Below are positions 1-64,000 of a stretch of DNA of 64,000 nucleotides, in pieces. Within the stretch, counting starts at the first letter, position 1. Each line of letters starts with the position of its first letter. Both the position numbers and the translations under genes were made by a program. The stretch lies in the NCBI RefSeq assembly GCF_001645765.1, contig NZ_LWUJ01000011.1, positions 62,001 to 126,000 of the forward strand, given 5' to 3'. The notes beneath the pieces were generated by a model. It made no database searches. It was not told the DNA's origin and worked only from the letters and a program-made list of their open reading frames with translations. The stretch is from Candidatus Mycoplasma haematobovis. GTDB lineage: Bacteria > Bacillota_I > Bacilli_A > Mycoplasmatales > Mycoplasmoidaceae.

Positions 1-527
1 GCCGCAACAGGAGTTACTTTTCAACCATAATAATCAGCTATTTGCATTATTTGTTCACAAGTAGCTGCATAGGTGGGGTCATCTCAAGAAATTTCTGTAG
101 CAAAATCTGAGACTACTCCGTGATGATCTACTTTAGCAATAGCATTAAATTTAGTCTTAGAATATTCAAAATATTTAACATATCCCTGTACTCTATCTTT
201 ATTACCTACATCTACTATTACTGCTAAAGCATCAGTAAAATCAGTACAAATATTAATATTTAAATCAGGTTTCATATCTAGTCAATCAAATTGATCGCCG
301 GTATCTCCAACCACATAAGCCTTTTTTCCGGGAAAATTAGTAAGTATTAATTCCTTAAGGCCAAAAGCAGCCCCTAAACAATCACCATCAGGATTTACAT
401 GGAAAAAAATAAAAACACTGGAGTGATTTTCAATTAATTGAACAAAATACTTTAAGAAATTAGCTCTTTCTTTATCTCTCTTCTCTACTATCCTTTTTAC
501 TTCTTCATCTATATTATCGGGAATCAT
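1..527 (-). CDS. DHH-family phosphoesterase (NrnA/MgpA-like), C-terminus beyond window
   Basis: The gene begins at the ATG at 525-527 and runs off the left edge, so only about 175 N-terminal residues are visible. Two in-frame UGA codons (near 279 and 82) must be read as Trp. Seen: the first DHH-family motif HVNPDGD near residue 43 and the signature DHH in VDHHG near residue 125. Known family role: hydrolysis of very short oligoribonucleotides (nanoRNase) and of 3'-phosphoadenosine 5'-phosphate by Mn-dependent cytoplasmic enzymes common in mollicutes. The exact substrate cannot be told from sequence. Its ATG overlaps the stop of the upstream HAD gene by one base, so the two are probably cotranscribed. 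Confidence 0.88.
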
Positions 528-1339
528 TACTTCTTATCCCTAAGAAATAATTCTATTTCTCTAATAACAGCATTCTCATCATTACTATATTTAGATACTA
601 AAGTAGCATTTTGTTTTATTAAATCAATAGCATTACTTACAGCACAAAATCTTGATTTACCCATAGCAGGACTTAAATCATTAACTTGATCTCCAAAAGT
701 AAGAATATTTTCTGGAGCTACCCCATAATAATTACCTAAGAAATCCACTACTAATTCTTTATTAACATAAGAAGCTTGAATTTCCATATTAAGGAAATTA
801 TCATAATTAAAAACAGTTACATTAGGGGGAAAATCAAAAGATCTTAAAGCATTAATTCTATTAACCATTAATCTATTAAAGTCCTCTATAGGTTGTGTGT
901 AATCATAATAATTTTTGATTCCATATACATTAGCTTCAAGTTCTCTTATCTTATTTAATACTTCAGTAGCATTATCTTTAGTTAAAGGAAGATGCATCTT
1001 ATCAGTTAAAACATCTCCTTTCATTAAGCCACTAATAAAGTCTTTATTGTGTAAGAAGTAATTTAGAAATTTTTCTGAAATGAAAGAATATCTTATTAAT
1101 TCTTGATGAGGATCATATATGTAAGCTCCATTACAACAAGATGCAAAGCCCTTTAGTTCAAGCTTTGCATATATCTCTTTAGCATCTCTTCAACAGCGAC
1201 CAGTAGAAAAACAAAAGAGAATATCGTTTCTCCTATTTAATTCTTTAACATAAGCAATAGTTTCTTCTGATAGCTCTCCATGGCTATTAAGAAGGGTGCC
1301 ATCTAAATCAGAAAGAACTAAATATCTATATTTTTGCAT
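527..1339 (-). CDS. Cof-type HAD-superfamily hydrolase
   Basis: A 270-residue protein with one UGA read as Trp in the segment GRCWRDAK. Seen: HAD motif I DLDGTLL near residue 10, motif II with FSTGR near residue 45, and motif IV GDQVND near residue 225, with the cap domain between II and III. Cof-type phosphatases act in the cytosol on sugar phosphates, FMN or pyridoxal phosphate; the substrate here is unknown. The ATG at 1337-1339 puts motif I at the usual distance from the N-terminus. Its first 22 bases overlap the end of the TsaB-like gene and its stop touches the start of the DHH gene. Confidence 0.9.
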
Positions 1340-1704
1340 TCCTTGTAGAGCGGTCTAAGGTCGTTTATATTTTTTAATATCTTAAATTCTAAGCAATTGA
1401 AAGCCTCCAATTCTTTATCTATGTCTTCCACATCTTCATCTAATTCTTTTAGATGTATAGTGGCTTTACTAAAGTAATAGCAACATTTTATAAAAAGTAC
1501 TATTAAACGAGAAGCATTTCAAGCTGAATAAGAATTCCTGAAATATATTTCTTTAATACTACTAAAATCAAAAATACTCTTTAAAGTTTCAATAAATTGC
1601 TCTCCTAATTTAATTTTCTCTATTTCAATATATTTTTGAAACTTTTGTTCTAAATAAAGAGCACATATTACATTCTTTTGAGAATGAAATATGTAAAGTT
1701 GCAT
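1318..1704 (-). CDS. Small protein resembling a degenerate TsaB (t6A synthesis)
   Basis: A 128-residue protein with one UGA read as Trp near residue 62. The layout resembles the N-terminal half of TsaB/YeaZ: a short beta-rich start, then GEQFIETLKSIF followed by SIKEIYFRNSYSAW, aligning with the usual H-S-E...L..L and GPGSFTGLR stretches, but without the glycine-rich sequence. TsaB is the non-catalytic partner of TsaD in threonylcarbamoyladenosine formation; tsaD and tsaC are both in this window, which makes a residual TsaB plausible. It overlaps the HAD gene by 22 nt and abuts the pseudouridine synthase. The identification is inference from weak similarity; it could be an unrelated hypothetical. 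Confidence 0.4.
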
Positions 1705-2363
1705 TAATCCACAAAATCTACATTTAGTTCTTGTAATTTGAATTTAAATTCATCTGGTAAAGGAGCATAAACAGAAATCAATTCTCTAGTGAAAGGGCAA
1801 AGAAATTTTAATTTGTATGCATGTAAATATTGGCCAAAAGTAGGATCAAAACAATTATTTCCATATATTGGATCATTAAGTATGGGGCAATTAATTGAAA
1901 ATAAATGTGCTCTAATTTGATGAGTTCGTCCAGTTTTCAATAAAATTTTTAAAAAGAATCTATCTATTACTTCCACTTCTGTGCAAGCTGGTTTGTAATT
2001 AATGGCTTCTTTATTAGTGAAGCGAAGTTTATTACTTTTGCTTCTTCCCAACGAAAGAGTAATTTTCATCTTCTTAGCCGGTAGTTCTTTGGCTACTATA
2101 GCTAAGTAGTGTTTTTCAATCTCACTATCAAGGAAGAGATTTTTTAATAGAAATAGAGCTTCTTTGTGCTTAGCAATTAGTACGGCTCCAGAAGTATATT
2201 TATCAATCCTGTGTACTAAGTAATAGTGAGCTTGTTTATCTTTATTTACTTCTCCAATTAAACTGCAATCTCTGTCATAAATTGTGGGATGCACAACTAT
2301 GCCAGAAGCTTTATTAACAATCAAAAAATTTTCATCTTCATACAATATCGAATAAATAAACAT
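1704..2363 (-). CDS. RluA/RluD-family RNA pseudouridine synthase
   Basis: A 219-residue protein lacking the N-terminal S4 domain seen in longer RluD enzymes. Seen: the catalytic-loop motif HRIDKYTSG near residue 52, with the Asp that attacks uridine, and the second family motif GRTHQIRAHL near residue 144. It isomerises specific uridines in rRNA or tRNA; the target site cannot be assigned. The ATG at 2361-2363 overlaps the start codon of the divergent RNase Y gene, both sharing the palindrome CATG. Any promoter must therefore lie inside the opposing coding sequence, or the transcript is leaderless. Confidence 0.9.
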   Translation of the reverse strand: MFIYSILYEDENFLIVNKASGIVVHPTIYDRDCSLIGEVNKDKQAHYYLVHRIDKYTSGAVLIAKHKEALFLLKNLFLDSEIEKHYLAIVAKELPAKKMKITLSLGRSKSNKLRFTNKEAINYKPACTEVEVIDRFFLKILLKTGRTHQIRAHLFSINCPILNDPIYGNNCFDPTFGQYLHAYKLKFLCPFTRELISVYAPLPDEFKFKLQELNVDFVD

Positions 2364-3483
2364 GGATTACAACGAAAAGAATTTTGAGAATGATCCTGAA
2401 GTTAAGAAAGAGTTAGAGGCATACGAAAAGTATATTCAGGAAAATAAAAAAAATATTTTTAATAGGATAGTTTTAGATGCCATATATACCTTAAGAATAA
2501 AGCAACCTATTATTAATTGTTGTAAGAAAATTGATTTAGCTTCTTTTCCTAATTTCACTCCTGAAACTATTGGACAATTATTAGGAAAAGAGGGACAGCA
2601 TAAGCAATTCTTTATTAATTTAACTAAAGTAGATTTAGAGATCGATAAAGATAAGAAGAATAGATCAGGAATAGTAATTTCTAAATACAACTCTATTGAT
2701 GTGGAGAAAGCATGTGAATTAATAAAAAAATTGCTAGCGGTAAAGAGATGGGATTTAAAAAAAATGGAGTCTCTTTATGAAGAAGTTAATCGGGAATTTA
2801 GAGAGAGATGTAAGAAGATTGGAGAGGAATGGCTTAAAAATTTTCTTCAATATGAAGAATTTTCTGAACAGTTAGCAGTAAATGTAGGTACTCTTCAATT
2901 TGTATATTCCTATAGCCAAAATATCTTAGAGCATAGTATAGAGGTATCTCAAATTTCAGCCAATATAGCTGCACAACTAGAGTTAGATGTTCTTAAAGCT
3001 AAAAGAGCAGGGTTTTTTCACGATATTGGTAAAGCTACTGCTAACTTTGGAGATCATGTGGAAGAAGGGTTAAAGATAGCTCAAGAAGAAGGATTAGAGG
3101 AATATATTCAGAACTCTATTGAATCTCATCACGGAAGAGTTGTTGCAGATAATCCTTATTCAATGATTGTTAAAGCTGCTGATATTCTTAGTGCTGGTAG
3201 GGAAGGTGCAAGGCCAAGACAAATTGAATTAATAGAGCAAAGAAAAGATATGATTCATAAACATTTAATGACTATTCCTTGAGCTAAGAAAGTAGTAATT
3301 AAAAATGTAGGGAATTTAGTTCAGATCTTTATTAAGCCAGAGAAATTTTCTTTTGATAAATTGCCTATTATGAGATTAGAGACTAGAGCTAAATTAAGAC
3401 AATTACAGTCTGAGTATTCTTACAACTATCAAATTGAATTTCATGTAATTTATGAAGAACACTTCTTGCTTGAAAATAAATAA
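2362..3483 (+). CDS. rny: Ribonuclease Y, short form without membrane anchor
   Basis: A 373-residue protein with one UGA-Trp (3280-3282). A KH-like RNA-binding region lies at roughly residues 60-130 (ETIGQLLGKEGQ), followed by an HD phosphohydrolase domain: H in LEHSIEVS and the metal-binding pair in FFHDIGKA near residue 220. The family endonuclease starts mRNA decay. Typical RNase Y is about 510 residues with an N-terminal transmembrane helix and long coiled coil; both are absent, and the 40 residues before the KH region are charged. The start ATG overlaps that of the divergent pseudouridine synthase. Likely a cytosolic enzyme, unless anchored by a partner. Confidence 0.88.
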
Positions 3484-3559
3484 TGGTGGAGAGGATGGGT
3501 CTCGAACCCACGACCTTATGCTTGCAAAGCATGTGCTCTTCCAGCTGAGCTACCCCCCC
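3484..3559 (-). tRNA. tRNA-Ala (anticodon TGC)
   Basis: A full cloverleaf on the minus strand: seven-G acceptor 5' strand pairing with CCTCTCC (two G-U pairs), D-loop AGCTGGAAGA, anticodon stem-loop with TGC in the loop TTTGCAA, T-loop GTTCGAGAC, and encoded 3' CCA. It sits immediately after the RNase Y stop and five bases from the next tRNA, so the two tRNAs are probably processed from one transcript. Confidence 0.95.
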
Positions 3560-3564
3560 GTTTA

Positions 3565-3640
3565 TGGTGGAAATAGGCGGGATCGCACCACCGACCTTTC
3601 CCTTATCAGGGGAATGTTCTACTACTGAACTATATTTCCT
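3565..3640 (-). tRNA. tRNA-Ile (anticodon GAT)
   Basis: A minus-strand cloverleaf of 76 nt with acceptor AGGAAAT pairing with ATTTCC, anticodon GAT in loop CTGATAA closed by a CCC/GGG stem, a T-arm GGTGCGATCC, and encoded CCA. The T-loop reads TGCGATC rather than the common TTCGANNC. It lies directly upstream (on minus) of tRNA-Ala. Confidence 0.93.
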
Positions 3641-3654
3641 TGCAAATTATCTAA

Positions 3655-5322
3655 TTATAATCCCTCAATATCCCTAGGCATCTTAGGATGAGGATTATAA
3701 ATATCTTTAACGATCTGCCCGTCAGCTACGTGCAAAACCCTCTTTGCCATTTTAGCAATTAATGGATTATGTGTAATTATTATTACAGTAGTTTTTGCAT
3801 AAAAATTAATGTAATAAAAAAGTTCTAGAATAGATTTAGTCATTGAGTGGTCAATAGCGCCAGTAGGTTCGTCAGCTAGTAATATTTTTGGCTTCTTTAT
3901 TAAAGCCCTAGCAATAGCTACTCTTTGTTGTTGGCCCCCTGAAAGTTGGTGAGGATACTTATCTTTATGTTCCTCTAAATTAAGAGCGTCTATTAAGTAA
4001 TTAAGCTCTTCTTTACTTTCCTTAGAAATAAAGATATCTTTAAGAAATAAAATGAAGGACTTTATCTTTCCCTCTCCTTTAAAGACATTATTTCTTAAAG
4101 TACTAATTTTCTCTCTTAAAGAAGTCTTATTATTTAAATTCTGAGCAATAGCTATATTCTCAGAAGCAGTTAAGTTAGGAAGTAAAGCATAATTCTGAAA
4201 TATATATCCAATAGATTTTCTTCTGAATTCATTTAAATCTTCATCAGTCATCTTAGATATATCGTAGTTATTTAAGATACATGCGCCATTAGTAGGTCTA
4301 TCAATACCAGAGAGTATATTTAATAAAGTAGTTTTTCCTGAGCCAGAATAACCTAGTATTACTACAAATTCTCCTTCTTTAATATCTAAGTTAATATCTT
4401 TAAGAGCATGAAACTGTTTGTTATTTACTAAGAAATATTTATTTACTTTCTTTAATTCTGCAATATATCCTTTCTTATTTTTCTTACGTATATCTTGCTT
4501 TAGTAATACATGCATTGACATCAAAATTTGTTGTTGAAGTAATGGATCCTGTATCAAATTTTGTTGTGGTTCTTTATTAGTTCTGAAAGCACTAAAAAAA
4601 AAATCATTACCATTAAATTTCTCTCTTACGTAACGTCAATAAAGGGTGCTAATTCCTGCCAAAGAAGCAATATTTAGAATACTTGTTAGTCAGCCTGTTG
4701 TAGTTAAAGGTCTATGATATATTTTTCCTTGTTGTGGAAGAGTAGTAGGGGCAAAAAGTAAAGTTGAAATGCCTACATCTGACATTGGCTTTCTTATGTA
4801 AAGCAAAGAAAAAGCTGTTCAAATATTAAGAAGAAAGCAAAATATGAAAAGATATTTAAGATACTTAAGGAAGTGTATTATTCTTTCTTGTTCTTTTGAT
4901 TTTCCATGTGAATCTACAATATCTAATAAATCTAATAAGAAGTTATTAACTACAAAATGACAATAAAGACTAATTACTAATAAAGCTATAGTAACTATTA
5001 AGAATACATAAGAATCAAAGCTTCATAGAGCAGAACTAATGTTTTCTGATGAATGCCTTGTGTCTGGTCTAAGTAATTTAACTACATAATTAAAGGCTGT
5101 TTCAAAAGCCACAACAGCCCCTCTACCAACTCTATGTGTATTATTAACTGGTACAAATATAGCACTTAAAGCTGTTATTGCTCAGATACAGAAAAGTCAA
5201 TAAGTTAAGTGGATAAAGAAATTGAAGTTAAGACACCAATATTTAAGGGGGTAGTGATTCTTAAGAAATTGTTGTTGTATTGTGTAACTCTTTAAAGAAT
5301 CATAGAAGGCTTCATTATTCAT
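3655..5322 (-). CDS. ABC transporter protein: four-helix membrane domain fused to ATPase
   Basis: A 555-residue protein open from the ATG at 5320-5322 through several UGA-Trp codons. Roughly residues 30-255 carry four hydrophobic segments and residues 285-555 an ATPase: Walker A GYSGSGKTT, Q-loop FQNYALLPN, signature LSGGQQQR, Walker B ILLADEP and H-loop THNPL. The ATPase resembles the LolD/MacB-type subfamily (phrases such as AKMAKRVLHVADGQI), which in other bacteria exports lipoproteins or peptides. About 60 charged residues sit between the Q-loop and the signature. It follows a second ABC ATPase by 7 nt, and the two may form a heterodimer. The substrate is unknown. Confidence 0.8.
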
Positions 5323-5329
5323 CGCCTGC

Positions 5330-6430
5330 TCATGGGAGCTCATCTAATGGTAAAGGTATTTGGTTATGTAGCTTAATAATCCTACCTTTTTCAATGTGTA
5401 CTAATTTAGTGCCCATTTTGGCAATAATAGGATTATGTGTGATTAGTACTATAGTAGTTTTGTAACGCTTATTAATATCACTAAAAATTTTAAGAATACT
5501 CTTAGAAGTGCTTTCATCAACAGCAGCTGTTGGCTCATCTGCAAATAATATTTTTGGATTCTTTATTACTGATTTAACTATTGCTACTCTTTGTTGTTGG
5601 CCCCCTGAAAGCTGATTAGGTTTCTTGTGTAAGTGTTCTTTAATACCTAAAAAATCAACTAATTCATCTAAATCTAATCTCCTATGTACATTCTCTTGAA
5701 GTGCAGCTCCTTGCATAATATTATCTTTAACAGTAAGGTCTGGAATTAAGGCATATTGTTGAAAAATAAAAGAGAGGTTCTCTCTTCTGAATCTAGTTAA
5801 TTCTTTTTCTTTAAGAGCAATTAAGTTATGAGAAGCTACTATTATGCTCCCATTGGAAGGTCTATCTATGCCTGAAAGTACATTAAGAAGAGTGGACTTA
5901 CCAGAACCTGAATGACCTAATATTACTACAAATTCTCCTTCTTTAATATCAATATTAATGTTATGTAATACTTGGTTGTAAGACTTATCTGAGCTATTAC
6001 AGAATCATTTATTTACATTCTTTACTTCAAGTATGTAACCTGGTCTATTAAGTATGTATTTACTTCCTTTGTGTACAGAATTACATTTCTTTATTTTTGA
6101 AACGGCATCTTTAGCATTAGTTTTCTTTTTCCTTTTTTGAGAGGAATAGAAATCTCTATACCATTCATCGTAGCTTCCATATATCCTCTCATTTCCTTTA
6201 CTTAAATAGGGATTGTAATTGGGATGTGTGGGTAATTCTTGAAAGCTATTTTTCTTCTTCTCTATAGTATTCTTTAAAAAATTTAACTGTAGTAGTTTTC
6301 GATCTATTTTGGTGAGTGGTTGGAATAAACGGTAAGTATATTTTTTTAGGCTCTGGAAAATAGGAAGATTCTTTACTCTTAAGCGAATATATATACTTTT
6401 TCTTTCTAAATTCTCTCTTGTGAAACGCAT
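5330..6430 (-). CDS. ABC transporter ATP-binding protein (LolD/MacB-like)
   Basis: Read from the ATG at 6428-6430, which directly follows an in-frame TAG, the product is 366 residues with one UGA-Trp. Residues from about 140 onward form the ATPase: Walker A GHSGSGKST, Q-loop FQQYALIPD, signature LSGGQQQR, Walker B ILFADEP, H-loop THNPI. The 140-residue basic leader has no recognised domain, and its first 60 residues overlap another frame (6246-6629) with better coding character, so the true start may lie further downstream. Its ATPase is closely similar to that of the next gene, suggesting an old duplication. Confidence 0.8.
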
Positions 6431-6629
6431 CTAATTCTGAAATATGTATATCTAAAGGAAGCTCTAATTCTTTAAGAATTTGTCTGTTTATCTTAGTATT
6501 CTCACTTTTCTTTTTAATTATTCAATTCAATACACTTTTGAATAAATTTAATGCAATTCTAATAGCAAAAGAATATTCATTATTGTAACTCAAAAAACCT
6601 TCTGGATTCTTCTCAAATTTAACTTTCAT
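6246..6629 (-). CDS. Small basic hypothetical protein overlapping the ABC gene start
   Basis: A 127-residue frame starting at the ATG 6627-6629, 11 nt inside the end of phoU, with one UGA-Trp. It is rich in Lys/Glu and aromatic residues, has a central hydrophobic stretch around residues 20-38 (FAIRIALNLFKSVLNWI) and no recognised motif. The start overlap with phoU resembles that of other genes here, which favours translation. Its last 185 bases overlap the annotated N-terminus of the ABC ATPase in another frame. Either the ABC gene starts later or this small frame is not expressed; sequence alone does not decide. Confidence 0.45.
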
Positions 6630-7305
6630 TAAGAATATCCTCATTCTCCATATCTGGAAAATAAGCTTGACAAAAGTTCTCTATTACATTGAAAATATGA
6701 TCCATTGCTCTACCTAATTTAACTAATACTAAATGTACAAAAGAAGGTAAATCTTTATTCATTTCTGAAATAACTAGTACTAATTCACTAGTTTTTGCAA
6801 AAGCATGCTTTTGCATCTCAATAAACTTATTCCTTATTCCGCTACACTGCTTTAAATCAATAGCATTTATTCTTCCCTTACATTTAATAAACTCTTTTCA
6901 TATCTCTTTAATACATTTAAGCATTTCTGAAAAAATATCAAAGCTTTTGAAGACTGTACTTAATTCTTTGCCTTGTTTATTAATTATTTGAGCTATAGAA
7001 AAGCCATAATCAGCAAATCTTTCTAAGTCTTTAAGGGATAATAAGACAGCCAAGAAGAATCTTAAATCAGTAGCTTGTGGTGTGTGCTGAGAGATATTTC
7101 ATACTATCTCTTCAGCCATTCTTTTTTGAATACTATTAACATCAAACTCTATTTCTCTTATTTCTTGTAATAAGTCTTTATTTTGATATTGGAAATAGAA
7201 GTCATATACTTTTTTGTGTAAAGAATAAGTTAAATCAAAATAAGCTTTAAAGGAAATAAAGCAGTCACTAATAACACCCTCTAAGAGGAAAGCATTTATG
7301 GCCAT
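6619..7305 (-). CDS. phoU: PhoU-like phosphate regulatory protein
   Basis: A 228-residue all-helical protein with UGA-Trp codons. The segment TPQATDLRFFLAVLLSLKDLERF (around residues 73-95) matches the conserved PhoU pattern in which PxAxDLR is followed by a helix ending in DLER; a second helical repeat follows. PhoU proteins bind metal clusters and modulate the PstSCAB phosphate transporter. Here it sits between pheT and two ABC ATPase genes that are not obviously PstB, so its transport partner is not visible in the window. The ATG at 7303-7305 overlaps the pheT stop. Confidence 0.75.
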
Positions 7306-9188
7306 TATCTTATTTTGGCCCCTAAAGAAATAAGAGTATCAGTGATAAATTGCATAGAAGCATTTATTTCTTCTTTAGTTAAAGTTTTTTCAAAAGACTG
7401 AAATTTAAACCGGAATAAGAAGGTGTTTTGATATCTTTCTAGAAATTGAATCTCTCGGAGTAAGGGATTAGTTAAATGATTCAATATTTTACCTATTTCA
7501 ATATTAGATAGCTCAAAAGAGATGTCTTTATAAGAGGGGGGGAATTCTGAATATTCTGGGGATTTCTTTAATATGTTCTCTCCTTCTCTTAAGGATAAGA
7601 AAGCTCCAACAACTTTAAATGGTAATTTAGCTTTTAAATACCCTAAATAACCAACTATTTCTTTATTACTAATAATTTGTAATAAATTAGTACTTAGAAA
7701 TGGTGGAAAAACTTTTGTAGCTAAAGCGAAAGTAATCTCTTGATTAATCAATGAACTACTTCTCTTTAAAAAGGATTGTAAGTCATATAGGTCATTATTA
7801 ATTAGAGAAGTATTTAAAGGAAAGGATTTAGGAATTAAAGGAACTACTATATTTAAAGTATTTAAATCTGTAGTTATTTCAAATATAGGGTAAAGAGCAT
7901 TCTTAAGATTATTATTTCTCTCTAATACATTTATTAATTCAAATAGAGCATGTTTTCTTAGTGCTGACTTATCTAAAGAAATAGGATTCTTTAAAGTGCT
8001 TACTTCATTATTAAATAATTCATAAGTTTGAGAAGCTTGTTCTGGTAGTTGTAAATTAAAGGTAGAGCACTCTAAGAAATTTTTATTCTTTCAAAAATCT
8101 TTAACTTTTTCCAAAGAGAATAATTTGGAAGCGGGAGTTATTGAGTATTGAGCTATTGGAGGCTTTTCATCTATATCATTTAAATCTACATTTCTCATTA
8201 TTTCTTCAATAAAGTCTTTGCAATTATTAATGTCGTTTCTTCACAAAGGTACAGTACATTTATTATTTTCAAAAATAAAGCCATATTTACTTAATTTAGT
8301 AATTAGCTCTTGCTTAGTAGTTTCATTAATACATAAAAAAGTACAAACTTTACCTCAATCTATATCTATAGTTACAGGATTTACTATTTCTGATATTTCA
8401 TTGCCTAAAAATTCATTAGCCAAATTATTAAAGAATATTGATTTAGATTTAATTGTTTGGCCAGTAATTGGTTTAATTAGTATATTAAAGGCTAAGAATA
8501 TATAGTAATTTAAACATTCTTCATAATTAGTAGAAAAGAAGTTATTAGTAAAGAGAGCCAATTGAAGTTCTCAATTACTACTATATTTCTTTCCATTATT
8601 TATGGGCTTTTCATAATTTAAATGCTTTATTAATTCTGAGGCTAAGCCTCAAGCAGAATGTAAATCTCCTCTATTGGAAGGTAGAGAGAGTTCAAAAATA
8701 ATATCATCTAAATTTAAATCACTAGCTTCAAAAAGCTTATTAATATTAAAGTCTTCTGGTAACTCTAATATACCCTCTATTCCTTTGAAAGTTAAGAGAT
8801 TAGATTTAAATAATTCTTTGTAAGAACAAAGCATTCCATAAGATACCTTCCCAAATACTTCTCTTTCTTTAATCTCTATATCTCCTAGTTTAGCGCCTGG
8901 TAAAGAAGCAATTACTTTAATGCCTTCTCTTACATTACTTGCTCCACAAACTATATCTCTCTCTTCATTTAATAAAGGAATAAAGACTTTGCAATAATTA
9001 AGCTTACTACTGCCCTCTATCTTTTCAAAAGATTTAATTTGTGCATAATAAATACCTGTAGGAGCTATTATTTCTTCATAAGATTCAAGCTCTATACCGC
9101 TCTTAAAAAAAGCTTTAGTCAGAGCTTCAATAGAAAAGTTTTTTATATCTGGAAAGAAATCAGAAAGTAAGTTCCTAGTAATAATCAT
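7305..9188 (-). CDS. pheT: Phenylalanyl-tRNA synthetase beta subunit, shortened
   Basis: A 627-residue protein with several UGA-Trp codons. In order: N-terminal B1 region, an EMAP/OB-type tRNA-binding domain (YYAQIKSFEKI...CGASNVREGIKV...MLCSYKEL, residues 48-140), a reduced middle, a catalytic-like core domain, and a C-terminal anticodon-binding FDX-ACB domain (residues 530-627, with ILKKSPEYSEFPPSYKDISF). PheT is usually near 800 residues; the missing length appears to come from the editing (B3/B4) part. It forms the (alpha-beta)2 enzyme with PheS, whose gene overlaps it by 14 nt. Confidence 0.9.
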
Positions 9189-10143
9189 CTCTTAAAAATG
9201 AAAAATTATTAGTGTAAAGCTTTCTGATATCAGAAATGTGATACTTAATCATGGCTAATCTCTCTAGCCCTACACCTCCCGCAATAGCTTCATATTCTGA
9301 AGAATAACCAAAATTATTAAGTATTTCACTCTTTAATAAGCCTGCCCCTAATACCTCTATTCACCCACTACCTTTACATATTTTGCAATTCTTAGAAGTG
9401 CAAGTGCAACGCATATCTATTTCTAAGGAGGGTTGAGTAAAGGGAAAGTAGGAGTTTCTAAATCTATACTCTCGATTCTCTCCAAATATAGCTTTAGTTA
9501 TTACTCCTAGCATTCACTTTAAGTTTGCTAAATTCATACCTTTTTCTACCCATACAAAATCTAATTGAGTAAATTGGTGTGTATGTCTAGCACTCTCATC
9601 ATCTTTGCGATATACAGCGCCTATAGTAGCGCACTTATTGCCCTTATTTTCCTTTAAAAAAATAATACTATTAGTGGTGCAGTGAGGCCTTAATATAGTG
9701 CCATTATTAAAGTAAAATGTTTCACTTTCTGATTTTGAAGGATGATCTGGAGTAAAACATAAATTATCAAAAGCTTCTTCTTCAGTAACTACTTCTTTGC
9801 CTGCTTCAATATGAAATCCTAAGCTATAAAAGAGCTTAATTAAGTCTGATTTAATTTCAGACAAGTAATTTAGTGAGTAATTGTTGAAATTTAAATTAGG
9901 AATAGAGAGATCTAAAGTATCTATATTTAAAGCTTTCTCTTCATATAATTTTTTGAATTCATAAAATGCTTCTTCAACTTCTTTCTTAAGAGTATTAATT
10001 CTTATTCCTAATTCTTTCTTTTGATCAACAGAGGCAATAGCTATTTCTTCTTTTAAAACATTAATATATTCTTCTTCAAATGCTTTCTTAAGCGCTAAAG
10101 CTTCTTGAATATCTTTAGCGTTCTTTATCTTTTCTTTAATCAA
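9175..10143 (-). CDS. pheS: Phenylalanyl-tRNA synthetase alpha subunit
   Basis: A 322-residue class II synthetase. The first 95 residues form the usual antiparallel coiled coil. Seen in the catalytic domain: motif 2-like stretch AVYRKDDESARHTHQFTQLD with the conserved HxxxFxQ pattern, the downstream PSLEIDMRC and GSGWIEVLGAG segments, and motif 3 GGVGLERLAM near residue 285. The best start is the TTG at 10141-10143, within the 3' end of metK, because no ATG exists before the coiled coil. Its stop lies 14 nt inside pheT, indicating translational coupling of the two subunits. Confidence 0.93.
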
Positions 10144-11243
10144 GCCTCTATCTCTTCTTTTTTATCAATCTTTTCTCATGGATAAAGCTCATTACCAAAG
10201 TGTCCAAAACAAGCTAAATCTCTATATTTAAATTTACCATTATTAAATCTATCTATTAATTCAGAAATATATTTAGGGAAAATATTTTTTATTATTTCTA
10301 GAATTTCTTCTTTTGTGTACTTACAGTCATCATTTACATTTATTGAATAACTTACTGCTTCTTTAGCTCCTAGATAATAAACTAATTCTAACTCTATGAA
10401 TTTACATATACCACTAGCTACTAAATTCTTACATATTCATCTTGCATAATAAGCTCCTAATCTATCAATTTTAGTTAAATCTTTACCGCTATATCCACCT
10501 CCTCCATGCTTAGCTTCTGAGCCGTATGAATCTACCATAAGCTTTCTGTTAGTAAGTCCACTATCTGCCTCCAATCCTCCTAAAACAAATCTACCTGAGC
10601 TATTAATATAAATTTTTTCAGTAATAAAGTCTATTCCGTGCTTCTTTAGTACAGGTTCAATTATCTTATTTAATATCTCTTCTTTAAGAGTTTCATATTT
10701 AATATCTTCTTGATGCTGTATTGAGAATACTAAATTCTCTAAGTAATACTTAGTATCTTTTTTTCTTAAAGATACTAAGGATTTCATATCGTATTTTGCT
10801 CAAGGAATTACATTAGTATCTATTAATTTAGTAGCTACCTTTACTAAATCAGAAGAGATTACGTGGGATAAGGGCAAGTAAGAAGGAGTTTCATTAGTGG
10901 CATAACCATATACTATTCCTTGATCTCCTGCGCCCGTTATTTTATTACTAAATACAGAATTCCTAATATCTAGGCTTTGTTTACTAATATTAAGAATAAA
11001 CTTGAAATCATTCAAATTGTATTTAAGCTTAGTTAATAGTTCTTTAATTATTGATTCATAATCCAAATTAGCTGTAGTATGTACTTCTCCCGCTACTACT
11101 ATTAAATTATGTGAAGTTAATACTTCACAAGCAACTTGACTATTCTTATCTATAGAAATGGCCGCATCTAATATAGAGTCAGCTATTTGATCTGCGATCT
11201 TATCTGGATGACCTATTCCTACCGATTCAGAAGTTTGTAACAT
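10125..11243 (-). CDS. metK: S-adenosylmethionine synthetase
   Basis: A 372-residue enzyme (family about 380-400) that makes S-adenosylmethionine from methionine and ATP. Seen: the N-terminal signature SESVGIGHPDK, the ATP-binding GAGDQGIVYGYA near residue 107, and the phosphate-binding GGGGYSGKDLTKIDR near residue 260. Two UGA codons are read as Trp. The ATG at 11241-11243 gives the standard N-terminus. It lies between tsaD and pheS in a run of minus-strand genes with overlaps or gaps of a few bases. Confidence 0.95.
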
Positions 11244-11246
11244 TAA

Positions 11247-12152
11247 TTAAATAAGAAAAGAGGCATAATAAGCTATCATTGCAGCATTGTCTCCTGCATA
11301 ATTTAAGTCAACTAGTAAAGTAGGCGCTTTAAGTTCATTTAGTCTAGATCTTAAGTATTTATTAGCAGCAACACCACCAGATACTGTTATGCAATTAGTA
11401 TTGGTTTTCTCAATTCAATATTTAAGTTTATTAATTAATTCATTAATAACTCAAGATTGAAAAACAGTAGCAATATATTCCTTATTGCTTTCTGTTTCGC
11501 AGAGTCTTAGTGTAGCACTTAATATTCCTCCGTAACTAAAAAGTTTAGCAGGATTAGATTTTTGTTTTAATAAAGGTTTAACTTTTAATTCATTATCAAA
11601 TAGAGAATCTATAATTGGGCCACCGGGATAATCAAGTCCTAATCTTCTTGCTACTTTATCATATATCTCACCTAAAGCATTATCAGTAGCACTATCTAAA
11701 GTAATTATTTCGCTATAGCTCTTTACATAGAATAAAGAAGTAGTTTTACCTGATACTACTAGAGCTAAGTGGGGGAATATTAATTTATTAGTTAAGCCTA
11801 CTGAGAATATATGACCATATACATGGTTAATAGGAATTAAGGGTTTATTAAGTAGAAAAGAGAGTGTTTTGGCAAATATCTTGCCAACTAATAAACAACC
11901 TATTAATCCAGGATGATCAGTATAGGCGATATGAGTAATATCGTTAATAGAAAGATTATTCTTATTTAGTAATTCAAGTAATAGAGGTAGTATATGTTCT
12001 TCGTGATTTCTAGATGCTATTTCTGGAACTACACCTCCTCATTTATTTTGTAGTTTTGAAGACGATATAGTAAGAACATCAATAAGTTTATGATTTTGAA
12101 CTATAGCAAGAGAAGTATCATCACAACTGGTCTCAATGCCTAATATCAGCAC
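11247..12152 (-). CDS. tsaD: tRNA threonylcarbamoyladenosine transferase TsaD
   Basis: A 301-residue ASKHA-fold protein (family about 310-340). Seen: GIETSCDDTSLAI at the N-terminus, the metal-binding pair in INHVYGH near residue 112, YPGGPIID near residue 180, and VSGGVAANKYLR near residue 265. It transfers the threonylcarbamoyl group from TsaC product to A37 of ANN-decoding tRNAs. The usual GGHT loop is replaced by GKTT. The start is a GTG at 12150-12152 giving the canonical first residues; it shares one base with the stop of the last potD copy. tsaC (60021-60524) and a possible TsaB (1318-1704) are also in the window. Confidence 0.92.
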
Positions 12153-13534
12153 TAAATCAATAATTTAAAGTTACTGTAAGCAATTAACATATCGCTTTTT
12201 TGTTGTGAATCCAATTGTCTTTCGTAGTCTTGTGATAACTTTCCATTTGCGGGCTTATCTACTTTAATAATTTCATGCTTAGTACTTTCCTTAACTAATT
12301 CTTCATCATCTGAATCATCTGAATCATCTTTAAAATATTTATTTAAAGCTGAATAAACCTTCTCCAAAGTTGGAGTATATTGAACTTCATCAAAATTTTG
12401 CGCTACTATTTCTTCATATGGTTTGTCGCCTTCCTCTTCTTCACTACCTACAGAACTAACAACTGAATCGACATCCCCAGAATCTTCTCCTTCTTTTCTA
12501 AATGGATTTTTTACCTCGTCTTTAAGAAAGAGTAAATCTTTTGCTAATTTGTAAGCTTTATCTTTCTTCTCTTCGGACATTTTGTTTGAAAAAGTTAAGA
12601 AATCTAAGAAGAATATATTCTCAGATAACTCAACATGATGAAAATCAGTTTCCTTTATCTTTAACTCTGCGTTTCCTCCATTAGCAGCAAATAAACCATC
12701 ACCGTTGTACATAAAAGCGCCTTGAATGTCTTTATTACTTAGGGCATCAACCATAGGACCAGAATCAGGAGTCATGTATAAGAAATTGTCTCCCATCACT
12801 TTTTTGTCTAATCCAGCACTAATTAATTTTTTGTAGTCGTTAAGTATTGATTCAGAATTTTTGTATTCATCTTCGTTTGGATTTACGTCTTGTTTATTTC
12901 CTACTTTTCTAGCTAAAGAGAGTACAGTTCTTGGATCATCTATTAAACCTAACTGAGGCTTGCCATTTTTGCTGTGAAATCTATTATCGTTAGAAATTTT
13001 TTCAATTAAAGTCTTAAATGTCACTGGTTCTTGTAAGTCTTTAATTTTTTCTCCTCGATAATAGAATCCCAATTTTTGAACAAAGTAAGGGATTCCATAC
13101 TCCAATAAATCATGTGACATATCCTTAACAATATCTGTAAATAAGGCCCTTGCATCTTCAATAGTTTTCTTTGGTTTATTTAATTGTTGCCCATTATTTA
13201 CTTCATTACCTTGAGAAATAGTTTCATCTCCAAGCAATTTACTTCAATCTAATTTCATTGCTACGCCAGAGCTCTTGAGCTCTGAAAGAACAGATGTACT
13301 TGTGATAGCTATATCATAGATTCCTTTCTGGAATCTCTCTTTAACTAAATGGTCATAGTCAAAAAGGTCTACCCTTAATTGATATTTTTCTCTGAGTTTC
13401 TGAGCCACATCTGAAGAGATGTAATCACTATAGTTACCAAATACTAAATCATTACTGTTACTTGATTTTCCTATTAATAAGCCAGAGGCGGCTGTGACTC
13501 ATGTCGCAAACCCAATACCAAGCTTCTTAAGCAT
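12152..13534 (-). CDS. potD: PotD-like polyamine-type binding protein, copy 1 of 6
   Basis: A 460-residue protein starting at the ATG 13532-13534 with two UGA-Trp codons near the N-terminus. A hydrophobic export segment (residues 5-22) lacks a lipobox cysteine. It is followed by PotD-like blocks: FGNYSDYISSDVAQ, then DYDHLVKERFQKGIYDIAI (mobile-lobe strand pattern of SBP_bac_8 proteins), YGIPYFVQKLGFYY, LIDDPRTVLSLARKV, MTPDSGPMVDALSN, GAFMYNGDGLFAA and FFLDFLTF. Two acidic, variable linkers (including DDSDDSDDEE) precede the near-invariant C-terminus SDMLIAYSNFKLL. Such proteins deliver spermidine/putrescine to PotABC; the ligand here is inferred from the operon. It ends the array, next to tsaD. 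Confidence 0.85.
12960..13090. repeat. 131-nt exact repeat B1 inside potD copy 1
   Basis: Identical to 14332-14462 in copy 2, while the flanks differ at many positions. It encodes the segment between YGIPYFVQ and LIDDPRTV. Confidence 0.92.
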
Positions 13535-13602
13535 GGTAATATTGAAAAATATTCATTAACTAAACTAGCAATTTGAAATTACTATAGGCAATTAACATGT
13601 CG
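13407..13602. repeat. 196-nt exact repeat A1 (potD copy 1/2 junction)
   Basis: This 196-nt segment covers the 5' end of potD copy 1, the 25-nt gap and the 3' end of copy 2. By direct comparison it is identical to 16088-16283, which covers the copy 3/4 junction. Identity ends abruptly on both sides. Confidence 0.92.
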
Positions 13603-14891
13603 CTTTTCTTTTGAGCATCTAATTGTTTTTCAAATTCTTTATCAATGGAATGATTTTCGGATTTTTCTACTTTAAGAATTTCATGTTTTGTAGTGGCATT
13701 GATTGACTTTTTTTCGTCTTCGTCTTTAAAGTAACAATTTTTTAATTTTTCATATACAGATTTCAATGTTGGAGTATACAAGACATCATTAAAATTTCTA
13801 ACTGCCATTTCTTCATATTCTTTTCCATCATCACCTTCACTTTCGGAACTTAATTTAGATTTTTCTTTAAATGGATTATCTTTGTTTTTGTTAGTAATAA
13901 ATAATAACTCTTTTGCCATTTTGTAAGCGTTTGTTTTCTTATGTTCTGTCATTTTTGCTGAAAAAGTTAAGAAATCTAAAAAGAATATATTTTCTGACAA
14001 TTTAACATAATGAAATTTATCTCCTTCCATATCTAATTCTGCATTTCCACCTTCTGCAGCAAATAAACCGTCGCCATTATACATAAAGGCGCCTTGAATA
14101 TCTCCGCTACTCAAGGCATCAACAAGAGGACCAGAATCTGGAGTCATATACAAGAAATTTTCTCCTAATTTATTCCTACTTAAGCCACTTGTTATTAATG
14201 TTTTGTAATCATTCAAAATTGAGTCAGAAGTTTTGTATTCATTATCAGAAGGATTTACATCTTCATGTCCTTTAACTTTTCTGGCTAGTGAAAGTACTGT
14301 TCTAGGATCGTCTATTAAGCCTAATTGAGCTTTGCCATTTTTGCTGTGAAATCTATTATCGTTAGAAATTTTTTCAATTAAAGTCTTAAATGTCACTGGT
14401 TCTTGTAAGTCTTTAATTTTTTCTCCTCGATAATAGAATCCCAATTTTTGAACAAAGTAAGGTATTCCATAATCTAATAGATCTTTTGACATATATTGAA
14501 CAATATCAGTAAACAATCCAACAGCATCTTTAGAAGTTTTTTGTTCTGAACTTGTATTTCCAGATCCGCCAACGTTATCTTCTTCTTTAAGTAATATACT
14601 TCAATCTAATTTCATTGCTACTCCAGAGCTCTTGAGCTCTGAAAGCACAGATGTACTTACAACTGCAATATCGTAAATGCCTTTTTGGAATCTTTCTTTA
14701 ACTAAATGGTCGTAGTCAAATAAATCAACTCTTAATTTGTATTTCTTTCTTAATTCTTGAGCTACATCGGAGGAAATATAGTCACTGTAATTTCCAAATA
14801 CTAAATCATTACTACTTCCAGCTTTTCCTAAAAGTAATCCTGAAGAAGCTGTAACCCAGACTGAAAGTCCGGCCACCAACTTCTTAATCAT
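13560..14891 (-). CDS. potD: PotD-like binding protein, copy 2 of 6
   Basis: A 443-residue paralogue starting at the ATG 14889-14891. Its first 95 residues are nearly identical to those of copy 5 (MIKKLVAGLSVWVTASSG), not to those of adjacent copy 1, whereas a 131-nt internal block (14332-14462) is identical to copy 1. It keeps all PotD-like blocks, YGIPYFVQKLGFYY, LIDDPRTVLSLARKV and GAFMYNGDGLFAA. The variable linkers are shorter and Ser/Glu/Lys-rich, and one carries a Cys. The last residues are SDMLIAYSNFKLLV. The gap to copy 1 is 25 nt. Confidence 0.84.
14332..14462. repeat. 131-nt exact repeat B2 inside potD copy 2
   Basis: Partner of 12960-13090. Copy 2 otherwise resembles copy 5 at its N-terminus, so the block marks a mosaic boundary. 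Confidence 0.92.
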
Positions 14892-14916
14892 TTTGATAAT
14901 AAAAAATATTCATTAA

Positions 14917-16215
14917 CTAAACTAGCAATTTGAAATTACTATAGGCAATTAACATGTCGCTTTTCTTTTGGGAAGAAAGTTGTTTTTCGTAATCATGTTC
15001 TAAGTTACCTCCTTCTGTTTTTTCGACCTTAATAATTTCGTGTTTTGTTTTGCCCTTCACTAATCCCTTTGCATCTTCATCTTCATCTTCAAAATACTTT
15101 TCAAGTTTTCTATATACAGAGTCAAGGGTCGGGGTGTATCAAACGTCGTCAAAATTTCTGGCCATCATCTCTACATACTTTTCATTTTCATCCTCCTTAA
15201 AAGGATCATCCTTGTTTTCATCGCTAATAAACAGTAATTTCTTGGCCATTTCGTAAGCTTTTTCTTGTTTTTCTTTTGACATTTTGGAAGAAAATGTCAA
15301 GAAATCTAAGAAAAATATGTTCTCAGCTAACTCAACTGTATGAAATTCACCGTCTTTAATTTTCTTTTTGGCATTTCCGCCAGCTGAAGCGAATAATCCA
15401 TCACCATTGTACATAAATGCTCCTTTGATATCTCCTCCACTTAATGCATCAACCATAGGTCCAGAATCTGGAGTCATATACAAGAAATTTTCGCCCATTC
15501 GATCCTTATTTAAACCACTATCTATCAAATATCTATAATCAGACAAAATCTCTTGTGAAGTTCGATATTCATGTTCTTTAGGGTTTACATCTTGTTTGCC
15601 TACAACTTTTCTAGCTAAAGACAGTACTGTTCTAGGATCGTCTATTAAGCCTAATTGAGCTTTGCCATTTTTGCTGTGAAATCTACTATCACTTGAAACT
15701 ATTTCAACTAAATCTTTAAACTTAACCTTCTTTCCTTTTCCCAATGCTTCAATTGGTTTTCCTGTATAGTAGAAACTCAGTTTTTGTACAAAGTAAGGTA
15801 TTCCATATTCCAATAAATCATGTGACATATCTCTAACTATTTCAGTAAATAATTTTCTTGCATCTTCAACAGTCTTACTTTCTGAGTTCTGAGTTTGTTC
15901 ATTGCTTTTTCCTAATAATTTACTCCAATCTAATTTCAAAACTGCATTAGAACTCTTTAATTCAAAGAGTACTGAAGTGCTTGTGATAGCTATATCGTAG
16001 ATTCCTTTCTGGAATCTCTCTTTAACTAAATGGTCATAATCAAATAAATCAACTCTTAGTTGATATTTTTCTCTGAGCTCTTGAGCTACATCTGAAGAGA
16101 TGTAATCACTATAGTTACCAAATACTAAATCATTACTGTTACTTGATTTTCCTATTAATAAGCCAGAGGCGGCTGTGACTCATGTCGCAAACCCAATACC
16201 AAGCTTCTTAAGCAT
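14917..16215 (-). CDS. potD: PotD-like binding protein, copy 3 of 6
   Basis: The shortest copy, 432 residues, starting at the ATG 16213-16215. The signal region matches copy 1 at nucleotide level, including the following intergenic bases (block 16088-16283 identical to 13407-13602). Copy-specific differences include LSFYYTGKPIEALGKGKK instead of GFYYRGEKI and a compact acidic linker. It retains GLIDDPRTVLSLARKV, MTPDSGPMVDALSGGDI and FFLDFLTFSSKM. The C-terminus is of the GGNLEHDYEKQL type shared with copy 6. Confidence 0.84.
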
Positions 16216-16283
16216 GGTAATATTGAAAAATATTCATTAACTAAACTAGCAATTTGAAATTACTATAGGCAATTAACATGTCG
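16088..16283. repeat. 196-nt exact repeat A2 (potD copy 3/4 junction)
   Basis: Direct repeat partner of 13407-13602, in the same orientation, 2.68 kb away. It spans the start of copy 3, the intergenic gap and the end of copy 4. Because the identity includes non-coding bases it reflects duplication or exchange of DNA, not protein selection. Confidence 0.92.
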
Positions 16284-17611
16284 TTTTTTTGTTGTGAATC
16301 TAATTGTCTTTCATATTCTTGCGATAATGTGCCAGTTTTTGGTTTTTCTACTTTAAGAATTTCATGTTTTTTAGTTCACTTAACTGATTCATCCTCTGTG
16401 GATGATAAAGTATCTTCTGTTTCAGATGTATCATCTTCATCATTAAGGTATTTATATAATTTACCATATACAGACTGAAGTGTTGGTGTATATCCTACAT
16501 AGTCAAAATTTCTGATTGCCATTTCTTCATATTTTGCCTCTTCTTCTCCTTCTTGTTTTGCTTGTTTCTTAAATGGCTCTTCTGTATTACCAATAAATAT
16601 TAATTTTTTTGCTAAGCCATAGGCTTTCTCTTGCTTATCAGGGGACATTTTTGAAGAAAATGTTAGGAAATCTAAAAAATAAATGTTTTCGGAAAGATTA
16701 ACATAATGAAAATCTTTTTCATTTATTTCTTCCTTTGCATTGCCTCCTTCAGATGCAAAATAGCCGTCTCCATTGTACATGAAAGCACCCTCAATACTTT
16801 TAGAACTAAGGGCGTCTACTAGAGTTCCTGAGTCAGGACTCATTAATAAGAAGTTATTGCCTAAATTTTCTATACTTAAACCTTTATTTATTAAAGTTCT
16901 GTAATCCTTGAGTATCGCTTCAGAACTACTGTACTCACTTTCCTTAGGGTTTACATCTTGTTTGCCTGCAACTTTTCTAGCTAAAGACAGTACTGTTCTA
17001 GGATCGTCTATTAAGCCTATTTTGGGTTTTCCATCTTTACTTTTGAATCTATCATCTTTAGAAATCTCTTCAATTAATTTTGAAAAAGTAACCGGCTGTT
17101 GATCCTTTAAACCGGCAATTTCTTCGCCTCGATAATAGAATCCCAACTTTTGAATAAAGTAGGGTATTCCATACTCCAAAAGATCTTGAGACATATCTTG
17201 AACAATCTCTGTAAATAACTTTCTTGCGTCTTCAACGGTTTTTGAATTTCCTGTTTCAGAAACATTACTTTCTGTTCTGCCTACATTTCCATCATTAGTG
17301 CCGTTTCCTAATAACCTGCTTCAGTCAAGCTTCAAGGCAGCTCCAGAACTCTTTAATTCAGAAAGTACTGAAGTGCTTGTTATTGCTATATCATAGATTC
17401 CTTTCTGGAATCTCTCTTTAACTAAATGGTCATAATCAAATAAATCAACTCTTAGTTGATATTTTTCTCTGAGCTCTTGAGCTACATTTGAAGAGATGTA
17501 ATCACTATAGTTACCAAATACTAAATCATTACTGTTACTTGATTTTCCTAGAAGTAATCCTGAAGAAGCCGCAACTCAAGTTGTAAGACTTATTGTTAAT
17601 TTCTTAATCAT
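16241..17611 (-). CDS. potD: PotD-like binding protein, copy 4 of 6
   Basis: A 456-residue copy starting at the ATG 17609-17611. The export segment is MIKKLTISLTTWVAASSG. The ligand-lobe block reads MSPDSGTLVDALSSKSI, the T-L variant shared with copy 6, and the tyrosine variant DGYFASEGG replaces DGLFAA. The acidic C-terminal linker is long and Ser/Thr/Glu/Asp-rich. Its 3' 40 nt match copies 2 and 3, while the segment 17128-17227 is the same as 18518-18617 in copy 5. Only four bases separate its start from the stop of copy 5. Confidence 0.84.
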
Positions 17612-17615
17612 AAAA

Positions 17616-18980
17616 TTAAACTAGCAATTTGAAATTACTATAGGCAATTAACATATCATTCTTTTGTCGAGAATCTAATTGTCTTTCATATTCTTGCGAT
17701 AATGTGCCAGTTTTTGGTTTTTCTACTTTAATAATTTCATGTTTTGTAGTACCCTTAATTAATTCATCTTTTTCATCTTTGAAATACTCTTCTAATTTGT
17801 CATATACAGACTTAAGCGTTGGAGTGTATTGAACTTCATCAAAATTTCTAACAACCATTTCTTCGTAAGGTGACTCTTCATCATCCTCACTATCCTCTGC
17901 TGCCGCTACAGAATTACTTAAACCATTTTCTCCTTTTGATTTCTTATTTTGCTTTCTTAATACATCTTCCTTATCGTTTTTAAGAAACAAAAGATCTTTA
18001 GCAAGCCCATAGGCTTTTTCTTTTTTGCTATCTGACATATTCGCTGATAAAGTTAAGAAATCTAGGAAAAATATATTTTCTGACAATTCAACATAATGAA
18101 AATCATTAGCATTTATTTCTTTTGAAGCATTGCCGCCACTAGCGGCAAATAAGCCATCACCGTTGTACATAAATGCTCCTTTGATATCTCCGCTACTCAA
18201 GGCATCAACAAGAGGGCCAGAATCTGGAGTCATATATAAGAAGTTTTCTCCTAATTTATTCTTATCTAGACCCGCATTAATTAGTTGCCTATAATCGTCA
18301 AGTATTAATTGAGAATTTTTGTATTCTTCTTTGCTTGGATTTACGTCTTGTTTATTTCCTACTTTTCTAGCTAAAGAGAGTACAGTTCTTGGATCATCTA
18401 TTAAGCCTAATTTAGGTTTTCCATCTTTACTATGAAATCTATTATCGCTAGAAATTACTTCAATTAATTTCTTGAAAGTCACTGGTTGATCTTTTTTCAA
18501 GTTCTCAATTTCATTTCCTCGATAATAGAATCCCAACTTTTGAATAAAGTAGGGTATTCCATACTCCAAAAGATCTTGAGACATATCTTGAACAATCTCT
18601 GTAAATAACTTTCTTGCATCTTCAACAGTTTTTGGGGTGTTATTGTCTATACTACTTGTGCTGTCATTTTCTTTTGTAAGTAACTTACTTCAGTCAAGCT
18701 TCAAGGCAGCTCCAGAACTCTTTAATTCAGAGAGTACTGAAGTACTTGTTATTGCTATATCATAGATTCCTTTTTGGAATCTTTCTTTAACTAAATGGTC
18801 GTAGTCAAATAAATCAACTCTTAATTTGTATTTCTTTCTTAATTCTTGAGCTACATCAGAAGAAATATAATCACTGTAATTTCCAAATACTAAATCATTA
18901 CTACTTCCAGCTTTTCCTAAAAGTAATCCTGAAGAAGCTGTAACCCAGACTGAAAGTCCGGCCACCAACTTCTTAATCAT
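17616..18980 (-). CDS. potD: PotD-like binding protein, copy 5 of 6
   Basis: A 454-residue copy starting at the ATG 18978-18980, with an N-terminal ~95 residues almost identical to copy 2. Core blocks are intact: FGNYSDYISSDVAQ, YGIPYFIQKLGFYY, LIDDPRTVLSLARKV, MTPDSGPLVDALSSGDI and GAFMYNGDGLFAA. The linker after the LLFLKN segment contains two acidic runs and a Ser/Ala patch. The C-terminus is of the GTLSQEYERQL type, shared with copies 1 and 4. No lipobox cysteine is present. Confidence 0.84.
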
Positions 18981-19001
18981 TGATATATGAAGAAAACATT
19001 G

Positions 19002-20405
19002 TTAAATTAGTAACTTAAAGTTACTATAGGCAATCAACATATCACTCTTTTGTTGGGCAGATATTTGTTTTTCATATTCATGCTCTAACTTACCTCCAAC
19101 TGTTTTTTCAACTTTAATAATTTTGCTTTTTAGTTTGCTTTTGATTTTTTCTGTACCCTCAGTTGCAGGTTTTGCAGGTTCATCATTAATATCAAAATAA
19201 TCTTTATCTAATTTCTCATATACAGATTTCAATGTTGGAGTGTATCCAACCTCATCAAAATTCCTAATTGCCATTTCTTCGTAAGGCGGTTCATCGTCAT
19301 CTTCACCATTATTACTTGCATCTGTTGAATCTTCTTCATCATTCTCTTCTTCCTTGCTAGATCCATCTCCCCCTTTTCTTTTGAAAGGATTTTCTTTATT
19401 TGCCTCTGTAATAAATAACAAATCTTTTGCCAACTTGTAAGCATTCTCTAATTTATGCTTTGGCATTTTCTCTGAGAAAGTTAAGAAATCCAAAAAGAAA
19501 ATATTTTCTGACAATTCAACAGTATGGAATTTCTCTGGTTCTTTTTTGGCGTTACCTCCATAAGCAGCAAATAAACCATCACCGTTGTACATAAATGCTC
19601 CTTTGATATCTCCACCACTTAATGCATCAACTAAAGTGCCTGAGTCTGGACTCATTAGTAAAAAATCTTTACCTAACTTATCTCTACTTAATCCATTATC
19701 AATTAAAGACCTATAGTCCTTCAAAATTGAATTAGAGTCAGGATAGTCATTCTCTTTAGGATTTACATCTTGTTTGCCTGCCACTTTCCTAGCAAAAGAA
19801 AGAACAGTTCTAGGGTCATCTATTAATCCTAATTGAGGCTTACCTCCTTGACTTTTGAATCTTGGTTCATTTGAAACTTTATTTACTAAATCTTTAAAGG
19901 ATACTTTCTGCCCATCCCTTAAGCCTTCAATAGGATCTCCTATATAGTAAAAACTTAACTTCTGAACAAAGTAAGGTATTCCATATTCCAATAAATCATG
20001 TGACATATCCTTAACAATATCTGTAAATAATTCTCTAGCCTTAGAAAGAGCAGTATTTGAATCTAATTGACCGTTGCCACTATTAGTAACGTCTTCTTTC
20101 TTAAGTAACTTACTCCAATCTAGCTTCATAGCTGCATTAGAGCTCTTTAGTTCTGAAAGTACAGAAGTACTTACAATAGCCATATCATAGATTCCTTTCT
20201 GGAATCTCTCTTTAACTAAATGGTCATAATCAAATAAATCAACTCTTAGTTGATATTTTTCTCTGAGCTCTTGAGCTACATCTGAAGAGATGTAATCACT
20301 ATAGTTACCAAATACTATGTCATTACTGCTTCATGACCTGCCTATTAATAAACCAGAAGCAGCTGTAGCTCAGGCAGAAATACCAATTACTAATTTCTTA
20401 ATCAT
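19002..20405 (-). CDS. potD: PotD-like binding protein, copy 6 of 6 (permease-proximal)
   Basis: The longest copy, 467 residues, starting at the ATG 20403-20405, eight bases inside the end of potC, so translation is probably coupled to the permease. The N-terminus (MIKKLVIGISAWATAASG, then SWSSNDIVFGN) is its own variant. The linker between LLFITEANKENP and the YEEMAIRNFD block is the longest of the six and highly acidic. The core keeps LIDDPRTVLSFARKV, MSPDSGTLVDALSGGDI and GAFMYNGDGLFAAYGG. As the copy attached to potC it is the most likely ancestral binding protein; that is inference from position. Confidence 0.86.
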
Positions 20406-21243
20406 TAGATCTTCATGATTTAATTGCCCAGTTTACTAAGAATACTCCAGTAATACCTAAAATCATTAGTGTTCCAAATACTGTAGATCAAGCTTTAACA
20501 CCTTGTTTCATGTTGTAAAGTTCAGTTGTTATTGTTGAGACACTACCTTTAACTAAATTAGTAATAATAAAGTCATCAAAAGAAATAGAAAATACTAATA
20601 ATGCTGCCCCTGCTAAGTTAGGGAGTAGCATAGGAACTAGTATTTCAAATAAACATTCGAAAAAACCATAATTTAAATCATAAGAAGCATAGAGAACAGA
20701 CTTGCTTATTTTTGATAACTTAGGATAAATAAAGACAATCACATAAGGAATAGAGAAAGCAACATGAGCTAATATTATGGTAAAAAAGCCTAAGTCAATT
20801 CCTAATGGAACAAGAAGTGCATAGAATAATATTGAAAAAGCTATTCCTTGAATAATATCTGGGCAAGAAATAGAGAAATTACTAGTAGCAAAGACATAAT
20901 TCTTATTTCTTTCATTATGTCTTCAAATATTTACTGCTGTTAATAAACCAATAAATACAGCGATAGGTGTAGCTACGAAAGCAATAGTAAAGGAGTTAGT
21001 GAGAGCATTAAACATACCCCCATTAAAGCCTTCTTCATCAGTAAAAAATTTACGATAGTTTTCAAAATTAAATTGATTAAATTGAAGTTTAGTTACAACA
21101 TTATCCTTCTTATCATGGGCATTATTAAATGAAAGTAGCATGAAAACTGCTAAAGGAACATAGAGAAATAAAAAAATAAGCAATATGAATGAAGATTGGA
21201 ATCTTTGTTTTCATTTTTGACCGTCAATAGCAAGGCTAATCAT
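20398..21243 (-). CDS. potC: Spermidine/putrescine ABC permease PotC
   Basis: A 281-residue inner-membrane permease with UGA-Trp codons. About six hydrophobic segments are present, beginning with ILLIFLFLYVPLAVFMLLSFN. The cytoplasmic coupling loop appears in LYASYDLNYGFFECLFEILVPMLLPN, matching the family EAA pattern. The ISFDDFIITNLVKG segment typical of PotC follows. It pairs with PotB and is energised by PotA. The ATG at 21241-21243 overlaps the potB stop by 8 nt, and its own end overlaps potD copy 6 by 8 nt. Confidence 0.92.
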
Positions 21244-22066
21244 TGTCTTTCTTTTGTTGTAGAAATTTAGGAAGGAACTTAACTAAGAAATAAACTAAGA
21301 ATACTATTGAAGATACAAATAGAGTCAAGAAAGAAGCTCTTGATTTTGGTAGAGAGCCACTAATATCAACAATAATAAAGTTATTGATTACTTGTCCGAT
21401 CATTGAACCACCTGGACTCCTATCCATAAAATCTGCTACAGTAACTGTAGTGAAAGCTGGAAGAAATACTAGAAATATTGCTGAAAGAAGTGCCTCTTTG
21501 GTATAGGGAAGAATTATTTGTGAAAAGGTCTCGGGGGGAGTTGAACCCAAATCATAAGAAGCATTAATTAGATTCCTAGGTAATTGAGTTAATACATTGT
21601 AAAAAGAAAGTATTGCAATGGGCAAGTGTATATAAACTAGCCCTATAATCACATAGATAATTCCTGAAGTACTATTGCTACTTCCATAAAGTAAATCAAA
21701 AAAAGTCTTTAATCCCAATAACTTTACAAAATAACTACTCCACAATGGAGAGGATATTAAGAGAATTAATAGGCTCTTTACTTTCTTTGATTCAACTTCA
21801 GATACAAAATATGCAAAAGGATAACCTAATAGAAAAACAAATAATACTGTTACGAAAGCTACATAGAGACTCTTTATTGTTATTTTGACATTACTCATAT
21901 TTACGGCAGCAACATTATTCTCTATTCCATTTGCTTGGTTAAATGCATGATAAATAACAATAAATATTGGAAGTATTATGAAAAAGAAAGCAAAGAAATT
22001 AAAGATATTAATTCCATTATTTAATTTCTTTGTTCTGTCAATCCCAACAAAAAATAAGTTAAGCAT
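21236..22066 (-). CDS. potB: Spermidine/putrescine ABC permease PotB
   Basis: A 276-residue permease starting with the ATG 22064-22066. Six hydrophobic segments are visible, the first IFNFFAFFFIILPIFIVIYHAF. The coupling loop reads INASYDLGSTPPETFSQIILP, the classic EAA motif, and TVADFMDRSPGGSMIGQVI is typical of PotB. It overlaps potA by 8 nt at the 5' side and potC by 8 nt at the 3' side, so potA-B-C-D6 is a tight operon. Confidence 0.93.
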   Translation of the reverse strand: MLNLFFVGIDRTKKLNNGINIFNFFAFFFIILPIFIVIYHAFNQANGIENNVAAVNMSNVKITIKSLYVAFVTVLFVFLLGYPFAYFVSEVESKKVKSLLILLISSPLWSSYFVKLLGLKTFFDLLYGSSNSTSGIIYVIIGLVYIHLPIAILSFYNVLTQLPRNLINASYDLGSTPPETFSQIILPYTKEALLSAIFLVFLPAFTTVTVADFMDRSPGGSMIGQVINNFIIVDISGSLPKSRASFLTLFVSSIVFLVYFLVKFLPKFLQQKKDND

Positions 22067-23417
22067 CTAATTTCATAACATGCACATCCATTGCATCTCA
22101 CACTAATCCTACTGTCTTACCTATCATTACTTCATTAATAGCCTCAACATAAATAATCTCTTCAAACAACTGACATCTTAATTCTCATAACTGTCCTTTG
22201 TAAATAGCATCTATTACTTGGACACTTACTATACCTCTAGAACTATCTACTACATCGTAATCTTCTGGTCTAATCATTACATATACTTTTTCATTGGCTG
22301 TAAATCCCTCCCTAACATCAGTAATAAATTCTTTATCTCCTACTAATACCGCTCCTGGTCTTAAATAAACACCATTAAATATATTTGCTTTACCCATAAA
22401 AGAAGCAACTCATTTATTAGTAGGAGAGTCATAAAGTTCAGAAGGAGTACCTATTTGCTCTACATTACCCTTTCTCATAACTACAATCTTGTCTGAGAGT
22501 AGTAGAGCCTCTTTTTGATTATGAGTAATAAGAACAAAGGTGATTTTCAATTGTTTATGTAATCTCTTTAACTCTAATTGCAACTTCTCTCTTACTTCTT
22601 CATCTAAAGCCGATAAAGGCTCATCTAATAAGAGTATTTTAGGTTTAGTAATAATTGCTCTTGCTAAAGCTACTCTTTGTTGTTGTCCACCAGAAAGAGA
22701 AGAATGTTTAACTTTCTCTTTTCCCTCTAAACCAACTAAAGAAATAATATTTCTTACTCTATCATTAATTTCCTTTTGATTTAAAGGTCTTTGTAAATAC
22801 TTATTTGAGAGTTTTTTCTGTTGAAGTATAGGGTAGTATTCTCAATAAGATTTTCAATAATCTAAATCATTAATTCTGAATATGTAACTCTTAAGATATC
22901 AAAGCTTTAATTTATAGAATACACTCTCTTTATCTAATTCCCTAATACTCTTCTTTAATTTAAGAGCTTTATTTGATAAGTATTTAATTTGTACATTAAG
23001 TTTCTCTAATTTCTTATTTGACTTCTCTATTGCTAAGTTATGTAATCTCTTAGTGTTATCTAGTACTTCTTTAGTTACATTTGATTTATTAGTAAACATC
23101 TTTTTGAGTCCAAAAGAGATATTTTCAAATACATTCATATGTGGGAATAAAGCATAGTCTTGGAATACTGTGGCTGTAGGTCTGTGGTATGGAGGAATAT
23201 CTTTAATATCTATGCCATTTAAAAGTATTTTGCCTGAATCTGGTTTAATAAATCCCGAAATTAAGTTAAGAATCGTGGATTTTCCGGAGCCAGAAGAGCC
23301 TAATATTGAAACGAATGAACCTTCTTCGATATCTAAATCAAAATTTGAAAGAACTCTATTTTTCCTATCGTAAGTTTTGTTTATTGAACGAAGAGAAATA
23401 AAAACCTTTTCAGACAA
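22059..23417 (-). CDS. potA: Spermidine/putrescine ABC ATPase PotA with coiled insertion
   Basis: A 452-residue ATPase. Seen: Walker [10 protein letters not shown] (residue 37), Q-loop [12 protein letters not shown], signature [14 protein letters not shown], Walker [13 protein letters not shown] and a C-terminal TOBE-type regulatory domain with [12 protein letters not shown] Lys-rich helical insertion of roughly 130 residues separates the Q-loop from the signature; enlarged PotA proteins are also known in other mycoplasmas. The only possible start before Walker A is the TTG at 23415-23417, immediately after the stop of the preceding gene. Two UGA codons are read as Trp. Confidence 0.93.
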
Positions 23418-24641
23418 TTAAAGATTTCCAAACTCCCTTTCAGCGGCTTCTTTATTTTCTTGTATTATTTTCATAGATTCATCAGCTTTTCATTTGTAGC
23501 TTTTAATACCAGAAATCTTCTCATTGTATTTCTTCAATTCTTCATATTTAGCTGAAGCTTGTTCATAATAAGAATCAAGCTTTTTAATTATAGAATCAAT
23601 AAATTTAATTAATTCTATAGTTAGGGACTTGTATAGCAAAGTTCTGTGGTTTAATAAATAAGAGATTCTATCTTGTATTTGGTAAGCAGATTTAAAATCA
23701 TTAGCTGATTGTATTTCTTGTATTCTAGAAAGTGAGGAATACAAAGCCATGTGTTTACTTTCTAATTCTGCTATTTCTTCTTCTGAAGCTAAAGGAGCTC
23801 TAGCATAATTAAATAATTCTTCATCTTCAACATCTTTACCAAATTCTAATGCTACTTCTCTCTTAGCTTTTTCAATAGCAGCTTCTTTTGATCTTCCTAA
23901 AATTTCATCTAATACTTCAGCATCTTGGTAAGCATCCTTAGGTATGTAATCATCATCTGCCTCAGTTATTATGCCTCTATATACTTTATGAACTGGATAT
24001 GTAGATAAGTAACTCTTAACTTCAGATAATTCAGGAGTATCTGGGGCTGGTTCGGGTATTGGTGCTTGTTCTTTTTTAAACTCTATTAAGCTCTGAATTA
24101 CTTCTGCTCTTTCTCTTCTTTCAATAAGTGCAATCTCATTATCACTACCAAAGGCAGAGTCATAAATAGCTTCATCTACTTCACTTAATTTACCTTTAAA
24201 TAGAGCTTTAGGTAGTGTATTGAATACAAACTCTTTCTCTTCTTCTTTCTTCTCTACTTTAGTACTTGTTACTACTGGCTTATCAAATACTGCTTTACCT
24301 CTTTCTGCTACTTGTTTTTCAAAATCATTCTTATTAATAACTGTAATAATTTCATCACCATCAAAATCTATATGTAGTTTTTTCTCTTCTTTTTTGGCTA
24401 ATTTAACAGAAGCTATATTTATTACATCATCACATTCAAAGACTACCTTACCAGCTTTGGTTGTTTGTTTAACTACTACAGCTACATGAGGATTAAAGGC
24501 ATCATAAATATCATCAACTGAGAAGTCAACTATAGCATCATCCCCATGCTCTTTGTAAGAAGGGTGAGATGATAAATCAGGAATTTCGAGCTTTCTCCTC
24601 TCGAGCTGAAGTGACTCTTGTTCCTGTTGATTATTATCCAT
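23418..24641 (-). CDS. Acidic helical hypothetical protein upstream of potA
   Basis: A 407-residue protein not recognised. It is strongly charged: a Gln/Glu-rich start, a beta-like segment around residues 45-115 (VAVVVKQTTKAGKVVFECDD and INKNDFEKQ), a Pro/Glu linker with PIPEPAPDTPE near residue 195, and a long helical, coiled-coil-like C-terminal half rich in Glu, Lys and Ala. There is no signal peptide or membrane segment. The single UGA-Trp lies near the C-terminus. Its TAA directly precedes the potA start and its ATG overlaps the preceding gene by one base, so it is in the same transcript. A structural or scaffolding role is only a guess. Confidence 0.8.
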
Positions 24642-25345
24642 TAAGCAACTTTATTCCTAGGTTCTTCATATTCAATCTCTACTTTAGGTATTCCTTTTTC
24701 ATATATATCTTCTTTTCTTAACTTCTTATTTAACTTACCTAATCTTATTTCATCATTGTCTACAACAACGAAATCACCGTCATAAGTTTCAAATATATCT
24801 GCATTAAATCTAAGAACTGCTTTTTCTAAAGCACTAAACTTTCTTTTTACTTCTTCTGTTATTAAGTTTAAATAATGAGGGCACTTTTCGGGCCTTCATA
24901 ATTCTGATACTTCAAAAAAATGTGAGTGTCCTGCATCTTCAAAAGGATCACTAGGAAAGAATTCTATTTTTTGTCTAAATTTGAAAATAAATTTTTCAAA
25001 TAAACTAATACCAAAATATAGTTTTTCATAAGTATTATCAAAAGGAAATATTACACCATCATATTTAGGAAATAAAGTATATCTTTGTACTTTTTCTAGG
25101 AATAAATAGTCTGCTTCATATTTTCTAGCAATAGTACCACTATCAAATAATTCTTCTTCGAAGAAATTAGTAGCTCTTCCAACTTTAAGCTTATGCAAAA
25201 ATTCATACTTTAAGAATCTAAAGAAAGAAGTAGCAGTTCTCTTTAAATTTTGAAGATCAAAAACAACTATATCTCTTACAGAAAAATAGCTTTTGAAACG
25301 GGGGGGAGTAGGAGTAGAGTATATCTCTTGTAAAGTTATTTCCAT
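24641..25345 (-). CDS. Hypothetical protein, aromatic-rich
   Basis: A 234-residue protein not recognised. I take the ATG at 25343-25345, which forms a TAATG stop-start overlap with the upstream gene, rather than a TTG 12 nt earlier. It is rich in Phe, Tyr, Lys and Glu. A motif-free N-terminal half holds FFRFLKYEFLHKLKVGRATN, and the C-terminal 80 residues contain repeated charged segments and a FNADIFETYDGDFVVVDND stretch that looks like a small beta-barrel strand pair. There is no transmembrane segment. It is one of three adjacent unknowns between gpmI and potA. Confidence 0.75.
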
Positions 25346-26490
25346 TATTTCTCTCAAGAAAAGAAAGGAGGTTCGGTATGTTCTTTTTTAAAGTAGAATT
25401 CTATTGCTTCATCCACATAAGCATTTATTGTTTTAATTTCATCCTCTAAGTCTGGTATCTTAATTAAATTGAAGGCTGGTTCAAATATTTCTTCTAAATC
25501 AAAAAATAAATATACACCTTCTATATTTTGAGGAACTTCAGATTTTACTTCTACCTCTAATTTAACAATATCAGCATAACTATCTTCTGAATATTTATTT
25601 TCCCCATTTAAATAATGAAAATCAACTGCTGGTAGTTCAGGAATAGCTTTTGGAATTACTTCAATTTCTTTAGGGAAAGAAAAAGCACTAGATCTTGCTA
25701 TATTTCTTTCAATTTGAGATACATAACTTTCTGCTTCTTTTTTTCGCTGTCTACGCTTTGCTTTTGCTATTTCTTTTATGAAGGAATCATCTTCAAATAA
25801 TAATTCTAAATAATCAAAATCTATCTCTTCATTTTCATCAAAAAAATGATTAGAGTTCCTGTTGGCTTTTGTTTTCTTTTTGTATAGGAAATCAAAAGCA
25901 TCTAATGAAAGATCTCCAAAAATATCTGATTCTTCTTTAAAGGTATTTAAGAAATTCTTGAAGGAAGGCATATCATTAATTTTTTTTGAATTAGTTACCA
26001 TTGGTAAATGTGTAAAGCTAGTAGTTAATAAACCACTCTCTAATAAATATTTTTGTATTTTGTGTACATAGAAATAAGAAGTAATATTTAAATCTCAAGC
26101 AGTTATTCAAGTAGCTAAAGTAATTAAACTAGCAGACTTTAAATAAGAAGGAAGAAGTTCTATTTCAAGTATTTGATCAGGCTCTAAAGATTCAATTGAG
26201 AAAATAAATTCTCTTCCATTAAATCTATTCTTAATAGAGCGATCTTTATGGAAGATTAAGTTACATATGGGATCAGAAGCTTTATTAGAACAACTGAAGT
26301 AAATTCCTTCGTCTAATTTAAATATAGTTTTGCTCTTAAATGTTCTGTGAGATTCTATTCTTAGGAGTAAAGGATCTAGTAGTTTGTAAAGTTTAAATTC
26401 CGAAGTTAAAAAATAAGCATCCTTATACTGCCTAAATAACTCTGGAGAATTTAAGAAAAAATCTTTATTACAAACAACTAACTTTGTCAA
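25345..26490 (-). CDS. Hypothetical acidic protein
   Basis: A 381-residue protein, continuous through UGA-Trp codons near 26107, 26095 and at 25354. It starts at the TTG 26488-26490, which overlaps gpmI by 13 nt; no ATG is available until residue 164. Residues 1-150 are mixed alpha/beta (FRQYKDAYFLTSEFKLYKLL). From about residue 165 the protein is very acidic, with a helical Lys/Arg stretch around AKAKRRQRKKEAE near residue 240 and many Glu/Asp afterwards. No family is recognised. If the internal ATG at 25999-26001 were used instead, a 218-residue product would result. Confidence 0.65.
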
Positions 26491-27992
26491 AGCACTTTGC
26501 CTGTCATCTCTGGAGGTTGAGGAACTTTAAGAAAGGATAATATTGTAGGAGCTATATCCCCTAATACCCCGTCATCTCTTAATTTAATTCCTTCTTTACA
26601 AATAATGAAAGGAACTAAGTTAGTTGTGTGGGCTGTATGAGGTGAACCATCACTAGCAATCATTACTTCTGCATTTCCATGATCTGCAATAATAATTAAA
26701 GTACCTCCTAATCTTTGGACTTCTGCATGTACTTTACCTATTTGAATATCAACAGTTTCACAAGCTTTAATAGTAGCCTCTAATGAGCCTGTATGTCCAA
26801 CCATATCTGGATTAGCATAATTAAGAATAACTACATCAAATCTCTTTAATTCAGGCAATAAAGCAACAGTAATCTCAGGAGCAGACATTTCCGGTTTCAA
26901 ATCATAAGTAGCTACTTTTGGAGAAGGAATTAAGATCTTAGTCATTTTTGGATAATCTATAGTCTTACCTCCATCAAAAAAGTGAGTAACATGTGGATAT
27001 TTCTCGGTTTCTGCAATTCTTAACTGAGAAATACCATTCTTAGACAATACCTCTCCTAAAGTATTCTTTAAATCAAAAGGAGGGAATAAAGTCTTAGTTA
27101 AATTAATTTTTTCATAATCCATTAAAGCATATAGAGCAATATCATTAAGTTTGAAAGAGGGTTTGTAATCATATAGATTATTAGAGCCCACTAATAAGTG
27201 TGAGAGTTGTCTTGCTCTATCTGGTCTAAAGTTAAGAAATACTACCACATCATTATCTGCAATAGTACAATCTAAAGATGAAGAACAAACAGCTGGTTCA
27301 ATAAATTCATCAGTAACTCCAGCAACATAAGAAGACTCTATGTAATTAATAGCAGAATCAAATTGTTTTTCTTTATTCTTACCAACTAAATAAGCAAATA
27401 CTTTTTCGCCTCTATCTCAGTTCTTATCTCTATCCATAGCAAAATATCTTCCAGATATTACACCTAACTTACCATTAGTCTTTTCAAGCTTATCAATAAT
27501 CTTTATGAAATCTGTTTTTGCTGAATGTGGAGATACATCTCTACCATCAGTAAAGGCATGAAGAATATATGGTTGATTTTGTTTAAATGCTAAATCTGCA
27601 AACGCTAAAAAGTGGTTCATATTAGAGTGAACTCCTCCTTCTGAAATTAAAGATAAGAAATGTAATTTAGATCCTCTTTCCTTTACTAAATTAAAGAACT
27701 CAACAACAGCTTCTTGCTTATCTAATTGACCATCATTAATACATTTATTAATAAGAGAAAGGCCGGTGTAAACTACTCTTCCTGCTCCTAAATTTATATG
27801 GCCAACTTCTGAATTACCCATTTGTCCATCAGGCAATCCTACAGCCTCCCCAGAAGCTGAAAGAGTTGAATTAGGATATCTCTTTAATAAACCATCTAAT
27901 ATAGGTGTTTTGGCTAAATAAGGCGCGTTACCATCAACATTAGAAGTAAGTCCCCAGCCGTCCATTATGCATAGAACAACTGGTTTACTCAT
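26478..27992 (-). CDS. gpmI: 2,3-bisphosphoglycerate-independent phosphoglycerate mutase
   Basis: A 504-residue Mn-dependent glycolytic enzyme interconverting 3- and 2-phosphoglycerate. Seen: MDGWG at residue 10, the catalytic serine context QMGNSEVGHINLGAGRV near residue 62, HAFTDGRDVSPHSA near residue 125, SGRYFAMDRD near residue 185, FRPDRARQL near residue 255, and the C-terminal metal site ADHGNAE near residue 440. Two UGA codons are read as Trp, one at the C-terminus. The ATG abuts the stop of tpiA, giving a tpiA-gpmI glycolytic pair. Confidence 0.96.
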
Positions 27993-28700
27993 TTATTGTA
28001 GAGTGGCCATTTTTCATAAATCTTCAACATTAAGTGAAGCCCCTCCTACTAATACTCCATCTATATTACTCTTAGCTAAATAATCTTTGTAATTATTTAA
28101 ATTAACTGAACCCCCATATAGTAATCTCATATTTGTTGCAGTATCTCTTCCATATTTTTCAGCAACTAAGTCTCTTATTTTTGCTAATTCTCTATCAGCA
28201 CTTTCTGCATCCATAGGTTTACCAGTACCAATTGAAGCAATTGGTTCATAAGCAATAATAATTTTTTTAATACCTTCATTATCTAAAAAAAATAGCTCTT
28301 CTGGAATTTCTTTAGCTGGATCTTCACCACAACAATAAATAACTTCCAAGCCATGATTCATAGCAGATTTAACTTTGCTAGTAATTATGAAAGATCTTTG
28401 GCTCATTGCTCTACATTCAGAATGACCAATAAGTGTGGCAGGAACACCAAGAGAACGTATTTGTGCTCCTGAAATTGAAGAAGTGTAAGCACCAGAATCA
28501 GCAGGATGTAAATCTTGCGCTAATACTTTAATCTTTGAACCTAATGAATCTGCCGCACTCTTTAAATAAATGTAAGGAATAGCCAAACCCAAATCAACTT
28601 TAGGAGCTCCATTCACTAATTTCGCAGAAATAGTTTCAAGATAATCTTGAAAATCCCTGAAAAGGAAATTCATTTTAAGATTACCAAATATGATTTTCAT
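27993..28700 (-). CDS. tpiA: Triosephosphate isomerase
   Basis: A 235-residue TIM barrel, slightly short. Seen: GNLKMN near residue 6 with the catalytic Lys, GHSECR near residue 92 with the catalytic His, AYEPIASIGTG near residue 150 with the catalytic Glu, and LLYGGSVN near residue 200 binding phosphate. It interconverts dihydroxyacetone phosphate and glyceraldehyde 3-phosphate. It ends with a UGA-Trp followed by six residues and TAA, directly at the gpmI ATG. It may start the long run of minus-strand genes that continues into the pot operon. Confidence 0.96.
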
Positions 28701-28720
28701 AAGTAATTGCTATTTTAAAC

Positions 28721-29650
28721 TTAAATATAGAAACTTTTTTCAAAAATGTTGCATATTAATTTTTTAAAAAGTAAATAAACCACGCATCCTAATCAACATA
28801 CTATAGCAAAAGCAATAAGCTTTTGTTTTCTGTTGTTTACAGATAGTCTATGGTTACATAGACATTCGTCCATAATCTTATCAGGTGGATAGACTTCCTC
28901 TAAAGCTTTAATAATTTTTGTAGAACGAGATCTAGCAATAGCATAACATAGTAACCAAAATGGAATAACCATTCAAGAGAGACTAGTTAATCCGGCAACA
29001 GTATCTTCTCCAAAACCTAATTTACCAGTCATGTTAAATAATCTTGATTTGCCCTCAATGCCCGCTGCCTTTAGTATTCCAGAAACTATCACACAATATA
29101 CACCAGTTACTATTGAAAGACCTACTAAAGTAATCATTATTCAGAATTGAGAACTTCTTCTGCAATACTGTAACACATAAAATTCTTGAACAAGTTCATT
29201 AGGCTTGTCGGGAAGTCCTTTAAGAAATCTTTTCTTCTCTACCGAGTAATATCTATTTTGTCTCTTTACAGCAATAATCTTTGCCATTAATCCCAATGTT
29301 GCCATTGAAGCAAAAGGAATAACGAGAATGGCTTCTTTTTGACTACATTTACTGTTGCTGTTGCTGAAATCTAAAACCTTAGTAGCATATAGGGCTCCTA
29401 TTGCCCCTAAAAAAGCTAAGAGAAATAAGACTCAAAATAGAGTCATTTGAGTTTGTCTTTTCAGAGCTGTATGACAACATCTATAGGCTTTACTTGTAGG
29501 ATTGTAAAAGTAGTCATCATCTACTTCTTCATCCCCAGCTAACTCATCAATTAATCTTTCATCCTCTTCAGAAAGTATTCGTTCTGTATCTAAGAACTCT
29601 CCTTCTTCCTTTTCGGGTTGTTGCTCTTGTTGCTGTGTATTATCTTCCAT
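28721..29650 (-). CDS. Acidic-leader multipass membrane protein, paralogue A
   Basis: A 309-residue protein; first of three tandem paralogues. The N-terminal 55 residues are dominated by Gln, Glu and Asp, then comes the family motif KAYRCCHTALKRQTQ, followed by about five hydrophobic segments. Between segments 2 and 3 lies LPDKPNELVQEFYVLQYCRR, and between 4 and 5 the motif TKIIKALEEVYPPDKIMDECLCNHRL. No known family is recognised. The conserved Cys/His motifs are the same in the other two copies apart from loss of one Cys here (CRRSSQ for CRKCSQ). Four or more UGA codons are read as Trp. Confidence 0.75.
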
Positions 29651-29666
29651 AACTGTTGCTTATTTT

Positions 29667-30581
29667 TTATACTTGAAAGCTCCTTTCAAATATAGTACAA
29701 GTAAATCGCTTAAAGAAAAAATAAATAAAGAATCCTAATGAACATACTATAGCAAAAGCAATAAGTTTCTTTCTCTTATTACTTGCCTCTAATTTGTGAT
29801 TACATAAAGAACAATCAATTATTTCTGCCTTTGGATAAGTTCTCTCTAGAGACTTAATAATTTTGTCTGTTCTTAAAGAAGCAACACCATAACATAAAGC
29901 TCAAATAGGTAAGGTCATTCAAGAAAGAGTAGTTACTGCCGCTACTGTATCCTGCCCAAATCCTAAATTACTAGACATCTCAAATAAACCTGAGTGTCCT
30001 GTTTGTCCGCATGCTTTCAAAATAGCCGAAACTATTACACAATAAATTCCAGTAATAATCGAAAGTACTGTAAGTATTATGAAAATTCAATATTGCGAAC
30101 ACTTCCTGCATTGTTGAAGTACATAAAATTCTTGAATTAATTTATTTGGTTTTTCAGGTAAAGCAATTGTGTAATTATGTTTTTCAGATAAGAAAAAACC
30201 ATTTTGCATCTTAAGTGCTACTATCTTAGCAACTATAGCAATAGCCGCAACAGAAGCAAAAGGTATAGCAGTTATAGTAGGTCTTTTTTTGCTATCGAAA
30301 TCTAAAGCTTTAGTAGCAAAAAGAGTTGCTATTCCTCCCAAGAATACCAAGAGAAATAGAACTCATAAGAATATTAAGCTAGTTTGTCGTTTAAGTGCTT
30401 CATGACAGCACTTGTAAGCCTTACTACTAGGATCATAGACACAAACAAATTCCTCCTCTTTCTTTAATTCTTCTTCCTCTTGTTTTTCCTCCTCTGGTTC
30501 CTCAACTATTTCTTCCTCTTCTTCATCCTCGGCAAGTATCTCGTCCTTATCTAAAAACTCTTCCTCTTGATTATCCGCCAT
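29667..30581 (-). CDS. Acidic-leader multipass membrane protein, paralogue B
   Basis: A 304-residue paralogue. The N-terminal 55 residues are almost entirely Glu, Asp and Lys, a more extreme acidic run than in paralogue A. Shared motifs are KAYKCCHEALKRQT, LPEKPNKLIQEFYVLQQCRK followed by CSQYW, and IIDCSLCNHKL. Five hydrophobic segments are seen; the last is followed by a short basic tail. It starts at the ATG 30579-30581. The gaps to its neighbours are 16 nt and 3 nt. Function unknown. Confidence 0.75.
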
Positions 30582-30584
30582 AAC

Positions 30585-31445
30585 CTATAGATGAAAACTT
30601 CTTCTAAAGAGTGTGCAAAGAAATTTTTTTGTAAATAAGAAGATAACGCATCCTAATAGAGCTATTGTGGCAAAAGAGAAGATCTTTAATTTTCTATTAA
30701 GTAATGCTAATCTATGATTGCACAAGGCTATATCAATAATTTGGTCTGAAGGATAAAGTTCTTCTAGAGATTTAATGATTTTATTAGTTCTGATAGTAGC
30801 CAAAGAATAAAGAGCAAATCAGATAGGAATTAACATTCAGGACACATGAGTTACTGTAGTGCAAGTATCTGTGCCAAATCATTTATCTGGACCACTCTCA
30901 AACAATTTTGATTGTTGTTGTTGTGCGGCTCTAAGAATACCTGATGCTATTACGCCATATACACTTGTAGTAAAAGAAAGACAAACAAGTACTAGTGTTA
31001 TTCAATATTGTGAACACTTCCTGCATTGTTGAAGTACATAAAATTCTTGCATCAACTTATTAGGTTGTTCTGGTAATGCATCAACAAAGTTTGGTTTTTC
31101 ATAAGAATAATATTTATTCTGTTTCTTAAGAGTAACTATCTTTGCAATTATTGCACCAGCTGCCGCGGCGGCAAATGGTATGACCGTTATGGCTTCTGTT
31201 TTTTTATTACTAAAGTCTAAATAGCTTTTTCCATACAATGCCCCTATTGCCCCTAAAAAAAGAACAAGAAATAATAATCAAAAAGTAGCCATTTGTGTTT
31301 GTCTCTTAAGCGCAGCATGACAGCACTTATAGGCCTTACTAGCTTGATTGTAGAAGTACTCACTACTTGCTTCCTCTTCTTCCCCTCCAGCAAATATTTG
31401 ATCTTTATCTAAGAAATCTTGATCTAATATCTGTGTATCAACCAC
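30585..31445 (-). CDS. Acidic-leader multipass membrane protein, paralogue C
   Basis: A 286-residue paralogue with a shorter, less acidic leader. It begins at a GTG (31443-31445) whose G is the last base of the TAG of the preceding gene. Family motifs are KAYKCCHAALKRQTQ, LPEQPNKLMQEFYVLQQCRK plus CSQYW, and IIDIALCNHRLALLNRK. The second hydrophobic segment is an alanine-rich helix (PFAAAAAGAIIAKIV). Several UGA codons are read as Trp. No function is known. Confidence 0.75.
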
Positions 31446-32218
31446 TATTTTTTATAGACAAACAAATTCTTACTTACTTCTACTGAGTTACTATCTGTTA
31501 AGTAATCAGTAGCAAACTTATCATACTTATTCACTATCTTAGTATCTAAATGAGCTATTTCAAGATGTTTACGTAGCTCTTCAAATTCTTTATTCTTATC
31601 CTCTACCAGCGAATGTAATTCTCCTAAATGATTAAATTTCTGTCTATATTCCTCTATTAACTCAGGAGTTTTCATAACTCCAAAACTCTTAATAACTCCA
31701 TGCAATTTCTCTACTAAACTTCTGAATTCAATAATTTCAAGAGAGAAAGAAGAATCTAGAATTTTTTGTACTTCAAGTAAATTCATAGCTTTCACATTTA
31801 ATTGTGCAAGCTCTTGAGCTATCTCATTAGTTCTTTCATAACTTTTCTTAAAAAATTGATATTCTTCGACATTTTGGCTTTCTTTAAGTGGGGGAAGATT
31901 GGAATATATAGTGCAATATTTATTTAATCTCTCTCCTTCTTTAACTAAACTAATATCAATCTTTAGTGCTTCTGCCTTTAAAGAATTAATACTTAATAGA
32001 GTTTTGTGTAATGTTTCTTTAATTTCTAGAGAGAGCTCTCGATAAGCATTTATTAATAAGAATTCCTCTGAATTAATTGAATCTAGAATTTTTTGTAATT
32101 CCGGATTAGGATTAAGTCCACCCATAGTATGAATAAGCTTAGATACTCTCTCTTCAATAGGGGTATTCCTATCTGTGAATTGCTTTAATTTATCTGGTTT
32201 TTCAATTATGTTAACCAT
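31445..32218 (-). CDS. Coiled-coil hypothetical protein
   Basis: A 257-residue protein without UGA codons and without membrane segments. It is mostly helical, with heptad-like Leu/Ile/Glu/Lys spacing from about residue 55 to 235. No recognised motif. It starts at the ATG 32216-32218, overlapping the lepA stop by one base, and its TAG overlaps the GTG of the next membrane protein, so it is tied to both by translation. Confidence 0.75.
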   Translation of the reverse strand: MVNIIEKPDKLKQFTDRNTPIEERVSKLIHTMGGLNPNPELQKILDSINSEEFLLINAYRELSLEIKETLHKTLLSINSLKAEALKIDISLVKEGERLNKYCTIYSNLPPLKESQNVEEYQFFKKSYERTNEIAQELAQLNVKAMNLLEVQKILDSSFSLEIIEFRSLVEKLHGVIKSFGVMKTPELIEEYRQKFNHLGELHSLVEDKNKEFEELRKHLEIAHLDTKIVNKYDKFATDYLTDSNSVEVSKNLFVYKK

Positions 32219-33984
32219 TAATGTCCTAATATCTTCTCAAATATATCAGGCGGTAAACTTACTTTACCAATTTGTCTCATTTTCTTCTTACCTTTCTTTT
32301 GTTGTTCTCAAAGCTTCTTCTTTCTAGTAATATCTCCGCCATAACACTTAGCAGTGACATTCTTCCTTAGTGCTTTTATATTTTCCCTAGAAATAACTTT
32401 GTTATTAATAGCCGCTTGAATAGATATTTCAAATAAGTGTGGCGAGATATGTTCTTTTAATTTCTCTACTATTTGTTTTGCTTTTCTATAGCTCTGAGAA
32501 GTATCAGAAATGAAAGAAAAAGTAGGAGCTATCACACCATTTAAAAGAATATCCACTTTAACTAGTTTATTCTCTCTATAGTCTAATAACTCATAATCCA
32601 TAGAGCCATATCCATGAGTTAGAGTCTTAAGAGCATCATAAAAATCTTGAATTATTTCACTTAAAGGTAAGTCATATTTAAGTACTACTTGCTCATCACT
32701 CAAGTAATCAAGCTCAATATATTGTGCTCTATATTTTTCCATTAGCTCAGTTATCTTTCCTATATATTCTTTAGGGATATTAAGTTGTGCTAATACATAA
32801 GGTTCTTTAATACACTTTATTTTGGTTATTTCTGGCAGGTCAGAAGGAGAAGTTAAATAAATAGAAGTACCGTTAGTTAACTGTACTTCATACTTTACGG
32901 TAGGATTAGTAACAATTACAGAAATACTATATTCTCTAAAGAGTCTTTCTTTAATTATTTCTAAGTGTAATAAGCCTAAGAATCCACATCTATAACCAAA
33001 GCCTAAAGAGGCTGAACTTTCTGGTTGAAATACAAAAGAACCATCAGAAAGAGATAGCTTCTCTATAGCCTGTTTAAATACATTCTGTTTTTCGCTCTCC
33101 ACTGCAAAGAATGAAGAATATACCATAGGCAATATTTCTTCATATCCTTCGCAAGCTACTTCGCAAGGAGCATTAGCTAAAGTAATAGTATCTCCTACTT
33201 TAATTTCCTTTAAATTCTTAATATTTGCATTAACCCAACCTACTTCCCCGCACTTTAATTCTTGAACTGTTACTAATTTAGGTAATTTAATACCTAATTC
33301 AATAACGTCTGCTACTTTACCAGTCTGAATAAATAATATTTTGTCTCCTTTCTTTAAAGAACCATCAAATATTCTTATGAATACTATTGCGCCTTTAAAG
33401 GGATCATAATAAGAATCAAATATTAGGGCTTTAAGAGGCTTATTACTTAAAGGTGCAGAAGGTATTTGTTTGGTTATTTCTTCAAGAAGAATATCTGTAC
33501 CTAGTCCTGTTTTTGCTGAAATATGAATGGCCTTAGTAGGATCCATTCCTAATTTATTCTTAATTTGAGCATTAACACTCTCTAAATCAATAGAGGGCAT
33601 ATCTATCTTATTAATAGCTACTATTATTTTCAAATTAGCTTCTTTAGCTAAGAAAAAATTAGAAATAGTTTGGGCCTGTATCCCTTTGGAAGCATCTATT
33701 ACTAAGATAGCTCCTTCGCAGGCAGATAAACTTCTTGAAACTTCATAACTAAAGTCTGCATGGCCTGGAGTATCAATTAAATTTAACTGAATATCTTTAT
33801 GAATAAGTCTTACAGCATTTAACTTAATTGTTATTCCTCTCTCTCTTTCGAGTTCCATTGAATCCAGAATTTGAGGTTTCATCTCTCTTTCTGGAACAGC
33901 AGAAGTAAGTTCAATAAGTCTGTCAGAAAGAGTTGATTTACCGTGATCAATATGGGCAATTATGCAAAAATTCTTAATCCCCAT
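32218..33984 (-). CDS. lepA: Elongation factor 4 (LepA)
   Basis: A 588-residue translational GTPase that back-translocates stalled ribosomes. Seen: G1 AHIDHGKST near residue 9, G2 ERERGITIK near residue 46, G3 DTPGHADFS near residue 73, G4 NKIDMP near residue 127, the elongation-factor G-like domains with GFRCGFLGLLHLEI-type sequence near residue 335, and the LepA-specific C-terminus containing YGGDITRKKKL. One UGA-Trp lies near residue 559. The ATG at 33982-33984 gives the standard start MGIKNFCIIAHIDHG. Confidence 0.96.
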
Positions 33985-34404
33985 CTATTCCATATCTAAT
34001 GGAACTAATTGTTGCCTATCCATTTCCACTTTAATACTCTTAGAAATATCTTTACATTCAACAGAACAGAAAGTAAGAGAGATTAATTTCTCATCTATCT
34101 CTAAACCTATTCCTCCAGACTTCTCTAAAGCCTCTCTATTCAATAAAGGTTTAAATTTAACTCAAATCTTGCAATTACTTTGAGTACTCTTTACTTTAGC
34201 TATATTCTTTACTCCCCCAGTACCCTCTAATATTTTTTCTAAAGCATGAATACAATTCTTACTTACTATTTCAGTGTATTCAGCTTTAGCTCTTTTCCTA
34301 CTTAAATAGAAAGCGACTACTTTAATTTTCTTTAGAGAATAAATTATTCTTAATTTAATAGTTCTTAGTTTTCGAACTAAAGTACGCTGAAAACGACTAA
34401 TCAT
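33985..34404 (-). CDS. PTS EIIB-like small protein
   Basis: A 139-residue protein. A basic N-terminal 50 residues is followed by a domain whose order matches the glucose-type EIIB fold: ALEKILEGTGGVKNI, then QSNCKIWVKF with a Cys at the position of the phosphorylated cysteine (usual context xxCxTRLR), then GIGIEIDEKLISLTF. A stand-alone EIIB-like protein next to NAD kinase is also known in M. genitalium, from memory (MG128-MG129). The normally conserved Thr-Arg after Cys is Lys-Ile, so phosphotransfer activity is uncertain. It follows the NAD kinase stop with a one-base overlap. Confidence 0.6.
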
Positions 34405-35098
34405 TAGAGCAAAATATGCTTTAGTTTAGTAATATAGCTTTCTAAAGAGTCAAATAAACAATATTGAGAGCTAGATTTTATTAGACGTATATTTAAATTT
34501 CCTTTTAAAGAAGTGCTAATGCCATCAATATAGCAAGAATACTCTTTATTAATTGCTAGCTTAACTAAATAATTATTAGGCAATACTAAAGGACTTCTTA
34601 AACTATTTGAACTTTGAGGAGCTATCTCTCTCATAGTTCAAACATTACTTTCTGGAAAAAGTATAGCCCCTCCGGCTGATTTATTATGGGCAGTACTTCC
34701 TGCTTGAGTAGAAAATAATAATGCTGTACCTCTAAAGTTCTCTAAATGAATATTATTCAAATATATTTCAGTATTTAATAAAGGAGTGCCTGAAATATAG
34801 AGTTCATTCAAAGCTATTAAATTACTATTAATTTCAATTAAATCTAGAGGTTTGAATATTAAATTATTTAACTCTTTAAGCTTTTCAAGGGGGTGGGGAA
34901 AGAATGATTGTTTATCTTGCCTAAAACCAATTATTTTTTTATTTTCAAAAGCATATTCTTTGGCATAGTGTAAGAAACTACCATCCCCTCCTAGAATGAA
35001 TAAATATTCAAAATCATTTTCTGAATATTCATGTTTTGAAAGTAATTCTTTAAGTTCAGAAAAAAAAAATTAGAAAATGAAACTATTTTGTACTTCAT
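34404..35098 (-). CDS. nadK: NAD kinase, frame interrupted at a run of ten T
   Basis: ATP-dependent phosphorylation of NAD to NADP. Seen: FILGGDGSFLHYAKEY, the substrate motif ALNELYISG, GSTAHNKSAGGAILFP and RSPLVLPN, all in one frame ending at the TAA 34404-34406. The expected ATG (35096-35098), directly after the tdk stop, opens the frame MKYKIVSFSNFFF, which is one base out of phase with the rest. The join lies in ten consecutive T (10 A on plus, 35060-35069); eleven T would restore one continuous reading frame of about 231 residues. Possibilities are transcriptional slippage, phase variation, sequencing error or early decay. The rest of the gene is intact, which argues against long-standing loss. 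Confidence 0.85.
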
Positions 35099-35701
35099 TT
35101 ACTCATCATTTTCTCGCTTAAATTTAGCATAATAACACTTTAAACAAAGCACTTCATAAATGTCTCCATCTCCTATTTTGATATTATTCTTGGCAAAATT
35201 AGGATCATTATCCCTTAAAGAGCTCCTAGTAGCCACTGAATAACACTGCTCACAAACAGCAGTCATCTTTAATACTTTTGTTGAAATAGACAGTAATTCT
35301 CCCATAGGTCCAAAAGGCTTTGATTTAGCGTCTAAATCTAAGCCTGAAAGAATGAAACTAATACCTAATGAATTTAAATAAATAACTAATTCAACTAAAG
35401 ACTTATCAAAAAATTGCGCTTCATCAATAACTATATAGAATGGAGTTTTTATTTTTTTTATATCTAAATGAGTGAGAATATCAGAGGGTTTTTTGGAATC
35501 TATCTCAATAGCTTCTTCTGAATGATTATTCATATACCTAGAAACCACTTTTCCAAAGCTCCTAGAGTCAACACTAGGTTTAAATAATAGAAAAGGAATT
35601 TGAGAATATCTAAGCTTATCTATTTGTACTAAGAGCTCTTTACTCTTTCCAGATTTCATAGGCCCACAAATAACCACTATTTGGGAATTAAAGTATGACA
35701 C
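35099..35701 (-). CDS. tdk: Thymidine kinase (type II)
   Basis: A 200-residue salvage kinase converting thymidine to dTMP. Seen: Walker A GPMKSGKSKEL near residue 13, Walker B-like VIDEAQFFD near residue 92, GLDLDAKSKPFGP near residue 119, and a zinc-binding lasso with the pairs CEQC (near 151) and CLKC (near 188). It starts at a GTG (35699-35701) three bases from the ychF stop and ends exactly at the NAD kinase ATG. Confidence 0.95.
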   Translation of the reverse strand: MSYFNSQIVVICGPMKSGKSKELLVQIDKLRYSQIPFLLFKPSVDSRSFGKVVSRYMNNHSEEAIEIDSKKPSDILTHLDIKKIKTPFYIVIDEAQFFDKSLVELVIYLNSLGISFILSGLDLDAKSKPFGPMGELLSISTKVLKMTAVCEQCYSVATRSSLRDNDPNFAKNNIKIGDGDIYEVLCLKCYYAKFKRENDE

Positions 35702-35703
35702 CT

Positions 35704-36768
35704 TTAAACGTTAAACTCGAATTCGACGATATCTCCGTCTTGCATTAAATACTTTTTTCCCTCTAGTGAAACCTTTCCTTTTTGTTTAAGAATTTTCAGA
35801 TCTCCACACTTTAAGAAGTCCTCATATTTTATTACTTTTGCTTTTATGAATCCTCTCTCTATATCTGAATGAATAAGGCCTGCACACTGAGGTGCATAAG
35901 AATTTTCTTTAAATGTTCAAGACCTAACTTCTTTTTTTCCAACAGTAAAAAAAGTCTTTAATTTAAGTGCTCTAAAAGCTAAAGAAATAAGATCATCTAA
36001 ACAACTCTTATTTTCTCTTAAATTCTCAAGAAATTCTTTTTGTTCTTCTTCTGATAATTCACTAATTTCATTCTCTAATTTAATATTTAGTTCTAAATAA
36101 GAAGCATTAATATTGCTGGCATATTCCTTTATTTTCTCTAAATACTTCTTAGAATTCTCACTATCATCAGTATTAGCTAAGAGTATTATTGATTTTGAAG
36201 TTAAAAAAGAATAAATTTTTAACTCTTCTTTTTCTTCTTCAGATAAATTCAAATTCTTAACTAATTTATTATTCTCTAAATGCTCCTTAATTCTCTTTAA
36301 TAAAGTTATTTTGCTATCATTACTCTTTAGTTTTCTTAGAATATTATCTACCATCTCTAAGTCAGCATAAATAAGTTCACACAGTACTATTTCTGCTTCA
36401 AATATAGGATCTGTAGTATTATTAACACTTAATACAGAAGGATCATCAAATGCTCTAACTACTAAACAAATGGCATTAACGCTTCGAATATGTTCAAGAA
36501 ATTTATTTCCAAGTCCTTCGCCCTTAGAAGCACCTTTAACTAATCCAGCAATATCTAAAAATTTAACTATGGAATATGTAGTAACTTCAGGATTTACCAC
36601 TTTAGAAATATATGTTACTCGTGGATCTAAGAGCTTAACAATACCTAAATTAGGCTCTATTGTGGCAAAAGGACGATTTTCTACTAATGCATTTCCTTTT
36701 GTTAAAGCATTAAATAAAGATGATTTACCAACATTAGGTAAACCAACTATGCCTATAACTAAAGACAT
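35704..36768 (-). CDS. ychF: Ribosome-binding GTPase/ATPase YchF
   Basis: A 354-residue Obg-family P-loop protein. Seen: G1 GLPNVGKSSLFNALT near residue 8, G3 DIAGLVKGASKGEGLGN near residue 72, the helical domain, and a C-terminal TGS domain ending LMQDGDIVEFEFNV, the hallmark tail. One UGA-Trp is read before the TGS region. It is divergent from trpS with only four bases between start codons, so promoters for both must lie within the opposite genes or transcripts are leaderless. Confidence 0.95.
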
Positions 36769-36772
36769 TTAA

Positions 36773-37780
36773 ATGAAAAAACCTATTCTTATTTCGGGAA
36801 TACAGCCCACTAATAGATTAACTTTAGGAAATTATTTAGGAGCAATTAAGAAAATAATAAAGCTTCAGAAAGAATATGAATGTTTACTATTTGTAGCCGA
36901 TCTTCATTCTATTACTATTCCTTTAAGCCATCATAAATTTAATTATCAAGAACTTAAAGAATTTAAATGAAAAGTAGTTGAAATGTATGTAGCTTGTGGA
37001 ATAGATTTAAATAGCACAAGAATATTCATACAATCAGAAATTAAAGAACATTTAGAGCTCTTCTACTTCTTAATAACTCATTCTTTTTTAGGAGAGCTAA
37101 AGAGAATGACTCAATACAAACACTTATCTCAGCAATTTAAAGAGCCTAATGGTACTGAGGCCGCTCTTATGGGAATATTACTATATCCAGTACTTATGGC
37201 AGCGGATATCTTAATTTATGATTCAGAATATGTCTCTATAGGAGAAGATCAAACACAACACTTAGAACTTACTATAGATATAGCTGAAAGAATTAATGAA
37301 AGATACAAAAAGAAGTTATTTACTCTTCCAAAAAGCTTAGGAGATAAGAAAGGATTACGAATAAGGGATTTACAAGATCCTACCAAGAAAATGTCTAAGA
37401 CTAGCAAGTCTTATGAAGGTGTTATTTTTATGGATGATAGTCTTGAGGATATTAAATCAAAAATAATGAAAGCCAAAACTGATTCAATAGGAAAAATTTC
37501 TTTAGATAGAGAAAATCAAACAGGAGTAGTTAATTTACTAGAGATATATGCTTCCATTAAAGATATAGAATTAAACGAAGCATATGAGTTATTTAAAGAT
37601 AAGAATTACAAAGAACTTAAAGAGGGAGTGGCAGAAGTAGTAGTTCAAGAAATAGCATTAATTCAAGAAAAACATAAAGCCATTAATAGAGCAGAGTTAG
37701 AGAAAGTTATTCAAGAAAATAATGATTATTGTCGAAAGCTTACTAAAGCTAAACTAAGCTACATTTATGAAAACATCTAG
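36773..37780 (+). CDS. trpS: Tryptophanyl-tRNA synthetase
   Basis: A 335-residue class I synthetase with one UGA-Trp at 36968. Seen: the HIGH-type motif in LTLGNYLGA near residue 16, MAADILIYDSEYVSIGEDQTQHLE near residue 141, and KMSKTSKS near residue 205. It charges tRNA-Trp, which in this genetic code must read both UGG and UGA. The ATG at 36773 is four bases from the divergent ychF start. Confidence 0.95.
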
Positions 37781-39362
37781 AGAGATTTATGAAGAGTGAA
37801 AAAATTCAAGTATCTTAACTGATACTGAAAAAGAAGAATTAGAGAGGTGTAGTGAAGAAGAAATTGAGAAGTATTTTAGTTATGAACCATTTAAATTTAG
37901 TACTGCTGGCATAAGAAGAGAGACAGGAATAGCTCCTCAGAAATTAAATAAATATAGCTATAGATTGTTGGCTGTTGGATATGCGAAGTATTTAAAGAGT
38001 AAATCAGAAAGTCCTAGTGCTATAGTAGGTCATGATAATAGAGAGAATGGTATTTATTACTCTGTAATAGTAGCTAGTGTTCTAAGAAACTTTAATATTA
38101 AAGTTTATTTAACTCCTCATAATGTACATATTCCTACTCCAGTACTCTCTTATTACATAAGAAAGTTAGGGCTTACAGGAGGGATAAATATCTCTGCTTC
38201 TCATAATCCCCCTAATTACAATGGCTTTAAGACTTACAATTATTCTGGATGTCAAACTAATATTCAAGAAGAGGAAATAATAAAGAATAATATACCGTGC
38301 ATTTCAAATATCTTTAAATTGGATTTAGAGGACAGAAGTGACTTTGAGTATTTACCTGAAAGCTTTATGGTTGATTATTTCAAAGAAATTATTACTAAAT
38401 TACCTCATGTTGGAGAGTATCTAAATCACAAAACTAAAGTACTCTTTAGTAGTCATCATGGTACTTCTTCTTACCATATGCTAAAGCTAGCTAATATGCT
38501 AGGTTTTGAGAACTTCATGGAATATGCTCCCGAATGTAATGTAACTTATAAATTAAATAAAGGAGAGATAGCTAATCCTGAAGAAAAGGAATCATTTAAA
38601 GCAATGATTGAATATGCTAATGAGAATGATATTAATTATGTATGTGCTCATGATCCAGATGGGGATAGAGTAGCAATAGTTGAAAAACAGAAAGATGGGA
38701 GTTGGTATTACTTTAATGGAAATGAAATTGGAGTAATATTAGCTTATTTTAAGCTTAGTACTACTAAATTTGATAATCCTTACATAGTTAGTACTAATGT
38801 AACCAGTGACTTTATTAGTAGAATCTTTCCTGAAGTTCCTGTCTATACTACTTTAACTGGCTTTAAGAATATTTCAAAAATAGTTGAAGAAAAACAACAA
38901 GAAGGAAAAGATTTAATAATAGCTTTTGAAGAAGCAATAGGCATATTACTATTACCTGATTTTAGAGAGAAAGATGGCTATCAACAATTAGCTTACATTT
39001 TAAGGATATTAGCATCCTTAAAACAAGGGGGTCTCAAAGATGTATTAGATTATTTAAGAACTAAATATGGTTATTGGAAAGCATTTACTGAATTTTATAG
39101 AGTTAATAATCATGAAGAGTATATTAAAGTGTTTTCTGAGACTAAAGTAAGTGAGATATGTTCATATGAATGTGAGAATATTGAGTTAAAGGATGAAATA
39201 TTAGCTTGGTATTTTAAGAAAGGGGGGTGAATTAAATTTAGAGCTTCTGGGACTGAGCCTAAATTTAAGATTTATTACAACTTGTATGGAGAGAACGAAG
39301 AGTGAGTTAATGGGCAGATTAATAAATTAAAGAAATACTTTAAGAATATATTTAAAATTTAA
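37767..39362 (+). CDS. Phosphoglucomutase/phosphomannomutase
   Basis: A 531-residue alpha-D-phosphohexomutase. Seen: FSTAGIRRETG near residue 40, the phosphoserine loop ISASHNPPNYNG near residue 143, the metal-binding DPDGDR near residue 297, the sugar-binding FEEAIG near residue 390, and the phosphate-binding RASGTEPKFKIY near residue 491. Three UGA codons are read as Trp, near residues 11, 488 and 512. It starts at the ATG 37767, overlapping trpS by 14 nt. Glucose versus mannose preference cannot be told. Confidence 0.93.
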
Positions 39363-39364
39363 CT

Positions 39365-39445
39365 GCTATCTCAGCAATCAATTTCGAACCAAGTCAGGTT
39401 AGAAATAAAGCAGCTTTAAGAAAGGGTTTGTGTGAGGTAGCTTTT
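39365..39445 (+). ncRNA. ffs: 4.5S signal recognition particle RNA
   Basis: The interval between the hexomutase stop and ptsH contains the conserved SRP54-binding hairpin sequence AAGTCAGGTTAGAAATAAAG followed by CAGC, on the plus strand. The ends GCTATCTC (39365-39372) and GAGGTAGC (39434-39441) are fully complementary, closing an RNA of about 77 nt, followed by TTTTATATTTTTT that can act as a terminator. In bacteria this RNA pairs with Ffh to target membrane proteins. Its 3' T-run overlaps the end of the convergent ptsH gene. Confidence 0.88.
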
Positions 39446-39704
39446 ATATTTTTTCTCTATCTAAAATTGCAGGTAGTTCATTTAAAACTTTTTCTTCATC
39501 CTCTCCTTCAATAACAAATTCAACTTGAGATTGATATTGTAGTCCTAATGCCATTAAATTAATTAAAGATTTAGCATTAGCTTCTTTTTCTCCAAACTTG
39601 ATAGTCACTTTAGACTTATAAGCGTTAAGAGCTTGCACTAATTTGTTAGCAGGTCTTGCATGAATGCCTACCTTGTCTTGAACTGTGTAAGTAAAACTTT
39701 TCAT
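39444..39704 (-). CDS. ptsH: Phosphocarrier protein HPr
   Basis: An 86-residue PTS phosphocarrier. Seen: GIHARPANKL with the EI-phosphorylated His at residue 15, and the conserved NAKSLINLMALG around residues 43-54 with the regulatory Ser at residue 46. HPr passes phosphate from EI to EIIA proteins such as the crr-type protein at 61887-62417. Divergent from the membrane protein at 39721, with only 16 nt between starts. Confidence 0.96.
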   Translation of the reverse strand: MKSFTYTVQDKVGIHARPANKLVQALNAYKSKVTIKFGEKEANAKSLINLMALGLQYQSQVEFVIEGEDEEKVLNELPAILDREKI

Positions 39705-39720
39705 AATACTTAAATATTAT

Positions 39721-40581
39721 ATGAATAAAGAATGAATCCTTATAAACATAAAGCAAAATTTCCTACTAGAAAAATACAAAACTTTAACTAATTTAAAGAA
39801 ATTAGGAATAGCTTTTTCATTCTCTAATATCTTTACTTGTACTGTATTTTACTTATGATTCATACTTCATAGTAATGACACATATGTAAGTGCTATTACT
39901 TATTTATTAATTCTCCAAATAATTATTCATTTTTACTTAGCTTTCTTATTCCTTAATTGATCTCTACCATATGAAGGAGCTAAATGAATAATGTGAGCAT
40001 GGCTCACAGTAATATTTGTTTCTCCTTTAGGGATAGTATTATTATTTATGTGCAAAAATCCTGATTTATGGAATTATCCAGAAGAAACACTTACTAAAGA
40101 AACTAATAAATCATTATTACACTCATTTGGTAATTCATGTGTAGATCTTTCAAAGAATTTAACTTCATCTATGGAATATTTACTGAAGAGATTTCCAAAT
40201 GAAACTCAGAAATTATTAGATGATTTATGAAATATTACTCCAGAAGAAGTAACTTCCCTTGATAACAAAAGCCAATTTTTATTAATGGCTTTATCTGAAG
40301 CTTTGAGGCAAAACAAAAAGAAAAATACTTTCAAAGATATAGTCTTTAATCCTCATTGATATGACCATAGACATTTTGATTTTGCTCTTAAAGATCCAAG
40401 AACTGAATTTATGGTAGTTAAACATAAATACTTATTAGCTTTTGTGGTATTAGATGAATTTAATAATTATCAAAAAATATTGGATGGAAAGAAGGAAATT
40501 AAAGGTAATTTAAAGTTTTCTCCAGCTAAGATAATATGCTTACACTGGGGTAAAGGATACAAGGTGTATGTTAATGCTTAA
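39721..40581 (+). CDS. Hypothetical membrane protein
   Basis: A 286-residue protein starting at the ATG 39721, open through at least seven UGA-Trp codons. The first 115 residues carry three hydrophobic segments (for example IAFSFSNIFTCTVFYLWFIL and IIIHFYLAFLFLNW). The remainder is soluble and mixed, with NPHWYDHRHFDFALKDPRTEF near residue 212, a His/aromatic patch. No known family is recognised. It precedes upp by 18 nt on the same strand. Confidence 0.75.
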
Positions 40582-40599
40582 TTTCGTTATAATTAAAAT

Positions 40600-41223
40600 G
40601 TGTTTTTTGTCCTAGATAGCTCTTTATCCAAACATATTATTTCAAAATTAAGAGATAGAGAAACTAATTCAAGAGAATTTACTGAAAATATTAAGAGAAT
40701 TGCTTGTTTATTAGTTAATGAAGCTTTAAAGGATTTTGAGCTCAAAGAGGTGAGTATAGAGACTCCCATTGCTCCTTGTGTAACTAAAGTGCTTAAAGAT
40801 ACATTTACTATAGTACCAATATTAAGAGCAGGACTTCCTATGGCTGAAGCGGTACACTGAATATTAGATCAATCAAAAATTGGACATATTGGTCTATATA
40901 GAGATCCAGAAACAGTAAAACCTATTGAATATTATTTGAAGATGCCTTTAACTATTGAAGGTAGTCAAGTAATTATTTGCGATCCTATATTAGCTACGGG
41001 AAGATCAATTAGTAAAGCTGTTGATTTAATTAAATCAAAATATAAAGTAGCATCTATTACTATATTGTCAATAATAGCTTCTGAAGAAGGAATTAAAAAT
41101 ATTAATACTGAACATCCTGAAATAAAAGTATATGTAGGAGTTGTAGATAAAGAATTGAATGATCATGCATATATAGTTCCAGGAGTAGGTGATGCAGGAG
41201 ATAGAATATTTGGTACAAAATAA
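40600..41223 (+). CDS. upp: Uracil phosphoribosyltransferase
   Basis: A 207-residue salvage enzyme making UMP from uracil and PRPP. Seen: PILRAGLPMAEAV near residue 74, the PRPP loop IICDPILATGRS near residue 125, and the C-terminal uracil-binding PGVGDAGDRIFGT. One UGA-Trp occurs at 40858. The start is the GTG at 40600, since the nearby ATG at 40598 is out of frame and an in-frame stop lies at 40594. Confidence 0.95.
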
Positions 41224-41425
41224 ATTATTAAAGGGGGATTGAGGTAAAGAAGAGAGAAGTATATTCTTAGGATTAAAGGATATTAAAGCTTTCTTAGATT
41301 GTTTAATTATTAATACAACTAATTGAAAAATAAAGAATAAAGTAATTGAATTAAGAGAAAGAGATAATTACTATTTTGATTCTAAATTATTGCTCTTATT
41401 TATTGAGGCTATTTACGGAATCTAA
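41210..41425 (+). CDS. Small hypothetical protein downstream of upp
   Basis: A 71-residue frame from a TTG at 41210 (14 nt inside upp) to the TAA at 41423-41425, with two UGA codons as Trp. It has a hydrophobic/helical composition with GLKDIKAFLDCLII and [11 protein letters not shown], not a clear membrane helix. Its 3' 30 nt overlap the end of the convergent mnmG. It is unrecognised and may not be expressed; the lack of another gene in this interval and the uninterrupted frame are its only support. Confidence 0.4.
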
Positions 41426-43231
41426 ATAAGCTTTAATTCAAAAGATATCATTAATATTTATTCCTGATATTTTCAGAGCATCATTTATTGTTATTGGCCT
41501 TTCATTATTTAGTTTTTCTATAGCTTCAAGAGATAAATTCTGTATTTCTTTGTAATCTTTTATTTTGAGAAGTGAAAGCCTCTTTCACTTCTCTAATTTA
41601 TTAATTCTTGTTTCTTGAGCTTTAATATAACCTTCGTATTTAACTCTAATCATTAACTTCTCCTCATTCTCTATACTTAACTCTCTTAGATTTAATAAGT
41701 CTTTAAGTTTAGAATATTTAGTGGTGTCTCCTGATAATCAAGAAAAGAGAGTTAAATTACCTTCTCCTAATTTGTATTTGGCAGCATAAGAAGATTTAAG
41801 TAACTCTATATTGAAAGCTATATCTTCTTGTGCTTTAATAAAAGAATCATATACTTCTTGTTCTATTAAACCTAATTCATATCCTTTCTTTAATAATCTC
41901 TCATCGGCATTATCATTTCTCAAGAATAATCTATGTTCCGCTCTTGAAGTAAGAAGTCTATAGGGTTCTGTAACTCCTCTAGTAGTTAAATCATCTATTA
42001 ATACACCTATATATGCTTCATCTCTTCTTAGAATAAAGGGTTCTTTATTTAATGCTTTAAGAGCAGCATTTATTCCTGCAATAAGTCCTTGAGCTGCTGC
42101 TTCTTCATAGCCAGAAGTACCATTAATTTGACCAGCAAAAAATAAATTCTTTATTTTCTTAGTTTCAAGTGTCTTATGTAGCTGTATAGGGTCAATAGCA
42201 TCATAAACTATAGCATATGCATAACTCTTAATTCTTGCATTCTCTAGTCCTTTAATAGTCTTTAGTAGTTGTTCTTGGAGTTCTTTATTTAAAGAAGTAG
42301 AGAGACCTGATAAGTAGTAATAGTCATAATTTCTTGCTACTGGTTCTACAAATATATAGTGTTTTTCTCGATTAGGAAACTTCATATATTTATCCTCTAT
42401 ACTAGGACAATAACGAGGGCCTTTACCACATACAGTACCATTGTAAGTACCACATTCCTTAATATTAGCTAGCATAAATTCTTTAGTTGATTGAGTAGTT
42501 TCAGTTAAGTAGCAATAGAGTTGTTCTTGAAGTGGTAATTTCTTAGGTTTCCTAAAGGAGAAAGAGATATTCTCATTATTACTCTCATCTCTTTCCATTA
42601 ATGAGAAATTAATAGAGTCTTTGTAAACTCTAGGGGGTGTACCTGTTTTAAGTCTTATTAATTTAAGTCCTAGCGCTTTAAGAGCATCAGATAAGTAATT
42701 ACTAGAGGGGTTTCCATCAGGACCAGAAATAGCATATCTTTTCTCTCTATATAGTTCAGACTTTAAATAAGTGCCTGTAGTTATTATTACTGTTTTAAAT
42801 GCATACTCTTCTTCTCTAGTTCTTAGTCCTACTATTTCATTCTCTTTATTAATTAATTCAATTACTTCTTCTGTAATTAGTTCAATATTAGGATTATTCT
42901 TAATTTCATTGAGAAATCAAGAATGAAATGTTTCTTTATCTATTTGAGCTCTGTAAGCCCAAACACCAGGTCCTTTTGAATAATTTAATTTCTTAATTTG
43001 AATCTTATTGGCATCAGCTGCTATTGCTTGTATTCCTCCTAATGCATCTATTTCTCTAGTAACTACTCCTTTAGCAGGCCCCCCTATAGAGGGATTGCAA
43101 GGTAAATTAGCAATACTAGCTTCATTTAAATTGAATAAAGCTACCTTTAAATTAAATTTACTAACAATAAAAGCGGCCTCTAATCCTGCGTGGCCTGCAC
43201 CAATAACAGCCACATCATATTTATTATTCAT
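41396..43231 (-). CDS. mnmG: tRNA uridine-34 modification enzyme MnmG
   Basis: A 611-residue FAD protein acting with MnmE to install the cmnm5/nm5 group at U34. Seen: dinucleotide-binding [10 protein letters not shown] near residue 11, [12 protein letters not shown] near residue 45, the second signature [11 protein letters not shown] near residue 271, [17 protein letters not shown] near residue 363, and the C-terminal helical MnmE-interacting domain. Several UGA codons are read as Trp. The ATG at 43229-43231 overlaps the topA stop by 8 nt. Confidence 0.95.
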
Positions 43232-45482
43232 TCTTTAAATCTTTCATATTGGCAGAATATTTACATTTTGGATATTTAGAGCAAGATATGAAATAGGATT
43301 TCTTACCTTTTTTCTTTACTAAATCTGATTGGCATTCAGGACATTTCTTACCCTCAAGACTTAAGTCCTCAATATATTTACATTTAGGAAATCCAGAACA
43401 AGAAATAAAGAATGTTTTGTATTTGCTTTGTTTCTTAACTAAAACACTATTACATTGAGGGCATTGTCTATCTAATACTTCATCAGGAACTCTATCGCTC
43501 TTTACGTATTTACATTTAGGAAAAGCAGAGCAACCAACAAAAACTTTCTTTAATTTACTTATTTTTTTAGTTAAAGGCGCAGAACACTCAGGACATAACT
43601 CCTCTAATAATTCTTTCTTCTCCTCTATAAACTCTACGTATTTACATTTAGGAAAAGCAGAGCAAGAAATAAACTTCTTACCTGTTTTCTTAGCAAATTT
43701 AAAAACTAAATCACTATTACACTGACTACAATTCCTTCCTACTTTTTCATGAGTAATACTTTCTGATGCTTTTGCAAACTCTTTAAAGAAAGAATCAAAT
43801 ACTTTTCTTAAGAATAGCTTTCACTCAGTCTTATTCTCAGAAATATTGTCTAATTCTTTCTCCATATTACGAGTGTAGTCATATTTCATTATTTCTGGAA
43901 AGTGCTTCTCTAATAAAGCTGCAACTACTAATCCAAAATCAGTAATATTTATTTTTCCTTTTTCAAGTACTGCATATTCACGTTTAAGTACTATATTAAT
44001 AATATGGGAGTAAGTAGAGGGTCTACCTATTCCTTCTTCGTCTAAAGAGTCAATAAGTGAAGCTTCTGTATGTGGAGCAGGAGGTCTCTTATCTACTCTC
44101 TTAATTTCAACATTACCAACAGGATATTTATTATTAATTTTTAAGTCTTCTGGGAAAGAAAAATCTTCAGTCAGAGCAAAGTATTTTTTGAATAATACTT
44201 TAAAGCCTTCAAAAATCTCTTTTCTAAAGTTAGCTGTTAATTGATTCTTATTATTCTCAAATCTGTAAGTAGTATTCTCATAAGTAGCTTCTTTCATTAA
44301 AGAAGCTACTGCGTAAGTTCAAATTAATTTGTAAAGTTTAAATTCATTAGGCTCTAATTTATTCTCTAAGCTCTCAGGAGTTAATTTAATATCTGTAGGC
44401 CTTATTCCTTCGTGAGCTCCTTGTACTAATTCTTCTTTTTTAGGAGCTTTAACACTCTTACTACTTCCTAAATAAGCTTTAGAGTAAGTATTAATGATGA
44501 ATTCGTTAGCTTCTTTAACAAAGCTCTCAGAAAGATCTTCTCTATCAGTTCTTGGATAAGTAATTAAAGAAATAGATTCACCATCTATATTTACTCCTTC
44601 ATAAAGTTTTTGAGCTGTTCTTTCTGTGGCATTAGAGCTCATTCCTAATTTATTAATAGCATTCTTCTGCATAGAAGAAGTCTTTAAAGCTCTAGGTGCT
44701 TTTTGTACTTCTTTCTTAGGATCATCTATTGAAAGTAAAGTGTATTCGGGAAGTAAAGAAGCCTTTACTTTCCCAGCATCCTCTTCTTTAAGAAAATTAA
44801 CTAATCCATTCTTTAACTCTTTATGTAACTCTACTTCAATATCTGGAGAAACCTTTCTTAGGGTTAATTCAAGTGTATTCTTTAGAGTTATCTTTAAATT
44901 AAATCAGTGTTCTGGAACAAATCTCTTTATTTCTTCATGTTTATCTCTAAGAAATTTAAGTGCTATAGATTGAACTCTTCCTGCAGATATTCCTCCTATA
45001 CTTTTGTTAACAAAATTTGAGAGCTTAAAGCCTAATCCCCTATCTAAAAATTTTCTTGCTAAATAAGAATTAATTTGATTCTGATCTAAATTCCTAGGCT
45101 TTAAAAGAGCTTCTTCTATAGCTCTCTTGGTTATCTCATTAAATACTACTCTTGAACACTTCTTTCTATTCTTCTCGCTTAATATTGAATATATATGTCA
45201 AGATATAGCTTCTCCTTCTCTATCTGGGTCAGTGGATAAATAAATCTTACTAGAATTATCAGCAGCTTTATTTATCTTATCTATTATGTTTTCTGATCTA
45301 GCAATACTCTTTCATGTAGTTTCAAAAGACTTTAGATCAAAGCCTAAAGGTGGAAATGATTTTTCATCTATTTCTCTGAAATGGCCAACTGTGGCCATCA
45401 CTTTAATGCCCTTATTCTTTATATATTTCTCAATAGTGGCTATTTTGTTAGGTGACTCAATGAGCATTAACTCATTTTTCAT
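43224..45482 (-). CDS. topA: DNA topoisomerase I with four C-terminal zinc ribbons
   Basis: A 752-residue type IA topoisomerase relaxing negative supercoils. Seen: TOPRIM start [26 protein letters not shown] near residue 81, the catalytic tyrosine in [11 protein letters not shown] near residue 302, and [12 protein letters not shown] near residue 480. After about residue 570 come four C4 zinc ribbons built on CxxC...FISCSxxPKCKY, at roughly 590, 630, 675 and 715. The ATG at 45480-45482 abuts the stop of the RNase J-like gene. Confidence 0.95.
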
Positions 45483-48342
<2,860 letters not shown>

Positions 48343-48343
<1 letters not shown>

Positions 48344-50568
48344 TAAGTTTTACTTCTCCTAATCAATCTGTCTTTCATATCTTGAGCTTCTTTAGGTAGT
48401 TTTTTATTGTTATGAATAAAGTCTATTTGTTTCTTATCTATGGTTTCTATTAATAGTAATGTTTCTACTATTAATAAAAATTCATCTCTATTAGCTATTA
48501 TTATTGATTTAGCTTTAGCATATTGTTGATTAATAATAGCATTAATCTCTTTATCTATTTCTTCTGAATATTTATCAGAATAAGCTGATTTATATGGATT
48601 TTCAGCACCTTCTGAAGGTTCATATTGCATTAATCCTAATTTCTTAGACATACCTAATTTAGTTACCATATTACGCACTAAATTAGTTACTTTGTAAAGG
48701 TCGTTAGCAGCTCCTGAACTAATTTGGTCTTCTCCAAAGAATATCTCTTCTGCAGCTCTGCCAGCTAAAGCAGTAAGAATAATTGAGAGTAATTCATCTT
48801 TACGTTTTATGAAGGATTCTTGTTTTTCGGGAGCGGAAAGAACATAACCAGCCGCTTTTCCTCTAGGGATTATAGTTATTTTCTCCACTACCTCTCCTTC
48901 CTTGCTGTAAAGTCCTGCAATAGCATGTCCTGCTTCATGATAAGCAATTTGTTTTTTCTCATTAAATGATATCTTCCTATTTCTTTTTGCTGGTCCTGCA
49001 ATAACTCTATCAATAGCTTCATTAACTTCGGCATTACCAATAACTCTTTTGTTATGTCTTACTGCTAATAAAGTGGCTTCGTTAAGTACATTTTCTAGTT
49101 GAGCACCAGAGAATCCTGGTGTTTTTCTAGCTACATCTTCCAAGTTAACTGAAGAAGAGATATTCTTATTTCTTGCATGAATTTTAAGGATAGCTGTTCT
49201 TTCTTTAATGTCTGGAAGACTTACTTGAATATGTCTATCAAATCTACCTGGTCTTAAAATAGCTTCATCTATAGAGTCTAGTTTATTAGTTGCCGCCATA
49301 ATAACAATACCTGTCATAGTATTGAATCCATCCATTTCGCTAAGTAATTGGTTAATTGTTTGATCATTGACTCCGCCACCCATAAATTTATTGCCTCTTT
49401 TGGCAGCAACAGCATCTATTTCATCAATGAAAATAATACATGGAGCTAATTTCTTAGCTTTATTAAATAGCTCTCTAACTCTCTTAGCCCCAACACCTAC
49501 AAACATATCATCAAAGCTAGAACCAGCTACCTCTAAGAAAGGTACATCTGCTTCTCCTGATACTGCTTTAGCTAATAAAGTCTTACCGGTACCTGGAGGA
49601 CCATAAAGAATTACACCTCTAGGTGTTCTTGCACCCATAGAGTTGTATTTGGATGGATTTTTCAAATAATCAACAATTTCTTGTAATTCTTCTTTTTCTT
49701 CTTCAATACCCGCAACATCTTTGAAAGTAATTTTGGACTTAGCTGTCTTGCTTAAAGATTGTCCAATTTTGAATATAGAACCACCCCCATACATACCCAT
49801 ACTTTGAGATTTCATGGCTGATCTGGCCATGAATAAGAAAAAGCCTAAATAAACTAATGTTGGTAATAGAGAAAAGAATACTGAAGCTGGTGTAACTCTA
49901 TGGGGATCAGCAGGATTAGAAATTGCATAATGAACTAATCTAATAAAGCAACAACAAGCACAACACTTACCGTTCTCACAGCATTTATCCTTGCAACAGT
50001 CTCCTGAACAATCTTTACAACAATCATCAGAACAACCTTTTTCACAGCAATTACAGTCTGTTCCTTTTGAACAACATCCATCTACTTTTTTTTTGAAAGA
50101 ACAAGAATTAGGTAAAGAGTAAATTATTTCTGTTCCGTTGTTTTTGTTAACAGTAACAGTAAATGCAACTTTTCTTCCTTTTCCTTTTTCCTTCGTTATT
50201 ATCCTATAAACATCTCCTCCTTGCCCTTGAGATAATTTTTCGGAATAAGTATTTTCTGAATTTCAATCTGTTTCAACTGTTTCATCGCTTCCGCTTCCAT
50301 TTTTTGGAGTTAACTTTAAGCCACCACCCCCATTACATCCTATTTTTGTAACTTCAATATTCTTAGGTTGTCCATGAAAAAATATGAAATAAAGAATGGC
50401 TAGTGTAGTAGCACCAATTACTCCTCTAATTAATCATGTTCTGGATGGATTAGGATCGCCACCAGATAGACTCTTTATGAACTTAGAAGGCTTCTTATTC
50501 TTAGATTCTTCTGAATCTATGTCTGATAATAAATCCAATCATTGAATCCATTTTCAAGTAAGATTCAT
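48343..50568 (-). CDS. ftsH: ATP-dependent zinc metalloprotease FtsH with Cys-rich insert
   Basis: A 741-residue membrane AAA protease. In order: cytoplasmic N-terminus, transmembrane helix 1 (about 45-64), an extracytoplasmic domain, a cluster of 18 Cys within residues 165-207 (repeats such as CCKDCSGDCCKDKCC), transmembrane helix 2 (about 228-248), AAA domain with Walker A GPPGTGKT (near 323), Walker B IIFIDEIDA, the arginine-finger region LRPGRFDR, and the Zn site HEAGH (near 544). It degrades misfolded membrane proteins. Cys clusters of this density are not part of standard FtsH. The start is the ATG 50566-50568, with three Trp (two as UGA) in the first ten residues. Confidence 0.93.
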
Positions 50569-50775
50569 TAAATTGGAAGAAACTTAATTTTTTTAAAGTC
50601 TAACCCTTATTAGAAGTCAATAGTTTTGACAGTTGTTAACAAAATAATTCTTTTAATTCAAAAAAATAGCATCCAAAGGGAACTTAGACACGTTTGAATT
50701 GTTCATAACTCAAATAATTTTAAAATGAAAATAATTTCAGTTTAAATTTTAAGAATACTTTTCGACTTTAAATTT
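50569..50775 (+). promoter_or_regulatory. Divergent control region between ftsH and the DnaB-like gene
   Basis: The longest gene-free stretch of the window (207 nt), very AT-rich. On minus, TTGACT (near 50615-50620) followed 17 nt later by TTTAAA resembles a sigma-70-type promoter for ftsH. On plus, TTGACA (50626-50631) could be a -35 box, but a -10 box at proper spacing is not convincing. No tandem repeats and no cluster of TTATCCACA-type DnaA boxes are visible. It could also take part in replication initiation, being next to dnaB- and dnaI-like genes, but nothing in the sequence shows this. Confidence 0.4.
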
Positions 50776-51885
50776 GTGTCCAATTTAACAATAAGAATAC
50801 TTACTGAACTCCTAGAAGAAAATTGGTTTTCTTTCCACCAAATTTATGCTCCTTTATTAAGTGAAAAAGCTAAAAATTTGTACATTAATTTCTACTACCA
50901 ACAAAGCATTAATGAACGATTAAATATTCATGCTTATTCTTTCAAATCATTCTTAAAAAATTCAAAAATTAAAGAGGAAGAATTTGAAGAAGTTTTTCAA
51001 GAATTAAATGAGTTAGGATTAGCAAAAAAAAAAATTAAATCAAATATTAATACTGCTTCTGAAGTATTAATAAAACTTAAAAGAGCTTTAGATATTAAAG
51101 AAGCTTTAAAGATAGAAAAAATTAAAGGAAAATTAAAGGCTACTTTAACTAAAGAAAAATTTTCAGAACTTAAGTTAATAACAGAAGAAGTAGAGGAATT
51201 TGAAGAAGAGCCAATAGTAGAAAAAGAGGTATTAAATAAAGATATTTATTGTGAATTCTACAATGGTGTTTTCAAACGCTTAAATGAAGAATTCTCTGTT
51301 AATGATGAAACATTAAGTCTAATTAAAGAATATGAAAAAGTTATTACTATGGAAGAATTTCAAAATTTTGCTTATCAAGCTATTAAAGAATTAGATGGAA
51401 AGTACCACATCTCCCACAATCACTTTCAATTTCTTATTGAACAAAAGATAAATAATAATAGTGATGAGAAATTTGATTCTTTCCAATATGATTTGTTTTG
51501 AAAAGGCTTATTAGATAACCCAGATAGCAAGAGTAAAAAAATATTTAAATCTTTATTCTCTAAATATGATTGTGAAACTCTTTACAAGAAATTAACTAAT
51601 AAACCAAAAACACCTATAGGGCTTAATAAATGAATAAGAGACTGTATACAAAACAAGAATTTCTCGTTTCCTATTATTAATGCAACAATGTCTTTTGTAA
51701 AGACATTACTTCACAAAATACCTGTTAATTACTTAATTAAATTATCAGATACTCTATATGAAAATAATGCTACTGATTTTGAATCATTTATTAGTCATAT
51801 TAAAGATGTAATATCTCATGATGCTGATAATAAAGATAGACTTAATATTAAGAATAAGAAGAAATCATTTATGTTTCATTATTAA
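50776..51885 (+). CDS. DnaB/DnaD-like replication initiation protein (putative)
   Basis: A 369-residue protein with an N-terminal winged-helix-like region (residues 1-100, with SFHQIYAPLLSEKAKNLYINFYY, typical of DnaD/DnaB2 starts), a charged Lys/Glu linker, and a helical C-terminal half with YDCETLYKKLTNKPKTP. In Firmicutes this initiator remodels oriC and helps load helicase with DnaI, whose likely homologue follows with a TAATG overlap. The start is GTG at 50776. Assignment rests on composition, weak pattern similarity and context; no catalytic motif is expected. Confidence 0.55.
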
Positions 51886-52775
51886 TGATTTCTTTAAAGC
51901 GAGAATTAGAGAAGAGTTTTTTTAAGAAAAAGTTTTCAGAAATAAAGAAACACCCTTTACTTAAAGACTTAGAGCTTGAAGATGAAGAAATAATTAAAGG
52001 GAGGGTAGAGATAAATAAGGTATTAGAGAATTACAATAAGTGTGGAGAGAGCAAAAGGTTATGTTTTTCATTAGAACCTCACTTCACTTTAAAGAAGAAT
52101 GTAGATGGTAAATTAATAATTAAAGAATACAAATGTACTAAATCTAAGAACTATCAAAATATTACTTCTGAAAGCATTAATAAAGAAATAAATAAATTAG
52201 TTACCTCTACATTTATTACCTTTAATAATGAAGATGTAAAAAAAAGTATTGAAAACCTATCAGATTCAGAAATAATTAAGTCATTAGTAGAAAATATAGG
52301 AAACTGTAATTATCCGATCGAAAATATGTGTATTTCGACTGATAATTTAGAAAGTAAGAAAGATTTTGTACTTATTTATGCTTATCATTTAGTTCTCTCA
52401 GGAGAAAAAGTAACAATACTTAAAAGTTCTGAACTTAAAGAGATATGTATTAGATATTCTTACAATTTTGATAAGAAAGAGGAGGATATTGAAAAATATG
52501 AAGAATTAATAAATGTAAAGAATTTAATAATTATTGATTTTGGATTAGAGAACGAATTACAAAAAATATATTACTACTTAGACTTATTTCCTGATTTTCT
52601 CTCTAGTAGGAGTGAAAAGAATAAGAAAACACATATTATTACTTCAATTAAGTGAGACCTAATTAGATCCTACATAAGAACTAATTACAAAAATGAGATA
52701 TCAAAAGAAATTAATAAACAAAAGCTCTCAGCACTAGAGAATACTATGCAAATGTTTTTTTCCAGATTTACTTAA
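51885..52775 (+). CDS. DnaI-like helicase loader, ATP-binding motif degenerate
   Basis: A 296-residue protein. Residues 1-95 fit the DnaI N-terminal domain: DEEIIKGRVEINKVLENYNKC, then C53, C60, H66 and C84, a zinc-ligand pattern like that of DnaI. From about 140 a RecA-like core follows, but the Walker A position reads STDNLESKKDF instead of GxxGxGKT, and the Walker B-like strand is NLIIIDFGLENE. It might still interact with DnaB helicase without ATP hydrolysis. The C-terminus ends with one UGA-Trp segment and overlaps the 3' end of rsmA by 42 nt on the opposite strand. Confidence 0.6.
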
Positions 52776-53522
52776 GAATATTTTTTCAAATAATTGAGGA
52801 GATATTCAATCTGGTCTTACTTTAATATCTATCTCGTTCTCAGAAACAAGTTCTTCGATTTGCTCTAAATTTAAAAATTTCTTTCAATTATTAACGAGTG
52901 TTTTTCTAGGCATAAAGAATGATTTTTTTAAAAATAAAGAGTATTGCTTTATTGAATTAAATATTTCACTCTCTTTCTTTTTGAAATGTATTACTACTGA
53001 ATCTACTTTTGGAATAGGAAAGAAATTATTTCTTCCTACATTTAATACTTTCTTAATAGTGCTAATAGTTTGAAGAAAGGCAGAAAAAGAAGTGTAATTC
53101 TTATTTGAATGAGGAGAAGTAATAGATTCAAATACTTCTTTTTGAACCATAAATACTGCTTCTTTAAAAATGGGTTCAAATAAGAATTTAGAAATTATTG
53201 GAGAAGTTATGTAGTAAGGAATATTACCTACAATTAAAGCTTTTTGGTTAGATTCAAAAATATTATTAATTTTAAGTTCTAAAAAGTCTTCAACTATTAC
53301 TCTTGAAGTAGGAAACTTTTCTTGCAAAAAATAAGCTAATTTCTTATCTATTTCAACAATAACTAAATTATTAGATTGAATATATTGAGTAAGTGCTCCT
53401 TCTCCCCCTCCTACTTCAAGTAAATTATCAAAGTTTAAAGAATTTATGTATTTTCCTATTTTCTCTTGAATTAATTTATTCTTTAAAAAAACTTGACCTC
53501 ATTTCTTTATATGTCTATGCAT
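52734..53522 (-). CDS. rsmA: 16S rRNA adenine dimethyltransferase RsmA
   Basis: A 262-residue SAM-dependent methyltransferase dimethylating the two adenines in the 3'-terminal 16S helix. Seen: the SAM-binding LLEVGGGEGALTQYI near residue 38 (usual GxGxGxLT), the acidic VEIDKKL near residue 57, catalytic NIPYYITSP near residue 98, and FFPIPKVDSVVI near residue 160. Two UGA codons are read as Trp. The ATG at 53520-53522 forms a TAATG overlap with the stop of yidC. Confidence 0.93.
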
Positions 53523-54652
53523 TAAACACCAAGCTTCTTAAGTTTAATTTCAAATAGATTTCTTTTTTTCTTTCTACTCTTTAATATCTCATGAATTATT
53601 AAGCTCTGAAATATAGTAAATATAGAGTTAAAGAAATAATAAATAGCTAAACTAGTAGATCAAAAGAAAGTAAATAACAAAAACATTATTGACATTATCT
53701 TTTGAATTCTCTGCATTCTGTAAGTTTGAGAGTTCTTGTCTATTACTTCTTTCTTTGTAGAATCATTTCTTAATTTAGCTAATCAAGAAGTAATTTTTTG
53801 ACTTGAAAAGTTAACTGGAATAATTACTAAGCAAAGTAATAAATAAGCTCATCCTTTATTTTCTAAAAAATGAAAGAAAACCATATCTGATGGTTTTTTT
53901 GATAAATCTCAAATGCTAAAGAGGGTAGTAAATTTGATAGGTCTACAAATAGTTATTAATCTAAATACAATAAGAAATATAGGAGTATTGATAAAGAAAT
54001 TTTCAAGTACTATTAAAGGTCTAAGATCATGTTTTTTGTAGTAATTAGATAATTCTTGATGTTTTCTTAATTTAGCTTGTTTATCTGCAAAATCATACTT
54101 ATCATATTTACTTTGAATAGCATCTAAGAATGGTTGATGTAAAGCTTGTTTTTCTTGATATATAGATGATCTAAGAGTTGTTCAAAAAGTAATAAATCTC
54201 ATGAAAAACATAATAATTAGCATTGAAAAAATTACATAAAGTCCATTCTCTTGTAAAGAAGGAAAATTCTTGTGAAAAGTTCACATCAATAGCATGAATA
54301 CTCTTGCTACTGGATAAACAAATCATGAGAGAAATGGACCGTAAATAAATGTTGGTTTAAAGAATGCGTGATATTTAGGACCTGCTATACTTCAACTTCC
54401 TAATACAAATTTAATATCATCTACTCCTTGTTCTCCTGGTAAGAAACCAAATTCTAAACCTACTCCAGGTGAAGGATCATAATTAGTATAGGGAGCTGCA
54501 AAAGATTGAATAAATGATCATAAGATCATTAATAAGCTAAATGAATAACAAACTATCTTTACATAAAATAAAATATTTTCAGTCTTAAAAGTTTTCTCTT
54601 GCTCTTTTTTCTTATCTCAAAAAGGCGTTAGTTTTTTTTCATTACTTATCAT
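53522..54652 (-). CDS. yidC: Membrane protein insertase YidC
   Basis: A 376-residue membrane protein in the conserved rpmH-rnpA-yidC order. Five or so hydrophobic segments are seen, with the first near residue 28, followed by a segment before FHKNFPSLQENGLYVIFSML and later LLLCLVIIPVNFSSQKI and IMSIMFLLFTFFWSTSLAIYYFF, with the family-typical helical KQAKLRKHQELSNYYKKH cytoplasmic loop near residue 180. It inserts proteins with or after SecYEG. It starts at the ATG 54650-54652, with 11 nt overlap with rnpA. About eight UGA codons are read as Trp. Confidence 0.93.
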
Positions 54653-54998
54653 TTATTTGAAACATAATATTTAAAAATTCCTCTTTAATTTTTTCAAAAG
54701 AAATATCTTTTCTCAAGAAATCTTCAAAAAAACTATTCCTATAAAAAAAAACACATTTTATTTTTGGTAGATAAATAATGCTATTCTTAGTATTTAAAGC
54801 TCAAAATAATCTCTTTAAATATTTCCTTCTTGGAGAAGACTTTATTTTTTTTTTTGGAATTATTACACCTATTTTAATATTTAATAGTTCTTTATCTTTT
54901 CTGTAATAACAAACTAAGTTCTTTGAAAAAATCTTATTTCCTTTTGATAATATTGATTTAAAATCCTTATTTTTTAAAAGCCTGTATTTTTTTTGCAA
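54642..54998 (-). CDS. rnpA: Ribonuclease P protein component
   Basis: A 118-residue basic protein assisting RNase P RNA in tRNA 5' maturation. Seen: YRLLKNKDFKSILSKGNK at the start, typical of RnpA, and KIGVIIPKKKIKSSPRRKYLKRL, aligning with the RNR box region (here the RNRIKR motif is RRKYLKR). The start is a TTG (54996-54998) immediately after the rpmH TAA in the same frame, so no other start is possible. Confidence 0.9.
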
Positions 54999-55142
54999 TT
55001 ATTCACTAGAAACAGTTAAATACCTTCTACCTTTTCTTCTCCTATTATTGATTATTTTTCTTCCATTGCTAGTACTCATTCTTATTAAAAAACCATGTGT
55101 TTTGTTTCTTTTTCTATTATTTGGTTGATAAGTCCTTTTCAT
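54999..55142 (-). CDS. rpmH: 50S ribosomal protein L34
   Basis: A 47-residue protein with the unmistakable L34 sequence: [20 protein letters not shown], then [20 protein letters not shown] and a short tail. It starts at the ATG 55140-55142, only seven bases from the divergent dnaA start. It is the first gene of the rpmH-rnpA-yidC-rsmA run on minus. Confidence 0.97.
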
Positions 55143-55149
55143 AAGTTAA

Positions 55150-56385
55150 ATGAATATATGAAAGAGTATTTTAAATAATTTAAAAAAAAATAATTCTTTA
55201 TTTAATGTAACTAAATCACTATTATTAGGAAAAGTAGAGATAATTAATAATAAAAAAATAATTATTTACTTAGACTTAGAAAATATTAATTATTTAAAAA
55301 ACAATTTCTTAATTCCTTTAAAGAAATCTATATTTGAAACAACCAATAAAGAATTATTATTAGATTTTGAAATTCAAAATAATGAATACTATTTTCTAAA
55401 AAATCAAGAATATTTCTTAAAAAAACACAATGTTGATAACTTTTATATTTTTAAATACAACTCAGAAATAATCAATAAACTAGATTCTTTTTTAAATAAT
55501 AAAGAAGACAAATTTTTTTATTTTTGAGGTAATTCTGGAATAGGTAAGAGTTATTTAATAGCTTACTTTATTAATAAATACATTCATACTAAAAAAATAA
55601 TCTATTTAGATACTAATGAATTCATTAAGAAATATTATGAATTTACAAAATTAAAAAAGAATTTTCTAAATTTAATAAGAATATTTCTTACTTATGAATT
55701 AATAATTTTTGATAACTTTCAAAGTACAAAAAATAAGAAAAAAATAAATGAAATATTTAATTTATTTTTTAAAGATAGTGCTAATAATAAATTTATATTT
55801 ATTTCAAATATTAAACAAGATATTCAAAAAGACTTAAATTCTGTATCTATTTTTAAAATTAATGAACCAGAAGAGGAAGATACAAAAAATATAATAAATA
55901 ATTTTTTAAAAAATTACGACAAGAACTTAATTTTTTCTAAGGAAGCTATATCTTACTTAACTGAAGTATTAGGAAACAATATACAGGTATTAATAGATAA
56001 ATTATTAAAGATAATTCTTATTTTAGGTAAATTTGAAACGACAAAAATAATAGATATTGATGATTTAAATAAACCTTCAATAAAGTCAGAAATATTTAAT
56101 AATAATGAAAAATTATTAAATTTTCATAATAATCAACAAATCAAAATTATTTGTAAAAAATTAAACTTTAAACCTGAGGAATTACTTGAAAATAATAGAA
56201 AAAAAGATATTGTACTAAAGAGAGATATAGTTATTTACATACTTAAGAAAAGATTAAATATTAGTATTACTAACATTGGTAAGATGTTTAATAAAAATCA
56301 TTCAACAATAATACATTCTTTAAAAAAAATAGAGAAAAAGCTTGAAAATAAAGACTTTAAGAAATACTTAGATAACTTCTCTTAA
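55150..56385 (+). CDS. dnaA: Chromosomal replication initiator DnaA
   Basis: A 411-residue initiator (family about 440-470) with UGA-Trp codons at the N-terminus and before the P-loop. Seen: Walker A WGNSGIGKSYLIAYF near residue 129, Walker B-like LIIFDNFQ near residue 186, and domain IV with LKRDIVIYILKKRLNISITNIGKMF followed by NKNHSTIIHSLKKI, the DnaA signature (usual GRDHSTVxHA becomes NKNHSTIIHS). Lys/Asn bias is extreme. The start ATG 55150 lies seven bases from rpmH; dnaN follows after three bases. Confidence 0.93.
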
Positions 56386-56388
56386 TTA

Positions 56389-57537
56389 ATGCATTTAATT
56401 TTCAAAAATGATTACATTAAATCAATAAAGAACTTTATTTCAATACCTTATGAATCATTTGAAGAAAAAATAAAAAATATTGAAATTAATTGTAACTCTG
56501 AAGAAGTAATATTAATAATAAGTAATAGTAAGAATTTATTTAAATTAAATCTTAATAAAGGAGAAAATTTAAATATTTACAAAACTGGCAATTTTTTATT
56601 AGAGATTAAATTACTTAATTCTTTAATTGATAATCTTAAATCAGATAATATTCTTGAAATTTTTAAAGTCGAAGATAATTATTTGCAATTTTTATCAGGT
56701 AATTTTGAATGTAATTTAATATCTAAAAAAATTAATAATAAGAATAATAATTTAATTAATTTTAATTTAATTGAAAATAAAAAAATTAATATTTCTTATT
56801 CATTATTTAATATTTCTTATTCAAAATTAAAAAATTTCTGTAAAGGACAAGATAATACATTTCATAATAATGACATACTTAAAAACATTCATTTCAAAAA
56901 GAAACTTGATGAAAATTTAATTGAAGTTTGATCTTCAGATAATTACAGAACAGTATTTGGTAAATTTGAATATGAAAAAAATATTAAATTTGAATTAAAT
57001 ATTAGACCTCTGTTATTAAATACCTTATTAACTTTATTTTCGAACTATTTAAAGGAAGATTTAGATATTTGAATAACTAATAATGAATTTATTTGTAGAA
57101 AAGATAATTTATTTATGAAAGTTAATGTTGATGCTGATAACTTTCCAGAATTTTCAAATTGATTTAAATCTAAACCAAATATAGAATTTATACTTTCAAA
57201 AACTGAATTATTAGAAGCCATAGATAGGAATTTATTATTAATAGTAAATAAAAATTTAAAGACTACTATTTACAAATTAGATGGTGATAAATTATGAATT
57301 GAATATGATGATTTAGAAAAAGGATTCTGTAAAGAGTTTATTTTTGTAAAGAATTTATCAGATAATAATATTGAATTTTCAATAAATAATACCTTATTAA
57401 AACCTTTAATAAAAAATATCGATTCAGAAAGAATATTATTTAGTATTTTTGATTCATTTAAACCTATACTTATTCTTCCTTACAAAAATGAAAAAGATAA
57501 CTTTAAACAATTTATTCTTCCAATAAGAAATGTCTAA
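56389..57537 (+). CDS. dnaN: DNA polymerase III beta subunit (sliding clamp)
   Basis: A 382-residue, highly diverged beta clamp, identified by position after dnaA, length, and pattern. Seen: the N-terminal LIFKNDYIKSIKNFISIPYE and the C-terminal ending KQFILPIRNV, corresponding to the usual Y(v)xMPxR hydrophobic-cleft end. Several UGA codons are read as Trp. It makes a ring tethering the polymerase to DNA. Its stop overlaps the hrcA start by 8 nt. Confidence 0.88.
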
Positions 57538-58582
57538 GAAAGATGGTAATCTAAATCAAAGACAGAAATTTATACTAAAGACATTAATTGAAAAATATAT
57601 TGTTGAAATTGATTTAATTAGTTCATTAAGTCTTGCAAAAACTAAGGAATTAAAGTCTTGATCTTCTGCAACAATAAGAAATGATATGTTAGTTTTGGAA
57701 GAAAAGGGATATCTTAAGAAAGAACATTATTCATCTGGAAAGATACCAACAAAACTAGGGTATGAATTCTATATTGAATTTCTTATGAAAAACTTTTGTT
57801 CAAAAAATAATTTTGAAATTAAAGATAAATTAATTGAAGTATTTAGTAATAGACATTTATCAATTGATGAAATGATCGATAAATGTTCTTTCTTAATATC
57901 AGAATTTTTAAATCTTCCTTTAATTCTTACAAGAACAAAAAAAATAGAAAATGAATATTTAAAGAAAATAGATATTGTAAATATAGATAGAAATTCTTAT
58001 CTTATTTTTATAGTTACTTCACATGGAAAAATAATTAAGAATACTGTTGAAATTAAAGATTTAAATAGTGAAGAAGTTAGTGATGTTATTGCTTCAATAA
58101 GATTATTAAATGAAAAGTTAAGTAATTGTAAAATAACTGAAATTAATACTAAATTGAATTCAATAGTACCAAATTTAAAGGGAAAAATACATCAATTTGA
58201 ATTTGTTTATGAAAATATTATTTTTCAAATGATTAATAATTTCCTTCAAAAAATAAAACCTGTTTCAAAAATATACAATACTAAATCTATTATTTTTCAA
58301 CCTGAGATAAAAAGGAATCAAATAGATATTGTTGATATATTTAAATTATTAGAGAATTATTCAACTTTTTCACCTTTCAATTACAATTTTTTAAGGACAG
58401 GTAATACATTAATAAATTTAGAAAATGAGGTTGAAGGCTTATCAATAGCTACAACAACAATAGATATAAATTTGACTACTCACGAGTTATCTGTTGTTGG
58501 ACCCATAAGAATGAACTATGCTTTGATTAAATATTTATTTGAATTTATTAATGAAAAATTAAACTTTTTGAAAAAATCCTAA
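57530..58582 (+). CDS. hrcA: Heat-shock transcription repressor HrcA
   Basis: A 350-residue protein starting at the ATG 57530 inside the end of dnaN. The winged-helix part contains SWSSATIRNDMLVLEEKGYL followed by KKEHYSSGKIPTKLGYEFYI, matching the HrcA signature (ATIRNDM...GYL..PHTSAGRVPT..GYR.Y). A central dimerisation domain and the C-terminal GPIRMNYALIKYLFEFINEKL (usual GPxRMxYxRVI) follow. HrcA represses chaperone genes via CIRCE operators; no CIRCE inverted repeat is seen in this window. Confidence 0.9.
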
Positions 58583-58588
58583 GAAATT

Positions 58589-59764
58589 ATGTCTAAAGAT
58601 ATTATTTCAAATTCTGAAAAATTAAATGAGTATGAAAATTTAAAGAAAACTTTTAAAGAATTAGAGACTAGAGAGAAAGAACTTAAAGAATATTTAAATG
58701 TAAATGTTTTTAGTTATGCACAAAATAAAGAAAATTTAGAGGATATTTTTGAAATAAGAAATTCTTCTTTAGTACTTTCGAGAGAAAATAATGTAAATAT
58801 TCCAATACTTGAAATTAACCATTTAACAAAATACTACGCAAGTAAAAAAATACCTTCTTTATTAAATTTAAATCTAAAGATTTATTTAGGTGATTTACAT
58901 GTAATTGTTGGAGTTAGTGGATCAGGAAAAACAACTTTATTTAATTGTATTAAGGGTATTGAAAACTATGAAGGTGAAATTATTATTGATGGTAGAGAAC
59001 TTAAATTAGAGACCTTTCCTAAAAATTTAGTAAGTTTTGTATCTCATGATATTGAATGAAATATTTATTCAACAGTTGAAGAAGTATTCTTAAAGAAATT
59101 TCAAGATTTAGGAATGACTGAAATTGAAGCACAAAACTATATGAGGAGTGCTTTAGAACAGTTTAATTTAACTTATTTAAGAAATCATTTAGTAATTGAT
59201 CTTACTTTATTAGAGAAAAGAAAAATACAAATAATGTTTGCTTTAGCTACTGATCCTAGCTTAATAGTATTTGATGAAACCTTTTTAGGTTTACAACAAT
59301 ATGAATGTTTAGATTTACTTGTTATTTTTTCTAAATTAAAAAGGGACAATAGAGCAATCCTTTTCTTATCACATTCATTTGATAACTTTCCTAAATTCTC
59401 TAATACTATTTCGATCCTTTCAAAAGGAAAGATTTATTACACAGGACTAGTTGAGAATTTGTTCTTAACTCAGCAAAATAAATATTCAATTTCAACTATG
59501 GATAATAAAGCAGCATTAGCTATTCTTTCAAAAATTAAATGTAATTTTTCTTACAATGAAATAATTGATACTATTTATGTTAAGTTTGATGGAAAACTTA
59601 ATTTGCTTTTGTTTCAAAAAGAATGTGTTCAAAAAAATATAATTATTCAAGAAATTAGACCAATTGAAACTAATATTAATGATCTTTATCCTGTATTAGT
59701 TAAGGTAGGAAATAGACAGGCTATTAAAGATATAAATACGAAGAGATATTTCACTCCTAAATAG
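58589..59764 (+). CDS. ABC-type ATPase with degenerate signature motif
   Basis: A 391-residue protein. The first 70 residues are a charged helical leader; the ATPase begins with ILEINHLTKYY. Walker A GVSGSGKTT (near 110) is intact and Walker B is SLIVFDETF; the family LSGGQ position reads LTLLEKRKIQ, the D-loop lacks its usual SALD form (FLGLQ), and the H-loop is LFLSHSF. A C-terminal 90-residue extension follows. No permease partner is adjacent apart from a small two-helix protein. One UGA-Trp. ATP binding is plausible, hydrolysis less certain. Confidence 0.75.
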
Positions 59765-59767
59765 TAA

Positions 59768-60037
59768 TTGCTATTATTTGATGGAGTATTTGGTTTAGAT
59801 CCTCTACTAATTTCTTGCTTTTTTTTTACTTTATTCGTATGGACATTTTCAATATCTGTAGTAATTCCAATAGTAGTAAGAAAACAAATGGATCGAACTC
59901 TTAAGATACTTTGTTCTGTTTGTGGAATACTTTCAGTAATATTTTTTATTATTTTTTTAGTAACCCTTCCTGAGGGCTATGGTTGATTTGGATTTTGAAA
60001 AAAGAAGAGTAATTTATTTCCTAGTATAGTGAAGTAA
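59768..60037 (+). CDS. Small two-helix membrane protein
   Basis: An 89-residue protein from a TTG at 59768, three bases after the ABC gene. Two hydrophobic segments (LLISCFFFTLFVWTFSISVVIPIVV and ILCSVCGILSVIFFIIFLVTLP) flank a short basic loop, and a Lys-rich tail follows two UGA-Trp codons. SecG has a similar topology and would fit near secE, but no SecG sequence signature is seen. The stop overlaps the 3' end of the opposite-strand tsaC by 17 nt. Confidence 0.6.
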
Positions 60038-60524
60038 GTTTTAAAGCTAATTTTCCTTCTCTTACTATTTTCTTTTCATCAAAGTCATAAATAGTTGAAG
60101 GTTCATTACTTAATTTATTACTAGCACTTACATAAAGTACTTTATCCTTAAATATTCTTTTTGCTTCTTTAAGATTCTTTATTGGATTTTGACCGGACAT
60201 ATTAGCACTTGAAGATCATAAAGGACCGGTACTTCTTAATATCTTTAATAGTATTTTGTTCTTAGGAATTCTATATCCTTGCTTTTCATAAATTAAAGTA
60301 AGAGAACCAGGTCAAAATTCTTTAGCTAATTTCTTAAATTCTTCTGGTAACTTCTTTCCTATTTGACCAATATCACTAATTAATAGAATATTTTTTTTAT
60401 TTTTTTCTCTATTCTTCAATTTGTAAATATTATTTTCTTTAGTAGAAAGGAGTCCAAAAACAGTTCCTGTATTTATTACTATAGGCTTACCTTTCTTAAT
60501 TTTATTAATTAAGAATTTAAACAA
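60021..60524 (-). CDS. tsaC: Threonylcarbamoyl-AMP synthase TsaC (YrdC/Sua5 domain)
   Basis: A 167-residue protein from the TTG at 60522-60524; an upstream in-frame extension would run through the tRNA-Gly gene, so I reject it. Seen: PIVINTGTVFGLLSTKENNIYKLKNR (family: PT(D/E)TVYGL...D..N..AV..I...KxR), EFWPGSLTLIYEK, and RSTGPLWSSSANMSGQNP, matching the SANxSG motif. TsaC makes threonylcarbamoyl-AMP from threonine, bicarbonate and ATP for t6A synthesis by TsaD (11247-12152). Family length about 180-200. Confidence 0.88.
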
Positions 60525-60526
60525 AA

Positions 60527-60600
60527 TGGAGCAAAATACGGGAATCAAACCCGTGTCTTGTCCTTGGCAAGGACATGTTTTATCATTAAACTAATTTTGC
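60527..60600 (-). tRNA. tRNA-Gly (anticodon GCC)
   Basis: A minus-strand cloverleaf: GCAAAAT pairs with ATTTTGC, anticodon GCC in loop TTGCCAA with stem TCC/GGA, T-arm ACGGGTTTGATTCCCGT, discriminator U and encoded CCA. It lies between rpmG (plus) and tsaC (minus), and ends three bases before the tsaC start. Confidence 0.95.
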
Positions 60601-60631
60601 AAAATCTATCTAATTATATTTGTAGAGCCTA

Positions 60632-60769
60632 ATGAAATATAAAATAATACTAGTTTGCTCTAAATGTAATTCTAGAAATTACACTTACAAAACTACTAAA
60701 TTTATAGAAAATTTAAATAAGTACTGTTCTAATTGTAAGAAAAATACTATTCATAATGGAAACAAATAA
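60632..60769 (+). CDS. rpmG: 50S ribosomal protein L33
   Basis: A 45-residue zinc-type L33. Seen: KIILVCSKCNSRNYTYKTTK and KYCSNCKKNTIH, giving two CxxC pairs that bind zinc. The ATG at 60632 follows a short AT-rich leader. It overlaps the secE start by 14 nt, and rpmG-secE-nusG is the classical bacterial order. Confidence 0.95.
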   Translation: MKYKIILVCSKCNSRNYTYKTTKFIENLNKYCSNCKKNTIHNGNK

Positions 60770-61001
60770 TATTAAGGAATTAAGTAGTCCTGATGATTAT
60801 TCTTGATTTAAAGTACATTTAAAAAACATAAAAAGAGAAACGCAAATATTAATTGCCGGAGTTGTTAAAAATTTTAGAAGAATATCTTGGCATAATAAGA
60901 AGAATTTAACTAATGAATATATACAAGTAATAGGTATTTTGTTTTTTCTTGCAATCTTTTTTTATGTAATATACAAGTTTATTTCTTTAATACAACAGTA
61001 A
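60756..61001 (+). CDS. secE: Preprotein translocase subunit SecE
   Basis: An 81-residue protein with one C-terminal transmembrane helix (VIGILFFLAIFFYVIYKFIS, about residues 57-76) and, just before it, the SecE-like amphipathic stretch KNFRRISWHNKKNLTNEYIQ (family: ...E.kkv.WPs..el....). It stabilises SecY. Position between rpmG and nusG confirms it. One UGA-Trp. Confidence 0.92.
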
Positions 61002-61015
61002 AATATTAGGTAACT

Positions 61016-61882
61016 ATGGAAAATCAAGAATTTAGTTGGTACACATTAAGAACTTTATTAGATGAAGAAAAGTTAATTAACTCAATAAATGAATTTATTG
61101 GTCATCATAAATTAAGTGATCGTATTAGAGAAGTTAAATTCTTTAGGGAGCACAAAATAATTGAATCAGAAGAGTTTTCACCTAGTTCTGATTTATTACC
61201 TAAGAGAGGTTTCAAAGCAAGCAAGACATCTGCTTGGGTGAAATTAAGTAATGGAAATTACAAAAGACTTAAATTAGTTGAAAAGAGACCTTTCAAAGGT
61301 ATGATTTTCATAAATATGGATTATGACTTTGATTTATTTAAACTTTCAAAATTCTGAGATGCTAATTCATTCTTTTTAGGTGCACCTAATCCAGCTCCAA
61401 TATCAAGTTTTCAATTGAAAAAAACTGAAGATTCTTTAGATAAGAGTATTCCATCTATTAAAGAATATGCTGAATCTAAGGGATATATGTTGGTAGAGGG
61501 AAGTGTTTCTTCTTTCAAAGATGTTAAAGTTGAAGGCGTTAAGGGCGAGGAACCGGTAGAGGAAGTTGGAGAAGCAATTCTAGAGAATAAATATGTACCT
61601 ACTGAACAAGAAATATTAGAGGCAAAAAAAGCAGAAATATATTCAGATTTAAAAATTAAAGAGTATGAAGATAATTTTGATATTGTTCCAAGAAGTAAAG
61701 GAAAATCTAAGAAAAATGAAAATAAGTTTAAAGTAAATGATTTTGTGTTTATAAGTAAGCTAGGATTTAAAGGTGTTATTCAAGAAATAGATTACGAAAA
61801 GGATATTGTAGTTGTTGGAGTGCAAATGTTTGGTAGAAGACAGCCGGTTAGTTGTAAAATTTCAGAGATAAGTGAAATATAG
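61016..61882 (+). CDS. nusG: Transcription termination/antitermination factor NusG, enlarged
   Basis: A 288-residue NusG (usual bacterial length about 180; enlarged forms occur in mycoplasmas). The NGN domain starts WYTLRTLLDEEKLINSI and includes RPFKGMIFINMDYD near residue 98. An insertion of about 100 charged residues follows before the C-terminal KOW domain (NKFKVNDFVFISKLGFKGVIQEIDYE). It binds RNA polymerase and links it to Rho or ribosomes. One UGA-Trp near residue 115. Follows secE by 14 nt. Confidence 0.93.
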
Positions 61883-61886
61883 TTGT

Positions 61887-62417
61887 ATGTTTAAGAATTT
61901 TTTTAATAAATTTAAAGCTAAGCAAGAGCCTCCTAAACCAGATTTTAGAGTAGATGTTTTTTCTCCTTGTGATGGTGAGTTGGTGGCACAAAAAGATATT
62001 CCTGATGAAGGTTTTTCAGAACCTCACATGGGTGAAGGTGTTGGTATTAAGCCGTCTAATTCGGAGATTGTTTCATTTATGACTGGTAAATTAGTTACTT
62101 TATTTAAAACTAAACACGCTTACATAATTAAAGACGAAGATATTGGAGTTAGTGTTATGTTACATTTAGGAATTAATACTGTTGAGATTCCTGAAGAACT
62201 TAAAGCTTTCACCACTAACAGATCAGAGGGTGACAACTTAGAAGCTAACACACCTTTATGTGAAATGAATTTAGAGGTTGTTCAACAACAAGAAAAAAGT
62301 ATTGTTTCAGCTTTGTTAGCTATGAAAGAAGATCTTAATGGTAAGAAAGTATTAATTCATAAATCCCTTGGGGAAGTTAAAAAGGGAGAATTAATAATGT
62401 CTATAGTTCCCGCTTAG
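61887..62417 (+). CDS. crr: PTS glucose-type EIIA protein
   Basis: A 176-residue protein from the ATG 61887 (a GTG 15 nt earlier is less likely). Seen: VFSPCDGELVAQKDIPDE near residue 24 and the phosphorylated His region in SVMLHLGINTVEI near residue 93, with the first active-site His in TKHAYII near residue 76. It receives phosphate from HPr (39444-39704) for glucose transport. The ATG is five bases after the nusG stop; proS follows directly. Confidence 0.93.
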   Translation: MFKNFFNKFKAKQEPPKPDFRVDVFSPCDGELVAQKDIPDEGFSEPHMGEGVGIKPSNSEIVSFMTGKLVTLFKTKHAYIIKDEDIGVSVMLHLGINTVEIPEELKAFTTNRSEGDNLEANTPLCEMNLEVVQQQEKSIVSALLAMKEDLNGKKVLIHKSLGEVKKGELIMSIVPA

Positions 62418-62418
62418 T

Positions 62419-63822
62419 TTGTTTTCTAAGAAAGAGAACACAGCTAGGTGGTACGAAAATATTGTCAAAATTTCTGGGATAGCTTTACCAGGAATAGTTA
62501 AGGGTACTTTATTTATTAATTCAAAAGGTTGAAATATATGAGAAAGAATTCAAGCTTTTGTAAATAAAGAATTTAAGAAAATAGGACTTAAGAATATTTC
62601 TTTACCATCCTTTATTCCATTATCTGAAATTGAAAAAGAGAAAGCAAGTCTTACTGGTTTTATTCCAGAACTTTATTTAATTTCTAAGTCTACTGATCCA
62701 GATACAAAAAATACTTTTTTGAGACCTACTTCAGAAATACTTTTTTCACACTTTTTCAGAAGCATTCTTAATAGTTATGAAGATTTACCTTTACTTTACA
62801 ATCAATGATGTAATGTCTTTAGATCTGAGAAAAATACAAAAGCTTTTTTAAGAAGTTGTGAATTTCATTGGCAAGAAGCGCATACTTTACATTTAACTAA
62901 AGAAGAAGCATTTGAATATTTAAATTTATTTCATGAAATCTACAAGAAGCTAGTTAAAGAGCTATTAAATATTGCTTTTTTGGAGGGAGAGAAAACAGTA
63001 AATGAGAGATTTCAAGGAGCTCTAAAGACTTTAACTTTAGAAGCTGTAATGCCTGATGGGCAGGCTTTACAAATAGCTACTTCCCATTACTTAGGACAAA
63101 ACTTTAGTAAGATGTTTGAAATTAAATTTACTAATAGTAATAATCAAAAAGATTATCCACATCAATTATCTGCTGGTTCTTCAACAAGACTTATTGGTGC
63201 TTTAATACTTTCACATTCTGATGATGAAGGATTAGTATTACCCTTTGATCTTGCAGATGTACAAATCAAGGTATTAGTAATTAATGGTGTAGTTAATGAA
63301 AATTCAGAGCTATTTAATATTATTAATAATGCACTTAAAGATTATTTAGTAGAGTGAGATTTTTCTAATAAGTCATTTGGTTGAAAAATTAAGAATGAAG
63401 AATTAAATGGCACTCCTTTTGTGATACTTTTAGGAGCTAAAGAATTAGAGAATAAAGTATTATTAATTAAATCTAGATTAGATAGTGAGAAAAAAGAAGT
63501 ATCTTTTGAAAATTTGAGTAATTACTTTAAAGAAGAAATTAAAGAATACAAGAATAAACTTCTTGAAGCTTCAAAAAGTAATTTAAAGAATTCTATAGTT
63601 AAGTGTAACACTTTAGAGGAAGTAAAGAAAGAAATATTAGAAAATAAGAAAATTGCTTTAGTTCCTTGGTTTGATGATGAAGAAAATGAAATTAATTTTA
63701 AGAATGAACAATGAGGTTTTTCGCCTAGGTGTATTGAATCTCGTTTAATCAATTCTAAAGAATTTTGTTTTTATAGTGGTAAAATAGCTACCGTCTACGC
63801 TTATTTTGGAAGAAGCTATTAG
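62419..63822 (+). CDS. proS: Prolyl-tRNA synthetase (archaeal/eukaryote-like type)
   Basis: A 467-residue class II synthetase of the short type lacking the bacterial editing insertion. Seen: motif 2 region LLYNQWCNVFRSEKNTKAFL near residue 118 with the following RSCEFHWQEAHTLHLT, GRALQIATSHYLGQ-like MPDGQALQIATSHYLGQ near residue 213, motif 3 HSDDEGLVLPFDLA near residue 268, an anticodon-binding domain, and a C-terminal Tyr end. Several UGA codons are read as Trp. The start is the TTG at 62419, one base after the crr stop. Confidence 0.94.
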
Positions 63823-63824
63823 TT

Positions 63825-64000
63825 ATGTCACTTAAATTAAATACTTCTTTTCTTGTTGATATTAAGGAAGAACAAGTAATTAATCAATATAGAGAGAGAA
63901 TTGGAAAAATAATAGAGGGAGTTAAGAATAAGTCATTGGCTGGCGCTGAAATGCTGGGTTGAATGACTTGAGTTGATAAAGATCATTCTGGACTTATTAA
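63825..64000 (+). CDS. pgi: Probable glucose-6-phosphate isomerase, N-terminal part
   Basis: The gene starts at the ATG 63825, two bases after proS, and runs off the right edge; 58 residues are visible with two UGA-Trp codons. The stretch YRERIGKIIEGVKNKSLAG followed by AEMLGWMTW resembles the N-terminus of mollicute/Gram-positive glucose-6-phosphate isomerases, in which a helix precedes GWxxLP. No catalytic residue lies in the visible part, so the call is provisional. Confidence 0.6.

Follow-up and report, generated by a model that had tools for sequence, protein, structure and literature searches.

The window, by which we mean the whole 64,000-nucleotide stretch of DNA analysed here, covers positions 62001-126000 of a contig in the draft genome of INIFAP01, a Mexican cattle isolate of 'Candidatus Mycoplasma haemobos', the organism now called haematobovis (PMC4939789; PMC9607299, Table 1), and contains six intact, co-oriented potD-like genes sandwiched between potC and tsaD on the minus strand. 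Read with genetic code 4, the order along this strand is potA, encoding the ATPase (22059-23417), the permease genes potB (21236-22066) and potC (20398-21243), six complete PotD-like genes, tsaD (11247-12152) and metK. Code 4, in which TGA encodes tryptophan, is required to read all six copies as single uninterrupted ORFs, which are 432-467 amino acids long. The first in the operon is copy 6 (c6; 19002-20405, 467 amino acids, 155.8 bits against Pfam family PF02030), followed by c5 (17616-18980, 454 amino acids, 187.7 bits), c4 (16241-17611, 456 amino acids, 177.7 bits), c3 (14917-16215, 432 amino acids, 159.4 bits), c2 (13560-14891, 443 amino acids, 180.1 bits) and, last, c1 (12152-13534, 460 amino acids, 166.7 bits). 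Because the gaps within the array measure only 4-25 nt and the start of c6 overlaps the stop of potC by 8 nt, the six copies are likely to be co-transcribed. The downstream neighbour, tsaD, also adjoins potD in M. haemocanis and others. Upstream of potA lie two genes (23418-25345) that M. haemofelis and M. haemocanis also carry in this position; searches of Pfam and NCBIfam gave nothing for the first of the two. The genome comprises 935,638 bases in 18 contigs, and the array is known from one isolate and one short-read draft assembly.

All six copies match PF02030 (Lipoprotein_8, the MG045 family) above the cut-off, at 156-188 bits, and comparison of the family profile with Escherichia coli PotD gave a probability of 98.9 (E 1.5e-17). 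In a profile search of the PDB the match to PotD/PotF extended over the N-terminal lobe only. PotA, PotB and PotC are encoded alongside, the context expected of a PotD/MG045 protein. PF13416 has zero matches in the genome and was rejected; PF02030 is the right family. An AlphaFold2 model of copy 5, calculated from 8 sequences, had a mean pLDDT of 39 and a pTM of 0.29 and was discarded. For E. coli PotD we take the ligand positions to be Y37, S83, D168 and D257, which are retained in the array; W34, T35, E36, W229 and W255, which are conservatively changed; Y85 and E171, which are replaced by S and T respectively; and Y293 and Q327, which did not align. All 11 mappable positions on this list are invariant in the six copies, compared with 52% of alignment columns overall. 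We infer that the six proteins would all bind the same polyamine-type ligand. The lipobox cysteine found near the N-terminus of many mycoplasma relatives is absent from the six proteins and from those of M. haemofelis and M. haemocanis, and an N-terminal helix that stays uncleaved may serve as the anchor.

The copies have diverged considerably, with pairwise identities of 69.8-76.7% in DNA and 64.5-74.9% in protein and synonymous distances of 0.75-1.47. For all pairs dN/dS lies between 0.15 and 0.26, and purifying selection acts on every one. Between copies otherwise this divergent, exact runs of 100-196 nt are unexpected. The sequence-only reading had drawn attention to several of these, all on the minus strand. 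Two proved exact as it had claimed: a 131-nt tract shared by c1 and c2 (12960-13090 = 14332-14462), whose flanks fall to 67% and 73% identity on the two sides, and a 196-nt tract that runs from the 3' end of c2 through the intergenic gap into the 5' end of c1 (13407-13602) and recurs across c4, gap and c3 (16088-16283). A further sharing, between c4 and c5, is real, although what had been described as near-exact over 17128-17227 and 18518-18617 is in fact exact and spans 101 nt (17127-17227 = 18517-18617). The N-termini of the non-adjacent c2 and c5, which it took to be almost identical, indeed share a tract (14680-14892 with 18769-18981) made up of exact pieces of 111 nt (14782-14892 = 18871-18981) and 89 nt (14680-14768 = 18769-18857). 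Of the C-terminal types it proposed, 1/4/5 and 3/6, only the sharing between c4 and c5 is recent (71 nt with 1 mismatch; pS 0.04 in codons 421-460); c1 resembles c4 and c5, and c3 resembles c6, only as older types, with C-terminal pS of 0.30-0.41. We also observed blocks it had missed: an exact 130-nt tract in the non-adjacent c3 and c6 (15998-16127 = 20188-20317), blocks of 100 nt and 94 nt that c4 shares with c6 and c3 respectively, and one of 70 nt common to c1 and c5.

Chance is excluded as the source of these blocks. In a GENECONV-style analysis the longest identical runs, counted in polymorphic sites, were 69 for c1/c2, 51 for c1/c3, 45 for c2/c5 and 36 for c4/c5, whereas after permutation of the polymorphic columns no pair exceeded 25 sites and the c1/c2 maximum was 21 in 10,000 permutations. 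This was the kind of test the sequence-only reading had suggested, and the shared runs were significant, with a global p <= 0.001 in 10 of the 15 copy pairs. Compatibility along the alignment pointed the same way, with a PHI of 0.422 against 0.495 +/- 0.005 in permutations (z = -15.9). The trees of seven segments conflict in AU tests; for codons 1-40 four trees from later segments were rejected at p < 1e-17 and the whole-gene tree gave a p of 0.02. The segments were picked by hand after the windows had been viewed, and we therefore rely more on the permutations and on PHI. When the coding alignment was scanned with a hidden Markov model, 21 shared tracts of 45 nt or more emerged; 40 codon-permuted control alignments averaged 0.6 tracts and gave 2 at most. 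As a rough control within the window, a second tandem trio (28721-31445), which lies beside triosephosphate isomerase and has no Pfam match above the cut-off, has a longest exact match of 38 nt; its paralogs, at 51-56% protein identity, are more divergent than the potD array.

Along c1, similarity switches between copies 3, 6, 2 and 5 in succession. Within tracts pS is 0, against 0.5-0.9 (about 0.6) around them, and the tracts differ between pairs: in codons 1-40 pS is 0 for both c1/c3 and c2/c5 and 0.75 for c1/c2, while across codons 161-200 c1/c2 drops to 0 and the remaining pairs lie at 0.35-0.83. Selective constraint was considered as an explanation for the identical blocks and rejected, as other pairs differ at 75% of synonymous sites in the same codons; which pair is identical changes along the gene, as DNA exchange predicts. 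The mosaic history proposed from the first inspection, with repeated recombination and borders that differ by pair, is therefore strongly supported by the permutations, pS windows, PHI and AU tests and HMM tracts, and a single tree for all segments, the outcome named at the time as contrary to it, is rejected by PHI and AU. Local near-identity tracts between paralogs, with histories that differ by segment, are the pattern of gene conversion and concerted evolution.

The array is monophyletic: in the tree c1 to c6 are separated from all other sequences with a support of 97. M. haemofelis and M. haemocanis each carry one potD in the syntenic slot potA-B-C-D-tsaD-metK. We searched 95 genomes of the family and found no tandem potD array in the other 94; elsewhere, more than one potD match was seen only in the genomes matching M. 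ovis and M. wenyonii and in a small number whose matches are split or double. Across the few genomes available, potD is multi-copy in three cattle or sheep hemoplasma genomes and single in six whose sizes match those of species from cats, dogs, pigs and camelids. The genome matching M. wenyonii Massachusetts in length (650,228 bases) has two potD genes, in opposite orientations and separated by some 51 kb, that are identical over 147 nt at their 5' ends (locus L046, 3314-3460; partner in L047) and have a pS of 0.04 in codons 1-40 against 0.57-0.67 in codons 321-400. The genome matching M. ovis Michigan in length (702,511 bases) has four dispersed loci, two intact and two frame-broken, which are 76-81% alike, lie close to small repeated two-gene units and show significant shared runs in several pairs. 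The expansion in the M. ovis-matching genome is separate from that in the window, and the dispersed duplicates of both genomes carry conversion-like tracts.

Taken together, amplification of an array, divergence of its members and repeated conversion of short segments very probably make up the explanation of what we observe. The six-gene tandem array would have arisen by amplification of one potD, the last gene of a potABCD operon, in the 'Ca. M. haemobos' lineage after its split from M. haemofelis and M. haemocanis. The copies would then have diverged over a long time, while short segments of about 50-210 nt, some reaching across an intergenic gap, were repeatedly copied from unit to unit. 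This copying would have proceeded by RecA-type homologous recombination at the remaining runs of identity, most probably as non-reciprocal gene conversion. RecA is encoded in the genome; a search of the genome gave no clear match for RuvB. Gene conversion is the likeliest mechanism of exchange. Many tracts are bounded on both sides by divergent sequence within genes, and several join non-adjacent units (c2/c5, c3/c6, c1/c5), which favours short conversions over single unequal crossovers. A chain of successive unequal crossovers, with gain and loss of units, could leave similar patches, but unequal crossing-over between tandem units offers no explanation for the 147-nt block in the inverted, dispersed M. 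wenyonii pair, and we infer non-reciprocal conversion in preference to multiple crossovers.

The exchanges are unevenly placed. Three variable segments, at alignment codons 103-135, 336-395 and 396-447, are only 10-33% invariant, rich in indels, copy-specific and variable in length. These loops are mostly acidic and mostly longer than those of single-copy relatives, the first measuring 20-30 amino acids here against 9-10. The tracts are confined to conserved regions, in the N-terminal and middle parts of the gene and at its extreme C-terminal end, and none of the 21 HMM tracts lies in alignment codons 103-135 or 282-447. The visible exchanges thus homogenise the scaffold, and the loops remain private to each copy. 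It is possible that older crossovers, now invisible, reassorted the loops, which may plausibly have a surface role.

Why six copies have been kept could have several answers. The one we favour, tentatively and with somewhat less than even confidence, is that the copies became fixed through a dosage benefit in polyamine uptake or through drift, and that conversion follows from their tandem homology without being selected, a form of neutral concerted evolution. The tracts sit where homology is highest, the pocket positions are invariant, the copies are under purifying selection and a complete potABC adjoins the array; in addition, polyamine synthesis is reportedly absent from M. haemofelis (PMC3196708). 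Dosage alone, however, leaves the lengthened, copy-specific loops unexplained, and six binding proteins are encoded with only one potABC. Surface diversification is the main alternative, because the loops are copy-specific, lengthened and mostly acidic. In one form of it, which we consider possible but doubtful, blood mycoplasmas, above all those of cattle and sheep, would have made the substrate-binding part of a polyamine transporter into a surface repertoire of several co-expressed copies, in which conversion maintains a common scaffold and pocket beneath copy-specific loops; the M. ovis/M. wenyonii line would have taken the same course independently.

In another form, recombination would have been selected for shuffling exposed segments into new surface variants during infection. 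The copies do recombine, the loops are indel-rich and longer than in single-copy relatives, and a role in antigenic variation has been widely proposed for the paralog families of hemoplasmas (PMC3196708, PMC3496576). Against this, the tracts miss the loops entirely, pN/pS in loop windows is below 1, and as the six copies are apparently co-expressed, exchange would not alter which variant is displayed. Neither silent cassettes nor a promoter or homopolymer tract that could act as a switch was seen in the array; scans of it for inverted repeats and for promoters and terminators gave nothing to suggest a switch, and its simple repeats are short. Antigenic diversification by the array, suggested from the sequence alone as a possible outcome of the shuffling, is possible, although we regard selection for it as unlikely. 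Specialisation of each copy for a different ligand, which a divergence of 25-35% in amino acids might suggest, is very improbable because the mapped ligand positions are identical in all six copies. Least probable is a mosaic created by assembler misjoins at repeats or by chimeric reads: the assembly is a short-read SPAdes draft (PMC4939789) and the 131- and 196-nt blocks are longer than usual assembler k-mers, but the reported 300-base paired-end reads (PMC4939789) are long enough to cover the longest exact block of 196 nt, the copies differ elsewhere at about 25% of sites, all ORFs are intact, potC and tsaD anchor the array as in relatives, and 21 patches are too numerous for a few misjoins.

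Conversion between copies of surface genes is well known in mycoplasmas, usually with silent archives. Compared with other PotD-type mycoplasma proteins (PF02030, MG045) and E. coli PotD, the array agrees in its profile match and its potA, potB and potC neighbours and differs in being a tandem set of six where they have one, in lacking the lipobox cysteine of many mycoplasma relatives and in its long variable loops. In Mycoplasma genitalium an expression site, mgpB/mgpC, is fed by a partial, dispersed MgPar archive, and variation has been seen in vitro and in one patient (PMC2169797). Both are cases of patchy recombination among homologous copies in a small mycoplasma genome, but the potD copies are full-length and lie in one operon, known from a single isolate. 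The vlhA system of M. synoviae likewise involves recombination between members of a surface-protein family, with one promoter and pseudogene donors (PMC2825196), an arrangement that the potD array lacks. Neither a single expressed locus with partial or promoterless donors nor exchange within variable segments, as in mgpB/mgpC and vlhA, is found in the array. The paralogous families of hemoplasmas (PMC3196708, PMC3496576) come from the same bacterial group and share paralog expansion with an antigenic role that is only proposed; they are mostly short and of unknown function, whereas potD is a core transport gene. The hemoplasma literature searched makes no mention of the array. Also comparable are the duplicates in the M. 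ovis- and M. wenyonii-matching genomes, independent copies with N-terminal near-identity tracts, which differ in being dispersed, partly broken in M. ovis and outside any tandem operon array. The locus calls for caution in potD-based diagnostics, and between potC and tsaD it offers a defined, sequenceable site at which to ask whether uncultivable hemoplasmas diversify during chronic infection. What distinguishes the array from these known systems is a core nutrient-binding gene amplified sixfold within one operon, with a scaffold that is shared and repeatedly converted and loops that are private to each copy.
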